In this document: piece after piece, positions 1 through 64,000 of the stretch | How the letters are laid out: each line of letters starts with the position of its first letter | How positions within the stretch are numbered: the first letter of the stretch is position 1 | From: Planctomycetota bacterium | GTDB lineage: Bacteria > Planctomycetota > Planctomycetia > Gemmatales > Gemmataceae | Length of the DNA stretch: 64,000 nt | NCBI GenBank assembly: GCA_016191165.1 | Contig: JACPPF010000181.1 | Span: 1 to 64,000 of the forward strand | Reading direction: 5' to 3' | The notes under the pieces: model-generated | What the model was told of the DNA's origin: nothing | Seen by the model: only the letters and a program-made list of their open reading frames with translations | Database searches by the model: none | Program-made: the position numbers and the translations under genes

Positions 1-45
1 CACCGTTCTTGCGACCCCCGCTTCTTGCGGGCTACGACGAGCCAT
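1..45 (-). CDS. N-terminal end of an unrecognised protein (partial)
   Basis: On the minus strand an AAGGAGG ribosome binding site lies just upstream of an ATG at 45, and the frame stays open to the window edge, giving MARRSPQEAGVARTV. Only 15 residues are visible, so no family can be named. The call rests on the unusually good ribosome binding site and correct spacing; it could also be chance. Confidence 0.3.
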   Translation of the reverse strand, partial: MARRSPQEAGVARTV

Positions 46-82
46 GACCTGCCTCCTTGCAAGACCGTGGGCAGGCCGTAGC

Positions 83-352
83 TTAACGCTGTCTGTATTT
101 TCCTGAAACGTCAAATCCCATCAATAAAGCGGGTGGTTGAAAATAATCGCGAATTCCTTCAGCCTTGGCGCAGCGAAGCACTAGCGTTTGCAGCAAGCGA
201 TTGATTGCATCCGCGACACCCTCGGCCTTGCTTTTTCCTGACCCGCCCCCAAAGGCCTCACCCATCGAACTGGATTGATCGACAAGAAAAACGAAACACG
301 TGGGATTCGTACGGCTGATTTCGGCGCTGTATGGCATCTGGCGTTTCCACAA
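83..352 (-). pseudogene. Truncated VWA-domain protein
   Basis: The 89 codons encode the start of a von Willebrand A domain. The FVFLVDQSSSM segment near residue 20 matches the metal-binding DxSxS motif, and the helix around SKAEGVADAINRLLQ and the KAEGIRDYF segment resemble a common planctomycete VWA family. Those proteins are usually more than twice as long. Here similarity stops after IRDYF and a short unrelated tail ends in a stop. The more natural start is the second Met (MPYSAEIS, at 340). The rest of the metal site (later Thr and Asp) is missing, so the product should not fold as a complete VWA domain. I read it as a decayed gene in a patch that also holds transposon remnants. Confidence 0.6.
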
Positions 353-496
353 AAAAAGGATGGTCGCAATAGATTGAACTTTCCGAGATAATCATAGCCC
401 TGGCCGTCGCGTCAACCAAGACGCGTAGAAAAAAAATGGCTCTCCTGGCACGGTCGTGGTGTTGACCAAAACACTTCGCCGCAGGGAGAGCCAGGG

Positions 497-706
497 ATGG
501 TTGCGTGGGAATTGTTTGCCGAGTTGGCGTCGTGGATTGTGCGGATGGCCTGGGTGCTGGATCGCCGAATCCAGGAGCGTTTGCTGGCGCTGATGGTCGG
601 TGCCTTTTTTGGCCAGGGACGCCGGTTGGCGGGGGTGGTACAGTTTACCGTAGGTCAGGCTTTCCAGCCTGGCGTTTCGCGGCTTCTGTCAGGCAAGAAT
701 GCTTGA
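497..706 (+). pseudogene. Transposase N-terminal remnant
   Basis: About the first 45 codons resemble the N-terminus of large DDE transposases common in planctomycetes, which carry a hydrophobic helix around AWVLDRR, a LLALMVGAFF segment, then a GRR motif. The frame then runs into the palindromic repeat at 631-732 and stops at 706, so the catalytic part is lost. Just upstream TGGCTCTCC (437-445) is repeated inverted as GGAGAGCCA (485-493), directly before the start codon. This could be a transposon end or subterminal repeat. The family name is not certain from so short a piece. Confidence 0.45.
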
Positions 707-732
707 CCTATCTCAAATTGTACCACTACCCA
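631..732. repeat. MITE-like palindromic repeat
   Basis: The two halves are long imperfect inverted repeats. The left half reads GGTGGTACAGTTTAC, then TAGGTCAGGCTTTCCAGCCT (651-670). The right half, read on the minus strand, gives TAGTGGTACAATTTG, then TAGGTCAAGCATTCTTGCCT (ending near 691). The centre is about 12 bases. The element encodes no protein and interrupts the transposase remnant, so it looks like a small mobile hairpin unit. From memory, very similar TAGGTCAGGCTTTCCAGCCTG sequences recur in planctomycete genomes; copy number here needs a genome search. Confidence 0.65.
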
Positions 733-810
733 GTTTGCTGTGCGGCGACGAACTCGGCGATGATGACCGACTTGGCCAAAGAAAAGCAAGAAAAGGGGTC
801 GGAGCAAGAA

Positions 811-1604
811 AAGGGGTCGGGGGTCATTGTTTTTCCTAGTGTTATTGCACCTTCTTCGGGCGGCCGACGGGCCGCAGGCTGGATTCCAGCCCCAGGCGCT
901 GCGCGGTTTTCTTCTGCCAGGGCTCATCACCAAACGGAACGCCGCGGCAGACGCTGACACGTAGTGCCGCCAGCTCCGCCTCCGTCTCGGCTCGCTGCAC
1001 GTAGCTGAGCCAATTGGCCGGGCGCGCGACGGGCCCGACCTCCAACGGCGGCCCCGGCAGGCCGAGCTGCGTTCGGCCCAGACTGCTCCAACGCCAGTTC
1101 GCCGCCTTGCGCACCAGTTTCGCCCGCAGCGGATTGCGTTCGATGTATCGCAATAGCCGCAGGCAGTGGTCATCCTCCTCGACCGGGAACGACTTGAAAC
1201 GCCCCTGATAGATCGGCCCGGTCCCCTGCGTGTGCCGATTGGCGTGCCAGCGCCGCGTGTGCGTCACCGTGAGCCAGCGCATGAACTCGGAGAGGTCGCC
1301 GTCCTTTTCAGGCCAGACCGCCAGGTGCCAGTGATTCGGCATGATGCAATAGGAGAGCAAGCGGACATCAACCCAATCGAGCGCCTCGGCAAGCACACGC
1401 ACAAAGGCCTCGTAGTCGGTGGCCTTCTCGAAGATGGTGAAGCGGCCGACGGCGCGGTTCAGGACGTGATAGACATAGCCTCCAGGCGCCTGGCGTGGTC
1501 GTCGAGCCATGCACGGAATGCTAGCCGCCAAGAGCCGACTTGTCAAGGACGATTGGCCGGGGGCATGCAAATTAATCGAAAAAACATTGACCCCCGACCC
1601 CTTT
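811..1604. mobile_element. RAYT element with inverted flanking repeats
   Basis: The Y1 transposase gene at 842-1510 is bounded by GGGGTCGGGGGTCATTG on the left (about 813-829) followed by TTTTTC, and by the inverted equivalent on the right (GAAAAAACATTGACCCCC and GACCCC, 1578-1602). The arms are near-identical over about 24 bases. A second partial copy, AAAAGGGGTCGGAGCAAG, lies directly to the left at 790-807, so the left end is a small tandem. Such flanking repeats are what RAYT-type single-strand transposases recognise. Exact ends are approximate because no target duplication is expected for this class. Confidence 0.6.
842..1510 (-). CDS. REP-associated tyrosine transposase (Y1/RAYT)
   Basis: The 222-residue product (start chosen at the ATG at 1510, MARRPRQAPGG) belongs to the IS200-like Y1 transposase family. 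It shows YHVLNRAVGR near the N-terminus and the HUH-type metal-binding segment MPNHWHLAV, followed by the helix RYIERNPLRAKLV that carries RAYT features; a downstream YIERNP segment is typical of the family. The longer upstream frame (to 1663) would run through the flanking repeat and is unlikely to be translated. RAYTs cut and join single-stranded DNA at REP-like hairpins. The window contains several families of such hairpins, although none is shown here to be its substrate. Confidence 0.85.
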   Translation of the reverse strand: MARRPRQAPGGYVYHVLNRAVGRFTIFEKATDYEAFVRVLAEALDWVDVRLLSYCIMPNHWHLAVWPEKDGDLSEFMRWLTVTHTRRWHANRHTQGTGPIYQGRFKSFPVEEDDHCLRLLRYIERNPLRAKLVRKAANWRWSSLGRTQLGLPGPPLEVGPVARPANWLSYVQRAETEAELAALRVSVCRGVPFGDEPWQKKTAQRLGLESSLRPVGRPKKVQ

Positions 1605-1662
1605 CTTGGTCTGTCCAGAATCCTGCCAAGCGAATAACGATGCTTGAGTCTCAAATAAGTCA

Positions 1663-1691
1663 TTGCTTGGCGGTGAGCGGGAGGGTAGCAT
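1663..1691 (+). promoter_or_regulatory. Candidate promoter of the HMG-CoA reductase cluster
   Basis: TTGCTT (1663-1668) and TAGCAT (1686-1691) are separated by exactly 17 bases, placing a start site near 1698, about 40 bases before the GTG start of the first gene. Both boxes are partial matches to sigma70 consensus. The site lies just right of the RAYT element, so the insertion may have set the upstream border of the cluster. Confidence 0.35.
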
Positions 1692-1736
1692 GGGCGAGCA
1701 CAAAAATTTTGGGAACCCGAAGCAAGGGAGTGAGCC

Positions 1737-3035
1737 GTGTCCGCCGACCGCCGCCAGGCTGCCAGTCACCTCGAACGTCTTTTGAGCACGCGCAATCCGG
1801 AGGAGTTGCTGGCCCAGCTCGCGCCGCACCCGGGGGCCGTCCCGCCGAAGGTGCCCGGCGGGGCCCACGTGAGCGACGAGGCGGTACAGCGCCGCTGGGA
1901 CCTGATCCCCGCGCCGGACAGCCGGCGCGAACTGCTCGACGCGGACACCGAAGCGTGCAAGGAGAGCTACAAGAAAAACATCGAGCACTTCATTGGCACC
2001 GTCAAGGTTCCGGTCGGGTTGGCCGGGCCGTTGCGTGTCAATGGGCTGTTCGCCAGTGGCGACTACTACGTCCCGCTTGCCACCACGGAGGCCGCTCTTG
2101 TTGCGTCGTACAGTCGCGGAAGTCATTTGCTAACCGAAGCCGGCGGCTGCACCTCGGCCGTCCTCAACGAAGGGGTCTGTCGTTCGCCGGGCTTCGCCTT
2201 TCGTGATTTGCGCGAGTCGGGCCTGTTCGTGCTCTGGACGACCGAGCACCTGGACGAATTCCGTCGCGTGGCGGAGGCCACCACGCGATTCGGCAAGCTC
2301 ACCGACATGCGCATCACGCTCGAAGGCAACCACGTCTATCTGTGCTTCGAGTTCACGACAGGGGACGCTTCGGGACAGAACATGGTCACCCTGGCGACCG
2401 AAGCGATCTGCGCGTTCATCGAGGAGCATTGCCCGATAACGCCCCAGTACCATTTCGTCGAGGCCAACCTTTCAGGCGACAAGAAGGCCAGCGCGCAGTC
2501 GTTCCTCCTCGTTCGGGGCCGAAAGGTTTCTGCCGAGGCGTTGGTTCCCGCGGAGCTGATTGAAAAGCGTTTGCGGACGACGCCAGAACAGATGGTGAAC
2601 TTTTGGCGGATGTGCGCGATGGGCGGCATCCTGAGCGGCACGATGGGGATCCAGGGGCATTTCGCGAATGGGCTCACGGCCCTTTACATGGCGTGCGGTC
2701 AGGACGTGGCGTGCGTGGCCGAGTCGGCGGTGGGCGTGTGCCGCTACGAGGTAATGGACGGCAATCTGTACGCCAGTGTTTCGCTGCCGAACATCATGGT
2801 CGGCACGGTGGGCGGCGGCACGGGCCTACCAAGCCAGAAGGCGTGCCTGGATATTCTCGGTCTGTCCGGCGCCGGCAAGGCACAGGCGCTGGCCGAGGTG
2901 TGCGCCGGCCTGTGCCTCGCCGGGGAGCTTTCGATCATGGGCGCCATGTGCTCGGGCGATTTCAGCCGGGCTCATCGCCTGCTGGCGCGAGGCAAGCACG
3001 CAAAGAAGAAAACCGAAGGAAACGCCCATGAGTGA
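1737..3035 (+). CDS. Hydroxymethylglutaryl-CoA reductase (class I-like)
   Basis: The 432-residue protein matches HMG-CoA reductase, which reduces HMG-CoA to mevalonate. The catalytic set is visible: Glu118 in LATTEAALVAS, Lys249/250 in SGDKK, Asp323 in ACGQD and His413 in SRAHR. Signature segments VPVGLAGPL (91-99) and GTVGGGTGLPSQ (356-367) are intact. Two cofactor-region motifs deviate from the usual class I form: DASGQNM (210-216) where DAMGMNM is typical, and GQDVAC where GQDAAQ is typical. There are no N-terminal membrane spans, so it is a soluble catalytic domain. The GTG start is preceded by GGGAG at good spacing. It overlaps the next gene by 8 bases. Mevalonate enzymes are not next to it, and most planctomycetes are thought to use the MEP route, so a dedicated secondary-pathway role is inferred. 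Confidence 0.9.
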   Translation: MSADRRQAASHLERLLSTRNPEELLAQLAPHPGAVPPKVPGGAHVSDEAVQRRWDLIPAPDSRRELLDADTEACKESYKKNIEHFIGTVKVPVGLAGPLRVNGLFASGDYYVPLATTEAALVASYSRGSHLLTEAGGCTSAVLNEGVCRSPGFAFRDLRESGLFVLWTTEHLDEFRRVAEATTRFGKLTDMRITLEGNHVYLCFEFTTGDASGQNMVTLATEAICAFIEEHCPITPQYHFVEANLSGDKKASAQSFLLVRGRKVSAEALVPAELIEKRLRTTPEQMVNFWRMCAMGGILSGTMGIQGHFANGLTALYMACGQDVACVAESAVGVCRYEVMDGNLYASVSLPNIMVGTVGGGTGLPSQKACLDILGLSGAGKAQALAEVCAGLCLAGELSIMGAMCSGDFSRAHRLLARGKHAKKKTEGNAHE

Positions 3036-4041
3036 TTCCGCCCCCGGCCACGACGAGCCAAGCCCCAATATCGGCCCGGAGGGCTCCATCGCTGACCCGA
3101 GCCATTCCCTGACGGCCTACCGTTCGCCCTTGCACCGCTGGTGGACTTACCAGCGTGAGCGCTTTCCCGTTGTCGCGCATGGGGTCTTGATTCTGGCCTT
3201 CAGCTCCTCGGCCGTTTGTTTTTCGTCCCTGCTCCGCGGGCATGTCGATTTGCCGTCGCTTCTGGTGGTGACGGTAGCGTTCGGCACGGCGTTTCTCTTT
3301 TTCCTTCAATTGCGCATCGCCGACGAGTTCAAGGACTATGAGGAAGATTCTCGCTACCGCCCCTATCGCGCCGTGCCGCGCGGGCTGGTCAGCCTGCGTG
3401 AACTCGGCGTGGTCGGCGTCCTCGCGGCGGCGCTCCAGCTCGTTTTGGGTTTGGTGCTCGATCCATCGATTGTGCTCCTGCTGGCGGTCGCGTGGGTTTA
3501 CCTGGCTCTGATGAGCAAGGAGTTTTTCGTGGGCGAATGGCTGAAGGGTCATCCAGTCCCCTATCTGATTTCGCACATGGTCATCATCCCGCTGGTCGAT
3601 TTCTACGCGACGGCCTGCGACTGGTGGCCCGTCGGACAGGGAATGCCGCACGGCCTGGGCTGGTTTGTCGCGGCGAGCTATTCCAACGGCATCGTCATCG
3701 AGATTGGCCGCAAGATTCGTGCGCCCGCCGACGAGGAAACGGGCGTCAACACTTACAGCGCTATTTGGGGCCCGCGAAACGCGTGTCTGGTTTGGGTAGG
3801 CGCTTTGCTGACGACGGCCGTTTGCGCGACGCTGGCGGCGGGGCAGATCGATTTCATGGCCCCCGTGGCCATGGTGATGACGGTGATGTTACTGACGGCA
3901 GGCGTGGTGATCTGGTGCTTCCTGGCGGCGCCGACGAAAACGCGCTCGAAGCTGATCGAGACGCTGGCGGGGGTCTGGACCATTCTCTTGTACCTGAGTC
4001 TGGGCGCGGCGCCGTTGCTGTTGCGCTGGTGGTTCCCATAA
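3028..4041 (+). CDS. UbiA-superfamily prenyltransferase
   Basis: This 337-residue membrane protein carries the two acidic motifs of UbiA-type intramembrane prenyltransferases. The first is ADEFKDYEED (98-107), an NDxxDxxxD variant followed by RPYRAVPRGLVSL. The second is KIRAPADEETGVNTYS (229-244). Around eight hydrophobic segments surround them. Such enzymes join a polyprenyl diphosphate to an acceptor in the membrane and need Mg2+. The acceptor cannot be read from the sequence. The start ATG at 3028 lies inside the end of the upstream gene (ATGAGTGA overlap), so the two are probably translationally coupled. Longer upstream frames run through the reductase gene and were rejected. Confidence 0.8.
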   Translation: MSDSAPGHDEPSPNIGPEGSIADPSHSLTAYRSPLHRWWTYQRERFPVVAHGVLILAFSSSAVCFSSLLRGHVDLPSLLVVTVAFGTAFLFFLQLRIADEFKDYEEDSRYRPYRAVPRGLVSLRELGVVGVLAAALQLVLGLVLDPSIVLLLAVAWVYLALMSKEFFVGEWLKGHPVPYLISHMVIIPLVDFYATACDWWPVGQGMPHGLGWFVAASYSNGIVIEIGRKIRAPADEETGVNTYSAIWGPRNACLVWVGALLTTAVCATLAAGQIDFMAPVAMVMTVMLLTAGVVIWCFLAAPTKTRSKLIETLAGVWTILLYLSLGAAPLLLRWWFP

Positions 4042-4065
4042 CCAAGGTGGAGACGCCCGCTCTAC

Positions 4066-4093
4066 CCGCTCGCCAGAGGCGAGCGGCTAAACG
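4066..4093. repeat. Palindromic repeat, same family as the one inside miaB
   Basis: CCGCTCGCC, AGA, GGCGAGCGG form a perfect 9-bp stem with a 3-base loop, followed by CTAAACG. On the minus strand the unit reads CGTTTAGCCG then CTCGCCTCTGGCGAGCGG, which matches 25 of 28 bases of the unit embedded in the miaB reading frame at 27499-27526. It sits in the only sizeable gap among the first five genes of the cluster and could affect mRNA stability between genes 2 and 3. Confidence 0.7.
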
Positions 4094-4105
4094 AGGAAGC
4101 TGGCA

Positions 4106-6763
4106 ATGAGATATTTGATCCGTGACGACGAGGCCGAACTTGACGCCCCGCTGGGCGGCAAAGCGCGCGCCCTGGCGAGTTTGCGTAGTGCCGAGTTGCC
4201 GATTCCCGCGTGGTTCGTCGTTCGGCCCGAGGCGTTTCACGATAGCGTGCCGGCCGAACAACGTGCAAGCCTGGCCAACGTAGCCAACGTCGAGACGCTT
4301 CACCCGTCACGGCCGGTCGTGGCGGAGATCGCCGCGGCGATGGCGGAGTTGTGTCCGGACGGCGCCTCGGTGGCCGTGCGATCGTCGGCTTCGGACGAGG
4401 ATGGGGCGCACCACTCGTTCGCGGGTCAACTCGATAGCTTTCTGTTCGTGGAAGCCGCGGAGGTGCCGGCGCAGGTGGCGGCGGTTTGGCGTTCCGGCTT
4501 CGGCGAACGTCTGTTGGCGTATCGTCGCGAACACGATTTGAGCCCGGCGCCGCGGCCGCCGACGGTCCTCGTGCAAAGGATGGTGCAAGCGGACGTGGCC
4601 GGCGTCGCCTTCGGAGCGGACCCGGTGAACGGCCGCCGGCGTCTGGCGGTGGTGAGCGCCGTCTATGGCCTGGGGACCGCCCTCGTTTCGGGCGATGCCG
4701 ATGCCGATACCTATCACGTCGATCTGGAAGGCACGATCGTCGCGCGGGCGATTGCGGACAAGCGCCTGGCGCATCGCGCATCTCCAGGAAGCGGCGAGGG
4801 CGTCGCGTCCGTGCCGGTCCCCGAGGATCAGGCGCGACGCCCGGCACTGACCGACGAACAAATCCGCGCGGTCGCCGAGCTCGTGCGACGTACCGGCCGG
4901 CATTTCGGTCGGCCTCAGGACATCGAGTGGGCAATCGAGGCGGGGCAACTCTATCTTTTGCAGTCGCGCCCTATAACCTCGCTGACGCGCACGGCTGACC
5001 CCGATGGCGTTCTCAACATCTGGGACAACAGCAACATTGCCGAAAGCTACAACGGCGTGACCACTCCTCTCACGTTTTCTTTCGCCCGCCGCGCTTACGA
5101 AGAGGTCTACCGCCAGTTCTGCCGCATGTTGAGCGTGCCGGAATCAAAAATCGTCGCCAGCGCCAACGTCTTTCGCCACATGCTCGGATTGATTCGGGGG
5201 CGCGTCTATTACAATTTGCTGAACTGGTATCGGCTCATCGCGATGCTGCCGGGCTTTCAGACCAATCGCGGCTTCATGGAGCAAATGATGGGCGTCAAGG
5301 AGGGTCTACCCGAACACCTGGTCGCGGGGCTGGCAGCCTCAACATGGTGGGAACGCATGAAGGATCGCTTTGGCCTGCTAGGCAGCGTGCTGGCGATGGT
5401 GCGTAATCACTTCGGGATCCAGCGCCAGATTGCCGCGTTTTACCGTCGGCTCCACGAAGCGCTGGGCGCGGCTCGTCCGGACCTGGAGCCGCGCCGTCCC
5501 GACGAGCTGGTCGCGTACTACCGCGATCTGGAAACGAAGTTGCTGACGCGCTGGGACGCGCCGCTCATGAACGATTTCTTCGCGATGATCTTCTTCGGAA
5601 TCCTCGGCAAGTTGACGCGTTCGTGGTGCGGCGACACCGAGGGGACGCTACAAAACGATCTTCTTTGCGGCGAAGGGGGCATGGTCTCCGCGGAACCGGC
5701 GATTCGCGTGCGCGCCCTGGCGGAGGTTGCCGCCAAGGATTCGGCCTTGATCGCGGCGCTCTGCGAGGCCCCGCTGCCGGCCGTTCGCAAGAAAATCCAG
5801 GACAGTCCGGAATTCCGATTGCCCTACGAAGATTACCTGAATCGGTTCGGCGATCGCTGCCTGGAGGAATTGAAGCTGGAGAGCCCCACGCTATTCGATG
5901 ACCCTCTCACGTTGATCCGATCGGTCGGGCAATTGGCGCGGCGGCTCGCCACGGGTGGCGTGCCGCTTCCACTCAGCCAGGAGGCCGCGATCCGGGAGGC
6001 TGCGGAAACCCGCGTGCGGTCCACCCTTGGCTGGAGGCCGTTGCGGCGTCTCCTCTTCGCCTGGGTGTTGCGCAACGCGCGGGCGCGGGTGCGCGATCGC
6101 GAAAACCTGCGCTTTGAACGCACGCGCCTTTTTGGCCGGGTACGCCTCATCATCGTCGAACTCGGGCGCAAATTCCACGCATTGGACCTGATCGATGAGC
6201 CTCGCGACATCTTTTATCTCGAAGTGGAGGAGTGCCTCGGACACGTCACCGGCACCGGAACGACGACGGACCTGCGCGCGCTGGTCGCGCTGCGCAAGGC
6301 GGAGTTTGAACGCTATCGCAATACGCCGGTGCCTTCCGAACGTTTCGAAACCCGCGGCTCTGTGCACGAGGGCAACACGTATCAGGGCAAGGCGGTCGCC
6401 GCGGCGCCCCAGGGCGATCAACTCAAGGGGCTTGGTTGCTGCCCCGGCGTGGTGCGGGGCCGGGCGCGCGTCATCACCGACCCGCGTAACGCGACGCTCA
6501 GCCACGGCGACATCCTCGTCGCGGAACGCACCGACCCGGGCTGGATCATGCTCTTCCCCTCGGCCGCGGGCTTGCTCGTCGAACGCGGCAGCCTGCTGTC
6601 GCACTCGGCCATCGTGTCGCGCGAAATGGGCATTCCTTCCATCGTGGCGCTAACCGGCGTCACACGCTGGCTGAGAGATGGCGACCTGGTGGAACTGGAC
6701 GGCAGCACCGGCATCGTGGTGCGGATCTCCAGTTCGAATAAGGAGGCGCCCGATGGCCAGTGA
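4106..6763 (+). CDS. PEP-synthase / rifampin-phosphotransferase-like dikinase
   Basis: The 885-residue protein has the architecture of PEP-utilising phosphotransferases. An N-terminal PPDK-type ATP-binding domain (about 10-300) contains GGKARALASL and AVRSSASDEDG (89-100). A long central region (about 310-760) contains WDNSNIAESYNGVTTPLTFSF. A C-terminal swivelling domain holds the phospho-acceptor His833 in LSHSAIVSREMGIP. The lack of a recognisable PEP/pyruvate TIM-barrel domain, and the length, fit the rifampin-phosphotransferase-like group better than genuine PEP synthase. Enzymes of that group move a phosphate from ATP via the His to a small molecule. In this cluster the acceptor could be a pathway intermediate; that is inference. 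The start is preceded by AGGAAG. It overlaps the next gene. Confidence 0.8.
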   Translation: MRYLIRDDEAELDAPLGGKARALASLRSAELPIPAWFVVRPEAFHDSVPAEQRASLANVANVETLHPSRPVVAEIAAAMAELCPDGASVAVRSSASDEDGAHHSFAGQLDSFLFVEAAEVPAQVAAVWRSGFGERLLAYRREHDLSPAPRPPTVLVQRMVQADVAGVAFGADPVNGRRRLAVVSAVYGLGTALVSGDADADTYHVDLEGTIVARAIADKRLAHRASPGSGEGVASVPVPEDQARRPALTDEQIRAVAELVRRTGRHFGRPQDIEWAIEAGQLYLLQSRPITSLTRTADPDGVLNIWDNSNIAESYNGVTTPLTFSFARRAYEEVYRQFCRMLSVPESKIVASANVFRHMLGLIRGRVYYNLLNWYRLIAMLPGFQTNRGFMEQMMGVKEGLPEHLVAGLAASTWWERMKDRFGLLGSVLAMVRNHFGIQRQIAAFYRRLHEALGAARPDLEPRRPDELVAYYRDLETKLLTRWDAPLMNDFFAMIFFGILGKLTRSWCGDTEGTLQNDLLCGEGGMVSAEPAIRVRALAEVAAKDSALIAALCEAPLPAVRKKIQDSPEFRLPYEDYLNRFGDRCLEELKLESPTLFDDPLTLIRSVGQLARRLATGGVPLPLSQEAAIREAAETRVRSTLGWRPLRRLLFAWVLRNARARVRDRENLRFERTRLFGRVRLIIVELGRKFHALDLIDEPRDIFYLEVEECLGHVTGTGTTTDLRALVALRKAEFERYRNTPVPSERFETRGSVHEGNTYQGKAVAAAPQGDQLKGLGCCPGVVRGRARVITDPRNATLSHGDILVAERTDPGWIMLFPSAAGLLVERGSLLSHSAIVSREMGIPSIVALTGVTRWLRDGDLVELDGSTGIVVRISSSNKEAPDGQ

Positions 6764-7853
6764 AGTACAAGCAAAAGCCGACTTCACCGGCATTCGCTAC
6801 GCGCAGTGTTGGGAAGACGCCGACGTTCTCGTCAAGGCGCTCGAAGTGCAACCCGGCGATGTATGCCTGTCGATTGCGTCCGCGGGGGATAACGCGCTCG
6901 CGCTCCTCACCAGGCATCCAGCCAAGGTTATCGCTCTCGATCTGAGCCCGGCGCAACTGGCATGTGTCGAATTGCGCGTCGCCGCCTATCGAACGCTCGA
7001 ACATGCGGAACTTCTGGAGTTGATCGGCTCGACGCCCAGCCGGCGGCGAGGCGAGCTTTATTCGCGCTGTCGCCCGCAGCTGGGGGACGCTGCCCGCTCG
7101 TTCTGGGACAGCCAGCCAAAGGAGATCGCGGCGGGTATCGGCGGGGCCGGCAAGTTCGAGCGTTACTTCGGCCTGTTTCGCCGTTATCTGCTTCCGCTCG
7201 TGCATCGTCGTCGGCAAATCGACGCACTGTTGCGCGGAGGCTCTCGTGCCGAGCGACTGAAGTTCTATCGATGCCATTGGGATACCCTGCCGTGGCGACT
7301 GCTCTTTCGGGTCTTCTTCTCGCGCTTCGTAATGGGGCGCATGGGGCGTGATCCCAGTTTCTTTGCCTACGTTGAAGGAGATGTGGCGACGCGCATTCTC
7401 GAACGGGCCCGGCACGCGGTCACCGAGTTGAACCCGGCAGACAACCCGTACCTCGCATGGATCATGACGGGAAATCACCCGGGCGCGTTGCCACTGGCTT
7501 TACGGCCCGAAAATTTTGATGCGATCCGCGCCAACCTCGATCGGCTTGAGTGGCGCTGCCAGTCAGTCGAGGATTTTCTCGCCTCGCGGGAACCGCGTTC
7601 GGTGGATCGCTTCAACCTCAGCGACATCTTCGAGTACATGTCGCCGGAAAACTATCAACGTTTGCTTGAGCAAATCATCGCGGGCGCCAGACCGGGCGGG
7701 CGGCTGGCGTACTGGAACATGCTCGTCCCGCGCAGCCGGCCGGAGTCGCTTGCCAACCGCTTGCAGCCCCTGGCCGAATTGGCGGCGCGACTGCACCTTG
7801 AAGACAAAGCATTTTTCTACAGTCGCTTTGTTGTCGAAGAGGTGTTGCCATGA
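6753..7853 (+). CDS. DUF3419 / BtaA-like aminocarboxypropyltransferase
   Basis: The 366-residue product matches DUF3419, the family of BtaA, which transfers the 3-amino-3-carboxypropyl group of S-adenosylmethionine to diacylglycerol in betaine-lipid synthesis. Visible are YAQCWEDADVL (16-26), the SAM-binding SIASAGDNALALL (40-52) and ALDLSPAQLAC (61-71). Near the C-terminus FNLSDIFEYMSPENY is the second conserved block. The start is fixed by AAGGAGG eight bases before ATG 6753; it overlaps the upstream stop by 11 bases and the next start by 4. No BtaB methyltransferase is adjacent, so the product is not simply predicted to be the betaine lipid DGTS. The acceptor could be a different lipid hydroxyl made by this cluster. 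Confidence 0.8.
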   Translation: MASEVQAKADFTGIRYAQCWEDADVLVKALEVQPGDVCLSIASAGDNALALLTRHPAKVIALDLSPAQLACVELRVAAYRTLEHAELLELIGSTPSRRRGELYSRCRPQLGDAARSFWDSQPKEIAAGIGGAGKFERYFGLFRRYLLPLVHRRRQIDALLRGGSRAERLKFYRCHWDTLPWRLLFRVFFSRFVMGRMGRDPSFFAYVEGDVATRILERARHAVTELNPADNPYLAWIMTGNHPGALPLALRPENFDAIRANLDRLEWRCQSVEDFLASREPRSVDRFNLSDIFEYMSPENYQRLLEQIIAGARPGGRLAYWNMLVPRSRPESLANRLQPLAELAARLHLEDKAFFYSRFVVEEVLP

Positions 7854-9208
7854 TGAACGGGCTCGGCATTGCGATTGTCCTGGCGGTTCTGGGTGGGCTT
7901 CTCGTTGGATTGCGCCTCTATCAAAGGTGGAAAACCCCGCAGCCGGAGCTGCTGCGCAAAATCCTACACGTGGGCATGGGTCTGGTGGCGATCTCGTTCC
8001 CCTGGCTTTTTGACGCCTCCTGGCCGGTGCTGGTGCTCGGCGCCTTGAGCCTCGCCGGCATGGTGGCGATGCGCACGATCACGGCACTGAGCGGCAGCGT
8101 CGGCCAAGTCGTCAGTGGTGTTGGCCGGGCTTCGCTCGGGGAAATCTACTTCCCGCTCGCCATTGCCGTGCAGTGGCATATTTACCTGTTCGCGAGTGCT
8201 CAGCCCGAGTACCGCGTCCTGTTGTATTGCATTCCACTGCTTCTTTTGACCCTGGCGGATGCGGCGGCAGCGTTGGTGGGCGTCAACTATGGTAGCCTGC
8301 GCTTTGCAACGTCCGATGGCGTAAAAAGTGCGGAAGGTTCGCTGGCGTTTTTCCTGTGTGCGTTCCTGTGCGTTCACGTCCCGCTGCTCTTGGGCAGCGA
8401 AACGGGGCGCGTCGAGACGCTGCTGATCGCCGTCTTGCTGGCGCTCGTTGCCATGTTGTTTGAGGCGATCGCCTGGGCGGGCCTGGATAATCTGATTCTG
8501 CCCCTGGTTGGTTATTTGCTTCTCCGAATTTACCTGGGGTTGACGGTCGAAGACCTCGCCTTGCGTGTGGCAGTGACCGTCGGCATGATCGCGTTCGCTT
8601 TCGCTTATCACTCGCAAACCGCGCTGGTGGGGGACGCCCTGCTGGGCGCCTGCCTGGTCGGCTACCTTTGCTGGGCTCTGGGAAGCTCGCGCTGGATCGT
8701 GGCTCCGCTCACGGTTTTTCTCGGGCACAATCTGCTATCGCCGCGGACCGAGGCCAACAGCCAACGCATCCACACCATCCACGCGGTCATCGCCGTCTCG
8801 GCGGTTGGGCTTTTTTGGCTGTTCTATTTTCGCTTGCTGGACCAGCTCGAGACGGAATGCTTTTACCTCTTCACGCTCTCCTTCGCGGCTCAGCTTGGCA
8901 TGATCGCGGTTGCGAGATTGGGTTACGATTTTCCGCGCTGGCCGGCCGCGGTATTGCTGATGGTCTGTGTGCTGCAAGGATGGGTTTTACTAATGTTTCC
9001 CTATGTGATTCTGGAATGGTCGGAACCGACAAGCTTGACCTGGGCGATGGCGGCGCTCCCCGGCGTGGCGGTCGCCACGGTCGGTTTCTATTTCATTCAA
9101 CCCAGGGTTCGGGATTGTCCCGCGGACGGGCCGCGCTGGTTGCGGCACGTGGCCCTGGGCGCCCTCGGTTCCGCGCTGGGGTGGCTGGTCGTGAATGTTG
9201 AATGGTGA
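7850..9208 (+). CDS. Phytol/dolichol-kinase-like membrane protein
   Basis: The 452-residue protein is almost entirely hydrophobic (a dozen or more predicted spans). It carries two hallmarks of the polyprenol kinase/CTP-transferase family: ELLRKILHVGMGL (33-45), and TLADAAAALVGVNYG (134-148) followed by DGVKSAEGSLAFFL (156-169). Relatives such as phytol kinase or dolichol kinase phosphorylate a prenyl alcohol with CTP. The protein is about twice the usual length: residues beyond about 230 form a second hydrophobic half without clear motifs. The start overlaps the upstream stop by four bases (ATGA). Together with the UbiA and HMG-CoA reductase genes it points to handling of an isoprenoid alcohol in the membrane. 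Confidence 0.75.
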   Translation: MMNGLGIAIVLAVLGGLLVGLRLYQRWKTPQPELLRKILHVGMGLVAISFPWLFDASWPVLVLGALSLAGMVAMRTITALSGSVGQVVSGVGRASLGEIYFPLAIAVQWHIYLFASAQPEYRVLLYCIPLLLLTLADAAAALVGVNYGSLRFATSDGVKSAEGSLAFFLCAFLCVHVPLLLGSETGRVETLLIAVLLALVAMLFEAIAWAGLDNLILPLVGYLLLRIYLGLTVEDLALRVAVTVGMIAFAFAYHSQTALVGDALLGACLVGYLCWALGSSRWIVAPLTVFLGHNLLSPRTEANSQRIHTIHAVIAVSAVGLFWLFYFRLLDQLETECFYLFTLSFAAQLGMIAVARLGYDFPRWPAAVLLMVCVLQGWVLLMFPYVILEWSEPTSLTWAMAALPGVAVATVGFYFIQPRVRDCPADGPRWLRHVALGALGSALGWLVVNVEW

Positions 9209-9283
9209 GGGTTGAGTTATTAACTGTCAACAGATCACTCGCCACTGGCCACTGACAACTGGCCCCTTCTTCCTGGAGCCGTC

Positions 9284-10285
9284 ATGTATCGCAGAACCTG
9301 GGTTGCCAACGATGAAGCAGGGAAGCGCTTCTGCGCCGTGGCGGGATTTCCGCTGGATGCCGGGGCGATGGTTCGGCAGGCGCCGGATTCCTCCGTTTTC
9401 CTGGAGAATTCCGGCGGGGAAGTGGTCGCGCGCTGTTCGCTTTGGTGGCGTCACACACCTGGGCATGAGGGGCATACCGTCGGATTCGTTGGCCATTACG
9501 CCGTCGTCGATCCGGCCGCGGCGGCGCCCCTGTTCAACGTCGCCCTTGAGCGACTTGCCGCGCAAGGGTGCACGCTCGTGATCGGCCCGATGGATGGCAA
9601 TACCTGGCAGCGTTATCGGCTCCTCACCGAGCGCGGCGACGAACCGCCGTTCTTTCTGGAACCCGACAATCCAGATGAATGGCCCGGCCAGTTCACCGCC
9701 GCGGGCTTCACGCCATTGGCCCAGTACTATTCGGCGCTCAATACCGATTTGGCGTCAGGCGCCGCGCGCATCGAGCCGTTAGAGCGGAAGGTCGCGACCC
9801 GGGGCATTACGGTAAAATCACTACATCCCGAGAGGTTCGAGCAGGAAATGAAGCGCGTTCACGCACTATCGGTGGAAAGTTTCCGGGACAACTTTTTGTA
9901 CACGCCGATTGACGAGGTCGATTTTCTCGCTCAGTATACGCCGCTCCGCCGTTACCTGCGATCCGATTTAATCCTCCTTGCCGAGCAAGGCGACACGCTG
10001 ATCGGTTTTATCTTTGCCATCCCGAATTTGGTGCAGGCGCAAATCGGTCGGCCCCCCGATACGGCGATCATCAAGACCATGGCAGTCCATCCCGGACACG
10101 CCGGCATCGGCCTGGGCAGTTTGCTCATGGCGAGGTGCGAGCAAGCCGTGCTCGCCGCGGGTTTCACGCGGGCCATTCATGCGCTGTTTCATGAAGCGAA
10201 TCGCTCCGGTCGAATTAGCGGCCACACGGCGCGCGTGATCCGGCGGTATACGCTCTTTGGCCGACTCCTGGGAGGCGGACCATGA
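9284..10285 (+). CDS. GNAT-family acyltransferase
   Basis: The 333-residue protein has a C-terminal GNAT fold (about 175-330) with the acyl-CoA-binding segment TMAVHPGHAGIGLGSLL (265-281). The N-terminal half (about 35-150) also has GNAT-like features (FVGHYAVVD, LVIGPMDGNTWQRYRLL), suggesting a tandem or degenerate-plus-active arrangement. The substrate is unknown. It starts 75 bases after the kinase-like gene, the longest gap in the cluster; that gap contains a CACTGGCCACTGACAACTGG mini-repeat. It overlaps the following acyl-AMP ligase by four bases, so the two are likely partners: a ligase activating an acid and an acyltransferase passing an acyl group. Confidence 0.75.
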   Translation: MYRRTWVANDEAGKRFCAVAGFPLDAGAMVRQAPDSSVFLENSGGEVVARCSLWWRHTPGHEGHTVGFVGHYAVVDPAAAAPLFNVALERLAAQGCTLVIGPMDGNTWQRYRLLTERGDEPPFFLEPDNPDEWPGQFTAAGFTPLAQYYSALNTDLASGAARIEPLERKVATRGITVKSLHPERFEQEMKRVHALSVESFRDNFLYTPIDEVDFLAQYTPLRRYLRSDLILLAEQGDTLIGFIFAIPNLVQAQIGRPPDTAIIKTMAVHPGHAGIGLGSLLMARCEQAVLAAGFTRAIHALFHEANRSGRISGHTARVIRRYTLFGRLLGGGP

Positions 10286-11862
10286 ACCTCGCCCACACGC
10301 TGCTGGAACAGACGCGAGCTCGGCCCAATGCGGCGGCGATCATCGATACCTACCGCGGCAGCACCCGGATCACGACATTCGCGGAGTTGGACCTGGCCGC
10401 ATGCCGCGTCGCGCGCCTCCTGACCGATTACGGTTTGCGGCCGGGCGATGCGGTGCTCGTGTTTCACCCCATGTCAGCCGAGCTCTACGTCGCCCTGCTG
10501 GCGTTGTTTCGGCTGCGCCTCGTCGCCATGTTCCTCGACCCATCAGCTGGCCGCGAGCACATCGAGCGATGTTGCACGATGCACCCGCCGAGGGCGTTGA
10601 TCGCTGGTACGAAAGCCCACTTGCTGCGGTTGATCGTGCCGGCGCTTCGGCGCATCCCGGTCAAGTTTGTGATCGGCTGGCCGCTTCCGTTTACCGTACG
10701 CTTGTCGGCGGCCGATCGGTTGGAACCCTTGACGGAGGTGCGCGACTGTGACGCGGAGACACCGGCCCTGTTGACATTCACCAGTGGCAGCACCGGTCAA
10801 CCAAAAGGAACGGTGCGCAGCCACGGATTGCTCGCAGCGCAGTATCGCGCGCTGGCTGCCAGCCTGAACTTGACTGCGGGAGATGTGGACCTGGCGACGC
10901 TGCCGATCGTCGCTCTGGCGAATCTTGGTTCCGGCGTCACCAGTTTGATCCCCGATGCCGACCTGCGTTATCCCGGAGCCGTGGCGCCGGCGCCGATTTT
11001 CGCGCAGATTCACACGCACCAGGCAACCACCTCGGTCGCGTCGCCGGCGTTTTTCGAGTGCCTGGTCCGGCATGGCACGGAAAATGGCATGACGATTCCT
11101 TCGTTCAAGAAACTCTTCACCGGCGGAGCGCCCGTGTTCCCGCGCTTGCTCGACCAGATGCAAACACTCGCTCCCAACGCGGAGGTCGTTGCGCTTTATG
11201 GCTCCACGGAGGCCGAGCCCATTGCCCATGTCAGTCGGCGCGAAGTGGGAGCGGATGACCTGAAGGCGATGCTCGCGGGCCAAGGCCTGCTTGCCGGGGC
11301 TCCGGTCGAGCAGATTCGCCTTCGCATCCTGCGCGACCAGTGGGGCACGCCAGTCGGGCCATTCGATTCAGGCACATTCGCGGCGAACTGCTGTGGCGTA
11401 AATGTTCCAGGCGAAATCGTCGTCAGCGGCGGCCATGTGATACCGGGTTATCTTCGCGGCGAGGGAGACGAGGAGACCAAGTTCCGCGTGGACGGCACAA
11501 TCTGGCACCGCACGGGCGACGCCGGTTTTCTCGACGACCGCGGCCGGCTTTGGCTGCTCGGCCGCTGCGTCGCCCGCATCCGCGATGCTCGGGGTGACCT
11601 CTACCCGTTCGCGGCCGAGACCGCGGTCTATCAAAATCCGAACGTGCGCCGCGCTGCCCTTGTGGCGCAAAACGGCAGGCGCATTCTGGCCATCGAATTC
11701 TATGAAGGGCGCCGCCCGCACGACCTCGACGCCCTGCGCGCCGCATTGGCCTGGGCGCAACTTGACGAGATTCGGCCGTGCCCGCACATCCCAGTGGATA
11801 AACGCCACAATGCCAAGATCGACTACCCTGCCCTAAATCGCCTACTGGACAAAGGAACCTGA
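10282..11862 (+). CDS. AMP-dependent acyl ligase, OleC-like
   Basis: The 526-residue protein belongs to the ANL adenylating superfamily. The P-loop-like motif FTSGSTGQPKG (166-176) is followed by TVRSHG, and later motifs YGSTEAEP and WHRTGDAGFLDDRGRLWLLGR are present. The C-terminal catalytic Lys is plausibly in HIPVDKRHNAKIDY. Sequence feel and length resemble OleC, the beta-lactone synthetase of olefin synthesis, more than fatty-acyl-CoA ligases; OleA, OleB and OleD are not nearby. It may activate a carboxylic or beta-hydroxy acid for the adjacent GNAT. It is the last gene of the cluster and ends 36 bases before the convergent dapL. Confidence 0.75.
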   Translation: MNLAHTLLEQTRARPNAAAIIDTYRGSTRITTFAELDLAACRVARLLTDYGLRPGDAVLVFHPMSAELYVALLALFRLRLVAMFLDPSAGREHIERCCTMHPPRALIAGTKAHLLRLIVPALRRIPVKFVIGWPLPFTVRLSAADRLEPLTEVRDCDAETPALLTFTSGSTGQPKGTVRSHGLLAAQYRALAASLNLTAGDVDLATLPIVALANLGSGVTSLIPDADLRYPGAVAPAPIFAQIHTHQATTSVASPAFFECLVRHGTENGMTIPSFKKLFTGGAPVFPRLLDQMQTLAPNAEVVALYGSTEAEPIAHVSRREVGADDLKAMLAGQGLLAGAPVEQIRLRILRDQWGTPVGPFDSGTFAANCCGVNVPGEIVVSGGHVIPGYLRGEGDEETKFRVDGTIWHRTGDAGFLDDRGRLWLLGRCVARIRDARGDLYPFAAETAVYQNPNVRRAALVAQNGRRILAIEFYEGRRPHDLDALRAALAWAQLDEIRPCPHIPVDKRHNAKIDYPALNRLLDKGT

Positions 11863-11898
11863 CCCGGTACCGCCATCGATGGTAAGGCCTGCCCGCGC

Positions 11899-13131
11899 TC
11901 AGAAACGCATGGGCAATTTCCCCAGACGATTGGCGGTTTCCGTCATCAGGGCGTCTTCCTCGTTTTCATCCTTCGCGAGATACGTGACGGAAAATCTCAG
12001 GTAGGGGCCAGCGTTATCCCAGGGAACGCAAATCACCGACTGCTGGTTGATCAGAAATTGCGATGCGTCCTCGGCGTTCTTGAAGCTAAGGTCGCCGCAG
12101 CCAGTTGGCGCTTTGACGTACAGGAAATAGGTCCCGCCCGGCATTTTCGCCTGGAAACCAACGCGGTTGAGCACGTCCACAAGTTTCTTTAGACGGCGGT
12201 GGTACTTGGCGCGGGTGCGCTCGCCGATTTCCGGGTGATCGAGGGCCGCCTTGGCCGCCTGCTGAATTGCCATGAACTGGCCTGAGTCGCTGTTGTCCTT
12301 GACGTCGGCATACGCCTGCACAATCTTCGGATGCCCGGCCACGAACGCCATGCGCCAGCCGATCATGTTGAATCCTTTCGACATCGAATGAATCTCGACG
12401 CCGACCTCCTTCGCGCCGTCCATCTGCAAAAAACTCAAGGGCGGGTCGCCATAGCTCAACAGAATATGGGCGGCATCCTGAATGATGATGATCTGATTCG
12501 CCTGTGCGAACTCGATGACGCGTTTGTAGAACTCGCGCGTGGCAACCGCGCCGGTCGGGCTGTTCGGGTAATTGATGACGAGCAACTTGGCCTTTTTTCG
12601 CACCTCGGCGGGAATGCCGTCGAGATCGGGATAGAAGCCGTTCTCTTCGCGCAGAGGCAGTTCGTGAACCTTTCCGCCGTAGTATTTCGTATGCGTGCCC
12701 GCGACCGGATAGCCGGGGACGGTCATCAGGGTGACATCGCCCGGGTTGATAAAGGCGGCGGGCAGCATCGCCAGCGCGGGCTTGGAGCCAATCGCGTGAA
12801 GGACTTCGGTTTCCGCGTTGAGGGTGACGCCGAAAACCTTTTTCATGAAGCCAGCGGCGGCCTCCTTGAACGCAGCGATGCCGTTGTCGGCATAGCCGCG
12901 GTTTTCGAGTTTGTCGATCTCACGCTTGGCGACGTCACGCACGAGCAGGTCCGCCATGTCGTCGTTTTCGCCGATGCCAAAGTCGAGGAGCGTGCGCTCG
13001 GGATGATCGCTCATGACGGCGCGTTTGGCGCGTTTGATCTTCTCGAACTTGTAGATTTCGGTTCCCTTGCCATAATTCGCCCCGCCGACGCGATCGGCAA
13101 AAAGGCCCTGGAACCACGGATCGCCATTCAT
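11899..13131 (-). CDS. dapL: LL-diaminopimelate aminotransferase
   Basis: The 410-residue protein is a class I/II PLP aminotransferase of the DapL family, which converts tetrahydrodipicolinate to LL-diaminopimelate in one step in lysine synthesis. The PLP lysine is Lys252 in SMSKGFNMIGWR, with the substrate-binding NYPNSPTG at 188-195. The N-terminal YGKGTEIYKFEKIKRAK and GIGENDDMADLL are typical of this family. Planctomycetes and chlamydiae commonly use this pathway. It is transcribed alone, convergent with the lipid cluster and divergent from the sigma factor gene. Confidence 0.88.
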   Translation of the reverse strand: MNGDPWFQGLFADRVGGANYGKGTEIYKFEKIKRAKRAVMSDHPERTLLDFGIGENDDMADLLVRDVAKREIDKLENRGYADNGIAAFKEAAAGFMKKVFGVTLNAETEVLHAIGSKPALAMLPAAFINPGDVTLMTVPGYPVAGTHTKYYGGKVHELPLREENGFYPDLDGIPAEVRKKAKLLVINYPNSPTGAVATREFYKRVIEFAQANQIIIIQDAAHILLSYGDPPLSFLQMDGAKEVGVEIHSMSKGFNMIGWRMAFVAGHPKIVQAYADVKDNSDSGQFMAIQQAAKAALDHPEIGERTRAKYHRRLKKLVDVLNRVGFQAKMPGGTYFLYVKAPTGCGDLSFKNAEDASQFLINQQSVICVPWDNAGPYLRFSVTYLAKDENEEDALMTETANRLGKLPMRF

Positions 13132-13410
13132 GAATTGAGTTTCCTAAAAAAGACGCGCCGTCGCGCAGAAAACTGCCTGCGCCGGTCCGGGCGAAGTATA
13201 CGATATTGGCGTCACGCGCCGATGGCCGCGCCCTGGCGCGAGAAGAAAGGCGAATTGGCGCGGCCGTAACGGTTGCGCCCGCTGAAAGCGGGATGAAAAA
13301 AACCACTCGCCCCTTTCGCATGACGGCCTTTCCCGTTAGAATGCCCTGACAAACTTTTCCAGCGCCGACTCGCTGCGCGCAGCCGCGCCGCGGGCAAACG
13401 GGAGTTCGCC

Positions 13411-13980
13411 GTGGCATTGATAGCCCGTGACCGGGAATTGATTCGTCGATGTCTCCACCATGAGCCCGGCGCATGGAATGATTTCGTCGATCGTTTCCTC
13501 GGTCTGTTTTACCACGTGGTCCAGCACACTGCCGACATGCGCAGCTTTCCCCTCAAACCGGAAGATAAAGAGGACATCGCGGCCCAGGTCCTGCTCAAGA
13601 TTGTGGATCAAGACTACGCGCCGCTCAAGAATTTCAAGGGGCAAAGCAGCCTTGCGTCCTACCTCACGGTAATCGCCCGGCGCACCTGCGTCAACGAGAT
13701 GGCCAATCGTTTGAAATCGCACGATAAGGAGTCGGCAAGCAAGCCCAATGAGTCGATCCTGGAGGAGAAACCCAACTCCAGACCAATGGCCGGGCTTGAG
13801 ACGATCGAAGAGGTTGGCAAACTGCTCAAAAAGCTGCCAAGCCGGGAACGCGCCGTGGTGCGTCTGTTCTACCTGGAAGGCAAAAGCTACGAAGAAATCA
13901 GCACCCAGCTCAACATCCCCGTCAACAGCATCGGCGCCATTCTGGCGCGAGCACGCAAGAAACTGCGCGGCGAGGATTGA
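13411..13980 (+). CDS. RNA polymerase sigma factor, ECF/sigma-70 family
   Basis: The 189-residue protein has the two-domain layout of small sigma factors. Region 2 is around DFVDRFLGLFYHVVQ and ASYLTVIARRTCVNE (about 20-100). Region 4 is a helix-turn-helix in LPSRERAVVRLFYLEGKSYEEISTQ through NSIGAILARARKKL (about 138-185). The GTG at 13411 is preceded by GGGAG. No anti-sigma factor or sensor kinase gene is adjacent, so its signal cannot be inferred. A possible promoter box TAGAAT at 13337 lies upstream. The gene ends two bases before a strong hairpin repeat. Confidence 0.8.
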   Translation: MALIARDRELIRRCLHHEPGAWNDFVDRFLGLFYHVVQHTADMRSFPLKPEDKEDIAAQVLLKIVDQDYAPLKNFKGQSSLASYLTVIARRTCVNEMANRLKSHDKESASKPNESILEEKPNSRPMAGLETIEEVGKLLKKLPSRERAVVRLFYLEGKSYEEISTQLNIPVNSIGAILARARKKLRGED

Positions 13981-13981
13981 C

Positions 13982-14037
13982 GCCGCTTGCGGCTTAGCGC
14001 TCGCGCGACACCACGCGAGCGCTAAGCCGCAAGCGGC
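13982..14037. repeat. Perfect 24-bp palindromic repeat (REP-like)
   Basis: Two perfect 24-base arms, beginning GCCGCTTGCGGC and ending GCTCGCG, enclose an 8-base loop. The element fills the gap between the convergent sigma factor and DUF1080 genes and could terminate both, although no T-run follows on either side. Related units occur at 15985, 17631, 20269 and 33762, so this is a repeat family rather than a simple terminator. Confidence 0.8.
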
Positions 14038-14044
14038 TCCCTGG

Positions 14045-14761
14045 TCAGTCTGGCAATTCCTTGACGTAGATGTTCTTGAACCAAAGATGATCGCCGTGGT
14101 GTTGCAATTCGATGGGGCCACGCACCGGCAGCGGCTTGCCTCGCTCCCAATAATTCTCGAGCGGGGTCTTGTCCACAACCAGCTTGCCGTTTAGCTTCAC
14201 CGTCACCTTGTCGCCAATCATGACGATGTGAAATGTATTCCAATGGCCCGCCGGATTGTCGGCGACGACCAGCGGCTTGCTCGGGTTCTTCTGGTTGTTG
14301 TAAAGGCCGCCGGAGCCGATGCCTGGCTTGTTGTTCCGGCCCTTCACGTCCCAGATCTGGACCTGCGGATTGCCGCGCAGGTAGATGCCGCTGTCGCCTG
14401 AGGGCCCAATCTTCCAGTCGACATAGAGTTCAAAGTTGCCGAAATCCTTGATTGTCTGCAAGTTTTGCCCCTTGCCATCGTAGTGAATGACGCCATCGAT
14501 GACCTTCCAGTGAGGAAGGTACTTGGCATTGGCCTTCTTGACGGCGTCTTCGTACTGCTCTTTGGACATTTTCTTGCGGTGATTGATCTGGACCAACCCT
14601 TGCCAGTTGGTGAGATCCTTGCCGTTGAACAGCGCGGTGAACCCTCTGGGCGGGTGATTGTCGTGAGGCCCTGCCTTCTCGGTCTTTTCGCCGGCCCGCG
14701 TCCAGGTGACGGCCAGGGGCAGCGAAAGTGCGAGGGCGGAGAGAACAAACCAGCGTCGCAT
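14045..14761 (-). CDS. DUF1080 (3-keto-disaccharide hydrolase-like) secreted protein
   Basis: The 238-residue protein starts with a signal peptide (MRRWFVLSALALSLPLAV, cleavage likely near residue 23) followed by one DUF1080 domain. Segments FTALFNGKDLTNW, WKVIDGVIHYDGKG, GDSGIYLRGNPQVQIWD and HWNTFHIVMIGDKVTVKLNGK are characteristic. The domain has a concanavalin-like beta-sandwich fold; members act on or bind carbohydrates and are abundant in planctomycetes. It is a single-gene unit, convergent with the sigma factor gene. Confidence 0.88.
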   Translation of the reverse strand: MRRWFVLSALALSLPLAVTWTRAGEKTEKAGPHDNHPPRGFTALFNGKDLTNWQGLVQINHRKKMSKEQYEDAVKKANAKYLPHWKVIDGVIHYDGKGQNLQTIKDFGNFELYVDWKIGPSGDSGIYLRGNPQVQIWDVKGRNNKPGIGSGGLYNNQKNPSKPLVVADNPAGHWNTFHIVMIGDKVTVKLNGKLVVDKTPLENYWERGKPLPVRGPIELQHHGDHLWFKNIYVKELPD

Positions 14762-14887
14762 CGTTGTCGTCCTTTCTACAGTTGGATTGGGAAATTGATT
14801 TCGTGGTGTGAATTATCGTGCGTGGAGAGTGACGGAAAGGCAAGGGAAAAACGGCAAAATTTGCGCCGATTGCGGAATCCCCCCCTC

Positions 14888-14916
14888 TTGAAATGCCTGG
14901 CGCGAATTCTTACATT
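14888..14916 (+). promoter_or_regulatory. Candidate promoter of the Gld-like ABC operon
   Basis: TTGAAA (14888-14893) and TACATT (14911-14916) are 17 bases apart, giving a start site near 14923 and a 65-base leader before the ATPase gene. The -35 box matches five of six consensus bases and the -10 box four of six. It lies in the divergent gap between the DUF1080 gene and the ABC operon. Confidence 0.4.
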
Positions 14917-14987
14917 TACAGTCCGCGCCGCCATCCCGTGGAGCAATATCCACGGCCAAATGGGGCCAAGCTTCAACAGGACGGGCC

Positions 14988-15980
14988 ATGATCTCGGTAA
15001 GTAACCTTAGCAAATACTTCGGCCCCGTGATGGCCGTGGATGGCATCAGCTTCGAGGTCGGCCAGGGCGAGGTCGTTGGTTTTCTCGGCCCCAACGGCGC
15101 CGGCAAGACGACCACCATGCGAATTCTGACGAGTTGGCTGCCTGCCACGAGCGGCGTGGCCAAGGTCGCCGGTTACGACGTGATGCTCGAATCGACCAAC
15201 GTTCGCCGCAATATTGGCTACCTCCCTGAAAGCGTGCCGCTTTATACGGAGATGCGTGTCGAGGAGTATCTCTCCTTTCGCGCCAAGCTCAAAGGCATGA
15301 GCCGCCTTGAGCGTGGCCGCCGGGTCGAATACTGCCTGGAGCGCTGCCGGCTCATCACGGTGCGGCGCCGATTGCTCGGCACGCTTTCCAAGGGCTATCG
15401 CCAGCGCGTCGGTCTCGCGGACGCCATGATTCACAATCCGCCGATCTTGATTCTCGACGAACCGACCTCCGGGCTCGATCCGTTGCAAATTCGCGAAACG
15501 CTGGCGCTCATCAAGGAACTGGGGCAAACGCACACCGTCCTGTTATCCACGCACATTTTGTCCGAGGTCGAAGCCGTCTGCGAACGCGTGATCATCATCG
15601 CCAACGGTCGCGTGGGCCTCAGTCAGCGGCTCGATGAAATCGAATCGGAAAGCGTGGTGCTGGTCGAGGCGCGCGGTCCAACCGAGCAGATCGCCCAGGT
15701 GATCAAGCACGTCGGCGGCGTCACCAGCGTCAACGCCAAGCCGATGGAGGATGGGGTTGCCAGTTTCGAGGTGCGGACCGAAGAGGACCAGGACGCCCGT
15801 GAGGAGGTCAGCAAAGCCATCGCGGGCAAGGGCTGGCCGATTCGCCGACTTGAGCGAAAAAGCCGCCGCCTGGAGGACGCCTTCTTCGACGTGCTACGCG
15901 CCCAGGACCCTCTCAAGCAAGCCATGAAGGCAGAGCCCGCGCCGAAGGTGGAAACCGAAGCGATTACGAAGAAAGTCTAG
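14988..15980 (+). CDS. ABC transporter ATP-binding protein, GldA-like
   Basis: The 330-residue ATPase has Walker A GPNGAGKTT (34-42), signature LSKGYRQRVGLADAM (133-147), Walker B ILILDEPTSGLDP (153-165) and a switch His in LLSTHILSEVEAVC. The C-terminal extension beyond about 220 (ARGPTEQIAQVIKHVG) is the domain usual in GldA- and CcmA-like exporters. It is the first gene of a four-gene operon with a permease, a GldG-like protein and a DUF4340 protein. In Bacteroidetes Gld proteins link to gliding; in planctomycetes the function of this set is not established. Confidence 0.88.
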   Translation: MISVSNLSKYFGPVMAVDGISFEVGQGEVVGFLGPNGAGKTTTMRILTSWLPATSGVAKVAGYDVMLESTNVRRNIGYLPESVPLYTEMRVEEYLSFRAKLKGMSRLERGRRVEYCLERCRLITVRRRLLGTLSKGYRQRVGLADAMIHNPPILILDEPTSGLDPLQIRETLALIKELGQTHTVLLSTHILSEVEAVCERVIIIANGRVGLSQRLDEIESESVVLVEARGPTEQIAQVIKHVGGVTSVNAKPMEDGVASFEVRTEEDQDAREEVSKAIAGKGWPIRRLERKSRRLEDAFFDVLRAQDPLKQAMKAEPAPKVETEAITKKV

Positions 15981-15984
15981 CAGA

Positions 15985-16040
15985 GCCGCTTGCGCCTTGG
16001 CGCTGAGCAAGCGCCCGGCGAATGCCAGGCCACAAGCGAC
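15985..16040. repeat. Degenerate REP-like palindrome between operon genes 1 and 2
   Basis: GCCGCTTGCGCCTTGGCGCT (15985-16004) pairs imperfectly with GCCAGGCCACAAGCGAC (16024-16040). It is a diverged member of the family seen perfectly at 13982-14037 and lies in the short gap between the ATPase and permease genes. Confidence 0.5.
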
Positions 16041-16054
16041 ATCATGAGGAATCC

Positions 16055-17617
16055 ATGTCATCGTCACGTGCCATCAAGCCGAAGCGGGATGATACCGTCC
16101 TGACAAACTGGGTATCGATGCCCGAACGCGCCCCGTCAATCGAGCGCGAGGAAACGCCCATTTTCGCGCGCGTCGTGGCGCTGGGCGGCCTGTTCTTCGT
16201 GGTGCTCGGAACTCTGGCGGCGCTGGCGCCGAACTGGCAGACACGAACCATCATTTCGCCCGGTCTCGGGCTCGGCCTGGCTCTCGCTGGCCTTTGTCCC
16301 ATCCTCTACCATGCCTTCGTCGAACGCGATTTGCAGTTTCGCCGGCTCTACGGCTTCCTCGGCCTGGCGCTGATCCTCGCGGGCATCGTTTTTCGCATGA
16401 TGGCGTTCAAGGGAGGCTACGGCCACTGGTTCTTCCTGTTCGGTGTTCCGGGCTTGAGCATCGGACTGGTATTCCTCGTGGCGATTATTCGCAATGAACC
16501 CGAGGCGCAGTTCCGCGCGTTGGTGCTGAATTTTGTCGGCATCGTCGGCGGCGTGATGATTCTGTTCACGGCCGTCCTTTCGTTTCGCGACGCGGATTCC
16601 CTTGCTGGCGAAGGCGCAATCCTTCTCTTGCTCGCGTTGTTCTATGCCGGGACGTATATCGGCCAACAGGAAACCGACAGCCAGAACGGCTATTACGCCG
16701 CGCTGGGCCTGGGCAGCGTCGGCGTGCTTGGCGTCACGGCCGGGTTAATTCGCTCGCTGATGCCGGAGAGCACGTTCCTGATTCCCGGCGGACTGATCCT
16801 GATGGGCATGTCGCTGGTTTACATCAGCTTCGCCATCGGGGCGTGCACGGATTGGCCGGTGGTCATTATTGCGCGGCGCGAATTGGCGGCTTTTTTCTAC
16901 TCACCGATTGCCTATCTGGTGCTGATCGGCCTGCTGCTGATCGGCTGGTTCATGTTCTTCTGGTTTGTCGGAGAGATCATCGACTCCGCTGGCCCGCGTG
17001 CTCAACCGATGTTCGAGCCCATCATCGGGCGCTACGTATTCGGGATCTTTCCCGTGATCGTGCAGATTTTCGTGGTCCCGGTAATGACGATGCGCCTCTT
17101 CAGCGAAGAGCAACGGACGGGAACTCTCGAAGTCTTGATGACGGCGCCCGTGAACGAGATTTCGGTCGTTCTCGGCAAGTTCCTGGCGGCGTGGATCTTT
17201 TACATGCTTTCCTGGCTACCGTGGTGGCTGTTTTTGGTCGCCTTGCGCTATGTCGGTGGGGAAGAATTTGACTATCGGCCCGCGCTCAGTTTCACGGCGG
17301 CGCTCGCGGTGATCAGTGCGGGGCTGTTGTCGATGGGTCTGTTTTTTTCGAGCCTCACCAGCAACCAGATCATCGCCGCGGTTTTGACCTTCGTCGGCAT
17401 GATCATGCACCTTGCGCTGTACTTCCTGAAGTGGTCCCAGTTCGTGCAAGAGGGCTCGCCGGTCTACGAGACTCTCACTTATTTGAACTTCTTCGATCTT
17501 TGGCTCGATTCGCTGCGCGGCGTGGTGGCGCCACGGTTCCTGGTGTTCCACCTTTCCGTCGCCGTTTTCTTCTTTTTCGCCACGGTCAAGATGCTTGAAT
17601 CACGCAAGTGGCGATGA
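16055..17617 (+). CDS. ABC-2 type permease, GldF-like
   Basis: The 520-residue integral membrane protein has paired hydrophobic segments along its length. The C-terminal half, from VIIARRELAAFFYSPIAYLVLIGLLL, is typical of ABC-2 permeases that partner a GldA-like ATPase, with the conserved TMRLFSEEQRTGTLEVLMTAPV motif. The N-terminal half (about 35-275) adds about eight further spans. The start is set at ATG 16055, preceded by AGGA; the longer frame from 16022 would begin inside the repeat. It is likely to form the membrane pore for the operon's transporter. Confidence 0.82.
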   Translation: MSSSRAIKPKRDDTVLTNWVSMPERAPSIEREETPIFARVVALGGLFFVVLGTLAALAPNWQTRTIISPGLGLGLALAGLCPILYHAFVERDLQFRRLYGFLGLALILAGIVFRMMAFKGGYGHWFFLFGVPGLSIGLVFLVAIIRNEPEAQFRALVLNFVGIVGGVMILFTAVLSFRDADSLAGEGAILLLLALFYAGTYIGQQETDSQNGYYAALGLGSVGVLGVTAGLIRSLMPESTFLIPGGLILMGMSLVYISFAIGACTDWPVVIIARRELAAFFYSPIAYLVLIGLLLIGWFMFFWFVGEIIDSAGPRAQPMFEPIIGRYVFGIFPVIVQIFVVPVMTMRLFSEEQRTGTLEVLMTAPVNEISVVLGKFLAAWIFYMLSWLPWWLFLVALRYVGGEEFDYRPALSFTAALAVISAGLLSMGLFFSSLTSNQIIAAVLTFVGMIMHLALYFLKWSQFVQEGSPVYETLTYLNFFDLWLDSLRGVVAPRFLVFHLSVAVFFFFATVKMLESRKWR

Positions 17618-17630
17618 GGCAGCAAGTTTC

Positions 17631-17659
17631 GCCGTTTGCGCTGGCAAGCCGCAAGCGGC
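17631..17659. repeat. REP-like hairpin between operon genes 2 and 3
   Basis: GCCGTTTGC (17631-17639) pairs with GCAAGCGGC (17651-17659), with one G-U pair in RNA and an 11-base loop. It is a shortened unit of the same family as the one at 13982 and occupies most of the gap between the permease and GldG-like genes. Confidence 0.6.
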
Positions 17660-17675
17660 CAGTTGAGGGCACGAC

Positions 17676-20252
17676 ATGGCAAGCGCCGTTTCCAATAGTT
17701 CGCAAGGGACACACCACCGACTCCAGGCCACGGGCCGCGCATTGTTCGTGGGTCTGGTCTGGGGCGGATTGATGCTCCTGGTGTTCGGATTCTGGATGCG
17801 TTCGAAGTACGAAGGGGGCCAGCGGCTCTACACCAATATCCTCCTCGGCGCCGCCGCCGTCACCGCGGCGTTAGCGTTGTGGGAAGCCTTTACACTTTGG
17901 TTCAAGAAAGAGGCCCCCGAGCAACAGTCGGCCTCACTGGCCCAGCAGCATCGTATTCTCAGCTACTTCCTCCTGGGCGCCGGCTTCGGCCTTGTTGTCC
18001 TGGCATTCCTCCTGGGTATGTCCAAGGGATCGGCCGGGAGCTTCCGGTTTTCGCCCGACAACTTTGCCGAATCGTTCGGCGCGATGGTGTTCGGTCTGAT
18101 CGCCCTGTGCAGCGGTTACTGGCTTCAGCAGCCTGAAAACGAAGCGGGCATCACGGTCGAATTTCTTGTCGCCAAGGTTCCGGTCCTCAAGATGAGCCAG
18201 CTCGTCATCGGCGTGCTCGCGCTGGGCACGCTGCTTTACCTTTTCGTCACCAAACGCGAAGGGGGCGCCTACCTCAACTGGCTGCCTGAAATCGTCATCC
18301 TCCTCTTCACCAGCATGTTGTGCCTTGCTTGCTTCCTTTTTCTCAACTCCGGCATCATGGATGAGGCGGGGGTTCGGCTCTTCGTGCTGATCTTCGGCGG
18401 GGCCGGGGGCTTGATTCTCTTCCTCTGGGCGGTCTTTCGGACCTATGTTTGGCGCAACGACATCCTGCTGGGCGGAACGGTCGCCTGGCAAGGGGAAAAC
18501 GCCTGGCATTTTTGGCTGTGCGCTTACGGCATGTTCCTCGCCCTGGCGATCATGTTCTTCAGCTTCAGTCTGGGCAAGGCCGACATCCGCACCAACGCGG
18601 TTCTGCGCCGGGTCATGTACGGCTACGACGCGGTCGTGCAGGGGCTCTTGCTGGTCGGTATCCTGGGCATTTCCAACATCGTCATTTACGCCCTGGTCCC
18701 TTACACCTTCGACTGGACCAAGTCGCGCGGCGCCTATTCCTTGAGTGAAAGCAGCAAGAACGTCATCACGGGCCTGAAAGAGGAAACCAACGTCTTCGTC
18801 CTGGTTTCGCAGAATTCGTTCATCTACAAGGACCTGCGGGTTCTTCTGGACAATTGCCACGCCCTCAACTCGCGTTTCAAGGTGAACTACATTTCCCCCG
18901 ACGTGGACGACACCCGCTACGGGGAACTGGCGGAAATGTTTCCCAAGATCATTCCGGAAGGCCCTGGGGCCGGCGGGAAAGGGGTCTTGATCGTCTATGG
19001 CCCAATTCCCAAGAAGAAAACTGACAAGAAGCCACCGAATTCGTTCGTGGCAGAGAAGAAACTGATGGACGTGGACCAGATGGCGCGCATGCGCAACGAA
19101 AAACCCAAGGTCACCTTCAAGGGCGAAGAAGAGATCATCAAGGAGGTCGATTTTCTGACCCAGGGCGAAAAACAGCGCAAGCTTTACTTCCTCCAGGGCA
19201 ACGACGAGGTCGATATCAACAACATGGAAGGCTTCGATCGCGTTGATCTCCGCGCTTCCTTCGGCTCGGTCGGCGTCGGTTTCCTCGTTTCGCAACTCAA
19301 AAAGGACAACTACGATGTGTCCGGTCTGAGTTTCGGCGTCGAGCTAAAGGGCCAGAACATCCCCAATATGACCTACGCTCCCAAAGAAGGAAAGGACGGC
19401 CGCAAGGAGGTGCCGGGGGATTGCCATACGCTGATCCTGGCGGGCGCGACGAATGACCTGCCCAAGGACACCCTGGATGCGGTCGAACGCTACCTGGCCC
19501 GCGGCGGCAAGATGCTGGTCTTTCTTGATTTCGCACTCGATGAAAGTGGCACGAAACTGCAGGAATCCAACCTGGAGCCGCTCTTGAAACGGCATGGCGT
19601 GGAGGTCAGCCAGGATCTGGCATTGCGTTTCACCCAGGACCCAAATGACGATCCGCGGGTTCTCTTCGTGACAACGCCGCTCAAGTCGGACAACCCGCTG
19701 GGTCAACAGTTCGTGAACCGGCGCATCAACTTCAAACGCCTGGCGCGCGTCGTGCAGCCCGTGGAAGGGCCGGGACGTTTCAAGGCCGAGGTCATCCTGG
19801 AACAAAAATTCAACCCACGCCAGACCGACCGCTATACCGTGCTGGAAAAGAACCTGAACGCCCTGAAGGATCTACGGGCCTTCATGAATGACATCCGCGA
19901 GGATCAGGCCAAGTTTCAAGTCGCGATTCACACGAAATCCGTGCCGTTTGCCGTCGCCGTATCGGAAGGCGAAAAGCCACGTATGGTGGTTTTCGGCGAC
20001 ACCGACTTCATCACCAATCGCGAGATCGTGACTGCCATGCGCCAGCGCGGCCTGATGAACTATGATTTCGTCGCCAGCTCGCTGGAATGGATGGCCGAAC
20101 GCAAGAAGATTGGCAGCCAGCCCAAGGCATTCACGCCGTTCTCACTTAGCCCGGAAGTGAACATTTCGCGCATGATCGTCCTGCCCGGCTGGTTGATGTT
20201 GCTGGGCTTGATCGGTTTGGGCGCGTGCATCTGGGTTGTGCGCCGGCGTTAA
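17676..20252 (+). CDS. GldG-like ABC-associated membrane protein
   Basis: The 858-residue protein has nine or so hydrophobic segments in its first 350 residues. A large extracytoplasmic domain follows (about 365-830), starting at DWTKSRGAYSLSESSKNVITGLKEETNVFVL, then a single C-terminal span (WLMLLGLIGLGACIWVVRRR). The SLSESS-x-N block is the usual entry to the GldG/ABC-type uncharacterised transport domain, and the DVDDTRYGELAEMF and LILAGATNDLPKDTLDAVERYLARGGKMLVFLD segments support it. It probably forms a complex with the permease and the downstream DUF4340 protein. Substrate unknown. Confidence 0.8.
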   Translation: MASAVSNSSQGTHHRLQATGRALFVGLVWGGLMLLVFGFWMRSKYEGGQRLYTNILLGAAAVTAALALWEAFTLWFKKEAPEQQSASLAQQHRILSYFLLGAGFGLVVLAFLLGMSKGSAGSFRFSPDNFAESFGAMVFGLIALCSGYWLQQPENEAGITVEFLVAKVPVLKMSQLVIGVLALGTLLYLFVTKREGGAYLNWLPEIVILLFTSMLCLACFLFLNSGIMDEAGVRLFVLIFGGAGGLILFLWAVFRTYVWRNDILLGGTVAWQGENAWHFWLCAYGMFLALAIMFFSFSLGKADIRTNAVLRRVMYGYDAVVQGLLLVGILGISNIVIYALVPYTFDWTKSRGAYSLSESSKNVITGLKEETNVFVLVSQNSFIYKDLRVLLDNCHALNSRFKVNYISPDVDDTRYGELAEMFPKIIPEGPGAGGKGVLIVYGPIPKKKTDKKPPNSFVAEKKLMDVDQMARMRNEKPKVTFKGEEEIIKEVDFLTQGEKQRKLYFLQGNDEVDINNMEGFDRVDLRASFGSVGVGFLVSQLKKDNYDVSGLSFGVELKGQNIPNMTYAPKEGKDGRKEVPGDCHTLILAGATNDLPKDTLDAVERYLARGGKMLVFLDFALDESGTKLQESNLEPLLKRHGVEVSQDLALRFTQDPNDDPRVLFVTTPLKSDNPLGQQFVNRRINFKRLARVVQPVEGPGRFKAEVILEQKFNPRQTDRYTVLEKNLNALKDLRAFMNDIREDQAKFQVAIHTKSVPFAVAVSEGEKPRMVVFGDTDFITNREIVTAMRQRGLMNYDFVASSLEWMAERKKIGSQPKAFTPFSLSPEVNISRMIVLPGWLMLLGLIGLGACIWVVRRR

Positions 20253-20268
20253 CTCAGTGAATGCCGTT

Positions 20269-20310
20269 AACGTTGAGCGCCCGCGCGACGCCGCGCGGGC
20301 GCTCAACGTT
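20269..20310. repeat. Perfect 18-bp hairpin between operon genes 3 and 4
   Basis: Two perfect 18-base arms (AACGTTGAGCGCCCGCGC and its complement) surround a 6-base GACGCC loop. The inner half resembles the loop end of the element at 13982 (GCTCGCGCGACACC). It is the third hairpin in the operon's intergenic gaps. Confidence 0.75.
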
Positions 20311-20347
20311 ACTCGCGATTTTGTTCCCTGCATTGGGGTTCCTTGAC

Positions 20348-23227
20348 ATGAATCTGCGAATCACCGCCTTGTTCTTCGGCCTGCTCCTTTCCATGCTGTG
20401 GGTGTTCGGTCTGATGATCGCGCATCGCAAGATCGCGGGCGATCCGGGGTACATCATGTCCACCCTCCACGGCAAGGATGTCGCCATTGACAGCGTCGTC
20501 ATCAAGCGGACGGACAAGGAAAAGGGCAATGCCGAGTTCGAGTTCGTTTCCATCGGCGACAAGTGGTTCCTCAAGGAGGACAAGCAACAAGTCCGCGTCG
20601 AGAGCTTCCGCATCGACCAGCAGATCATCAAGCAAATCAAGGACGCTCGTAATGACGCGACCGCCGACGTGTCCCGTGACCCCGGACTGACTTCGCCCCG
20701 CATCGTGGTCACTCTCTCAGGGAAACTTCGGGACAAAAAGGCCGAATGGAAGTTCCTCGTCGGCCGCGACAGCGCGGACAAGTCGCACGTCTTCGTGGCC
20801 ACCCCGGACCGACCCGACAAGGTTTTTTCGGTGGCCAAGAAGGACATTGACGGCCTCTTTTTTGATAATCCCAACACGCTACGCATGCAGCGGCTTTTCA
20901 GTTTCATTGAGCCGAGCGTTAATGCCATTCTCGTGAAAAAAGGCGCCCAGCCGCTCGAACTCCGCCGCAGTGGCAGCATGTGGACCTTTATCCAGCCCCC
21001 GCTGGGGCCTGCCGGCGCCGAATCGGAGGCGGACGACAAGGACAAGAAGGATCCGCACGATTTCATGAAGAAAAAGAAACCTGCCCCTCCGAAGACTGGC
21101 GGCGTCAAGGGCCTGCTGGCTGACATCATCAATCTGCGCGTCGATGGCGACGACGACTTCGTACCCCTTGGCAAGGCGCCTGACGAGTTCGGCCTGGCCG
21201 CGGGTAAGGAGATGATGCGCATCGAGATCAACTCCTCCGAGAAAAAGGAAGTCACAAAGGAGGTCCTCTTGATCGGTGACAAGATCAAGGGCAAGAATGA
21301 CGCCGAGTTCTATTACGCCAAACTCGACAGCGACGACGGCGTGGTGAAGCTCAGCGCCCAGTTGCTCCAGCCGATCCTGAAGGCGCTCACGGACCCAGGC
21401 GACTTGCGCAGCCGCGACGTGGCCGTCTTTGACGCCAAGAAGGTCGATGCCGTCGAGATTACGCAGGGCGACGTCAAAGCTCAGTTCTTCTTGCAGCAAG
21501 CCAAGGACGAGCTCAAACTTCCTTTTGCCAAGGATGCCCCTCCGTCGCACTGGTATCTCGTGCAAGGTGGGGAGCGGAAAAAAGCCAACGACGCAGCGCT
21601 TGCGACGCTTTTGGACCAGGTCGCAGGCAAACGCGGGATCATCGAATTTCTCGACGTGACCGACGCCGATGCCGCCAAGAAGGACAACGAATGGGGCCTC
21701 GCGAAACCTGCCGCCAAAATCTCCCTCTACGTTGCCGGCATTGACAATCAGGTCAAAGACGACAAGAAGGACGCAAAAAAAAGCGAGAAACAGCTGCCGA
21801 AGAAAGACGCCAAGGACAAAAAAGACCCCAAGAAGGACGAGCCCCTCCCAACGCTCAAAAAGAACCACCCGGCGGTTGTCACGCTCGCCGTCGGTAAAAT
21901 CGACAAGGATCACGTATACATCCGCCGCACGCTCGAAGACGGCAAGACGACGAGTCGCTTCAAAATGAAAAAGGAGTTCGCCGAGAAGGTGCTCCCGCCT
22001 GAAGGGGTAGTCGTCGCCTACCTGGACACGGATTTGCCCAAGTTCGATGCCGACCGCGTCTCGGCAATGAAGCTGCACCGCACGACCGACAAGGGGCCGC
22101 AGACCCTCGACCTCGAAAATCGCCAAGTGGATGGCAAGTCCTATTGGTACATCAATGAAGGGATCGATCCGAAAACGAAGCAACCGGCCGGATTCAGCCT
22201 CGCCGACGCTGGTAACGCGTCGCTGCTGGTGACCTTGTTTGCCCAGATGCACGCCAAGAAATGGATCAAGAAACTGGATGAGAAGGATCTCGATTCGTTC
22301 GGCCTGAAATCGCCTGGGATCCAGGCAACCATTTCGATCAGCAAGGTTTCGCCCGCCGCCAAGGCTGCCTCCACGATCGCCGACCTGGGCGTCGTCAATC
22401 AATCGGTCTGGGGCGCCCTGTTGGGAACCGTCGGCAAGGAGAAGGCAGACCCGGGCGAAACCGTTACCATCGCCCTGGGCAAGGAAGCGGAAAAGGGTAA
22501 AACCGTTTACGCCAGGCACTCAGGCAGCCCGCTCCTTTTCACGGTTGATGCCGATCTGGTCAAGTTCATCAAGGAAAGGGACCTGCGGGATAAGTCGTCC
22601 ATTCTGAACGCCTACGGCCTCCGGGTTGCGTCGCTTTCGACCATCGCGTCTGGCGACGCGCTCAGCGCTTACCTTTTGGCTTCGCCGCAAGTCACCGGGC
22701 TCATTCACCGCTTCAAGGCCGACGACGTCAAGGAGGTCCGACTTGTCGTCCGCACGCCGTTTGAACTGCGGATCTTCCAGTTTGATCGCATTGCGAAAGA
22801 AAAACCGAAGGACGCCGGTAAGGAACCCGCAAAGGACAAAGAAAGCCCCTGGACGTGGACCGACAATTCCAAGATTCCCGAGTTCCAGCTCGAACCTGAA
22901 AAGGTCGCGCAGTTCGTCAAGGACCTGGCGGCGCTCGAAACCAGCCGGTTCGCAAGCTACGCCGGCAGCGGCCCGCGCGGCGCGCAAACGCTCGTCGGCG
23001 GCGATTACAAACTGGGCGATAAGGAGCTGACCCTCAAGATCGATTTGGCTTTTGAGGGCGGCACGACCGTCACCCTCAAGGTCGGGGCCAATTCGCCGCC
23101 GCACGGTTATTTCGCCCACTCGTCTTTTTGGCCGGAAACGATCTTCTTCCTCCCGCCCGCGATGATCGATCCAATCACCCGCGGCCCAAGCGCGTATTTT
23201 GGCAAGAAGCACGTCGCGGCGGAGTAA
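20348..23227 (+). CDS. DUF4340 domain protein
   Basis: The 959-residue protein begins with one membrane anchor (LRITALFFGLLLSMLWVFGLMI) and continues as a long soluble, presumably periplasmic region with repeated DUF4340 units. Typical starts are GEKFFL-like blocks such as GDKWFLKEDKQQVRVESFRID near 77 and HWYLVQGGERKKANDAAL near 400. Two Lys/Asp-rich low-complexity linkers occur near residues 220-245 and 475-500. In many planctomycetes and proteobacteria DUF4340 genes follow GldG-like genes, as here. The start at ATG 20348 is after the hairpin; the longer frame from 20261 would translate the repeat. Function unknown. Confidence 0.82.
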   Translation: MNLRITALFFGLLLSMLWVFGLMIAHRKIAGDPGYIMSTLHGKDVAIDSVVIKRTDKEKGNAEFEFVSIGDKWFLKEDKQQVRVESFRIDQQIIKQIKDARNDATADVSRDPGLTSPRIVVTLSGKLRDKKAEWKFLVGRDSADKSHVFVATPDRPDKVFSVAKKDIDGLFFDNPNTLRMQRLFSFIEPSVNAILVKKGAQPLELRRSGSMWTFIQPPLGPAGAESEADDKDKKDPHDFMKKKKPAPPKTGGVKGLLADIINLRVDGDDDFVPLGKAPDEFGLAAGKEMMRIEINSSEKKEVTKEVLLIGDKIKGKNDAEFYYAKLDSDDGVVKLSAQLLQPILKALTDPGDLRSRDVAVFDAKKVDAVEITQGDVKAQFFLQQAKDELKLPFAKDAPPSHWYLVQGGERKKANDAALATLLDQVAGKRGIIEFLDVTDADAAKKDNEWGLAKPAAKISLYVAGIDNQVKDDKKDAKKSEKQLPKKDAKDKKDPKKDEPLPTLKKNHPAVVTLAVGKIDKDHVYIRRTLEDGKTTSRFKMKKEFAEKVLPPEGVVVAYLDTDLPKFDADRVSAMKLHRTTDKGPQTLDLENRQVDGKSYWYINEGIDPKTKQPAGFSLADAGNASLLVTLFAQMHAKKWIKKLDEKDLDSFGLKSPGIQATISISKVSPAAKAASTIADLGVVNQSVWGALLGTVGKEKADPGETVTIALGKEAEKGKTVYARHSGSPLLFTVDADLVKFIKERDLRDKSSILNAYGLRVASLSTIASGDALSAYLLASPQVTGLIHRFKADDVKEVRLVVRTPFELRIFQFDRIAKEKPKDAGKEPAKDKESPWTWTDNSKIPEFQLEPEKVAQFVKDLAALETSRFASYAGSGPRGAQTLVGGDYKLGDKELTLKIDLAFEGGTTVTLKVGANSPPHGYFAHSSFWPETIFFLPPAMIDPITRGPSAYFGKKHVAAE

Positions 23228-23245
23228 GTAGGCCTAAGACTGCGA

Positions 23246-23308
23246 GTGTGTGTTTTTCATTTTCGCGGCACGGGCAGGCTGCAAGCCTTCTCCCCGAAAA
23301 ACTCACAC
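23246..23308. other. Nested inverted repeat in the DUF4340-def gap
   Basis: GTGTGTGTTTTTC (23246-23258) pairs with GAAAAACTCACAC (23296-23308) with one mismatch. Inside the loop AGGCT-GCA-AGCCT (23276-23288) forms a second small stem. It may be a processing or termination structure between the Gld-like operon and def; no T-run follows on the + strand. Confidence 0.35.
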
Positions 23309-23415
23309 GCCACCATGTGCCGGCTCACGCGGAATGGGCCATTTGGAATCTTGTCAATCCACGGCATGCGCGAAATAATGACACTGGCCCGGTAAGCCGA
23401 CTTCAGGAATGCGCC

Positions 23416-24000
23416 ATGCCGCGAAAAATCGTTCACTATCCGCATCCCGCTCTGCGACACAAGTCCAGGCCGGTCAATACGATCGACAAGGAATTACACG
23501 TTAATATCGGCGAGATGAAGGAACTCATGTATCAGGCGAAAGGCCTGGGCCTGGCCGCGCCGCAGGTGGCGTTGCCGTTCCAGCTCCTTGTCATGAACGT
23601 CACGGGGGATCCAAAAAAGCCTGAGGCTGAAGAAGTCTTCCTCAACCCGCAGATAGTCGAACGTAAAGGGGTCATGAACGACGAGGAAGGCTGCCTGAGC
23701 TTTCCGGGGCTTTATCAAAACGTCCGCCGCGCGCAGACAATCAAGGTGCGCGCCTACAATCTCAAAGGCGAAATGGTCGAAAGGGTCGTCAAGGATCTGG
23801 AAGCGCGCGCCTGGCAACACGAGATCGATCACCTCAACGGGGTCCTCTTCATCGACATGATGGGACCGATCGCCAAGCTGGCGGCCCGTTCGTCGGTCAA
23901 GAAATTCGAGAAGGCTTTTCGCGAAGCGCAGGCCAAGGGCGAAATCCCGCCTGATTTCGAGATCGAAAAACTGCTCGCGGCGATTGAAACCCAACGATAG
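23416..24000 (+). CDS. def: Peptide deformylase
   Basis: The 194-residue enzyme removes the formyl group from nascent protein N-termini. All three motifs are present: GLGLAAPQ (43-50), EGCLSFPG (91-98) with metal ligand Cys93, and HEIDHLNG (135-142) with metal ligands His135 and His139 and catalytic Glu136. The ATG at 23416 gives the normal N-terminus (MPRKIVHYPHPALR); longer upstream frames have no homology. It is followed 21 bases later by fmt, the usual pairing. Confidence 0.95.
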   Translation: MPRKIVHYPHPALRHKSRPVNTIDKELHVNIGEMKELMYQAKGLGLAAPQVALPFQLLVMNVTGDPKKPEAEEVFLNPQIVERKGVMNDEEGCLSFPGLYQNVRRAQTIKVRAYNLKGEMVERVVKDLEARAWQHEIDHLNGVLFIDMMGPIAKLAARSSVKKFEKAFREAQAKGEIPPDFEIEKLLAAIETQR

Positions 24001-24021
24001 CTACTCGCGCGCCAATGCACC

Positions 24022-24999
24022 ATGAACCTCGTCATGATGGGAACTGGCTCCTTTGCGGAGCCGACGTTCTTGAAACTGCTGGAAAGCACGTACCCGGTCG
24101 TCGGCCTGGTCACCCAACCCGACCGCGCCACCGGCAAAGAACGCGGCTCGTCCCGGCTTGCGCGCCAGGGCATGAAGGAAATCGCCCTGGAGCGCGGCAT
24201 CCCCGTCCTGCAACCCGAAAGCATCAATACCTCCGAAGGCGTCGCATCGCTGAAAGCGCTCGCGCCTGATTTGCTCGTCGTCGCCGCCTACGGGCAGATT
24301 CTGTCCAAGGATGTTCTTGGCGTGGCTTCGCTGGGGGGCATCAACGTGCATGCGTCGCTGTTGCCCAAGTATCGCGGCGCCGCCCCGATCAACTGGGCGA
24401 TCTATCACGGCGAATCGCAAACGGGCGTCACCATCATCCGTATGTCAATCTCGCTCGATGCCGGAGACATCCTGGCGCAAGAGGCCGTCGAAATCGGCCC
24501 GGAGGAAACCGCGGGCGAACTCGAGGCGCGACTCGGCCCACTGGGCGCCAGGCTTGCTATCGAAACGGTCACCAGGCTTGAGCATGGCCCCGTTTCCGGC
24601 ATCGCGCAGGACAAAAGCAGAGCAACGAAAGCGCCGAAACTGACGAAGGAGCATGGTTTAATCGACTGGTCACGCCCCGCCGTCGCCGTGTGCAACCAGA
24701 TCCGCGCCATGCAGCCGTGGCCGACGGCGTTTACTTTTTTGTATCGGCAAGGGCAAGAACCGTTGCGCCTGATGATCCAGCGGACGGCCCTGGCGAGCCG
24801 GGAGCGTGAGCAACCGGAGGCGGCGCCTGGCGCCGTCACGACTGACGCCACGCGGATGTGGGTTCGATGCGGCGACGGCGCCTATCTTGAAATTCTCGAT
24901 CTCCAACCCGCCGGCAAACGTCGCATGTCCGCCCAGGACTTCCTGCGCGGCAACGTGATGCCAGAGAAAAGCTGGATGAATGGCGTGGACGCCTTGTGA
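24022..24999 (+). CDS. fmt: Methionyl-tRNA formyltransferase
   Basis: The 325-residue enzyme adds the formyl group to initiator Met-tRNA. The N-terminal formyltransferase domain shows MGTGSFAEPTFLKLL, QPDRATGKERG, the catalytic region INVHASLLPKYRGAAPINWAIYHGE with the conserved Asn-His pair, and SLDAGDILAQ. The C-terminal OB-like domain starts after about 205 (IDWSRPAVAVCNQIRAMQPWPTAF). Together with def it forms the formylation cycle. The stop codon lies inside a palindrome that may be an operator for the following toxin-antitoxin genes. Confidence 0.95.
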   Translation: MNLVMMGTGSFAEPTFLKLLESTYPVVGLVTQPDRATGKERGSSRLARQGMKEIALERGIPVLQPESINTSEGVASLKALAPDLLVVAAYGQILSKDVLGVASLGGINVHASLLPKYRGAAPINWAIYHGESQTGVTIIRMSISLDAGDILAQEAVEIGPEETAGELEARLGPLGARLAIETVTRLEHGPVSGIAQDKSRATKAPKLTKEHGLIDWSRPAVAVCNQIRAMQPWPTAFTFLYRQGQEPLRLMIQRTALASREREQPEAAPGAVTTDATRMWVRCGDGAYLEILDLQPAGKRRMSAQDFLRGNVMPEKSWMNGVDAL

Positions 25000-25035
25000 A
25001 TTCACATTTCACAGAGCGCGTCTTTTCAGTAGAAT
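24995..25035 (+). promoter_or_regulatory. Candidate promoter and operator of the MazF-type module
   Basis: The perfect 12-base palindrome TGTGAATTCACA (24995-25006) abuts a promoter-like pair: TTCACA (25008-25013) and TAGAAT (25030-25035), 16 bases apart, each matching five of six consensus bases. A start site near 25042 would fall at the AAAGGAGGAGG ribosome binding site of the antitoxin gene. A palindrome beside the promoter is what an autoregulated toxin-antitoxin operon would have. Confidence 0.45.
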
Positions 25036-25052
25036 CGACGAAAGGAGGAGGC

Positions 25053-25343
25053 ATGATGACCAACATTGTTACCGGCATCGTGACGAATGGCGTAGTGATT
25101 CCGACCTCAGCGCTCCCCGAGGGCGCGCTGGTCGACGTATGCGTAAGGTCGGCCACCCCCACGGCGCCGTCAGCCATGCAAAAGCTAACAGCGAGCGAAT
25201 TACGGAAACTACCGCGAGAGAAGCGCGAGGCGATCCTGGTTGCCGGCGCCGCGGCGGCGGAAGAACTCTACCGCACTGACAAAGATCTCACCGGCTTCGA
25301 TGCATTTAGCGAGGAACTCGATGATGACTCCGACGAGGGGTGA
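25053..25343 (+). CDS. Putative antitoxin of a MazF-type module
   Basis: The 96-residue acidic protein starts MMTNIVTGIVTNGVVIPTSALPEG. That start resembles short planctomycete and cyanobacterial proteins with an AbrB/DUF104-like beta hairpin followed by a helical, acidic tail (LTASELRKLPREKREAILVAGAAAAEELY, ending EELDDDSDEG). The excellent ribosome binding site AAAGGAGGAGG fixes the start at 25053 or 25056. It overlaps the toxin gene by 23 bases, as antitoxins often do. The family assignment is by context more than by motif. Confidence 0.6.
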   Translation: MMTNIVTGIVTNGVVIPTSALPEGALVDVCVRSATPTAPSAMQKLTASELRKLPREKREAILVAGAAAAEELYRTDKDLTGFDAFSEELDDDSDEG

Positions 25344-25671
25344 GGTGTGGCGAGTTCGCTTCGACCCTGCCGAAGGCGATGAGATCAAGAAGGTCCGTAC
25401 GGCCGTCGTAATGAGCGTGGACAAGATTGGCCGCCTGCGCCTTAAAATCGTGGTGCCGATTACTGAGTGGATACAAGCATTCGAGCAGCATCCTTGGTTC
25501 ATTCGATTGACGCCAACGTCCTCGAATGGGTTGACGAAGGAATCGGGTGCAGATTGCTTCCAGGTGAAATCGATTTCGGAAACCCGCTTCCTGGACCGGC
25601 TGGGGGAACTGATGTCGTCCGAATTGGATGAAATTGCCAACGCAATTGCGGTTTGTGTTGGTTTACCCTAG
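25321..25671 (+). CDS. MazF/PemK-type endoribonuclease toxin
   Basis: The 116-residue protein shows the PemK/MazF start: RGEVWRVRFDPAEGDEIKK with the RGE-W and DP elements, then RTAVVMSVDKIGRLRLKIVVPITEW, and QVKSISETRFLDRLGELMSSELDEI in the last third. These match the SH3-like barrel and C-terminal helix of MazF toxins, which cut mRNA. The start ATG 25321 lies inside the antitoxin gene. Whether it cuts RNA cannot be read from sequence, but the conserved Arg in RTAVV is present. Confidence 0.8.
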   Translation: MMTPTRGEVWRVRFDPAEGDEIKKVRTAVVMSVDKIGRLRLKIVVPITEWIQAFEQHPWFIRLTPTSSNGLTKESGADCFQVKSISETRFLDRLGELMSSELDEIANAIAVCVGLP

Positions 25672-25701
25672 GGCGACTGCTGGACTAGCTTGGTGTCCGT
25701 C

Positions 25702-26289
25702 ATGAGTATTCGGGCAGCTGCCTTTTTTGAATGCGATCAGGCAACATGGAGCCCCGAACGCGTGATGACAAGGCTTGAATGGACGTTGCCGGAAGCCAAG
25801 GCGATCCGGGCGTATTCTGGCCCCGTTGCGATTGCCCTTGGCGGGTCCAAGTTAGCTCGAAAAAGGCGACAATTCTTGCTCAACTGTGATCGGGAATGGA
25901 CTCGTACCTCCAATCCAGAACTTGAATCGTTGTGGTTCTATGGTCCTGGTGGGCTGGTATTCATTCGATGGAAGCAGGCCTGCGAGATCAACACCACCTG
26001 TTGGTGGCGAGCGTTTCTCCGCGACGAGGCGTTGAGGATTTTGTATGTCAATGCATTCCACAGAATTGCAAGCGTTTTCGGCGGAACCGAATTGTTGGTC
26101 CTGCCGACGGACGCAAAAGCGAAGGATTTGCTATGGGAAGGTGCATCCATTGGCCAGGCCCTAGACGCCTTGCAAGAGCAATGGGGAGACCCTCAGTCGT
26201 CGAGTGAAAAGGCTTCATCGACACTTCACCGTGAAGCGGAGGACGAGACTCCCCGAACGTGGTTTCTCGAAGATGTTAGAAACGAATGA
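25702..26289 (+). CDS. Hypothetical protein
   Basis: I do not recognise this 195-residue protein. It starts MSIRAAAFFECDQATWSPERVM; an upstream TTG at 25690 is possible but weaker. It is soluble, with many Trp (WSPER, WTLPEAK, WFYGPG, WWRAFLRDEALR) and no obvious catalytic motif. Its base composition is visibly lower in GC than its neighbours. It begins 30 bases after the MazF-like gene and overlaps miaB by four bases, so it may belong to the same transferred module as the toxin pair. Confidence 0.65.
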   Translation: MSIRAAAFFECDQATWSPERVMTRLEWTLPEAKAIRAYSGPVAIALGGSKLARKRRQFLLNCDREWTRTSNPELESLWFYGPGGLVFIRWKQACEINTTCWWRAFLRDEALRILYVNAFHRIASVFGGTELLVLPTDAKAKDLLWEGASIGQALDALQEQWGDPQSSSEKASSTLHREAEDETPRTWFLEDVRNE

Positions 26290-27746
26290 CCAAAAAACTT
26301 TACCTCGAAACCGTCGGCTGTCAAATGAACGTGCTCGATAGCGAGCTCGTCGTCGGTTCCCTGCGCCGGCATGGCTACGAATTGACCGAGTCCAGCGACG
26401 GCGCCGATGTCATTCTCTTCAACACGTGTAGTGTGCGCCAACATGCCGAGGACAAGATTTACAGCGCCCTGGGTCGGCTACGCAACTACAAGGCCAAACA
26501 TGAGAGCGCGATCATCGGCGTTCTGGGCTGTATGGCCCAGAAGGATCAGGAAATCATCAAGAAGCGTGCGCCGCACGTGGACATCATCTGCGGCACCGGG
26601 CAACTCGCGCAGTTGCCGGCGCTCATCAAGAACGCACAAGAAACGGGAACGCTGCAAATCGCGCTGTCACTGGACCGCGCCGAATCACGGCACGAGGTCG
26701 AACGCAGCTTTGAAAGTTACGACCCGATGCGCGATCCATTGATGCGACCCAATCGCTTCCAGGCCTATGTGCGCATCATGATCGGCTGTGACAAGTTTTG
26801 CACCTACTGCATTGTGCCGAGGGTGCGCGGTCCCGAGCAAAGCCGGCCCCCCGAACACATCGCTGCCGAGGTGAAGCAACTTGCTGGCGAGGGCGTCAAG
26901 GAGGTCACCCTGCTCGGACAGACGGTAAACAGTTACCGGTCCGACGATGGCCGCTGGCGGCTCGGCGACCTCTTAGGGCGCATCCACGACACCCCCGGAA
27001 TCGAGCGCATCAAGTTCATCACGAATTTTCCGAAGGACATGACAGACGACCTGCTGCACGCGGTGCGCGATCTGCCCAAGGTCTGCCCCTACCTGCACGT
27101 GCCGGCCCAATCGGGCTGCAACGAGATGCTCAAACGGATGAAGCGCATGTACACCGTGGAGTTCTACCGCGAGATGTTGGCGCGCTGCCGCGAGATCGTG
27201 CCGGGCGTCGCGGTTTCGAGCGACTTCATCGTCGGCTTCTCGGGTGAGACGGAACGCTCATTCGAGAAAACATGCGACCTGGTGAGCGACGCGAGGTTCA
27301 AGAACAGCTTTATTTTCAAGTACAGCCCGCGCCCCGGCACGCGCGGCCACGAGTTGTATGCGGACGACATCCCCGAAGCCGTGAAGAAGCGCCGCAACAA
27401 CGATCTGCTCGCCATTCAGAATGCCGCCAGCTTGCAGGATCACCGCCGGGCCATCGGCCAGCGCGTCGAGGTGCTGGTTGAGGGCCCGAGCAAAAATGCG
27501 TTTAGCCGTTTGCCTTTGGCGAGCGGCCCCATCCAACTCACGGGCCGCACCCGCACCGACCACATCGTCGTTTTCGACGGCAACCCGCGTCTGGCCGGTG
27601 CGACGCTAAAAGTTGATATCGACGATGCGACATCGTTCACGCTTTACGGCCGCGTGGTGACCGGCGAGCAAATTCGCGTGACCAGTACGTGTCAAGAAGC
27701 GCCGGCCGAACCGAACGACCGAATCGCACTCCCGATCGTCAATTGA
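26286..27746 (+). CDS. miaB: tRNA-2-methylthio-N6-dimethylallyladenosine synthase
   Basis: The 486-residue radical SAM methylthiotransferase modifies A37 of tRNAs reading U-starting codons. The N-terminal UPF0004 domain has its three cluster cysteines at Cys12, Cys48 and Cys82. The radical SAM cluster is CDKFCTYC (168-175), followed by GPEQSRPPEHI. The C-terminal TRAM domain starts about 390. Between VLVEGPSK and QLTGRTRTD lies an extra stretch (residues about 405-415, AFSRLPLASGP) encoded by a palindromic repeat that also occurs between genes at 4066-4093. The frame is intact, so the enzyme is probably still made. It overlaps the upstream hypothetical gene. Confidence 0.93.
   Translation: MTKKLYLETVGCQMNVLDSELVVGSLRRHGYELTESSDGADVILFNTCSVRQHAEDKIYSALGRLRNYKAKHESAIIGVLGCMAQKDQEIIKKRAPHVDIICGTGQLAQLPALIKNAQETGTLQIALSLDRAESRHEVERSFESYDPMRDPLMRPNRFQAYVRIMIGCDKFCTYCIVPRVRGPEQSRPPEHIAAEVKQLAGEGVKEVTLLGQTVNSYRSDDGRWRLGDLLGRIHDTPGIERIKFITNFPKDMTDDLLHAVRDLPKVCPYLHVPAQSGCNEMLKRMKRMYTVEFYREMLARCREIVPGVAVSSDFIVGFSGETERSFEKTCDLVSDARFKNSFIFKYSPRPGTRGHELYADDIPEAVKKRRNNDLLAIQNAASLQDHRRAIGQRVEVLVEGPSKNAFSRLPLASGPIQLTGRTRTDHIVVFDGNPRLAGATLKVDIDDATSFTLYGRVVTGEQIRVTSTCQEAPAEPNDRIALPIVN
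27499..27526. repeat. Palindromic repeat unit embedded in the miaB frame
   Basis: The 28 bases CGTTTAGCCG plus TTTGCCTTTGGCGAGCGG match 25 of 28 positions with the minus-strand reading of the intergenic unit at 4066-4093. All differences are C-to-T. Three bases of difference weaken the stem but keep a hairpin core. It is translated as AFSRLPLASG without a stop. Confidence 0.7.
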
Positions 27747-27758
27747 CAAGAACGCCTC

Positions 27759-30700
27759 ATGCACACCGAAGACATTCGCCACTGTCTGGAATCGACCGAC
27801 CAGGCGCGAGCCCTGCTGGCGAATTGGGAAGTGCGCGACGCGGAGCGTGGCCGCAGCAACCTGACCATCGTGGCAGGCGTATTGGGGATCGACGGGCTGG
27901 CGCAGTTGTCCCATCCGCTCGGGCGTTTACTGCCGCGCTGTGCTGACCCGGACATGGCGTTGAACAATCTTGAACGATTCATCGTCAGCGCGGGCCCGGA
28001 CGCGATCGGGGCACTGCTGGAAAGCCGGGCGCGAACGCTGGAAACCCTGCTCCAGCTTTTTAGCACGAGCCAATTCTTCAGCGACCTGCTGGTTTCCTCT
28101 CCGGATTTCCTTGCGGTACTCCGCACGCCATTGCGCAGCAGCCCGAGTCGGGCGGAAATGCTCGCGCAACTCCGCGCCAAAGTAACGTCGGCCTATGAAG
28201 ATTCGAGCGTTCTGCGAGCGTTTCGTCGCTTCCGGCAGAAACATATGCTGCGGATCGGCGTCAACGACATCATCCGCGATCGGCCGCTCGAAGAAATCAC
28301 GCGCGACATCTCGCGCGTTGCGGACACCTCGGTGGAAGTCGCGCTGGAAACGGCCCTCCGAAACCTGTCCGGACGCTTTGGCACGGCGATGACCCAGGCC
28401 GGTGAGCCCGCCCGCTGCGCAATCCTTGGCTTTGGCAAACTCGGCGGCAAGGAGCTGAACTACTCCAGCGACATCGATCTCATGTTCCTCTATGACGAGG
28501 AGGGCCAAACGCACGGGCAACGCGTCACCATTCTTTCCAACGACGAATTCTTCGCGCGGGTTTGCACGGAGGTCGTTCGCCTTCTGAGTTTCCACACCGA
28601 CGGCGGCCTGGGCTATCGCGTTGATCTGCGCTTGAGGCCGGAAGGACATCGCGGTCCGCTGGCACGCTCGCTGGCCAGCACACTTTCCTACTACGACACC
28701 CTGGGCCGAACCTGGGAACGCCAGGCACTCATCAAGGTGCGCCCGGTCGCCGGCGATGCCGCGCTGGGGGAGGAGTTCCTGCGCGCCATCGAACCGTTTG
28801 TCTATCGCCGATACCTGAGCTTCGCGGAGATCAACGAGATCAAGGCCCTCAAACGCCGCATCGAGCAAAAGTCTGGGGACTACGGTGAAAGCGACACGGA
28901 GGTCAAGACCGGGCACGGCGGTATCCGCGATGTCGAGTTCACCATTCAATTCCTCCAGCTTGCCAACGGCGGCGATCTTCCCGAAATACGCCAACGGAAT
29001 ACCCTCAAGGCGATTCGCGCCCTCGAAAAGGCGCGCTGCTTGACCGACGCCGAATCGCGCACGCTCGACAGCGGCTACCGCTTCCTGCGAAAAACCGAGC
29101 ATCGCCTGCAAATCATGTTCGATCAACAGACCCATCGCCTGCCCGACCGACCGGAGGAATTGCGGCAGCTTGCCTTGCGCATGGGATACACCCAGCCGCG
29201 CGAACCGGAGGGCGACGCGAGCCGTGTCGATCCGCTGATCGCTTTTTTGCGTGATTACCGTGAAAAAACCACGCAAAACCGCAACATCCTCAATCACCTC
29301 TTGCATCAATCGTTCACCAGTGACGAGGCGGCGCCCGAGACCGACCTCATTCTCGATCCCAATCCAGAACCGGAACGCATTCAGGCCGTCCTCGGCAAAT
29401 ATCCATTCCGGAACGTGCAAGCGGCCTACCAGAACCTCGCCCAGCTTGCGACCGAAACGATTCCGTTCCTGGAGTCGCGCCGGTGTCGCCAATTCCTGGC
29501 GAACATCGCGCCCAGCCTTCTGCAGGTCGTGGCCGAGACGCCCGATCCGGATTTGGCCCTCGTCAACCTTGAAAAGGTCTCGGCCTCGCTCGGCGGTAAG
29601 GCGGTCCTCTGGGAGCTGTTCAGCTTCAACGCGCCCAGCTTGAAGCTCTACGTTGAGTTATGCGCGTGGAGCCAGTTTCTTTCGGAAATCCTGATCAACA
29701 ATCCGGGCATGATCGACGAGTTGCTGGACAGCCTCGTCCTGAACCTGCCCCGTTCGTTCGAGGAATTGAGTCAGGAGCTGACCAGTCTATGCCGCAACGC
29801 GGACGATCCCGATCCGATCTTGCACAGTTTTCAAGACAAGGAGCTTTTGCGCATTGGCGTGCGTGACATTCTTGGCAAGGACGACATCGTTGCCACCACG
29901 CGAGCCCTGAGCGATGTGGCGGAAGTCATCCTGGTGCAGTTGACCAAGTTGCAATATCCGGGCCTGGTGCGCCGGCTTGGCATGCCCAGCCTGGCCGAGG
30001 GGGCGCGCGCCGGGCAGGCGAGCCGATACGTTCTTCTGGGCCTGGGAAAGCTCGGGGGGCGTGAGATGAGCTACCACAGCGATCTCGATCTAATCCTGAT
30101 CTACGAGGGAGATGGGCGAACCGTCCCGCCTCCTGGTTCGTCACGCTGGGATCGCTTCGAATTAACCGACAACTTCCATTTCTTCTCGGAACTGGCCCGC
30201 CAGATTATCCGGACCGCCAGCGTCATGGGGCCGCGCGGCCGACTTTACCAGGTTGACATGCGACTTCGCCCAACCGGAAACTCCGGCAGCCTGGTGCTCC
30301 CCTTGAGCGAGTTCGAACGCTACTACCATCTCCCTTCCCCAATCGGCCAAAGTAGCCCGGGTGAGGGAGGCGCCCAGCTCTGGGAACGCCAGGCCCTGAC
30401 CCGCGGCCGCGTTGTCTTCGGCGATCCCGAATTCGCCGACCAGGTCGTGCAGAGCATCAATCATCAAATCTACGATCTGGAATGGAATCGCGGGATCGCC
30501 GACGAAATCATGTCCATGCGCAGCCGAGTGGAGGCGGCAGGCAGCAAACGCGACCTGAAGCGAGGCGTCGGCGGCATCATCGATATCGAGTTCGTCGTAC
30601 AAATGTATCGCCTAAAATTCGGCCGGGAACACCCCGGTGTTCGTCATCCCAACACCTGGCTCGCGCTGGACGCCTTGAAAGATGCTGGCCTGATCAGCGC

Positions 30701-30956
30701 CGAGGAACACGCGACCTTGCGTGCGTGCCTCGACTTCCTGCGCACCGTGGAAAGTCGGCTGCGAATCTACCACAATCGATCCCTGGACGAATTGCCCGCG
30801 TCGGCCGACGACCTGGAAAAGCTGGCCCGCCGCATGGGTTGTGAGCCCACCGAAGAACAAAGTGCCGGGCAGATTTTTTTGCAGGTACTGGAGTTGCACA
30901 CGTCGCAAACGCGCCGCCTTTTCAACGAATTGCTGGAGCGCGAGAAGGGGTATTAA
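27759..30956 (+). CDS. glnE: Bifunctional glutamine synthetase adenylyltransferase/deadenylase
   Basis: The 1065-residue protein has two nucleotidyltransferase halves. The first holds GFGKLGGKELNYSSDIDLMFLYD (about 225-250), the deadenylating domain in GlnE. The second holds GLGKLGGREMSYHSDLDLILIYE (about 762-785), the adenylylating domain. Each has the G-G-x-E-x-x-x-x-S-D-x-D metal motif and a downstream helical bundle (GHGGIRDVEFTIQFLQL and GVGGIIDIEFVVQMYRL). GlnE switches glutamine synthetase off and on by AMP attached to a Tyr, in response to PII. Length is somewhat above the proteobacterial form. It follows miaB by 12 bases. Confidence 0.93.
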   Translation: MHTEDIRHCLESTDQARALLANWEVRDAERGRSNLTIVAGVLGIDGLAQLSHPLGRLLPRCADPDMALNNLERFIVSAGPDAIGALLESRARTLETLLQLFSTSQFFSDLLVSSPDFLAVLRTPLRSSPSRAEMLAQLRAKVTSAYEDSSVLRAFRRFRQKHMLRIGVNDIIRDRPLEEITRDISRVADTSVEVALETALRNLSGRFGTAMTQAGEPARCAILGFGKLGGKELNYSSDIDLMFLYDEEGQTHGQRVTILSNDEFFARVCTEVVRLLSFHTDGGLGYRVDLRLRPEGHRGPLARSLASTLSYYDTLGRTWERQALIKVRPVAGDAALGEEFLRAIEPFVYRRYLSFAEINEIKALKRRIEQKSGDYGESDTEVKTGHGGIRDVEFTIQFLQLANGGDLPEIRQRNTLKAIRALEKARCLTDAESRTLDSGYRFLRKTEHRLQIMFDQQTHRLPDRPEELRQLALRMGYTQPREPEGDASRVDPLIAFLRDYREKTTQNRNILNHLLHQSFTSDEAAPETDLILDPNPEPERIQAVLGKYPFRNVQAAYQNLAQLATETIPFLESRRCRQFLANIAPSLLQVVAETPDPDLALVNLEKVSASLGGKAVLWELFSFNAPSLKLYVELCAWSQFLSEILINNPGMIDELLDSLVLNLPRSFEELSQELTSLCRNADDPDPILHSFQDKELLRIGVRDILGKDDIVATTRALSDVAEVILVQLTKLQYPGLVRRLGMPSLAEGARAGQASRYVLLGLGKLGGREMSYHSDLDLILIYEGDGRTVPPPGSSRWDRFELTDNFHFFSELARQIIRTASVMGPRGRLYQVDMRLRPTGNSGSLVLPLSEFERYYHLPSPIGQSSPGEGGAQLWERQALTRGRVVFGDPEFADQVVQSINHQIYDLEWNRGIADEIMSMRSRVEAAGSKRDLKRGVGGIIDIEFVVQMYRLKFGREHPGVRHPNTWLALDALKDAGLISAEEHATLRACLDFLRTVESRLRIYHNRSLDELPASADDLEKLARRMGCEPTEEQSAGQIFLQVLELHTSQTRRLFNELLEREKGY

Positions 30957-30998
30957 GCATTGCCCAGGTAGGGCAACCACCTCGATCGCACCGCGCAG

Positions 30999-31015
30999 GC
31001 AAGTGCGACACTTGC
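30999..31015. terminator. Hairpin between convergent glnE and MFS genes
   Basis: GCAAGTG-CGA-CACTTGC is a perfect 7-bp stem with a 3-base loop in the gap between two convergent genes. There is no T-run, so termination is inferred only from position. Confidence 0.3.
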
Positions 31016-31057
31016 TTGCGCTGCGTCGTCACGCAGAAAACGCGAAAGAAGGCTGGC

Positions 31058-32779
31058 TTACTCGCGAATGCCACTGGATGGGCCGGGCTTTTCCGTGATG
31101 CCGTGGGGATGGTCGGTTCCGCGCTGGGCTGCCGGCATGGGCTCGGGCGCAGGCGCAGGCGTTTCGTCGAGATGCACCTGCTGGTAGCCGCCGCGCATCT
31201 GGAAATAGCCAATCAAGATGCCATAGCCGATCAGCATGATGACCGGAAAGATCACCATGTTGGCGAGAGCGCCTTGCTTGCTCTCGTCGATCGCGTTGTC
31301 GATCGCTTTTTGAACTCCCTCGCGCCGTTCGATGGGTAGCGTGTTGATTTGGTCCTTGATCTTGTCGTTGGAAAGCGCCTTGTAGTTGATGATCTCATAG
31401 ATGTTCTTGTCTTCGACGACTGTCAGCTTGCCGTCCTTGACGAGGTTGGGCAGGGCCGTCTTGATTTCCTGACTGGCGACCAGCGCCTGAATCGACTTGT
31501 CCGCCTGCAAGGTGCCGATGTAAGGAAAACCAAGTACGCCCACCGCCAACATGCCGATTCCGGAAATGGCGTTGAGCGTCAGCGCGCCCCCTTTTGGCGT
31601 TTGTTCGGAAACGACGCCCAGCATGGTTGGCCAGAAGAAGGTCTTGCCGATGCCATAAAGGGTGGCCGCGACGAAGATCAACATGCCGGCGGAGAACGAT
31701 AGAGTGTAAAGCCCAATGATTGCCAGGAAGGCGCTGACCGCCAGAAGTGGCAAGGGTGACAGCGCGTGAACGATGGGCCCCGCGAAGAAGCGAAGCACCA
31801 TCATGATCACCGACGTGTAAACCAACACCCAGCCTGAGTGAAATCCGTTAGCCTCGGCGATCGGCTTCATGATGTCGGTGATCCAGCCGTCGGTGCCGAT
31901 TTCCGTCGTCGCCAGCGGCATCATGATGAGGACCATGCCGAACATCAAGATTCGCCCTGCCGATTGCGTATAGATTCCAAAGGCGACCACGATCGCGATG
32001 CCAATGCCGATAAAAATCCCCTTCTCCGTCATCGACAACGCGCCGCCAAACGAGAAGAATTCGATCAATTGAAGCGTGATAAGAAAACCGACGATCATCG
32101 CGCCGAGGACGCCGAATTCCGAAAGCATGTCCTTGTAGGAAACACCGGAGGAGACCCGTTCCTGCACGGGGAAAGTCATCGGAAACAACATCACGAAGTA
32201 CCCGACCGCAGGCGCCGCGATCAGGCCGACCTTGATCCACCACGGGACATGGTCGATGAAGATGGTGACCATGCCGGCAACGACCAACCCGCCAGGCCAC
32301 CCGGCGTGCAGGATGTTCAGCCATTTGGTCTTGGCCCGGCTGAACATGGTGGCCACCACGGGATTGATGAACGCTTCAACGGTGCCATTGCCCAGTGCGA
32401 GGATGAGACTGCCCCAGTAGAGCAATTGAAAACCGGTATGCTTGTCGCCGCCTTGCGACACGAAGTAGGCGCTTACCCCCATGATCGCCCAGGTAATGTG
32501 CCCGATAAATGCAATGATCATCGACGCCTTGTAGCCGATGCGGTCGATGAGCAGGCTGAAGCCGATGATGCTCACGGCAAAGGGCCAAATGCCGATGCCG
32601 GCTAGTTCGCCGGAGCGTGCGGGGTCGAGGTCGAACTCCTTGGCCCAGGTGTCGATCAGGAACATGCGGGCGATGAACCCGAACGCCGTCGTGACCAGAG
32701 CGAGGAAACAACCCCAGAACAAAACGGGGTTTTCCGAAGCCGACTGGGAGGGTCGCTCGATCATTGCGTCAGCGCTCAT
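31058..32779 (-). CDS. MFS transporter
   Basis: The 573-residue protein has about twelve hydrophobic segments in the MFS pattern, starting VLFWGCFLALVTTAFGFIARMFLIDTW and including LIDRIGYKASMIIAFIGH, a GxxxDRxG-like loop between spans 2 and 3. A soluble loop of about 95 residues (roughly 450-545, SIQALVASQEIK to GVQKAIDNAIDESKQ) interrupts the last spans, and the C-terminus is Pro-rich and cytoplasmic. The start ATG at 32779 (MSADAMIERP) was preferred; the frame continues upstream to 32968 but without similarity. The substrate cannot be told; the loop is unusual for sugar or drug MFS proteins. Confidence 0.8.
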   Translation of the reverse strand: MSADAMIERPSQSASENPVLFWGCFLALVTTAFGFIARMFLIDTWAKEFDLDPARSGELAGIGIWPFAVSIIGFSLLIDRIGYKASMIIAFIGHITWAIMGVSAYFVSQGGDKHTGFQLLYWGSLILALGNGTVEAFINPVVATMFSRAKTKWLNILHAGWPGGLVVAGMVTIFIDHVPWWIKVGLIAAPAVGYFVMLFPMTFPVQERVSSGVSYKDMLSEFGVLGAMIVGFLITLQLIEFFSFGGALSMTEKGIFIGIGIAIVVAFGIYTQSAGRILMFGMVLIMMPLATTEIGTDGWITDIMKPIAEANGFHSGWVLVYTSVIMMVLRFFAGPIVHALSPLPLLAVSAFLAIIGLYTLSFSAGMLIFVAATLYGIGKTFFWPTMLGVVSEQTPKGGALTLNAISGIGMLAVGVLGFPYIGTLQADKSIQALVASQEIKTALPNLVKDGKLTVVEDKNIYEIINYKALSNDKIKDQINTLPIERREGVQKAIDNAIDESKQGALANMVIFPVIMLIGYGILIGYFQMRGGYQQVHLDETPAPAPEPMPAAQRGTDHPHGITEKPGPSSGIRE

Positions 32780-32987
32780 GCAAGAAAACTCCACGTGAGA
32801 ACGTCCGGTGCTTTCGTTCGCCAAAAAGGAAAGGCTATGCGAGCGGCGCAGGCCTGTCAATCTGCATTCCGCCTTTTCCCGAAAACTTGCCATCGCATCG
32901 TCCGCCAAATCGATTACAATGGCATGGTGAACACGGCCGTTCCGGAGGCGGCCGTTCCCGTTTTTCAACGAGTGAACGACAACCTAC

Positions 32988-33761
32988 GTGCGAACTTTCA
33001 CCTTCCTAGGAACAGGCACTTCCGTCGGCGTGCCAATGCTTGGCTGCGACTGCTCCGTTTGTACCTCCTCGGATTTGCGGAATCATCGCTGCCGGTCCTC
33101 GGTGCTGATCGGCACGCCGTACGGCAACATCCTGATCGATACGTCGCCCGAACTGCGCTTGCAGCTTCTTCGGGCCAAGGTGAAGTTTGTGAACGCCGTG
33201 CTTTATACCCACGCCCACGCGGATCACATGTATGGCATGGACGACCTGCGGCCGATGCCGCGCCACCTGGGCGGCCCAGTTCCCCTTTATTGCACCACCG
33301 AGGTCGAGCGCAAACTTCGGCAGTCATTCGCCTACGCCTTCACTCCGGAGGCCGAGACCTTGACCTCCGGTTACTTGCCCAAGCTCATGTTCCATAACAT
33401 CACGGAGGACCCGTTCATGGTTCTGGACGAACTTGTGACCCCAATCCCGCTGGAGCATGCACATTTCAGCGTGTTTGGCTACCGCATCGGCGATCTGGCC
33501 TATTGCACCGATGTCAACAAGATCCCGCGCGAAAGCATGAAACGGCTCGAAGGCGTGGAGACGCTGATCCTGGACGCCCTGCGGTTCAAACCGCACCCAG
33601 CCCATTTTTGCGTGGACGAAGCGCTCGAAGTCATCGATCGCCTGCAACCGGCAAAGGCGTACCTGACGCACCTTTCGCACGACATCGACCACGAGGCGAC
33701 TTCGAAAATGCTGCCTGAAAACGTGGAGTTGGCCTACGACGGTTTATGTTTCCCCTTCTAA
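32988..33761 (+). CDS. MBL-fold hydrolase, PhnP-like
   Basis: The 257-residue protein is a metallo-beta-lactamase fold hydrolase. Its N-terminus FLGTGTSVGVPMLGCDCSVCTSSD has the Cys cluster typical of PhnP-type phosphodiesterases. The metal motif is THAHADHMYGMDDLR, with further ligands in LEHAHFSVFGYRI, CTDVNKI and LTHLSHDIDH. PhnP opens ribose 1,2-cyclic phosphate in phosphonate use, but no phn genes are near, so a more general phosphodiesterase role is safer. The GTG at 32988 is the chosen start. A repeat follows directly after its stop. Confidence 0.82.
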   Translation: MRTFTFLGTGTSVGVPMLGCDCSVCTSSDLRNHRCRSSVLIGTPYGNILIDTSPELRLQLLRAKVKFVNAVLYTHAHADHMYGMDDLRPMPRHLGGPVPLYCTTEVERKLRQSFAYAFTPEAETLTSGYLPKLMFHNITEDPFMVLDELVTPIPLEHAHFSVFGYRIGDLAYCTDVNKIPRESMKRLEGVETLILDALRFKPHPAHFCVDEALEVIDRLQPAKAYLTHLSHDIDHEATSKMLPENVELAYDGLCFPF

Positions 33762-33805
33762 GCCGCTTGCGGCTTGGCGCTCGCGCCGCGCCCAACGCCC
33801 CAAGG
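33762..33805. repeat. REP-like palindrome, one arm intact
   Basis: GCCGCTTGCGGCTTGGCGCT then CGCG (33762-33785) matches one arm of the perfect element at 13982 with one change. The second arm (CCCAACGCCCCAAGG) is degenerate. It overlaps the final base of the PhnP-like stop codon and fills the gap before the next gene. Confidence 0.55.
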
Positions 33806-33820
33806 CACTCGGAGAAAACC

Positions 33821-35188
33821 ATGATTACGGACGATCTCCGCGAAAAACTACTGACCCACGACCAGGCGCACCTTTTGCAAGAACTCGAACGCCTGAACGA
33901 CGCCGACCGCGCCCAGTTGCTCAACGACCTGGCACGCATCGATCTGGCCGAGCTACGCGCCCTGCACGGCAAACGTGAACACAAGGACGCGCTACCGGAA
34001 CGCCATCGCATCGAACCCTTGCCGCGGCCGGCCGCTGAAGAACCCCACCGCGAGTTTAAGGAGCAAATCGGGAACGATGCCATTGAACGCAGCGAAATCG
34101 CGTATCTTGTCGTCGCCGGTGGTCAGGGGACACGATTGGGATTCGATCACCCCAAGGGCATGTTCCCCATCGGTCCCTTGTCCAAGCGCTCGCTGTTTCA
34201 GATCCATGCCGAGAAAATATTGGCTCTACGTCGCCGATGCGGAGCCAGGCTGCCGTTGCTGGTGATGACCAGCCCGGCGACGGATGCCGAGACGCGACTG
34301 TACTTCAGGCGGAAAAACTTCTTTCGCCTGCCGCCGCAGGATGTGTGGTTCTTCTGCCAGGGTACGATGCCTGCCGTCGATCTGACGACCGGCCGGCTGC
34401 TTCTGGAAGGTCCCGGCCGTCTTTGCCTCAGCCCCAACGGGCACGGCGGCACGATCACTGGGCTACTTGGCAGCGGCTTGTTGGATCGCCTTACCGATCA
34501 AGGTGTCCATACCATCTATTATTTCCAGGTCGATAATCCCCTGGTCAACCTGGCTGATTTTTTGTTCATCGGCCGCCACGTGGAAGCGCGGGCGGAAGTT
34601 TCGTCCAAGGTGCTGCCGAAAACAAGTCCGCTGGAAAAGGTCGGCAACTTTCTTATGGTCGATGGCCGTTGCTCGATGATTGAGTATTCCGACCTGCCCG
34701 AAGGGTGGGCGAACGAAACCGACGACGCAGGCAACCTGAGGTTCTGGGCTGGCAATCCCGCGATTCACCTTCTCGATGTCGAGTTCCTCCGCAAGATTGC
34801 TGGCGAAGCGGAGCGCTTGCCCTGGCACCTTGCGCGCAAAATCGTTCCGTACGTCAACGAAACCGGCCAGGTCATCAAGCCGGACGCGGAGAACGCTCTC
34901 AAGTTTGAACGATTCATCTTCGATATTTTGCCTCAGGCGGAGCGCTGGACAATCCACGCCACGGACCGCGCCGCGGAATTCGCCCCGGTCAAGAACAAGG
35001 AGGGGGTCGATTCACCGCAAACCGCCCGGGCAATGATGTGTGCCGACGCAGCCCGTTTGCTGGGCCAACTCGGTGTCGAGGTTCCCGCCGGCATCAAGGT
35101 CGAAATAAGTCCGTTGTTCACCCTGGACAACAATCGCACGATACCGCCAATAACCAAACACACGTATTTGCGCGAGCCGAAGGACTAG
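33821..35188 (+). CDS. UDPGP-family UDP-sugar (UDP-GlcNAc) pyrophosphorylase
   Basis: The 455-residue protein belongs to the eukaryote-type UDPGP family rather than bacterial GlmU or GalU. The nucleotide-binding signature is VVAGGQGTRLGFDHPKGMFP (about 96-115), followed by FCQGTMPAVD, SPNGHGGTITGLLGSGLLD and QVDNPLVNLADFLFIG. The last of these is close to the UDP-GlcNAc/GalNAc pyrophosphorylase (UAP) branch. It makes UDP-sugar from UTP and sugar-1-phosphate. The start at ATG 33821 follows GGAG; an upstream extension would translate the repeat. It sits 50 bases before manC, so both may feed glycan synthesis. Confidence 0.85.
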   Translation: MITDDLREKLLTHDQAHLLQELERLNDADRAQLLNDLARIDLAELRALHGKREHKDALPERHRIEPLPRPAAEEPHREFKEQIGNDAIERSEIAYLVVAGGQGTRLGFDHPKGMFPIGPLSKRSLFQIHAEKILALRRRCGARLPLLVMTSPATDAETRLYFRRKNFFRLPPQDVWFFCQGTMPAVDLTTGRLLLEGPGRLCLSPNGHGGTITGLLGSGLLDRLTDQGVHTIYYFQVDNPLVNLADFLFIGRHVEARAEVSSKVLPKTSPLEKVGNFLMVDGRCSMIEYSDLPEGWANETDDAGNLRFWAGNPAIHLLDVEFLRKIAGEAERLPWHLARKIVPYVNETGQVIKPDAENALKFERFIFDILPQAERWTIHATDRAAEFAPVKNKEGVDSPQTARAMMCADAARLLGQLGVEVPAGIKVEISPLFTLDNNRTIPPITKHTYLREPKD

Positions 35189-35238
35189 GGTGCGAACATC
35201 ACGAAGATTCTCGTATTTTCTTTTGGGAATTTGCACTC

Positions 35239-36318
35239 ATGTTGCACGCACTCATCATGGCCGGCGGTGGTGGAACGCGGTTTTGGCCTCGCAGCCGGCA
35301 GTCGAAGCCGAAGCAGTTTCTGACGCTGGTCGGTGACCGCACGCTGTTGCAGCAAGCGCTGGAGCGCATCGAGGCCGTGGTGCCGCCATCGTCTACCTGG
35401 ATCATCACCGGCGCGAGCTATTGCGCCGAGACAGCACGCCAGCTTCCGACCTTGCCTGCCGAGCGCATTGTCGGCGAGCCCTGCGGCCGCGATACGGCGG
35501 CGTGCATCGGCCTGGGCGCCGCGTTGATGTTGCGTGACGATCCCGAGGCGATCATGCTCGTCATGCCTGCTGACCATGTCATCGAACCCGCCCAGGAATT
35601 TCGCCGGGCGGTCCAGGTCGCTCAGCAAATGGCCGAGGATCATCCTGACGCCCTGGTCACCTTTGGTGTCCGGCCGACCTTCGCCGCGACCGGGTACGGA
35701 TACATCGAGCGAGGCGCCGAGCTGGCGCAGCGTCAGGGCGTGCCCGTTCATCGCGTGGCGTCCTTCCGCGAGAAGCCGCACATCGAGCTGGCGGAGCAAT
35801 ACATCGCATCCGGGAAACACTTTTGGAATAGCGGAATATTCGTATGGCGTGCCGCGACCATTCTGCGCCACCTCCAGGCCGGTCAACCCGCCCTGGCCGA
35901 CGCCGTGCAGCGTATCGCCGGGGCCTGGGGCACAGCAGGACAGGACGATATCTTGACCGCCGAGTATTCCCGGCTCGACCGGATCAGCATCGATTACGCC
36001 GTCATGGAAAAGGCGGCCGACGTTTTGATGGTGCAAGCGCCCTTTCAGTGGGACGACGTCGGCAGCTGGCTTGCTTTGGAGCGCCGACAGCCGCAGGATG
36101 CGCATGACAATACGGTCCTCGCGAACCACCTGGGCATCGACACCCATCATTGCGTCATTGCCGCGGACCCGGACAAACTCGTTGCGACGCTTGGCGTTAG
36201 CGATCTCATCATCATCCAGAACGGCGACGCCATCTTGATCGCGCACCGCAACGAGGAAGCCAACATCAAGAAGATCGTGGAAGAGCTCAAGGTTCGCGCT
36301 CAGGAGAAGTACCTGTGA
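35239..36318 (+). CDS. manC: Mannose-1-phosphate guanylyltransferase
   Basis: The 359-residue protein has the nucleotidyltransferase signature MAGGGGTRFWPRSRQSKPKQFL (7-28), then the PADHVI motif, EPCGRDTAACIG, TGYGYIERG, FREKP and FWNSGIFVWRA, which are all standard for GDP-mannose synthesis. It lacks the C-terminal isomerase domain of bifunctional ManC/AlgA and is therefore the short, single-function form. Product GDP-mannose feeds polysaccharide or glycoprotein synthesis. It overlaps ruvX by four bases. Confidence 0.9.
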   Translation: MLHALIMAGGGGTRFWPRSRQSKPKQFLTLVGDRTLLQQALERIEAVVPPSSTWIITGASYCAETARQLPTLPAERIVGEPCGRDTAACIGLGAALMLRDDPEAIMLVMPADHVIEPAQEFRRAVQVAQQMAEDHPDALVTFGVRPTFAATGYGYIERGAELAQRQGVPVHRVASFREKPHIELAEQYIASGKHFWNSGIFVWRAATILRHLQAGQPALADAVQRIAGAWGTAGQDDILTAEYSRLDRISIDYAVMEKAADVLMVQAPFQWDDVGSWLALERRQPQDAHDNTVLANHLGIDTHHCVIAADPDKLVATLGVSDLIIIQNGDAILIAHRNEEANIKKIVEELKVRAQEKYL

Positions 36319-36782
36319 GGCCGCGCTCCCGGATTTTGGCAATCGACCCCGGCTCGGTGCGTCTGGGGCTGGCGATCAGCGACACCGAGCATCGCCTCGC
36401 GTCTCCGCTTACCACGTACACCCAGCGCGACCCGCATCAGGACGCGGCATTCCTCAAGACGATCATCGCGGAGGAGGAGGTCGCCTTGATCGTCATCGGT
36501 CTGCCGATTCACGAGGACGGCTCGGAAGGCGCCCAGGCCAAAGCCGCTCGCGTCTTCGGGGCCTGGGTTCACGAAGCGACCGGCGTCCCGTGCGTCTTCT
36601 ACGATGAGCGCTTCACGTCGTTTCAGGCCGACGTCCTCCTCGATGACATCGGTTTGACGAAAAAGAAACGCAAGGCCCGGCGCGATCGCGTGGCCGCCCA
36701 GATTCTGTTGCAGACCTACCTTGACGAAACGCTGAACAAGGCCCAAGGACAGCCGACCTTGGGTTTCGATCCCGGATCCTAA
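36315..36782 (+). CDS. ruvX: Putative pre-16S rRNA nuclease / Holliday junction resolvase YqgF
   Basis: The 155-residue protein has the RNase H-like fold of YqgF. ILAIDPGSVRLGLAISD (7-23) holds the first catalytic Asp. VIGLPIHEDGSEG, FYDERFTSFQAD and DRVAAQILLQTYLD supply the remaining conserved acidic positions. Work in E. coli supports a role in 16S rRNA 5-prime maturation. The GTG start overlaps the manC stop (GTGA), and the stop overlaps the end of the convergent HD-GYP gene by four bases. Confidence 0.9.
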   Translation: MRPRSRILAIDPGSVRLGLAISDTEHRLASPLTTYTQRDPHQDAAFLKTIIAEEEVALIVIGLPIHEDGSEGAQAKAARVFGAWVHEATGVPCVFYDERFTSFQADVLLDDIGLTKKKRKARRDRVAAQILLQTYLDETLNKAQGQPTLGFDPGS

Positions 36783-37441
36783 TCTCGGGCAGACCACATC
36801 TCCCGAACGATACGCTGCTTGATTGACAGGAACGCAAACGCGATTTCCGGATCGAACTGTCGGCCGCTCTGTTTTTCGATTTCGGCAAACGCGACTTCGG
36901 CGTCCAGCCCCTTTCGATAGGGCCGATCCGAGGTCATCGCGTCAAACGTGTCCGCCACGGCGACAACGCGCGCAAGCAGGGGCGTCTCGTCGCCGACGGT
37001 GCGATCCGGATAGCCGAAGCCGTCCCACCGTTCGTGGTGCGACCGGACGATGGCGACCAGGTCGGTCAATTCACCGATTGGCTCCAGAATGGCGGCGCCC
37101 TTGGTGGTATGCGACTTCATGATCTCGAATTCGGCGGCAGTCAACGGACTCGGTTTGCGCAGGATCGAGTCGTCGATCCCGACCTTGCCGATGTCATGCA
37201 AGGGCGTGCCAACGCGAATGAGTTCGCGGTCCGTGTCGGAGAGGTCAAGGTGTTGAGCAAGAAGGCAGGCGTAGGCCGTGACCCGCGCGTTGTGCCCGGC
37301 GGTGTAGGCGTCGCGCATGTTGATGGTACGCGTCAAAAGCTCCGCGGCGCCAGCAAAGGCAGAACGCTGGCGATTGACGGTTCGCCTGTTATCGATGCCG
37401 ATGAAATCCAGAGGCGCGAGTGTTCCGGAGAAGCAGAGCAT
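36779..37441 (-). CDS. HD-GYP domain protein
   Basis: The 220-residue protein is essentially one HD-GYP domain. It contains RDAYTAGHNARVTAYACLLA, the HD pair in LHDIGKVGIDDSIL, and HHERWDGFGYPD, which is the GYP motif. These enzymes break down cyclic di-GMP. Planctomycete relatives often carry N-terminal sensor domains (FHA, GAF or REC). Here only about 30 residues precede the domain and an in-frame stop lies ten codons upstream, so it is either a stand-alone form or a truncated one. It is convergent with ruvX. Confidence 0.85.
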   Translation of the reverse strand: MLCFSGTLAPLDFIGIDNRRTVNRQRSAFAGAAELLTRTINMRDAYTAGHNARVTAYACLLAQHLDLSDTDRELIRVGTPLHDIGKVGIDDSILRKPSPLTAAEFEIMKSHTTKGAAILEPIGELTDLVAIVRSHHERWDGFGYPDRTVGDETPLLARVVAVADTFDAMTSDRPYRKGLDAEVAFAEIEKQSGRQFDPEIAFAFLSIKQRIVREMWSARD

Positions 37442-37765
37442 GATGACATCCTCGTGAAGCCAACGAATCCATTACCGCCGTGACTTGGCAAAGCACCCTT
37501 CATGCCGTAGATCGAGCGACATCGAATCAAATGCCATAGGATGAACAACATCAAGTTGTTACGAAACATGTAATGCGACTGGCCCCCTTTTGTTGCGTCG
37601 GCATTCGTCATCATTTTGATTGCGCATGAATATCGAATTGACTTCACCGAACCTGCGACGGGTTTTTGAGATACTACTTGACAACGTCGAAGTGGACTGA
37701 GAAAAATAGACCTTTGAAATCCATGATGTGGGTTTGCTCAAGCCAAGGCTCGCGCGAGGTGGTTT
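37442..37765. other. AT-richer divergent intergenic region with candidate promoter
   Basis: This 324-base gap separates the HD-GYP gene from the cytochrome-type gene and is clearly lower in GC than its surroundings. Frames here are short and show no family. On the + strand TTGACA (37678-37683, perfect -35) lies 18 bases before AAAAAT (37702-37707), a possible promoter for the next gene. I see no RNA gene or repeat in the rest. Confidence 0.4.
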
Positions 37766-40747
37766 ATGCGGTTTGGATACGGCGTCCTCGTTTTGTTACT
37801 TGTTTTTCAGGGACTCGTGTTCCCAATCGAACTGAGCAAGGGGCCGAAGGACAGCAAGGACAAGGACTACGCCGCCGAGCTGCCGCGGATTCCGCCGACG
37901 CCGCCGAAGGACACGCTCAAGACCTTCAAGCTTGCGCCGGGCTTCAAGCTGCAACTGGTTGCCTCGGAGCCGATGATCCGCTCGCCGGTCGCCGTCGATT
38001 TCGATGAGGACGGCCGAATGTATGTCGCCGAGTTCCCGGAATACAATCAGCACGGCAATCCGAAATTCAACGAGCGCGGCGCCATCAAGGTTTTGGAAGA
38101 CACCGATGGCGATGGCATCTACGACAAGGTCTCGACGCTGGCCGAGCTCGACTCGCCGGTCGCGCTCGCATGTTGGGACGGCGGCGTTTTCGTGGGCGCG
38201 GTGCCACACATTTTTTACCTGAAGGACACGAAGGGGGCCGGCAAGGCCGATGTCAAGAAAATCATCTATACGGGATTTTCCCGGGACAAGGCGGGCGAGG
38301 GCATGTTGAACTCGATCCGCTGGGGTTTGGACAATCGCTTCCATCTTTCGACGAGTGCCGCGGGCGGCAATGTCAAGCGGCCCGGCGCGAAGGACGCGAA
38401 AGTCTTCAACGTCCGCGGCCAGACCTTTCTATTTGACCCGCGCTCGCTTCGCGTTGAGCTCATCTCGGGCAGCGCCCAGCACGGCATGTCGATGGACGAC
38501 TGGGGTCGCATGTTCACGTGCAGCAACTCCAATCCCGGCCAAATGCTGATGTACGACGGCCGCTACCTGCTCAAGAATCCCTACGTGCAAGCGCCGACGC
38601 CGCTCATCAATCTTTACGGTCCGGTTCAGGCCAAGTATCTGAAACGCATCAGCCCGAACGAGCCGTGGCGCACGGTGCGCACCCGTTTGCGACTCAAAAA
38701 GGTTGTGCCCGGACCGATCGAGACCGGCGAGGTTTCCGGCCATTTCACGGGCACGACCGGGATTACTGTCTATCGCGGCGACGCGTTTCCACCCGAATAC
38801 CGCGGCACGTTGTTTGTCGGCGAAGTTTCCAACAACCTGGTCTACCATTCGCGCCTTGTCGAAGCTGGCCTAACCGCGAGCGCCAGGCGTTTTGAGGACG
38901 GCATCGAGTTCCTGGCCTCGACCGACAACTGGTTCCGCCCCGCCCAATTCGCCAACGCGCCCGATGGCACGCTCTATGTCATCGACCACTATCGCGAGAT
39001 CATCGAAACCATCGAATCGATCCCGCCGGTCATTCTTAAACACCTGCACATCGACTCCGGCGTCAATCACGGCCGCATTTACCGCATCGTGCCCGATGGC
39101 CAAAAGCGCCGCGCCGTGCCACGCCTGAGCAAAGCGACGACAGGCGAGCTGGTGAAGCTGCTCGCCCATCCCAACGGCTGGCATCGCGACACGGCAGCGA
39201 GGCTGATTTATCAACGGCAAGATACCAGCGCCGTTGGCCCGCTCGAAAGACTGGCAAAGGAATCGAAATCGCCACTGGGCCGCGTTCATGCCTTGTATGC
39301 TCTGGATGGATTGGGTTCCCTTGCCTCGCGGCATGTCGTATCGGCATTTGAGGACAAGGAGCCGAGAGTTCGCGAACACGCCTTGCGTCTGGCGGAGCGG
39401 TTCTCGACGGAATTCGCCATTCGCGCTGCCGTGCAAAAAATGAGCGAGGATCCGGATTCGCGGGTGCGTTTTCAACTCGCATTCACGCTGGGTCGTTTTG
39501 ACGGCGAGGATGCGACGCGGTCCTTGGTCCAGCTCGCCCAAAAGGACGGCGGAAACTCTTGGACTCGCTTCGCCATCTTGGCGTCCGCTCACGGCCGACG
39601 CGGTGTGCTGGTGCGTCATTTCGCCAGCGACAAGGTTTGGCGACAGGGGGCTGTTGGCAAACAGATTTTGAATACTCTGGCGATGCAGATCGGCGCCGCC
39701 AATCAGGCGAATGAACTGGCCGACCTTCTCAAGACCACGGATCTTCTTTCGACCGAGCAACCCGCTCTCGGTCGCGAGTTGATGTCAGCTCTGATGAGCA
39801 AGCTGCCCGCCAAGTCTCGCGATCGCATTAAGACCGCGGGGCAGTCGGCGGTTTTGTTCAAGCAACTCGTTGCCGAGGCGCTGAAGACGTCGCGCGATGA
39901 AAAACAGGCCGTGTCCGCGCGGGTATCAGCAGTCCGCACGCTGGCGCTGGCCGATTTTGCCGAGGCACGTGCGCCTCTAGTGGACTTTCTCAAGTTTCGC
40001 CAGCCCGAGGCGGTACAGAAGGCTGCCCTGGAAACGCTTTCTCGATTCGATGATGCCGGCGCTGCCGGCGTCGTCATTGACGCCTGGCCTGGGCTCAGTC
40101 CGCAGGTGCGCGCCACGGCAGCGGAGACCCTGTTCGGGCGGCCCAAAACGCTTCACGCATTCCTTGATGCTGTCGAAAAAGGCAAGATAAAGACGAGTGA
40201 GATCGATCCCGCCCGCATCAAGCTGCTGCAAGTGTTCGCCGACGCCAAGATTCGCACCCGCGCCGAGAAACTATTCAAAGGGATCGGCCTATCCAAACGC
40301 AAGGACGTGCTCGGTGCGTATCAAAAATCGCTCGACCTGAAGGGAATTGCCGCGAATGGCAAGGAAATCTTCAAGAAGAACTGCGCCGTCTGCCATCGCA
40401 TCGACGGCGTGGGCGAACAGATCGGTGCCGAACTTGGCGCGATCAAGGATCGTGGGCCGGAGTTCATTTTGCTCAATGTCCTCGATCCCAATCGCGAAGT
40501 GTTGCCCAAGTTCGTCACCTACTATGTTCAGACCGACGCGGGCCGCACGCTCACCGGCATGATCCTGGCCGAGACCGCGACCACCATTACCATCCGCCGG
40601 CCCGATGGCGTCAACGAGACGATCCTGCGCGTCAACATCGACGAACTGCGCTCGACCGGCATGTCATTCATGCCCGAAGGCCTGGAGAAAATGATCAACC
40701 AGCAGGAAATGGCGGATCTGATTTCCTATTTGATGGCAACTCGCTGA
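37766..40747 (+). CDS. PVC-type membrane-bound dehydrogenase with CxxCH heme domain
   Basis: The 993-residue secreted protein starts with a signal peptide (MRFGYGVLVLLLVFQGLVFP). A beta-propeller dehydrogenase-like domain follows (about 50-430) with the typical KLAPGFKLQLVASEP, SPVAVDFDEDGRMYVAE and EDTDGDGIYDK blocks. Next comes a HEAT-repeat-like helical region (about 450-850). The C-terminal cytochrome c domain binds heme through Cys873, Cys876 and His877 (NCAVCHRIDG), with a candidate Met ligand in TGMSFMP. This architecture is characteristic of planctomycetes and related phyla and is thought to oxidise sugars or related substrates in the periplasm. A GAGGTGG ribosome binding site precedes the ATG. 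Confidence 0.9.
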   Translation: MRFGYGVLVLLLVFQGLVFPIELSKGPKDSKDKDYAAELPRIPPTPPKDTLKTFKLAPGFKLQLVASEPMIRSPVAVDFDEDGRMYVAEFPEYNQHGNPKFNERGAIKVLEDTDGDGIYDKVSTLAELDSPVALACWDGGVFVGAVPHIFYLKDTKGAGKADVKKIIYTGFSRDKAGEGMLNSIRWGLDNRFHLSTSAAGGNVKRPGAKDAKVFNVRGQTFLFDPRSLRVELISGSAQHGMSMDDWGRMFTCSNSNPGQMLMYDGRYLLKNPYVQAPTPLINLYGPVQAKYLKRISPNEPWRTVRTRLRLKKVVPGPIETGEVSGHFTGTTGITVYRGDAFPPEYRGTLFVGEVSNNLVYHSRLVEAGLTASARRFEDGIEFLASTDNWFRPAQFANAPDGTLYVIDHYREIIETIESIPPVILKHLHIDSGVNHGRIYRIVPDGQKRRAVPRLSKATTGELVKLLAHPNGWHRDTAARLIYQRQDTSAVGPLERLAKESKSPLGRVHALYALDGLGSLASRHVVSAFEDKEPRVREHALRLAERFSTEFAIRAAVQKMSEDPDSRVRFQLAFTLGRFDGEDATRSLVQLAQKDGGNSWTRFAILASAHGRRGVLVRHFASDKVWRQGAVGKQILNTLAMQIGAANQANELADLLKTTDLLSTEQPALGRELMSALMSKLPAKSRDRIKTAGQSAVLFKQLVAEALKTSRDEKQAVSARVSAVRTLALADFAEARAPLVDFLKFRQPEAVQKAALETLSRFDDAGAAGVVIDAWPGLSPQVRATAAETLFGRPKTLHAFLDAVEKGKIKTSEIDPARIKLLQVFADAKIRTRAEKLFKGIGLSKRKDVLGAYQKSLDLKGIAANGKEIFKKNCAVCHRIDGVGEQIGAELGAIKDRGPEFILLNVLDPNREVLPKFVTYYVQTDAGRTLTGMILAETATTITIRRPDGVNETILRVNIDELRSTGMSFMPEGLEKMINQQEMADLISYLMATR

Positions 40748-40762
40748 GTTCCCCCCCTGCGG

Positions 40763-40807
40763 CCCAGGCTCTGCCTGGGACGCAACGCGTCGCGAGGCTC
40801 CGCCTCG
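40763..40807. repeat. Triple-hairpin intergenic repeat
   Basis: Three adjacent perfect stems occur: CCCAGGC-TCT-GCCTGGG (40763-40779), GACGC-AAC-GCGTC (40779-40791) and CGAGGC-TCC-GCCTCG (40793-40807). This looks like another small repeated element between the dehydrogenase and ceramidase-like genes. Confidence 0.55.
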
Positions 40808-40853
40808 TACGCCCTCCCCAGCGAGACAGGCCTGGAACCGAAAGGAGTTCTTC

Positions 40854-42230
40854 ATGTTTCGTCAAATGCTGTTAACCATCGCCCTCATCGTCACCATCGG
40901 TTCGGTCTCGGCCCAGGAGGCGAGACCGTGGCGTGTCGGCGTCGCGAAAACCGCCATCACGCCGGCAGAGCCGATGTGGATGTCGGGCTATGCATCGCGT
41001 GACAAGCCTGCACAAGGCAAAGTCCACGACCTCTGGGCCAAGGCGCTGGTTCTCGAAGACGCGGCGGGCAAACGCTGCGTGCTGGTCAGCCTTGACCTGG
41101 TCGGCATCGATCGCGTGCTTGCCGACGAAATCGCCGCCGACCTGAAGAAGCACCACGGCTTCGAACGCGATCAGGTCATGCTTTCCGTGTCGCACACCCA
41201 CTGCGGCCCAGTCGTCGGGCGCAACCTGCTCGCCATGTACAACCTCGACGCCATGGAGCTGAAGAAGGTCTTTGCGTACGCGGACGACCTGCACGCCAAG
41301 GTCGTCCAGGTCGTCGGAGTCGCCGTGAAGGACTTGCAACCAGCCCAGATCACGTGGAAAAACGGCTACACCACGTTTGCGACCAATCGCCGTACGAATA
41401 AGGAAACCGAGGTTCCCAAGATGCGCGCGCTGGGCAAGCTAAACGGGCCGGTCGATCACGAGGTGCCGGTGTTGTGCGTGCGGGCGCCGGACGGCAAGGT
41501 CCGCGCTATCGCGTTCGGGTACGCTTGCCATGCGACGGTGCTGAGCTTTTATCAATGGTGCGGCGACTACCCCGGCTTCGCCCAGGCGGAGCTGGAGAAA
41601 CGCTACCCTGGGGCGACCGCCCTCTTCCACGCGGGTTGCGGCGCCGATCAAACCCCCCTGCCGCGCCGCAGCGTGGCCCTGGCGGAGGGGTACGGCAAAC
41701 AACTGGCCGAGGCGGTGGATCAGGTCGTCAAAGCCCCGATGACGCCAATCAAGCCATTACTTAAAACCACCTACGCGCGCATTGACTTGCCCTTCGGCGT
41801 CTTGCCGACGCGCGAAAAAGTAGTGCAAGACACGATGAGCAAAAACCACTACATCGCCGCACGCGCGAAGATGCTGCTGGCTGACTTCGAAAAGGCCGGC
41901 GCGCTCAAAAAAACCTACCCTTATCCGGTCCAGACCTGGCAGCTTGGCAATGACTTGACCTGGATCGCCCTGGGCGGCGAGGTCGTCGTCGATTACTCGG
42001 TCCGCCTGAAAAAAGAACTCGGCAAAGTCTGGGTCACGGGCTATGCCAACGACGTGATGGCGTACATTCCCTCGCTGAAAGTCCTCAAGGAAGGCGGATA
42101 CGAGGGAGATTCCTCAATGATCTACTACGGGCAGCCCTGCGCGTGGGGGCCTCGCGTGGAGGCAATGATCGTCGAGGCGGTGCATGGGCAAGTCGGCGCG
42201 GGGCGGCGAAAACAAACGGTTACGCCTTGA
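40854..42230 (+). CDS. Neutral/alkaline ceramidase-like secreted hydrolase
   Basis: The 458-residue protein has a signal peptide (MFRQMLLTIALIVTIGSVSA) and the N-terminal domain of neutral/alkaline non-lysosomal ceramidase. Seen are VGVAKTAITPAEPMWMSGYA, VLVSLDLVGI, SVSHTHCGPV (the conserved metal-binding His pair), AIAFGYACHATVL and HAGCGADQTP. True ceramidases cleave ceramide to sphingosine and fatty acid and are about 650-750 residues long with a second C-terminal domain. This one ends after the first domain, so activity on ceramide is uncertain. Start preceded by AAAGGAG. Confidence 0.85.
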   Translation: MFRQMLLTIALIVTIGSVSAQEARPWRVGVAKTAITPAEPMWMSGYASRDKPAQGKVHDLWAKALVLEDAAGKRCVLVSLDLVGIDRVLADEIAADLKKHHGFERDQVMLSVSHTHCGPVVGRNLLAMYNLDAMELKKVFAYADDLHAKVVQVVGVAVKDLQPAQITWKNGYTTFATNRRTNKETEVPKMRALGKLNGPVDHEVPVLCVRAPDGKVRAIAFGYACHATVLSFYQWCGDYPGFAQAELEKRYPGATALFHAGCGADQTPLPRRSVALAEGYGKQLAEAVDQVVKAPMTPIKPLLKTTYARIDLPFGVLPTREKVVQDTMSKNHYIAARAKMLLADFEKAGALKKTYPYPVQTWQLGNDLTWIALGGEVVVDYSVRLKKELGKVWVTGYANDVMAYIPSLKVLKEGGYEGDSSMIYYGQPCAWGPRVEAMIVEAVHGQVGAGRRKQTVTP

Positions 42231-42242
42231 GAATGCGATATC

Positions 42243-42264
42243 GAGAAGTCCTTCCCGACTTCTC
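42243..42264. terminator. Hairpin between convergent genes
   Basis: GAGAAGTC-CTTCCC-GACTTCTC is a perfect 8-bp stem with a 6-base loop in the short gap between the convergent ceramidase-like and nitrilase genes. No T-run follows; a bidirectional terminator is likely from position. Confidence 0.4.
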
Positions 42265-42279
42265 CCATCGCGGACCGGG

Positions 42280-43158
42280 TTAAAGACACGTCACATCGGA
42301 CGAACGCGGGTCCGTGACCAGGTCGCCACTGTGCAGTTGGCCTTTCAGTGCAGCGTCGCGCCACGGGCCTGGTGCGTCAAAGTGGGCGGGATCGAGCGTC
42401 ATGTCGGTGACCAGCACGCCAGGTTTGTGAAGCTTCAGTCGGCCCACGATCTGGCCATCCGGACGCACCGCGAAACTCGGCCAGCGCGACGGTTTCGCCG
42501 TGCTGTTATTGGCGCTGATCCAGAAATGATTCTCCGCCGCCCGGCAAGCCATTGTCGCGGGCACAATCGTTTTCCAGATGTTGTACTTCGGGTCGGCCAC
42601 CACACTGGTGCGCGCATTGTGAAACGATTGAAACAAAATATCCACGCCAAGTTTTCGATACTCCCGAGTAAGTTCGGGAAAACGGTAGTCGTAGCAAATC
42701 AAAACGCCACACGTGACCCCCTTGACGCGGAACGTGACAGCGCGATCGCCGGGCGTGTAGTGAACCAGATCGAGCGTGGGACGCTTTCCGTTCGTGCCGG
42801 TGCAAAAACGCTTGTCATAGCGATCGACGATGTTGCCGCGCGGGTCGATGACGTAAACACTGTTGTGCGGTTTGTGCCCGCCGGAAAGACGATGGCTTGA
42901 ACCCAGCAGCACCCAGAGCTTGTTTGCTTTGGCGGCGTCCTGAATGGCGCGGGTGGCGTCGGTCAGGGCGTCCCAGTCGAGCGCGGCGATGTTGGGAATG
43001 TCAACCCCCGCGTACCCGGATAGGGCGCATTCCGAGAAATGAACGACGTCGGCTCCTTCTGCCGCGGCTTTCTCGATCTGCTTTAGAATCCAGCGGCGAT
43101 TGTGGGCGATGTCGCCTTCGACCGAGAACTGGCAGGTTGCGACGCGCAGCGATTTCAT
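42280..43158 (-). CDS. Nitrilase-family carbon-nitrogen hydrolase
   Basis: The 292-residue protein carries the nitrilase triad: Glu in HFSECALSGYAG, Lys in DRYDKRFCTG and Cys in GVLICYDYRFPE. Such enzymes hydrolyse amides or nitriles; the branch (amidase, N-carbamoylase or other) cannot be fixed. The start ATG at 43158 gives MKSLRVATCQFS, the usual beta-strand start, and the upstream frame to 43263 has no similarity. It is convergent with the ceramidase-like gene and divergent from the M28 peptidase. Confidence 0.9.
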   Translation of the reverse strand: MKSLRVATCQFSVEGDIAHNRRWILKQIEKAAAEGADVVHFSECALSGYAGVDIPNIAALDWDALTDATRAIQDAAKANKLWVLLGSSHRLSGGHKPHNSVYVIDPRGNIVDRYDKRFCTGTNGKRPTLDLVHYTPGDRAVTFRVKGVTCGVLICYDYRFPELTREYRKLGVDILFQSFHNARTSVVADPKYNIWKTIVPATMACRAAENHFWISANNSTAKPSRWPSFAVRPDGQIVGRLKLHKPGVLVTDMTLDPAHFDAPGPWRDAALKGQLHSGDLVTDPRSSDVTCL

Positions 43159-43304
43159 GGTGACGGAATCCCTTGAAGGTTGGTTTCCCTCAGCGTAAAT
43201 TGGGGAGGTTGTGAAGTCAACCACCCAAAATACATTTTGCCGCTTCCGGCCTGGCGATCGCATGGCCCCACGCGCGCGGAACCGTAAGCGAACAGGGACA
43301 CCCC

Positions 43305-44942
43305 ATGAAACCTCGGCATTGGATCGGTTTGGTCATCGCTTTGGTAATCTGGACCCAGAGTACCCAGTCAAATCCACCTCAAGGTGGGGCGCCGGCGATT
43401 TCGATCGAGCGCATTCGCAGCGATATCAAGTACCTCTCCAGCGATGAGCTGCAAGGCCGAGGCATCGGCACGCGCGGCGAGGATCTGGCGATTGAACACA
43501 TCGCACGCGCATTCGCGAAGGCCGGGCTGAAGCCCGTCGGCGATCGCAAATCCTTTTTCCAGGCCGTGCCGCTTGTGATGGTCACCACCGAGCCAAAGGC
43601 GACCCTGGCGATCGTCAAGGGAAAAACAGCGACGCCATTCAAGATCGAGGACGAATTCGTCGGCGTGTCTCAATCCCAGGTGACGGAGGATTTCGACGCC
43701 GAGGCCATCTTCCTGGGCCACGGCATCAGTGCCCCAGAGTTTGGCTGGGAGGATTATAAAAACGTCGACGTGAAGGGAAAAGTTGTCGTCGTTTTCACGA
43801 ACGAGCCGCCGTCGGACGATCCCAAGTTTTTCGCAGGCAAGGCGCTGACCTACTACGGCCGCTGGACTTACAAATATGAGGAGGCGACGCGCCGCGGAGC
43901 GAAGGCCGTGCTGATCATCCACACGAACGAGACGGCTGGCTATCCCTATTCCGTGGTGCGCAAGCTCAAGGGGGCGCAGATTCAACGGGAAGAAGGCAAG
44001 CACGCCCTGGCATTCGCCGGCTGGCTTTCCATTGGCGCCGGTGAAAAACTGCTCGCCCATGCCGGCCTGACCGTGGCCCAGGCTTTAAAAAAGGCGGACA
44101 CCAAGGGATTCAGGGCGATTCCGCTGGGCGTACGCCTGAAGGGGCATATCCCAACGACTACGAAAAGAACCATTACGCGCAATGTCATCGGCCTGGTCGA
44201 AGGCAGCGACCCGAAGCTCAACGCGGAGGCCGTCATTTTCACCGCGCACTGGGACCATCTGGGCATTGGCAAGGCGTCGGTCGGGACGGACACCATTCAC
44301 AACGGCGCGCTTGACAACGCCACCGGCACCGCGGTCCTGCTCGAAATGGCCCGCATTTGGGCCGCCCAGAAACCGCGCCCCAAGCGCTCAGCCATTTTCC
44401 TTGCCACCACGGCCGAGGAAAGCGGCCTTTTGGGGGCCACCTACTACGCGGCTCATCCGGTGATCCCGCTGGGCAAGACGGCGCTCAACCTCAATTTTGA
44501 CACGATCCTGCCGCTGGGCGTCCCGCAATCGGTCGTCGTCAGCGGCGCGGAACGAACCACCGCCTGGCCGATGGTCAAGAACGTCGCAGGCCGACACAAG
44601 CTCGCCATCGAGCCGGACAAGTACGCTCACCTCGGCTTCTACTATCGCTCCGATCATTTCGCGCTCGCGCGCGGCGGCGTGCCCGCGTTCTCCGTTCACG
44701 CTGGCGAAAAGATTCAAGGCAAACCGGCCGACTACGCGGCCAAGGCGATGGCCCATTACATCGCCAAGGTTTACCACACGCCCGCGGACGAGTTCCGCGC
44801 CGACTGGGATCTTTCCGGCTTTCCCGTGGTGATGCGTTTCGCCCTGGAGGTTGGCCGAGAAGCCGCCAATGCGAAGACGTTGCCGACGTGGAACGTGGGG
44901 GATGAATTTCTGAAAACGAGGCAGGATAGCGGCGTGCGTTGA
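43305..44942 (+). CDS. M28-family metallopeptidase with PA domain
   Basis: The 545-residue protein starts with a signal peptide (HWIGLVIALVIWTQS). It then has the M28 opening segment KYLSSDELQGRGIGTRGEDLA and an inserted PA-like domain (about 125-240, AIFLGHGISAPEFGWEDY and KAVLIIHTNETAGYP). The catalytic core contains zinc ligands in TAHWDHLG and GALDNATGTAVLLE, and the Glu pair in TTAEESGLLGATYYA. It is probably an exported aminopeptidase. Transcription appears to stop before the promoter of the next gene group. Confidence 0.9.
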   Translation: MKPRHWIGLVIALVIWTQSTQSNPPQGGAPAISIERIRSDIKYLSSDELQGRGIGTRGEDLAIEHIARAFAKAGLKPVGDRKSFFQAVPLVMVTTEPKATLAIVKGKTATPFKIEDEFVGVSQSQVTEDFDAEAIFLGHGISAPEFGWEDYKNVDVKGKVVVVFTNEPPSDDPKFFAGKALTYYGRWTYKYEEATRRGAKAVLIIHTNETAGYPYSVVRKLKGAQIQREEGKHALAFAGWLSIGAGEKLLAHAGLTVAQALKKADTKGFRAIPLGVRLKGHIPTTTKRTITRNVIGLVEGSDPKLNAEAVIFTAHWDHLGIGKASVGTDTIHNGALDNATGTAVLLEMARIWAAQKPRPKRSAIFLATTAEESGLLGATYYAAHPVIPLGKTALNLNFDTILPLGVPQSVVVSGAERTTAWPMVKNVAGRHKLAIEPDKYAHLGFYYRSDHFALARGGVPAFSVHAGEKIQGKPADYAAKAMAHYIAKVYHTPADEFRADWDLSGFPVVMRFALEVGREAANAKTLPTWNVGDEFLKTRQDSGVR

Positions 44943-44970
44943 GCGGCGCACTCGTGGCGATGGGTCGGAC

Positions 44971-45013
44971 TTGCCAACCGTCGTGGGCGCAGGGATAATG
45001 AACCTAGGTTCAT
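44971..45013 (+). promoter_or_regulatory. Promoter with overlapping 16-bp palindromic operator
   Basis: TTGCCA (44971-44976) and GATAAT (44994-44999) are separated by 17 bases, each matching five of six sigma70 consensus positions. The perfect palindrome ATGAACCTAGGTTCAT (44998-45013) begins within the -10 box and covers the expected start site near 45006. A dimeric regulator bound there would block transcription. It lies 40 bases before the first gene of the CHAT-like/transglutaminase/hydrolase group. No regulator gene is adjacent. Confidence 0.55.
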
Positions 45014-45053
45014 CCCAGTGAGGCTAACCCAAACGTCATAACGAAGGAACGAT

Positions 45054-46229
45054 ATGGGACCACAAAGCTACCCTCGATTTGGCTCGGCGGCGCCGCCGAT
45101 GGCGGCGAAGTCGCCGGTTCAGCCGATTGCGCCTGGCCCGGAGCCGGTGGCGCGCGAGCCGATGCCGGTGATGGCGCCGAGCGCGCCGATCACGCTGCGC
45201 GGAGACAAGACCGCTGTGACGGCCTCGATCGACCTACGCATTATTACCTACGAGCGCGTCGATAAATGGTGCAAGCTGGTGGGCAATCGGCGTTTCTGGG
45301 CCGACGCCGGCATCGACGCCGAGACGATGTTGCGTGATTGCACCGAATTGATGCACAACCTGGGCGTCAACGACGAGGCCTTGCGCGAACTGTCCGCGGG
45401 GGATTACCTGGAAGTCGCCATTCCGTTCGGGTCGGAAGAGACGAGCCGGCTCGCACGCTGTTTCCCGTGGGAATACGTGCTGGTCACCGCAACGAAGCCC
45501 GCGCGCGGCGACAGGCCAATATCCGTGGTTCGCCACCTGCAGGTCACGGAGCATACCGCGCCATACGAAATCAAACCGCCCAAGACGTTTGCCTTCATCG
45601 AGACTGCGCCCAAACCATTCGACCAATTCTACGGCTTTAGCGCGGAGCGCGACCTGCTTCACCATGCGTTGGAAGGAGTCAAAGGCAAGGATTTCTACAA
45701 CCCCACCCGCCGGCAGCTGGAAAGCCTCATCAAGGAAGCGGATTGGGATGTGATTCACCTGACCGGCCTGGATCGCCATCAAGGCGTGTCACTCCTGCGC
45801 TGGAAGGGATGGGAACGCGATTCCGATCTCGTGAAGAATTATGCCAAGGAGTCCGCGCCGGCCGATGGCGTGATCGTTCTCAATGACAAGATGCAACTTG
45901 ATTTTCTCGATTCCCAGGCCCTGGGCGAAACCTTGACCCTGCGCGAGGCGAAGCCCCTGCTGGTGACGATGAATCTGTATCATTCAGCGGGAAGCCTGGC
46001 CGCGCTCGCGGTGGCCCATGGCGCCAGTGCCGCCATCGGCTTTCAGGATACCTTTGACGATTCCCTGTGTGACACGTTTTTCTCCCGCTTCTATCGCGCG
46101 TGCGCGGTCGCAAAGTGGGACATTTTACCGGCATTTGCCTGGACGGTGAGTTCCCTGCCGCGCCCCGCGATGACGGGAACGGGTATCGTCCTGTGGTCGA
46201 AAACAACGCTACTGAAGGTGAAAGAATGA
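45054..46229 (+). CDS. CHAT-like (caspase-fold) protein, catalytic Cys apparently lost
   Basis: The 391-residue protein has a Pro/Ala-rich N-terminus (1-50), an uncharacterised middle (55-175) and a C-terminal region (177-380) that looks like a CHAT caspase-fold domain. The strand KTFAFIET opens it. ADWDVIHLTGLDRHQG (229-244) supplies His235 and His242 in the place of the catalytic His. PLLVTMNLYHSAGSLAALAVAHGASAAIGF (301-330) corresponds to the strand that normally ends in the catalytic Cys. Here that position reads N-L-Y-H-S, with no Cys, so it may be a pseudo-protease or scaffold. CHAT assignment is from pattern memory, not a search. It overlaps the next gene by four bases (ATGA) and starts a three-gene unit. 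Confidence 0.6.
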   Translation: MGPQSYPRFGSAAPPMAAKSPVQPIAPGPEPVAREPMPVMAPSAPITLRGDKTAVTASIDLRIITYERVDKWCKLVGNRRFWADAGIDAETMLRDCTELMHNLGVNDEALRELSAGDYLEVAIPFGSEETSRLARCFPWEYVLVTATKPARGDRPISVVRHLQVTEHTAPYEIKPPKTFAFIETAPKPFDQFYGFSAERDLLHHALEGVKGKDFYNPTRRQLESLIKEADWDVIHLTGLDRHQGVSLLRWKGWERDSDLVKNYAKESAPADGVIVLNDKMQLDFLDSQALGETLTLREAKPLLVTMNLYHSAGSLAALAVAHGASAAIGFQDTFDDSLCDTFFSRFYRACAVAKWDILPAFAWTVSSLPRPAMTGTGIVLWSKTTLLKVKE

Positions 46230-47539
46230 GCAGAACCACGCCCAATTTTGTCAGCGGCGAGATGACGGCCCAGGCCGTCGCGCCCACTCCGTTGAGCGAC
46301 GTTTTGCCCTCCGTGAATCCAGAACTCGAATTGAATTATTCCCTTTTACACAATAATCGCCCCCTGTTCGAACGTTTTTCCATTTACAAGAAGACCTCCG
46401 AGGAAGGCAGCGTCCGCATCACGGTCGAGCTGTTTCAGGGCGAGATATCGATGCCGTTCAAGGCGACCGTCCCGCTCAAGAAAGACGAAGAGACCATTCA
46501 TTTTTACGACGAGCACGGCAAGGAGACCGAGGCCCTGGTCATCCGCCTGCCGCTTGCGTCGCGCATGCTCCGGTCGCTGCGAGAGCCGGTTCGTTCCACC
46601 ATGCAGGTGCAGATTGCGCCGTCGGTGGGTCAGGCGTTTCTATGGGAGCAAACCTACTTCGTAACGTTGTTGCCAGTCGATCAATGGCGCGACACTCCGG
46701 ACTACTGGCAGCTTCTGCCTTCCTTCCTTCAGCCGCGTGATCCCGTCATTGCCAAGATTATCGAGCAGGCGCAAAAATACCTGATGGCGCTGAGCGACGA
46801 CTTTTCCGCTGGTTTTGACGGGTATCAAAGCATTGTCCGGGTTGCCCCTGACGAAGCACCCAACGCCGCCCAGGCTGTGGGCGTTGACGATGCCGCCCCC
46901 GCCGCGGCGGAAGTTGCCTCGGGAACGCCGACGGAAACGTCTGCCGTCGTTGACACCCTGGACAACCTCGACTGTAATGGCGTCGATTTGCAGGTACGGG
47001 CAATCTGGGCGGCGCTGCTCTTCGATTACCAGCTTTTTTACATCAACCCCCCGCCGGAATACCGCCGCGACTCGCAACGGATTCGCCGGCCCACCGAAGT
47101 CATCGAGGGCTGCCGAGGGACCTGCATTGACCTGGCGATCCTGCTGGCAAGCTGCCTGGAATGGATCGACGTTTTTCCGGTCGTCTTCCTGCTGAAAAAT
47201 CACGCCTTCCCCGGGTACTGGCGCTCCGAGACCTTGCAAAAGCAATTTGTCGCCGAAGCCGCGAAAATCACACCGAATCGTCGCAACCCCAAGGAAAAGG
47301 AATTCAAGAAGTGGTGTTTCGCCGAGGATCCATTTTACTACCTGATTCGCGACGCGGTAGCCCGGGGCGAACTCGTGCCGCTCGAGACGATCGACCTGAC
47401 GCAGCGTGAGAGCTTTCAGACGGCACTGGACCACGGCCTGGAAAATCTGCGCAGCAAGTTCGAATTCGACGCGATGATCGACATCAAGACAGCTCGTGAA
47501 TTCAAGATCACCCCGATTCCGCTGGCAGGAGAATTCTGA
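46226..47539 (+). CDS. Transglutaminase-like protein
   Basis: The 437-residue protein has an N-terminal beta-rich region (about 25-150, FERFSIYKKTSEEGSVRITVELFQG), an Ala-rich linker (210-240) and a transglutaminase-like domain (about 255-400). The domain core is EVIEGCRGTCIDLAILLASCLE with candidate nucleophile Cys300, LLKNHAFPGYW with His326, and PLETIDL with Asp390, which together form a Cys-His-Asp triad. Members act as peptidases or cross-linkers. The start ATG 46226 sits in the previous stop; a longer frame from 46100 overlaps the upstream gene. It overlaps the next gene by one base. Confidence 0.7.
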   Translation: MSRTTPNFVSGEMTAQAVAPTPLSDVLPSVNPELELNYSLLHNNRPLFERFSIYKKTSEEGSVRITVELFQGEISMPFKATVPLKKDEETIHFYDEHGKETEALVIRLPLASRMLRSLREPVRSTMQVQIAPSVGQAFLWEQTYFVTLLPVDQWRDTPDYWQLLPSFLQPRDPVIAKIIEQAQKYLMALSDDFSAGFDGYQSIVRVAPDEAPNAAQAVGVDDAAPAAAEVASGTPTETSAVVDTLDNLDCNGVDLQVRAIWAALLFDYQLFYINPPPEYRRDSQRIRRPTEVIEGCRGTCIDLAILLASCLEWIDVFPVVFLLKNHAFPGYWRSETLQKQFVAEAAKITPNRRNPKEKEFKKWCFAEDPFYYLIRDAVARGELVPLETIDLTQRESFQTALDHGLENLRSKFEFDAMIDIKTAREFKITPIPLAGEF

Positions 47540-48921
47540 TGCCCGCGCCCGCGCTCGACCTCAAGGATTTCGTTCGCGACAGCATGACCAAACTCCAGGG
47601 AGTGGTCACAACCGATCACGTGCTGGAAGTTGAAAAGGAAAATGGCGAGTTGATCTCGGCCATGCGTCGGCGCGCACGCCGGCGCGCGGACGACCCGATT
47701 TCCACGTTTTCGCTGGTCGATGAGGGGGACGGGGTCGTTCGCTTTGCGCCCGGCGCGGTGATGCCCTATGCGCAAGGACGGCGCGGAAGCCGTAGCACCG
47801 CGCCATCGGGCAAAGTCCTGGAGCAATTCAAGTTCGAGGATCTCCCCCCCAACAAGATGCAGGGCTTTCTCAACAGCACGGATGAAACCATTCGCGGGAT
47901 GAATCCCGGCCAGGAATATGGCCTGCGGGAGTGGAAATATGGCCAGGGGCACATTCCGGTGAACCAGGTCGCCGACGACGGGCGCATCCTTCTGATCGTC
48001 CACGGGTTCATCAGCAGCACGAATCATCTGATTGAGGAAATGGGCAAGGCCCCCGACAAGGGGGACGCATTCCTCAAGCAGCTTCCCAAGACCTACAAGC
48101 AAATTCTGACGTTTGACCACCCGACCGTGGCAATCAGCCCGGTGCTGAATGCCATGGATTTGCATCGGCAGCTGGGCCCGACGAATGCCGCGGTGGATGT
48201 AATCTGCCACAGCCGGGGAGGTCTGGTGACGCGCTGGTGGCTGGAAGGCCTGGGTGGACCGCGCAACCAGGCGCGCAGGCCGCGCGTGATCTTTCTGGGA
48301 TCCCCGCTGGCGGGCACGAGCCTGGCGTCGCCAGCGCGGCTTCGCGCGGTGATGGATCTGTTGGCGACGCTGGGTTCGTATTTTGGCACGGCGTTGGACT
48401 ACGCCGGCGCCGCCGTGCCGTTTGCCGCCCCGTTCCTGGTGGTCGCAGGCGCCATTTTCAAGATCGTTTCGTCGATCACCAAGGCCATCGCCAAGACGCC
48501 GATCATTGACGCCGGCATCAACATGGTCGCCGGGGTGAGCGGCATGTCGCGCGTGGGCAACAATCCCGAGCTGGCGCGGCTGCGCGACTTCCCGCGCATG
48601 CCGGCGCCCGATTACTTCGCGGTCCGCAGCAACTTTCACCCCAAGAGCGAAGGCTGGCGTTTCTGGCGTTACTTCTACAACATCGGCGATCGCGTCAAGA
48701 ACCTCTTCATGGATCAGATATTCGAAAAGCCAAACGACCTCATTGTTGACGTCGACTCCATGACGCAAATCGGGCCCCGGCCAGGCGACGACATCCCGGA
48801 CGCGCCCGCCCTGAAACGCATCTGCGATTTCGGAACCAGCGATACGGTCCACCACAACAACTACTTCCGTCAGAAAAAGACCATAGAATTCTTTGAGGAC
48901 ACGTTATTCAAGCGCCCGTAG
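47539..48921 (+). CDS. Alpha/beta hydrolase (lipase/esterase-like, DUF7379-type)
   Basis: The 460-residue protein has an alpha/beta hydrolase core. LLIVHGFISSTNHL (151-164) forms the oxyanion-hole loop. VICHSRGGLVTRWWLE (221-236) holds the nucleophile Ser225 in an H-S-R-G-G elbow. The C-terminal TVHHNNYF near 440 can supply the catalytic His. A hydrophobic hairpin follows the nucleophile region (about 280-330, LDYAGAAVPFAAPFLVVAGAIFKIV), which could be a lid or membrane contact. The first 100 residues are unassigned. It is coupled to the transglutaminase-like gene (TGATG overlap), and may act on lipid or an acyl ester as the effector of the trio. Confidence 0.72.
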   Translation: MPAPALDLKDFVRDSMTKLQGVVTTDHVLEVEKENGELISAMRRRARRRADDPISTFSLVDEGDGVVRFAPGAVMPYAQGRRGSRSTAPSGKVLEQFKFEDLPPNKMQGFLNSTDETIRGMNPGQEYGLREWKYGQGHIPVNQVADDGRILLIVHGFISSTNHLIEEMGKAPDKGDAFLKQLPKTYKQILTFDHPTVAISPVLNAMDLHRQLGPTNAAVDVICHSRGGLVTRWWLEGLGGPRNQARRPRVIFLGSPLAGTSLASPARLRAVMDLLATLGSYFGTALDYAGAAVPFAAPFLVVAGAIFKIVSSITKAIAKTPIIDAGINMVAGVSGMSRVGNNPELARLRDFPRMPAPDYFAVRSNFHPKSEGWRFWRYFYNIGDRVKNLFMDQIFEKPNDLIVDVDSMTQIGPRPGDDIPDAPALKRICDFGTSDTVHHNNYFRQKKTIEFFEDTLFKRP

Positions 48922-49032
48922 TGCCACGTCGCCGCGGCAGCGTTGACGACGCCTTGCAAGAACGTCGCCTTCGGTGCTTCCACGAACCGTCGCTACCCGG
49001 GAATCCATCGGCTCACAACGAGGTTACCTGCC

Positions 49033-50289
49033 ATGAAGCTAACGCGCCGCACCTTCCTTCGCGCCGCAGGCGTATCCCTGGGCCTGCCGATGCTCGATGC
49101 GTTCGCGCCGGCGCAAAATGCCGCCGCGCCGCCGCGGCGCATGGTGTGCATCTGCACGCCGCTCAGTTTGCACCCGGCTTACTTTTTTCCCCAGGCGGCC
49201 GGGCGCGACTACACGCTCACGCCGTACCTCGAAGTGCTGCGGGCCTTCCGCAATGACTTCACGGTCATGTCCGGCCTGGCGCATCCGCAGGTCGGGTCGA
49301 GCCACGATTCGATCTTCAGTTTCCTCACCGCGGCGCCGCATCCGGAGCGGCGGGCAGGGTTTCGCAACAGCATCTCGCTCGATCAGTTCGCGGCCCGGCA
49401 TATCGGTGGCGAGACGCGCTTCCCGGCGCTGGCGCTTTCGTGTGAGGGGTTCAGCCTGTCGTGGACCCAGTCAGGCGCCATCGTCCCGTCGGACTCCTGG
49501 CCTTCGGGCGTTTTCCGCCGGCTATTCCTCGAAGGACGACCGGACGAGGTGGAGACCCAGGTGCGCCGATTGCGTGATGGACGCAGCATCCTCGACGCGG
49601 TCGGCGATCAGGCCCGGCGGCTGCAACCGAAGCTCGGCACGGGGGATCGCGACAAGCTCGACGAATACTTCAACAGCGTGCGCGAGCTGGAGCGCGGTCT
49701 GGCCCGTTCCGAGGCATGGTCGCGCCGACCCAGACCGCGCGTCAACGTGCCGATCCCGCAGGACATTCGCAACGGCGCCGATTTCGTCGGCAAGGCCCGG
49801 CTGATGTACGATCTCATCCATCTGGCGCTGCAAACCGATTCCAGCCGGCTATTCACCCTTCTGTTGCTCGGCACCAGTGCGGTGCCGCCGATTGCCGGGG
49901 TGAGTCTTGGGCATCACGACCTGTCGCATCATGGGCAGGACCCGACCAAAATCGCCCAGCTTCGCACGGTTGAGCTCGAAGGAATGCGCGCCTTCGCCGG
50001 CTTCCTGCGCAAGCTCAAGGACACCCGCGAGCACGGGGCCACGTTGCTCGATCACACGTCCGTGTTCTTCAGCAGCAATCTGGGCAATGCCAGCAGCCAT
50101 TCGACGCGGAATCTCCCGGTCATTTTGGCGGGTGGCGGGTTTCGGCATGGGCAGCACCTGGCTTTCACGGGCAACAACGCGCCGCCGCTTTCCAATCTTT
50201 ACGTCAGCATGTTGCGCCGCACGGGCATCAACGCCGATCGCTTTGGCTCCAGCACAGGAACGCTCACGGGCCTGGAACACGCGGGCTAA
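49033..50289 (+). CDS. DUF1552 domain protein with Tat signal
   Basis: The 418-residue protein begins with a twin-arginine motif (TRRTFLRAAGVSLGLPML), so it is exported folded. The rest matches DUF1552: RRMVCICTPLSLHPAYFFP, MSGLAHPQVGSSHDSI, NSISLDQFAARHIG and LGHHDLSHHGQDP. These proteins are frequent in planctomycetes, usually beside DUF1588/DUF1592 cytochrome genes, which are absent here. The function is unknown. The start ATG at 49033 is preferred because it opens directly with the Tat motif. The gap to the upstream hydrolase gene is 111 bases, so membership of that operon is doubtful. Confidence 0.88.
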   Translation: MKLTRRTFLRAAGVSLGLPMLDAFAPAQNAAAPPRRMVCICTPLSLHPAYFFPQAAGRDYTLTPYLEVLRAFRNDFTVMSGLAHPQVGSSHDSIFSFLTAAPHPERRAGFRNSISLDQFAARHIGGETRFPALALSCEGFSLSWTQSGAIVPSDSWPSGVFRRLFLEGRPDEVETQVRRLRDGRSILDAVGDQARRLQPKLGTGDRDKLDEYFNSVRELERGLARSEAWSRRPRPRVNVPIPQDIRNGADFVGKARLMYDLIHLALQTDSSRLFTLLLLGTSAVPPIAGVSLGHHDLSHHGQDPTKIAQLRTVELEGMRAFAGFLRKLKDTREHGATLLDHTSVFFSSNLGNASSHSTRNLPVILAGGGFRHGQHLAFTGNNAPPLSNLYVSMLRRTGINADRFGSSTGTLTGLEHAG

Positions 50290-50431
50290 AAGCCCCCAGG
50301 GTCGCGCGTTTGCCTGATGGGCAGGCCTTTCCCAGGTTGACGACTGCGTTCGCGCTTGCGCCGATTCGCCGTGCGGTTCCGCGATATGCCTGTTCGATCT
50401 AACCTTTGGCCCTATCCCGCGCGAGGTCCCG

Positions 50432-50457
50432 CGCGGAGCGAGCTCCGCGGTTAAATG
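50432..50457. repeat. Hairpin repeat, family shared with 50773-50798 (inverted)
   Basis: CGCGGAGC-GA-GCTCCGCG is a perfect 8-bp stem followed by GTTAAATG. On the minus strand it reads CATTTAACCGCGGAGCTCGC, nearly identical to CATTTAGCCGCGGGGCTTGC at 50773. The two copies flank the small lipoprotein gene in opposite orientation. Confidence 0.6.
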
Positions 50458-50466
50458 GAACGTGCG

Positions 50467-50676
50467 ATGTGTAGACGAATCACCCAATACGGATGTTGCC
50501 TGGTGTTGCTGGCGATGGCCGGCTGCACAGGCATGTTCGCCAGTCGCGGCCTGCCCGCTGATCCGCTTTTCGCAAACCGCAAGCCGAACGAGACGAAGGC
50601 AGTGAATGGCCCACCGGTCGCTCCCCCGTTCTCCGAACCGGCGCCCCCAGTCAATTCGTATGCCGGCGCACGTTGA
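50467..50676 (+). CDS. Small lipoprotein
   Basis: The 69-residue product (start at ATG 50467) has a lipoprotein signal with lipobox LLAMAGC, followed by a short Pro-rich tail (NGPPVAPPFSEPAPPVNSY) and no domain. An earlier ATG at 50455 lies in the flanking repeat and is less likely. It would be anchored to a membrane by its Cys. Function unknown; similar tiny lipoproteins are common in planctomycetes. Confidence 0.6.
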   Translation: MCRRITQYGCCLVLLAMAGCTGMFASRGLPADPLFANRKPNETKAVNGPPVAPPFSEPAPPVNSYAGAR

Positions 50677-50772
50677 ATTGCGAAAAGTGGCCGGCCACAC
50701 AAATCCGCAATTTTCCCCTCGACCCTTGCCTTGTCCTGTCCGAACCATCATGCTAATGAACGACCGTCTGTT

Positions 50773-50798
50773 CATTTAGCCGCGGGGCTTGCCCCGCG
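50773..50798. repeat. Hairpin repeat upstream of the OPT gene
   Basis: CGCGGGGC-TT-GCCCCGCG (50781-50798) is a perfect 8-bp stem. Just before it AATGAAC and GTTCATT (50755-50776) form a second stem. The pair ends two bases before the GGAG ribosome binding site of the next gene and could influence its translation. Confidence 0.6.
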
Positions 50799-50814
50799 CG
50801 CGGAGTAAGATCGC

Positions 50815-53358
50815 ATGGCCACCGAAAACGAAACCGCCCCCGCGTCGCATCAGCCGTACGTTCCGGACAACGTGACGATGCCGGAGTTCACGTGGTCGGC
50901 GGTGTTATTGGGCACATCGCTTGGTCTGATCTTCGCCGCCTCGTCGCTCTATCTCGTTTTGAAGGTTGGCATGACCGTGTCGGCGTCGATTCCGGTGGCC
51001 GTGTTGGCGATCACATTATTTCGCGCGCTTTCGGCGGCTTTTGGTTTTCGACGTGCCACCATTCTGGAAAACAACATTGTTCAGACTTCGGGTTCCGCTG
51101 GCGAATCGATTGCCTTCGGCGTTGGCGTCACCATGCCGGCGCTTTTGATGCTTGGTTTCGACATGGATTTGCCTCGCGTGATGATCGTCTCGATCCTGGG
51201 CGGCATCCTCGGCATCCTGGCGATGATCCCGTTGCGGCGTGCGTTCATCGTCAAGATGCACGGCCGCCCGGGACAGGCGGGCACGCTGCTCTATCCCGAA
51301 GGCGTCGCTGCCGCGCAGGTGCTGATCTCCGGTGAAAAAGGCGGGACCACCGGCGCGACCGTCTTTGTTGGATTCGGCCTGGCCTTCGCCCACAAATTCC
51401 TCACCATCGGCGTCAACGCGCTAAAGGAAACGGTGGCAGCGCCGATCCATGTCATCAACAGGGCGGCGGTCTTCTCCGCCGACATGGCGTCGGAGCTTCT
51501 GGGTGTTGGCTACATCATCGGCATGCGCACCAGCGCGATCATGATGGGCGGCGCGACGCTCGGATACCTCGTCATCATTCCAACGCTTTTTTTCGTGGGC
51601 GAACACGCGGCCGTGGTCATCCCGCCAAGCTCGGAGAAGCTCATCCGCGACATGAGCATTGGTGAGATTCGCAACAATTATCTCTTGTTCATCGGCGCCG
51701 GCTGCGTCGCCACGGCGGGCCTCATCAGCATGGCGCGAACCTTGCCGATGATCGTGCGTTCCGCGACTTCGGGCATTCGGTCCGTACGCGGCGGCGGAGG
51801 TGGCGGGGGCGTGGTCAACCGCCTCGATAACGACATGCCGATGAGCGTCGTCGTCCTGGGCAGTCTCGCACTCCTGGTTGTCCTGACCGCGTTCCTGATG
51901 ACCGAGGTCGGCATCGTTAGCGCCGTTCTCGGCGGTCTTCTCGTGTTGCTCTTTGGGTTTCTTTTCGTGACCGTCTCATCGCGTTTGACCGGCGAAATCG
52001 GCTCATCGTCCAATCCAATCTCTGGCATGACCACGGCCACACTCATGGTAACTTGCCTGATCTTCCTGGGCCTGAGCATGGTGACGCCTCACGATCGCGT
52101 GCTGGCGTTGTCCGTTGCCGCGGTGGTTTGTATTGCGGCGTCCAACGGGGGTACCACGGCTCAGTCTCTTAAAACCGGTTTCCTCGTCGGCGGTACGCCC
52201 AAGGCCATGCAATGGGCAATCCTTTTCGGCGCGCTCGTGTCGGCTTTGGTGATCGGCGGAACGCTGCTGGCGTTCAACGCGGCCGGGACGGTTTACAGCG
52301 ACGAACCCGAATACCTCCCGTTGGAGGTCCTCCCGGCGAACCAGCCGCCGACGTCCAAGAGCGATCTCGATTCCCTTACCAAAAAGGAAAAATACCAGGG
52401 CAAGGATTACCTGGTCATGCCGAAAAGCCAGGGCAACTTGAAAGTGATTTATCTGGTCGAGCCAAAAACCGGAAAAATCGCGTGGGTCAAGAAGCCCATT
52501 GTGCTGACGCTCGAGGAACGCCAGCGCCTTGTGGACAAGGAGACCTACCAGGAGCGAGAGTATCAGATTCTCGACACGCGCCGTGAGTTCTTCACGGTGA
52601 AAAAGAACGACCGCCCGGAACTCGTCAAGGTCCCTGAAGGCACCGCCCCGGAGGGCCGCTTCCTGGTCGATTCGGCGACTGGCCAGGTGGTGTTCATCAA
52701 GGACCCGACCATCGGCGGCGTCATCAATGAGCACAACGGGACCAAGACGACGCGCTTTCCGGCGCCCAAGACCAAGATCATGCAAATCATTATTGACGGG
52801 GTCCTCACGCTAAAGCTTAACTGGAGCCTGGTGTTGATCGGCGCCATGATCGCCGTTACCCTGGAGTTGTGCGGCGTTTCCTCCCTCGCCTTCGCGGTAG
52901 GCCTGTACGTCCCGATCCAATACTCAGTGCCCATCTTCGTGGGCGGAATCCTGCGCTGGGGGATCGATGCTTATCAGGCCAGACAGTCGGCAGCGGGGAT
53001 TCAAGCGGCCGGTGACGATCCCGAAGCGCGCGCCCGCGCCGAGATCGAGGCGATTCGCAAATCGGAAACCAGCCCGGGCGTTCTTCTCGCGTCCGGTTAT
53101 ATTGCCGGCGGGTCGCTCGCGGGCGTGGCCGTGGCTTTCCTTGAGTTCATGCCATCCCTGAAAAATGCCATCAACCTTGAAAACGTGATCGAGCCCCTGG
53201 GCGAAGTCGCCAATGAAATCATTGCCGTCGTCATGTTTGCGCTCCTGGTCATCTTCGCCGCCATCGTGGGGCTGGGCATGTTGTTCAAGCCACCCGAAGA
53301 GAACGGCGACGCCACGGCCCCACCGCCCGGGCAACCCGATACCCGCATCGAGGCATAA
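50815..53358 (+). CDS. OPT-family oligopeptide transporter
   Basis: The 847-residue membrane protein has over a dozen hydrophobic segments and OPT features. The N-terminal [39 protein letters not shown] and [16 protein letters not shown] are typical, as are [30 protein letters not shown] and the C-terminal [14 protein letters not shown] proteins import short peptides or metal chelates, usually proton-coupled. A soluble insertion of about 150 residues (about 500-650) separates two spans and seems internally duplicated. A Gly-rich loop ([11 protein letters not shown], near 322) is also odd. The start ATG is preceded by GGAG. Confidence 0.87.
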
Positions 53359-53402
53359 ATCAATATCCTTACACCATCGTCTCGCAAATAGGAGGATTGC
53401 CG

Positions 53403-55490
53403 ATGAAACGTTTCCTTGCACTCTTTTTCCTGACGTCCCTGATTGCCATGACCCAAACCTTCCACACCGCGGCCGACGAGGGGCTTTGGCTCTTCAACAA
53501 CCCACCCAGGAAGCACCTCAAGGAGAAGCACAACTTCGATCCGCCGGCTTCCTGGTACGATCACCTGCAAAAGTCGTCCGTTCGCTTCAACTCCGGCGGG
53601 TCGGGCTCCTTTGTCTCCGCCGATGGGCTGGTCATGACCAACCACCACGTCGGCCTGGGCGCCTTGCAAAAACTCAGCTCCAAGGGCAAGGACTACGTCA
53701 AGGACGGCTTCTACGCCAAGACCCTGGCCGAGGAATTCAAGGCCGTCGATGAGGAACTCAACGTCCTTATGGAAATCGTCGACGTCACCGAGCAAGTAAA
53801 GGCCGCGGTCAAGCCCGACATGAAGGCCGACAAGGCGTTCGAGGCTCGCCGCGGCGTCATCGCCAGGATCGAGGCCGAATCGCAAGAAAAAACCGGGCTG
53901 CGCAGCAACGTCGTCACTCTCTACCAGGGCGGGCAGTACCACCTCTATCGCTTCAAACGCTACACCGACGTTCGGCTGGTCTTCGCGCCGGAACAGCAGA
54001 TCGCCTTCTACGGCGGCGATCCCGACAATTTTGCCTACCCGCGCTATGATCTCGACGCCTGTTTCTTCCGCGTCTACGAAAATGGCAAACCCGCCAAGAT
54101 CGACCACTACCTCAAGTGGAGCAAGAACGGCATCAGCGAGAATGAACTCGTCTTTGTTTCCGGACACCCCGGCCATACTGATCGGCTCAACACGGTTGCC
54201 GATCTCGAATACCTGCGCGACATCGGCTATCCCTTCCTCATGCAGCGGCTTAATCGCCTCGAAGTGATGCTCTCGGTCTACAGCCAGCGCGGCGAGGAAT
54301 TTGAACGTAAGTCAAAGGACTTCCTGTTCTCCATCGCCAATAGCCGCAAGGCCCGCATGGGCGGACTCGCGGGCCTGCAAGACCCGGCCATGATGGCGAA
54401 GAAAGTCGCCCAGGAGAAGGCCCTGCGCGACGCCGTCGCCAAACGCGATGACCTGAAAGAAGTCGCCGACGCCTGGAGCATCATCGCCAAGGTCCAGAAC
54501 GTTCGCAAAAACAACATCAAACGCTACATCATCTTCGAAGGCGGCGCCGGTTTCAACACGCTCCTCTTCGGCACCGCGCGCACCCTGGTTCGGGCCGCGG
54601 ACGAATATCCCAAACCCAACGAGAAACGCCTCACCGAGTACGGTGAGTCCGACAAGCGATCGCTTCAGATGCGGCTCTTCTCCAAGCGCCCCATCTACAA
54701 GGATTTTGAGCTGGCCAAGTTTGCCGACTCGCTGAGCTGGATGTGCGAGATCGTCGGCTACAACGATCCGCTCGTGAAAAAGATTCTCGCCGGCAAGTCC
54801 CCCAATGAACGGGCCGCCGAGATACTCAACGGCACCAAGCTCTTCGATGTCGCGGAAAGACAAAAACTATTCAAGGGCGGCAAGAAGGCGATCACCGCAT
54901 CCAAGGACGCCATGATCCAACTCGCCAGGCTTGTCGATGCCGAGTCACGCCGCGTTCGCAAGGTTCTCGAAAGCCAGCTCGAGGAGCCCAAACGGCAAGC
55001 CTACGACAAGATCGCCAAGGCGAAATTCGCGGTCGAAGGCACCGACAACTATCCCGACGCGACGTTCACCCTGCGCCTCTCGTTCGGCACTTGTAAGGGC
55101 TACGTCGAGAATGGCCAGAAGATTCCCTTCCAGACCACGTTCCAGGGGCTCTACGCCAAGGCCAAGGAACAGAACAACAAGATGCCCTACGAGATTCCCC
55201 AGCGCTGGATGGCGCGCAAGGACAAGCTCAACCTGAAGACGCCATTCAACTTCGTCTGCACCGCGGACATCATTGGCGGCAACTCGGGCAGCCCGGTTGT
55301 CAACCGCGCGGGCGAATTGGTTGGCCTGATCTTCGATGGCAACATTCAGTCGCTGGTGTGGGATTTTGCCTACACCGACGAGCAAGCCCGCGCTGTCTCG
55401 GTCAGTTCCCAGGCCATCCCCGAGGCGCTGCGAGCCGTCTACGACGCCAGCCCGCTGGCGGAGGAGCTGGTGACGGGGACGCGAAAATAA
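53403..55490 (+). CDS. S46-family dipeptidyl-peptidase
   Basis: The 695-residue exported serine peptidase belongs to the DPP7/DPP11 family. After a signal peptide (MKRFLALFFLTSLIAM) it has DEGLWLFNNPP and GGSGSFVSADGLVMTNHHVG, with His82 as the catalytic His candidate. DPDNFAYPRYDLDACFFRVYE carries the conserved Asp region, and GGNSGSPVVN (625-634) contains the nucleophile Ser628. These enzymes release dipeptides from peptide N-termini in the periplasm. The Gly/Arg position that selects acidic or hydrophobic residues cannot be resolved here. The ribosome binding site AGGAGG precedes the ATG at 53403. It may work with the upstream OPT transporter to use peptides. Confidence 0.9.
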   Translation: MKRFLALFFLTSLIAMTQTFHTAADEGLWLFNNPPRKHLKEKHNFDPPASWYDHLQKSSVRFNSGGSGSFVSADGLVMTNHHVGLGALQKLSSKGKDYVKDGFYAKTLAEEFKAVDEELNVLMEIVDVTEQVKAAVKPDMKADKAFEARRGVIARIEAESQEKTGLRSNVVTLYQGGQYHLYRFKRYTDVRLVFAPEQQIAFYGGDPDNFAYPRYDLDACFFRVYENGKPAKIDHYLKWSKNGISENELVFVSGHPGHTDRLNTVADLEYLRDIGYPFLMQRLNRLEVMLSVYSQRGEEFERKSKDFLFSIANSRKARMGGLAGLQDPAMMAKKVAQEKALRDAVAKRDDLKEVADAWSIIAKVQNVRKNNIKRYIIFEGGAGFNTLLFGTARTLVRAADEYPKPNEKRLTEYGESDKRSLQMRLFSKRPIYKDFELAKFADSLSWMCEIVGYNDPLVKKILAGKSPNERAAEILNGTKLFDVAERQKLFKGGKKAITASKDAMIQLARLVDAESRRVRKVLESQLEEPKRQAYDKIAKAKFAVEGTDNYPDATFTLRLSFGTCKGYVENGQKIPFQTTFQGLYAKAKEQNNKMPYEIPQRWMARKDKLNLKTPFNFVCTADIIGGNSGSPVVNRAGELVGLIFDGNIQSLVWDFAYTDEQARAVSVSSQAIPEALRAVYDASPLAEELVTGTRK

Positions 55491-55547
55491 CCGGTTCCGG
55501 ATTACCCATGCGTGGATATGCTGTGCGCGGTTCAAATAAGAGACATT

Positions 55548-55583
55548 GTAGGGTGCGTCAAGCGCAGCGCGGACGCACCCTAC
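55548..55583. repeat. 12-bp-arm palindromic repeat
   Basis: GTAGGGTGCGTC and GACGCACCCTAC are perfect 12-base arms around a 12-base loop (AAGCGCAGCGCG). From memory this GTAGGGTGCGTC type of unit is recurrent in bacterial genomes. It lies between the S46 peptidase and the next lipoprotein gene. Confidence 0.6.
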
Positions 55584-55739
55584 GAGCTTTTTGGCGCCCA
55601 TTCATGTCCGCGCAAAGTATAAGATGCGCGGTTTGCGAAATATGCCCATTTCGCCAGCCGCGTTTTCTTGCGCAGCGGGCTAGACATCATTCCATCCCGC
55701 GGCTATGCTTCCGCCCCGGATCAAGGTGCGGAGGCGATC

Positions 55740-56456
55740 ATGCAACTTCGTTCGCTGGTGGGGTGTCTGGTTTTGTTCGCTCTAGCGGGCTGCACGCCGC
55801 ATCGCCTACTTGCACCGGAACGCCCACCCACCTTGCAGGTTGCCGGCAGTCTCACCGACCCCGGCAAGGCGCCGCCCAAGAGCGTCAGTTATCCGCCCGC
55901 GTCTCGCGATGTCTCCTATCGGGTCCTTTTGATCAAAGACAAGCTCATCGGTGAAAACCCGCAAGTCGGCCTGAAGCCATACGTCAACGCCATCGGCTCG
56001 ACCGATCCCGAGGTCTTTCACATCGGGCTGAATCAGATTTTCATCACCGAGGGCCTGATCAAGCAATGCCAGACCGACGGGCAACTGGCGGCGGTGATCG
56101 CCAATGAGCTGGGCAAGATGGTCTCCGAACGCGAGGCAACCGTGCCCGATGACATCCGCCAGCCCGATCGCCTGCCACCGGTGCATTTACCCATCGGCGG
56201 CGGCGGTAACGCGACCGAGGCGGATCCCGTTCACCGCATTGAGATGGCACGTTACGAAAAGCAACATCCCAAACAGTTCGCCAAATTGCCACGCCCCAAT
56301 CCGCAGACCGTCGCGCGCAGTATTCTCGAAAAAGCGTGCTACCAAACTACCGACCTCGACGCCGCCTGGCCGCTCTTGCAGAACGCGCAGCGCTTCAGCC
56401 GATTCGAGAATCAGTTCAAGGGCACCACGCCGCAGGGCAACTGGAAGGCGCCCTGA
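55740..56456 (+). CDS. Lipoprotein with degenerate M48-like domain
   Basis: The 238-residue protein has a lipobox (LFALAGC) and a domain recalling M48 metallopeptidases: NQIFITEGLIKQCQTDGQLAAVIANELGKMVSE. In active enzymes the matching segment reads AHELGH-like, with an HExxH zinc site. Here both His positions are changed (N-E-L-G-K), so zinc cannot be held in the usual way. The remainder (LEKACYQTTDLDAAWPLLQNAQRFSRFENQF) keeps the helical C-terminus. It is probably a non-enzymatic, membrane-attached lipoprotein. Confidence 0.65.
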   Translation: MQLRSLVGCLVLFALAGCTPHRLLAPERPPTLQVAGSLTDPGKAPPKSVSYPPASRDVSYRVLLIKDKLIGENPQVGLKPYVNAIGSTDPEVFHIGLNQIFITEGLIKQCQTDGQLAAVIANELGKMVSEREATVPDDIRQPDRLPPVHLPIGGGGNATEADPVHRIEMARYEKQHPKQFAKLPRPNPQTVARSILEKACYQTTDLDAAWPLLQNAQRFSRFENQFKGTTPQGNWKAP

Positions 56457-56647
56457 CTGTAGCCCATCTTCACCAATTCGCTCTGCTTTAGTAAACTTGC
56501 AAGCCGGGGTACCCCCCCGGTTCCGTGAGAAGTCCTCAAGAAAATCGCGGCAACCATTTATTCCACAGGGAGTTGCGATGCGACTACGACTTTTCACTTA
56601 ACCCGCGGCCCCGGGCGGGTAGGAGGGCCAGCCGCCGGATTGGGGCG

Positions 56648-56675
56648 TTGCGTCCGATTGTGCCTGCCATATACT
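56648..56675 (+). promoter_or_regulatory. Candidate promoter of the leu operon
   Basis: TTGCGT (56648-56653) and TATACT (56670-56675) are 16 bases apart; the -10 box matches five of six consensus bases, the -35 box only three. A start site near 56682 would give a short leader before leuC. A T-run (56694-56699) lies in that leader without a preceding stem. Confidence 0.35.
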
Positions 56676-56718
56676 AAATAAGTCCCCGCTCATCCTTTTT
56701 TGCATCGAGGCCGACTCC

Positions 56719-58020
56719 ATGCCAGCCATGACCATGACCGAAAAGATCCTCGCCCGCCACGCCGGCAAGGCCAGTGTGGAGCCGGGTGATAATATCTGGG
56801 TCGATACCGACATCCTCATGACCCACGACGTGTGCGGCCCCGGCACCATCGGCGTCTTCAAGCAGCACTTCGGCAAGGACGCGAAGGTCTGGGACAGGGA
56901 AAAGGTCGTCATCATCCCCGATCACTACATCTTCACCGAAGACAAGATGGCCAACCGCAACGTCGATACGCTGCGGCAATTCGTGAAAGAACAGAACCTG
57001 CCCTACTACTACGACGTCGGCACCGACAAGTACAAGGGCGTCTGCCACATCGCGTTGCCGGAGGAAGGCCACACGCGCCCCGGCGAAATCCTGTTCGGCA
57101 CCGACAGCCACACCTGCACCGCCGGCGCCTTCGGCGAGTTTGCGACTGGCATCGGCAACACCGACGCGGGCTTCGTCATGGGCACCGGCAAGCTCTGGGT
57201 CAAAGTCCCGCCCACCATGCGCTTCATCTTTCACGGCGAGTTGCCGCCCTACCTGATGGCCAAGGACTTGATCCTTGCCGTCATCGGCGACATCGGCTGC
57301 GACGGCGCGACTTACAAAGCAATGGAATTCGATGGCGACGGCGTCTTCGCTCTCAACATCGAAGAACGCATGACTCTGTGCAACATGGTCATCGAAGCGG
57401 GCGGCAAGAACGGCGTCATCGCGCCGGATCAAGTGACGCTCGACTACGTCAACGCTCGCACGAAGAAACCGTATGAAGTGGTGAAGACCGATGCCGGCGC
57501 CAGGTTCTGCTTCGAGAAGGTCTACGACGTGCGCAAGCTGGAGCCGGTGATCGCCAAGCCACACAGCCCAGATAATCGCGCGACCGTATCCGAACTCAAG
57601 GGAACCAAACTCGATCGCGCCTACATTGGTTCGTGTACGGGGGGCAAGATGACCGACTTCCGCGCGGCTGCGAAGATCCTCAAGGGGCACTCGGTCAAGA
57701 TCGACACCTTCGTCGTCCCCGCGACCAGCGAGATAGCCAAGGGCTTGCGGACCGAATCGATCAATGGCCAGACGCTGGAGCAGATTTTCCTGAGCGCCGG
57801 GGCGAAGATCGGCGAGCCGTCGTGTGCCGCATGTCTCGGCGGCCCGAGCGACACCTTCGGCCGGCTCAACACGCCGATCAGTTGCATCAGCACGACCAAC
57901 CGCAACTTCCCGGGCCGCATGGGACACAAGGAGGCGAAGGTGTTCCTGGCGAGCCCGCTGACTGTCGCCGCGAGTGCGCTGTCGGGGACGATCGCGGACC
58001 CGCGGGATTGTTTGCAATAG
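56719..58020 (+). CDS. leuC: 3-isopropylmalate dehydratase large subunit
   Basis: The 433-residue aconitase-family subunit isomerises isopropylmalate in leucine synthesis. 4Fe-4S ligands are Cys in GSCTGGKMTD and the pair in CAACLGG near the C-terminus. Substrate segments GTDSHTCTAGAFGEFATGIG and IGDIGCDGATYKAMEF are intact. It resembles the shorter LeuC/HacA-like branch found in archaea and many bacteria, so homoaconitase activity is a small possibility. The partner subunit leuD lies downstream, but two toxin-antitoxin-type genes intervene. Confidence 0.9.
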   Translation: MPAMTMTEKILARHAGKASVEPGDNIWVDTDILMTHDVCGPGTIGVFKQHFGKDAKVWDREKVVIIPDHYIFTEDKMANRNVDTLRQFVKEQNLPYYYDVGTDKYKGVCHIALPEEGHTRPGEILFGTDSHTCTAGAFGEFATGIGNTDAGFVMGTGKLWVKVPPTMRFIFHGELPPYLMAKDLILAVIGDIGCDGATYKAMEFDGDGVFALNIEERMTLCNMVIEAGGKNGVIAPDQVTLDYVNARTKKPYEVVKTDAGARFCFEKVYDVRKLEPVIAKPHSPDNRATVSELKGTKLDRAYIGSCTGGKMTDFRAAAKILKGHSVKIDTFVVPATSEIAKGLRTESINGQTLEQIFLSAGAKIGEPSCAACLGGPSDTFGRLNTPISCISTTNRNFPGRMGHKEAKVFLASPLTVAASALSGTIADPRDCLQ

Positions 58021-58031
58021 GAGTTCGTCCG

Positions 58032-58262
58032 ATGCGAAAACGACCCAATATCAAGATCATCATTGAAAAGCACAAGGACGGCTACGTCGGGTACCCGATT
58101 GGCATGAAAGGCGTGGTCGTGGGACAAGGCGACACCTACGAGGAGGCGCTCAAGGATGTTCGTTCCGCCATTCGCTTTCACATCGAGACTTTCGGAGTGC
58201 AAGCCATTGATCGCGACGAGTCTATCCTGGAGGCGTTCGTGGCCGAGGCCGAGGTTTCGTAA
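58032..58262 (+). CDS. hicB: HicB-like antitoxin
   Basis: The 76-residue protein has the HicB partial RNase H-like fold: IIIEKHKDGYVGYPIGMKGVVVGQGDTYEEALKDVRSAIRFHIE. It lacks a C-terminal DNA-binding segment, so it is the short form. It starts 11 bases after leuC and abuts hicA with no gap. HicB proteins neutralise HicA by direct binding. Confidence 0.8.
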   Translation: MRKRPNIKIIIEKHKDGYVGYPIGMKGVVVGQGDTYEEALKDVRSAIRFHIETFGVQAIDRDESILEAFVAEAEVS

Positions 58263-58502
58263 ATGGCGAAATTCCCTAGCGACGCGCCCAAGCGGCGCGT
58301 GATCAAAGCGCTAAAGATTCTCGGATTCGACATCGCGCGGGAAAAAGAGCATATCTCCATGGCGCGGGAGAACGATGATGGAACAGTGACACCAATAACC
58401 ATGCCGAACCATCCACGGATCAAAGGTTCGACATTGCGAAGCATCTGCACGCAATCCGGAATATCGCGAATGGATTTCATGAAAGCCTACGATCAAACTT
58501 GA
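58263..58502 (+). CDS. hicA: HicA-like mRNA interferase toxin
   Basis: The 79-residue protein has the HicA dsRBD-like pattern: RVIKALKILGFDIAREKEHISMAR, with the expected catalytic His in KEHISM, then TMPNHPRIKGSTLRSICTQSGIS. HicA toxins cleave mRNA and are blocked by HicB. The antitoxin-first order is the less common one. It ends 24 bases before leuD. Confidence 0.8.
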   Translation: MAKFPSDAPKRRVIKALKILGFDIAREKEHISMARENDDGTVTPITMPNHPRIKGSTLRSICTQSGISRMDFMKAYDQT

Positions 58503-58526
58503 ACCCCTATTTACAAGCTTCTCACC

Positions 58527-59090
58527 ATGCAAACCACCATCACCGGCAAAGCCTACGTCCTCGGCGATAACGTCGATACCGATCAGATCATCCCGGCCCA
58601 GTATCTCACGTACAACCCCGCTGTCGCGGAAGAGTACAAGATGTTCGGCAAGTACGCCCTGTCCAGCGTGCCGCCGGCGCAGGCGGGGTTGCCGAAGGGG
58701 CATGTGCCGTTTCATACCAGGGACGAATTCGTCTCCGATTACCAGATCATCATCGGCGGCAAGAACTTCGGCTGCGGCTCGTCGCGTGAACACGCCCCGA
58801 TCGCGCTCGACGCCGCCGGGATCAAGTGCGTCATCGCCGAGTTTTACGCGCGCATTTTCTTTCGCAATTCCGTCAACGGCGGGTACATCATTCCGTTCGA
58901 GACCCCGGACCGTCTGTGCGAGCAAATTTGCACGGGAGACGAATTGAAGGTCGATGTTGCCACGGGCGTCCTTTCCAACCTCACGACGAAAGAAACGTGG
59001 AAGTTGAAACCGCTCGGCGAGGTGGCGCCGATCATCGACGCAGGCGGGATTTTCGCGTATGCGAAGAAGGTCGGGATGCTGAAGGTGTGA
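58527..59090 (+). CDS. leuD: 3-isopropylmalate dehydratase small subunit
   Basis: The 187-residue subunit has the swivel-domain signatures DNVDTDQIIPAQYLT near the start and GGKNFGCGSSREHAP (about 77-91), which contributes substrate-binding residues to the LeuCD active site. It depends on LeuC for function. The two subunit genes are separated by hicB and hicA yet share the direction and short gaps, so one mRNA is likely. It is convergent with the DUF4058 gene, nine bases away. Confidence 0.92.
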   Translation: MQTTITGKAYVLGDNVDTDQIIPAQYLTYNPAVAEEYKMFGKYALSSVPPAQAGLPKGHVPFHTRDEFVSDYQIIIGGKNFGCGSSREHAPIALDAAGIKCVIAEFYARIFFRNSVNGGYIIPFETPDRLCEQICTGDELKVDVATGVLSNLTTKETWKLKPLGEVAPIIDAGGIFAYAKKVGMLKV

Positions 59091-59099
59091 GCAACGGTA

Positions 59100-59873
59100 T
59101 CAAGCGTTAATTCTACTCACAAACCGTGCCGCCAAAGCCCGCTGATTGTCATTCAACGGCGCTGGGCAGGGACGATCGTAGCGCAAACGCCGCCCAAACC
59201 GCCCACGTTCAAACGCGGTTGCGAACACCGCTGCCAAATCCACAATTACATCGGCATGAGGCGATCGCAGCGGCACCGGCACGCTCGGCAAGGCGTCCGC
59301 CAGATTCCACGAATAAACCTGACAATTGGGACGTTGGTCGCCGCGAGCGACAAGGTAGTAGTAGTCGGCATTGGGCATGAGCCGCGGCGATGCCATGCGC
59401 CGGCCGCCGCAAAGGAGGTCAAGTTCGACAAGGTGAACATCCTGTCGGAAAATGCCGTTACGCTTACTCTCGTATTCCGTCCGTCCCGGATTCTCCTTGT
59501 TGGCGGGAGACAGCAACTCAAGGACGGCAACTAACGAAAGTTCAGGCCTCGCCACAATCTCGATATAAAGTTCCGTCACACCATCGATTATCTCAACGGG
59601 CAACGTGACAGGCGCAAGTGTCGCCAATCCAGAAGACCTCTGCGGACCATTTCCCGCGCCTTCCGCGCTTGAAATCGAAATGTCCGGCTTGATCAGTTTC
59701 CGGACTTCGGGATCGGTTTCCACCAGATAGACGCGCTCGTCGATCCTTGCGATGTATTCGTCCGGCAATTCCTGGGCGATTGCCTCCCGCCAGGAATGGA
59801 TAAACGTGGAATGGAAATCGGGCCATTCCGATCCTTCGAGATACGGATCCATACCAGGGAACGGACTACCCAT
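59100..59873 (-). CDS. DUF4058 family protein
   Basis: The 257-residue protein matches DUF4058, common in planctomycetes and cyanobacteria: the start MGSPFPGMDPYLEGSEWPDFH is diagnostic, followed by AVLELLSPANKENPGRTEYESKRNGIF. The ELLSPANK segment looks like a nuclease-type acidic and Lys core, and a nuclease-like fold has been suggested for such domains, but no activity is known to me. No signal peptide. It is transcribed towards leuD. Confidence 0.88.
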   Translation of the reverse strand: MGSPFPGMDPYLEGSEWPDFHSTFIHSWREAIAQELPDEYIARIDERVYLVETDPEVRKLIKPDISISSAEGAGNGPQRSSGLATLAPVTLPVEIIDGVTELYIEIVARPELSLVAVLELLSPANKENPGRTEYESKRNGIFRQDVHLVELDLLCGGRRMASPRLMPNADYYYLVARGDQRPNCQVYSWNLADALPSVPVPLRSPHADVIVDLAAVFATAFERGRFGRRLRYDRPCPAPLNDNQRALAARFVSRINA

Positions 59874-59951
59874 GACAATACCTCAAGGTTTGCTCCATGC
59901 CTTCAGTGTATCATGACGGTCCACCGCGCCAACCATCGAATCAGGACCTGG

Positions 59952-62564
59952 CTATTTCACCCCAAACACCATCCGCCCCTCCGGCACGTCATAGTCGCCC
60001 ACCAGCGTCTCGCCGTCGCGAACCTTGCCTTCCAGGATCAACCGGCCCAACGCGTTCTCGACCTCTTTTTGAATGGCACGCTTGAGCGGACGCGCTCCAT
60101 ACGACGGGTCATACCCGACACGCACCAGATGGGTCCTTGCAGCATCCGTCAGTTCCAGCGTGATCTTGCGCTCCGTCAGCCGATCTTGCAATCGGCGAAG
60201 CTGGATCAGGACGATGTCCTTGAGGTGTTTCTCGTCGAGCGCGTGGAATACGATCATCTCGTCGATGCGATTCAAGAACTCCGGGCGAAAATGATGCCGC
60301 ATTTCGTCGAGCACGGCCGCCTTCATGTGTTCGTAGCCTTCGCCGTCGAACGCGCCCTGGTAACTCAGAATGCGCTGGCTGCCGACGTTGCTGGTCATGA
60401 TGACGATGGTGTTTTTGAAATCGACGGTTCGGCCCTGCCCGTCGGTCAATCGGCCATCGTCGAGGATTTGCAAGAGGACGTTGAAGACATCCAGATGCGC
60501 CTTTTCGATTTCGTCAAAGAGTACGACCGAGTAGGGGCGACGGCGCACCGCCTCGGTCAGTTGCCCGCCCTCCTCGAAACCGATGTAGCCAGGCGGGGCG
60601 CCGACCAGACGGGACACGGTGTGTTTCTCTTGATACTCCGACATGTCGATGCGGATCATCGCGCGTTCGTCGTCGAACAGAAATTCGGCCAGGGCACGGG
60701 CGAGTTCGGTTTTGCCGACGCCCGTGGGGCCAAGAAAGATAAACGAGCCGATCGGGCGCTGCGGATCCTTGAGCCCGGAGCGGGCGCGAACGACGGCCTC
60801 GGCGACGGCCGTGACGGCTTCATCCTGCCCGATAACGCGGCGGTGCAGCTCTTCGCCCAGGTGCAATAACTTTTGCACTTCGCCCTCGAGCAGCCTGTCC
60901 ACGGGGATACCGGTCCACCGGCTAATGACCTTGGCGATGTCGCCTTGGTCGACTTCGTCCTTGGTCAGCCGTTCGCGGTCGGCGCCCGATCCCTCGCGGG
61001 GCTCGGCGCGTCGTTCCATGTCGTGTAGTTTTTTCTCAAGCGCGGGGATTTTGCCGTACTGTAATTCACTCGCGTTGCCGAAATCGCTGCGGGCTTTCGC
61101 ATCTTCCAGCTGGGCACGCAGGTGTTCGAGTTCTTCAAGCAACGCGCCGGTGGTCTGGCCGCCCTGCTTTTCCTCCTCCCATTGCTGGGTAAGGGTTCTT
61201 TCTTGATCCTTCAGATTGGCCAGTTCCTTCCTGATTTTCTCAAGCCGATCGCGCGAAGCGGCGTCCTTCTCCTTCTCCAGCGAGACACGCTCGATTTCAA
61301 GCTGCATCACCTGCCGACTGACGGCATCGAGCTTGTCCGGGCGCGATTCACGCTCCGTGCGCAACTTCGCGGCGGCCTCGTCGATCAGGTCAATCGCCTT
61401 GTCCGGCAGGAAGCGGTCGGAGATATAACGATTCGACATCACGGCCGCGGCGACGAGAGCGCTGTCCTGAATACGCACCTTGTGATGCGCCTCATACTTC
61501 TCTTTGAGGCCCCGCAGGATCGAGATCGTGTCCTCCACCGACGGCTGATCGACGAGCACGGGCTGAAATCGCCGTTCGAGAGCTGCGTCCTTCTCGATGT
61601 ACTTGCGATACTCATCCAGCGTCGTCGCGCCGATGCAGTGCAATTCACCTCGCGCCAGCAAGGGTTTCAGGAGGTTGCCCGCATCCATCGTGCCCTCGGC
61701 CTTGCCGGCGCCGACCACGGTGTGCAACTCATCGATGAACAACACGATAGCACCCTGCGATTCGGTGACTTCCTTCAGGACAGCCTTGAGGCGTTCTTCA
61801 AACTCACCCCGGAACTTCGCGCCGGCGATCAGGGCGCCCATGTCGAGGGCCACGACCCGTTTGTTCTTGAGCCCCTCCGGCACGTCGCCGCGGTGGATGC
61901 GCTGGGCCAGCCCCTCGACGATCGCCGTCTTGCCAACGCCCGGTTCGCCGATCAGCACTGGGTTGTTCTTGGTGCGCCGCGACAGGACTTGAATGACGCG
62001 GCGAATTTCCTCATCTCGCCCGATGACCGGGTCGAGCTTGCCTTCCTTGGCATACTTCGTCAAATCGCGGCCGTACTTTTCGAGTGATTCGTACGTCGCT
62101 TCCGGGTTTTGAGTTGTCACGCGTTGATGCCCTCGGACCTGTTCAATGGCCTGGCCAAGCCGCGATCGGCTCAGGCCGAATTCTTTCAGGATGCGTCCCG
62201 TCGCGCCAGTGTCATCGAGCATGGCCAGGAGGAAGTGTTCGACCGAGACGTAATCGTCCTTCATCTTCTTGGCCTCGTCCTCCGCCATGCCAAGTAGGCG
62301 ATTGAGCCGACCGGTGATGCCGATCTGATCGCTGCCGCCGGTGACGCGCGGCAATTTTTCGAGCTCGCGCTGAAGTTTGATTTTGACGGCATCGGTCGCC
62401 ACCTCGGCCTTTCCAAGAATCGCTGACGCAAGCCCGTGTTCCTGATCGAACAACGCCAGCAGCACATGCTCGACATCCATTTGCTGATGAGCAAACTTCC
62501 CGGCCAGCCGGCTGGCTGCTTGCAGTGCCTCAAGGGATTTCTCGGTGAAACGATCCTGGTTCAT
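59952..62564 (-). CDS. clpB: ATP-dependent disaggregase ClpB
   Basis: The 870-residue chaperone has the N domain (1-150), the first AAA+ module with Walker A GEPGVGKT (206-213) and Walker B VLFIDELH, a coiled-coil middle domain (about 410-535, rich in Glu and Arg), and the second AAA+ module with Walker A GPTGVGKT near 612 and Walker [12 protein letters not shown]. The middle domain distinguishes it from ClpA and ClpC. It rescues aggregated proteins with DnaK. I saw no CIRCE element or clear heat-shock promoter upstream. Confidence 0.95.
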
Positions 62565-63072
62565 GGTGACCTCATGCGTCGTATCACGGCATGGATTCCG
62601 CCTGAGAGTCCAGGGGGAAATAAAAGTGAGAATGGAGCAAAAGCAATGCCGCTGCGGTTCTTCCGTCGCTGTGATCGGGTAATCCGTAGGCTACTGCATA
62701 AGGTCGAAGGCAAGGACGATGGTTTCGGCTGAATTCATAAGTCAATTAACTTCAATAGGTTACATTGTTCCGCTTGGGACTTTCCACAGGGTGCGAGCGG
62801 TATCCGGCCGGGAAATCCTGGAAAGCGGGGAAGATTTCGCCTGCCACATTGGCTTGAAACAGGAGTGGGAGTGACTGCCAAAAACCGTAACAGCCGGTCA
62901 TTTTCGCACGCGGTTTGTGCGTACCACTCGCGAACGGGCCGCCGAAAAGACCCTGATGGCTCTGTCAAAAAAGAAAGGTACATGCGGTTGCTTGCAACGT
63001 TTCTAACTTTTTGATAACCTTATTCGCATCGAACAGGCATTGTGCCTTTCGTAACCTACGAGATCTTTAGCC
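62565..63072. other. Divergent intergenic region between clpB and efflux adaptor
   Basis: This 508-base gap must hold the promoters of clpB (minus) and of the adaptor gene (plus). It is AT-richer than average near 62725-62770 and 62990-63025. I see no convincing CIRCE element, RNA gene or repeat. Short frames (for example 62735-62983 minus) have no family features. Confidence 0.5.
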
Positions 63073-64000
63073 ATGCAGAGGTTTCGCCTGTGGTCGTCCC
63101 GGCTCTGGAGCGCGGGCGTGTTGATCGCTCTGGTGGCGCTAGGTTATTGGGGGCACCAGAATCACTGGAAGGTTCCAGCGTTCCGTTCGTTCGGGCTGGA
63201 ATCCGCAGAGGAAAAGGCGCCTGGCGTCAAAAAAATGGCGCCTGCCAGGGCCGGCTACCCCGTGATTGAGTTTGCGTCGGCCAAGGCCGTGCGCCACGCA
63301 GGAATTGCTTGCGAAACAGCGATCGAACGCGACGTCGACCTGGTCATCCAGGCGAACGCCACCGTGGACTACGACAAGACCAAGGTGGCGCAGTTGTCGG
63401 CGCGGGTGTCCGGACAAGTTTGGAAGATCACGGCGGCACTGGGACGGTTCGTTCACCGCGGGGATCTTCTGGCCATCGTCGATTCGCCCGAGGTGGGTCA
63501 AGCACGGACCGATTTCCTGCAGGAGCATTCGTCGCATCACTTCGCGGCCACGCGGCTCCAGCGTTTGCAGGCCTTTGCAAAGCAGGGAGCCGTATCCGAG
63601 GGGAGTCTGCGCGAGGCGGAGCTGGCAGCGCGCGAAACGCGGATTCGCCGATTCAACGCGCAACAAAAGCTATTGAACCTCGGGCTCGACATCGACCTGG
63701 CGATTATCGAAAAGCAAACGCCGGATGAAATGTCGCTCGACATCCAGGCACTGGGTCTTTCCCAAAAAGGTCCGCGCTCAGTTGCAGCCGATGCCGAAGA
63801 CTGCCAATCTGATCCCCATGTTTGCTCCTTTGGATGGAATTGTCACGCAAATCGACATTGTCGTGGGCGAGCGCGTCACACCGGAGCGACATCGCATTGA
63901 GATCGCGGACGTGCGCGCCATGTGGTTGCGGATGGCGGTTCGCAAGGAAGACGCCGGCCGCCTCGCTCTGGGCCAAACAGTTCGGTATTCCAGCGCGGCG
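63073..64000 (+). pseudogene. RND efflux periplasmic adaptor, frameshifted and cut by window edge
   Basis: The protein begins with a membrane anchor (LWSAGVLIALVALGYWG), then shows adaptor features: ATVDYDKTKVAQLSARVSGQVWKITAALGRFVHRGDLLAIVDSPEVGQA (barrel and lipoyl half), then a helical hairpin rich in Arg and Gln. It resembles CzcB/CusB-type heavy-metal adaptors. Near 63760-63770 (TCTTTCCCAAAAAGG) the frame shifts. The first frame runs into unrelated residues to 63900, while frame +2 continues the family sequence to the window end (IPMFAPLDGIVTQIDIVVGERV, then DVRAMWLRMAVRKEDAGRLALGQ). Either a genuine inactivating indel or an assembly error in a homopolymer is possible; programmed shifting is less likely. 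Confidence 0.7.

Follow-up and report, generated by a model that had tools for sequence, protein, structure and literature searches.

A DNA stretch of 64,000 nucleotides from a planctomycete of the family Gemmataceae (assembly GCA_016191165.1, contig JACPPF010000181.1), called the window in the following, carries seven genes at positions 1737-11862, which code for an HMG-CoA-reductase-like enzyme (HMGR), a UbiA prenyltransferase, a PEP-synthase-like dikinase, a DUF3419 protein, a membrane protein called PolK, a tandem GNAT, and an OleC-like AMP ligase. This combination raises the question of whether the seven enzymes belong to a single pathway, and which product they may generate. The set and order of the genes are conserved, the components are retained together and partly fused, the mevalonate context is lost and the HMGR substrate pocket is altered, all of which is seen directly. 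We therefore regard the seven genes as one functional pathway, with a probability of about 95%, and the best explanation is that the window carries one full copy of a widely distributed pathway of seven enzymes, the product of which would be a specialised lipid or a metabolite resembling one.

Organization of the Gene Cluster

All seven open reading frames are located on the + strand in one direction, as described by an earlier sequence-only reading, and the four overlaps of 8, 11, 4, and 4 bases given there were reproduced exactly (distances in gene order: -8, +64, -11, -4, +75, and -4). Most of the starts are preceded by purine-rich stretches resembling ribosome-binding sites. The first gene starts with GTG and codes for a class I HMG-CoA-reductase-like enzyme (1737..3035; PF00368, 378 bits). 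It is followed by the genes for a UbiA-superfamily prenyltransferase (3028..4041; PF01040, 48 bits), a dikinase resembling PEP synthase, Rph, and PigC (4106..6763; PF01326, 204 bits; PF00391, 80 bits), a DUF3419 protein resembling BtaA, a SAM:3-amino-3-carboxypropyl transferase (6753..7853; PF11899, 256 bits), the two-domain membrane protein PolK (7850..9208), a tandem GNAT acyltransferase (9284..10285; PF00583, 44 bits), and an OleC/PRK09274-like AMP-forming ligase of the ANL superfamily (10282..11862; PF00501, 181 bits). Six of the previously proposed family names are borne out by Pfam and NCBIfam matches, whereas the gene described as polyprenol-kinase-like has no match of its own in either collection and its name is supported indirectly.

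Distribution and Co-retention of the Genes

The gene set is found in at least eight bacterial phyla, with hosts including Roseinatronobacter sp. S2 and Roseofilum. An identical gene order occurs in eleven other loci (L013, L015, L016, L017, L022, L024, L025, L028, L037, L039, and L049), the last of which resides on a plasmid of the alphaproteobacterium Roseinatronobacter sp. S2 (NZ_CP121116.1), with the HMGR gene split across the origin of the record. Four loci contain a complete but permuted set (L030, L036, L108, and L109), four contain a set free of HMGR, and in most copies the HMGR gene lies next to that of UbiA. The recurrence of one gene order in different phyla shows that the clustering is not due to chance. 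The pathway has apparently been transferred horizontally. The synteny of HMGR and DUF3419, for which the sequence-only reading had proposed a search, is conserved across phyla as well.

The same reading had named dispersal of the genes in close relatives as evidence against a common pathway. Dispersal does occur in cyanobacteria and in a few relatives (G028 and G040). Most of the components tested nevertheless remain in the genomes with scattered genes, as single copies, and the dispersal therefore does not refute the pathway. The cluster of G040 is divided between two contigs, with four genes in one block and three in the other, a Roseofilum genome (G111) carries its cluster-type ligase on another contig, and all eight split or partial carriers contain UbiA and a cluster-type DUF3419 (579-654 bits). 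A cluster-type ligase was not found in the draft genomes G028 and G104. PolK is present in 6 of the 102 genomes of the order. For the six genes other than HMGR, the correlations between pairwise distances have r values of 0.70-0.95, compared to 0.43-0.68 for HMGR against the rest, all uncorrected for host relatedness.

Two gene pairs are fused in some copies, which marks them as consecutive steps: the dikinase and DUF3419 in Obscuribacterales (ORFs of 1337 and 1340 amino acids; L029 and L031), and GNAT and the ligase in a cyanobacterium (859 amino acids; L036). These fusions fit a dikinase/aminocarboxypropyl pair and an acyl-activation/N-acylation pair, respectively. Some long ORFs in L017, L037, and L039 resembled additional fusions; judged by their reading frames they are frame extensions, and they were not counted. 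Genes for P450, PAP2_3, sulfotransferase, and MMPL or other transporter proteins are located near some copies, with an MMPL gene lying within one of them, which suggests further modification of the product and its export.

The HMG-CoA-Reductase-Like Enzyme

With its PF00368 domain and four catalytic residues, the cluster HMGR is a member of the HMGR superfamily; it is the sole PF00368 match in the genome of the window and reaches 324 bits against TIGR00533, under the cut-off of 441.8. Homology to class I HMGR of the mevalonate pathway (archaeal 6hr7, plant 8ecg, and human 1dq8) extends over some 350 residues. We compared 19 cluster HMGRs, consisting of 18 complete copies and the truncated L041, which ends before the C-terminal Asp and His. 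The catalytic residues Glu559, Lys691, Asp767, and His866 (human numbering) are kept in all 18 complete copies, and Arg590 is kept likewise. In contrast, the pocket is altered in all 19 copies, with S684 replaced by E, K735 lost, and N755 replaced by Q or H; M657 is further changed to Q and P693 to A. We take S684, K735, and N755 to be HMG-binding residues, as in 1dq8-type structures. The orphan HMGR of Vibrio is intermediate, containing D at 684, a deletion at 735, and N at 755. As judged from these alignments, the HMG-specific binding residues are not matched in the cluster enzymes, which may well act on a substrate other than HMG-CoA and thus need not feed isoprenoid synthesis.

A single HMGR is present in 20 of 25 carrier genomes, and four carriers of the Obscuribacterales have none, indicating that the HMGR step is not universal. 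HMG-CoA synthase (PF01154) gave matches in three of the 25 carriers, all weak, and mevalonate-diphosphate decarboxylase (TIGR01240) exceeded its cut-off in one, while DXR is present in 23. A search of the genome of the window for other mevalonate genes, as recommended by the sequence-only reading, yielded no match for HMG-CoA synthase or mevalonate-diphosphate decarboxylase, and DXR was found. Most cluster hosts thus differ from the organisms with mevalonate-pathway HMGR in missing the pathway itself, and the cluster HMGR is not a mevalonate-pathway enzyme.

Dikinase and DUF3419 Protein

Pfam detects an ATP-grasp and a phospho-His domain in the dikinase and no PEP-binding barrel. The phospho-His motif GSLLSH.AIV is conserved in 20 of 21 copies and broken in the remaining one. 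The best matches in the PDB are 5fbs and 5hv1, which are annotated as phosphoenolpyruvate synthase and known as rifampin phosphotransferases. An assignment as PEP synthase was discarded, since the C-terminal PEP/pyruvate-binding domain was not detected and all PEP-synthase models stay under cut-off. The same domain set is found in Rph and the prodigiosin ligases PigC and RedH, to whose models the dikinase reaches 310-340 bits; however, it remains far under the equivalog cut-offs (999-1350 bits for the three), and no rifamycin or prodigiosin genes were found next to it.

The DUF3419 protein is, by family only (PF11899), a candidate aminocarboxypropyl transferase. It shares this family with BtaA, the SAM:diacylglycerol 3-amino-3-carboxypropyl transferase of DGTS betaine lipid synthesis, but is 25-28% identical to rhizobial DUF3419 proteins over most of its length, compared to 49.5% to the cluster copy of Roseinatronobacter, and is tied to the dikinase. 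No BtaB-like N-methyltransferase is encoded among the seven cluster genes of the window. An assignment as BtaA proper was not accepted.

UbiA and PolK

The UbiA protein matches PF01040 above the cut-off (48 versus 34.2 bits), while its best NCBIfam model, PRK13592, stays under cut-off. Motif I (ADE[FH]KD...D) is invariant or nearly so in the alignment of the copies, whereas the motif II region reads E..GRK.R....E. Because the usual aspartates of motif II are missing, prenyl transfer by this protein is not certain.

The N-terminal half of PolK resembles CTP transferases and polyprenol kinases, containing the motifs RK..H, LADA.AALIG..YG, and KS.EGS. It shares the D..G..G..KS.EG signature of CdsA and DUF92, the latter represented by the phytol-salvage kinases VTE5 and VTE6, and aligns to both families in hhalign (E about 5e-4, versus 0.06-0.12 for UbiA controls). 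The C-terminal half is weakly DUF92-like, since it aligns in independent genomes to the first part of DUF92 with values that do not pass the cut-off (E 0.0011 in G102 and 0.017 in G103), and a relative in L107 contains a clear DUF92 domain (75 bits). Unlike VTE5 and VTE6, PolK of the window has no significant family match, and five loci lack the DUF92 half. The AlphaFold model (pLDDT 90.4) gave no PDB match in Foldseek at E <0.001, nor did the sequence match any PDB entry.

GNAT and AMP Ligase

For the AlphaFold model of the GNAT (pLDDT 90.8), the best fold matches are tandem GNATs, among them 7q3a and 2wpw. The ligase contains the motifs TSGSTGQPK, YGSTE, TGD, and NAKID, the last with the catalytic Lys also found in OleC and PRK09274. 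It reaches 357 bits to PRK09274 and 210 and 202 bits to OleC, but stays under all cut-offs in NCBIfam. It was not accepted as an OleC beta-lactone synthetase (210/900 and 202/850 bits against the equivalog models), and no OleA, OleB, or OleD is found among the annotated neighbors, either in the window or in the other loci surveyed.

Discussion

A plausible course of the pathway would start with PolK phosphorylating a prenyl alcohol, whose prenyl group UbiA would attach to an acceptor of polar nature. The dikinase may then activate an oxygen by phosphoryl transfer, converting ATP to AMP, before DUF3419 would place a 3-amino-3-carboxypropyl group from SAM, the two steps being those fused in Obscuribacterales. 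The ligase would activate an acyl group for transfer to the new amine by the tandem GNAT, corresponding to the cyanobacterial fusion, and the HMGR-like enzyme might reduce a thioester other than, or besides, HMG-CoA to an alcohol. A prenylated, aminocarboxypropylated, and N-acylated lipid is our tentative proposal for the product, with the odds somewhat against this exact structure. The interpretation given by the sequence-only reading, which had suggested a product of this kind, is partly supported, in that its checks of synteny and of mevalonate genes turned out in its favor. A very doubtful variant is a ceramide-like lipid formed apart from sphingolipid synthesis. In this case, the SAM-derived aminocarboxypropyl group would form an ether with a prenyl or alkyl chain; the ligase would activate its carboxylate for reduction to the alcohol by HMGR, in which the acidic residue at position 684 and the missing K735 would be suited to a substrate with an amine; GNAT would N-acylate the amine, and a phospho head group would be added by PAP2-type enzymes, the genes of which adjoin several cluster copies.

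The same kinds of reactions could also yield a specialised metabolite that is no lipid, such as a prenylated or acylated amino-acid signal, antibiotic, or siderophore-like compound. The patchy distribution of the cluster (as seen for PolK in the order), its plasmid copy, the kinship of the dikinase to PigC, RedH, and Rph, and the nearby P450, sulfotransferase, and transporter genes agree with this somewhat unlikely alternative, but the two integral membrane enzymes UbiA and PolK, the MMPL gene within one copy, and the kinship of DUF3419 to BtaA favor a lipophilic product. Mevalonate might alternatively serve as a building block rather than as isoprene source, if HMGR generated it from HMG-CoA (e.g., from leucine catabolism) and the ligase and GNAT passed it via mevalonyl-CoA to an amine, for which the fungal siderophore enzymes SidI and SidF provide a parallel. 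Although the conserved catalytic residues and Arg590 of HMGR, the adjacent and once fused GNAT and ligase genes, and the absence of downstream mevalonate enzymes from most hosts would suit this proposal, the changes of S684, K735, and N755 in every cluster HMGR, the near absence of HMG-CoA synthase, and the Obscuribacterales with ligase and GNAT yet without HMGR render it quite improbable.

A supply of isoprenoid precursors by HMGR and PolK for quinone or terpenoid synthesis by UbiA, with the remaining genes carried along from unrelated lipid metabolism, is hardly credible: HMGR and UbiA are neighbors in most copies and three of the seven gene names denote isoprenoid enzymes, but the genome of the window has a MEP marker and neither HMG-CoA synthase nor decarboxylase, all seven genes occur as one set in different phyla and on a plasmid, and the fusions link the other genes with one another. 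It is also distinctly unlikely that DUF3419 acts as BtaA on diacylglycerol, with the other genes modifying the homoserine head group and N-acylation replacing N-methylation. The PF11899 score, the GNAT in the same operon, which could acylate the homoserine amine, and the planctomycete BtaA sequences reported in PMC10685587 are in line with such a betaine-lipid variant. BtaA and BtaB suffice for DGTS synthesis (Riekhof 2005, cited in PMC10685587), which leaves HMGR, UbiA, and the dikinase without a role, and the low identity to rhizobial DUF3419 and the missing BtaB further argue against it.

The enzyme families of the specialised-lipid pathway are known, but we could find no described pathway with this set in the available literature, as the sequence-only reading had already proposed: in literature covering few subscription journals, no description was returned, whether DUF3419 was looked for together with HMG-CoA reductase or UbiA, or all enzymes of the set at once. 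PMC12419801 was matched by words, yet deals with other operons. The pathway is shared by no fewer than eight phyla, some of its hosts being cultured or named organisms. It provides a concrete and testable reason for the presence of a lone HMGR outside any mevalonate pathway in some bacteria that use the MEP pathway, a question that is left open for Streptomyces in a 2026 review (PMC13001223). It further predicts a new acceptor for an aminocarboxypropyl transferase of the BtaA family, together with a novel function of a PEP-synthase-like dikinase.

Conservation of the Seven-Gene Cluster

The set of seven + strand genes proposed by the sequence-only reading (1737-11862) is present as described, and its overlaps of 8, 11, 4, and 4 bases were reproduced among intergenic distances of -8, +64, -11, -4, +75, and -4 bases, most of the gene starts being preceded by purine-rich stretches. 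Pfam and NCBIfam agree on an HMG-CoA reductase (HMGR), a UbiA protein, a PPDK_N plus PEP-utiliser protein (dikinase), a DUF3419 protein, a GNAT, and an AMP-binding ligase; the fifth gene product (PolK) on its own has no match in either. The contig (G000:C126) belongs to a genome of 7.2 Mb; among named relatives, planctomycete metagenome assemblies are the nearest to it.

An IS200-like/REP-associated tyrosine transposase (842-1663, - strand) starts 74 bases before the HMGR start; it comes with matching inverted arms (96%) at 810-834 and 1580-1604, and a tandem direct repeat of 18 bases lies at 785-820. On the other side, a gene for LL-diaminopimelate aminotransferase (11899-13131, above the NCBIfam cut-off) is convergent with the cluster. 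A REP-like perfect 24-base palindrome with an 8-base loop (13982-14037) follows a sigma-factor-like ORF, and an inverted copy (91%) of one arm is located 2 kb away (15983-16004).

Of the 102 genomes of the same order, only 6 have a PolK homologue; the 27 loci in the GTDB collection are from Planctomycetota, Gammaproteobacteria, Eremiobacterota, Cyanobacteria including Obscuribacterales, Verrucomicrobiota, Rokubacteria, Chloroflexi, and Gemmatimonadota. The order HMGR-UbiA-dikinase-DUF3419-PolK-GNAT-ligase is retained in L013, L015, L016, L017, L022, L024, L025, L028, L037, and L039; three of these loci (L016, L028, L037) contain insertions. The synteny of HMGR with DUF3419, which the sequence-only reading proposed to look for, is borne out across phyla. 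A plasmid (L049, NZ_CP121116.1) of Roseinatronobacter sp. S2, an alphaproteobacterium in culture, carries a complete cluster of the same order, annotated partly as hypothetical proteins; its HMGR spans the record origin. Complete but permuted sets are found at L030 and L036, and at L108 and L109 in two other genomes of the window's phylum; the Obscuribacterales contain the six remaining genes with HMGR absent, and the L021 ligase is interrupted by a contig end.

Genome G040 carries two blocks on two contigs, HMGR-UbiA-dikinase-DUF3419 and PolK-GNAT-ligase, and the genes are scattered more widely in G028 and the cyanobacteria G111 (Roseofilum) and G104. HMGR, DUF3419, and UbiA are all retained there at cluster-type scores, with a cluster-type ligase in G111 (51%) and none found in G028 and G104. 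Such retention of unlinked genes favours a shared pathway over passive linkage, and the seven genes almost certainly represent a conserved pathway. Dikinase and DUF3419 form single open frames of 1337 and 1340 aa (L029, L031), and GNAT and ligase one of 859 aa (L036); we read both fused pairs as probable consecutive steps. Pairwise distances, compared without a background control, correlate at r 0.70-0.95 among the six non-HMGR genes and lower, at r 0.43-0.68, between HMGR and the others.

HMG-CoA Reductase

Exactly one PF00368 gene is present in 20 of the 25 genomes with cluster genes, and DXR in 23. As to the other mevalonate genes whose presence the sequence-only reading had left to be checked, HMG-CoA synthase gave a weak match in three of these genomes, and mevalonate-diphosphate decarboxylase exceeded the cut-off in a single genome. 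Residues were read by comparison with 6hr7 and 8ecg in 19 cluster copies, 18 of them complete (L041 ends before readable D767 and H866), and we take their roles to be those in human HMGR. E559, R590, D690, K691, and K692 are conserved in every copy, and D767 and H866 in 18/18 complete ones; in 19/19, S684 is replaced by E, M657 by Q, P693 by A, and N755 by Q or H, and K735 is missing. These replacements suggest that the acyl substrate may have changed. Orphan HMGRs, 58% identical to the cluster enzyme and with a half-changed HMG pocket, are encoded on a Vibrio fluvialis plasmid (L048, 14992-16254) and a Photobacterium replicon (L050, 12001-13227); in the Vibrio copy the residues are intermediate, and nothing annotated beside it corresponds to any of the other six cluster genes.

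Other Enzymes and the Possible Product

The predicted PolK model (pLDDT 90.4) has no match in the PDB. Its N-terminal half aligns to CdsA and DUF92 at a D..G..G..KS.EG motif (E about 5e-4; UbiA controls, 0.06-0.12), its C-terminal half, in independent genomes, gives sub-threshold matches to the start of DUF92, and a bridging relative (L107) matches DUF92 at 75 bits. PolK is likely, though not proven, to be polyprenol-kinase-like. A planctomycete SerB-like phosphatase joined to a C-terminal CTP-transferase-like region was seen at L103 (975-2309).

The PDB entries closest to the dikinase, 5fbs/5hv1, are annotated as PEP synthase and known as rifampin phosphotransferases; its phospho-histidine motif is kept in 20 of 21 copies, the other being a broken gene (L036). 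In UbiA, motif I is retained and the usual form of motif II is absent, and the GNAT model (pLDDT 90.8) is a tandem GNAT. DUF3419 shares 25-28% identity with rhizobial relatives across most of its length, and BtaA transfers an aminocarboxypropyl group from SAM (reviewed in PMC10491745).

Genes for a P450 and PAP2_3 lie near L013 and L016, and a P450 with a sulfotransferase near L022, the same ORF families being carried by L025; an MMPL transporter is encoded within the L028 operon and an ABC ATPase close to L037. These neighbours suggest decoration and export of the product. An 882-aa ORF combining a PAP2-like membrane part with a P450 (L011, 3121-5769) adjoins the PolK-GNAT-ligase block of G039, with a counterpart in G040 (L018).

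No description of the pathway was found in the searchable literature, most subscription journals lying outside its reach. Our best single guess for the product would be a prenylated, aminocarboxypropylated, and N-acylated lipid. The enzyme families are already known, and the novelty lies in the pathway.
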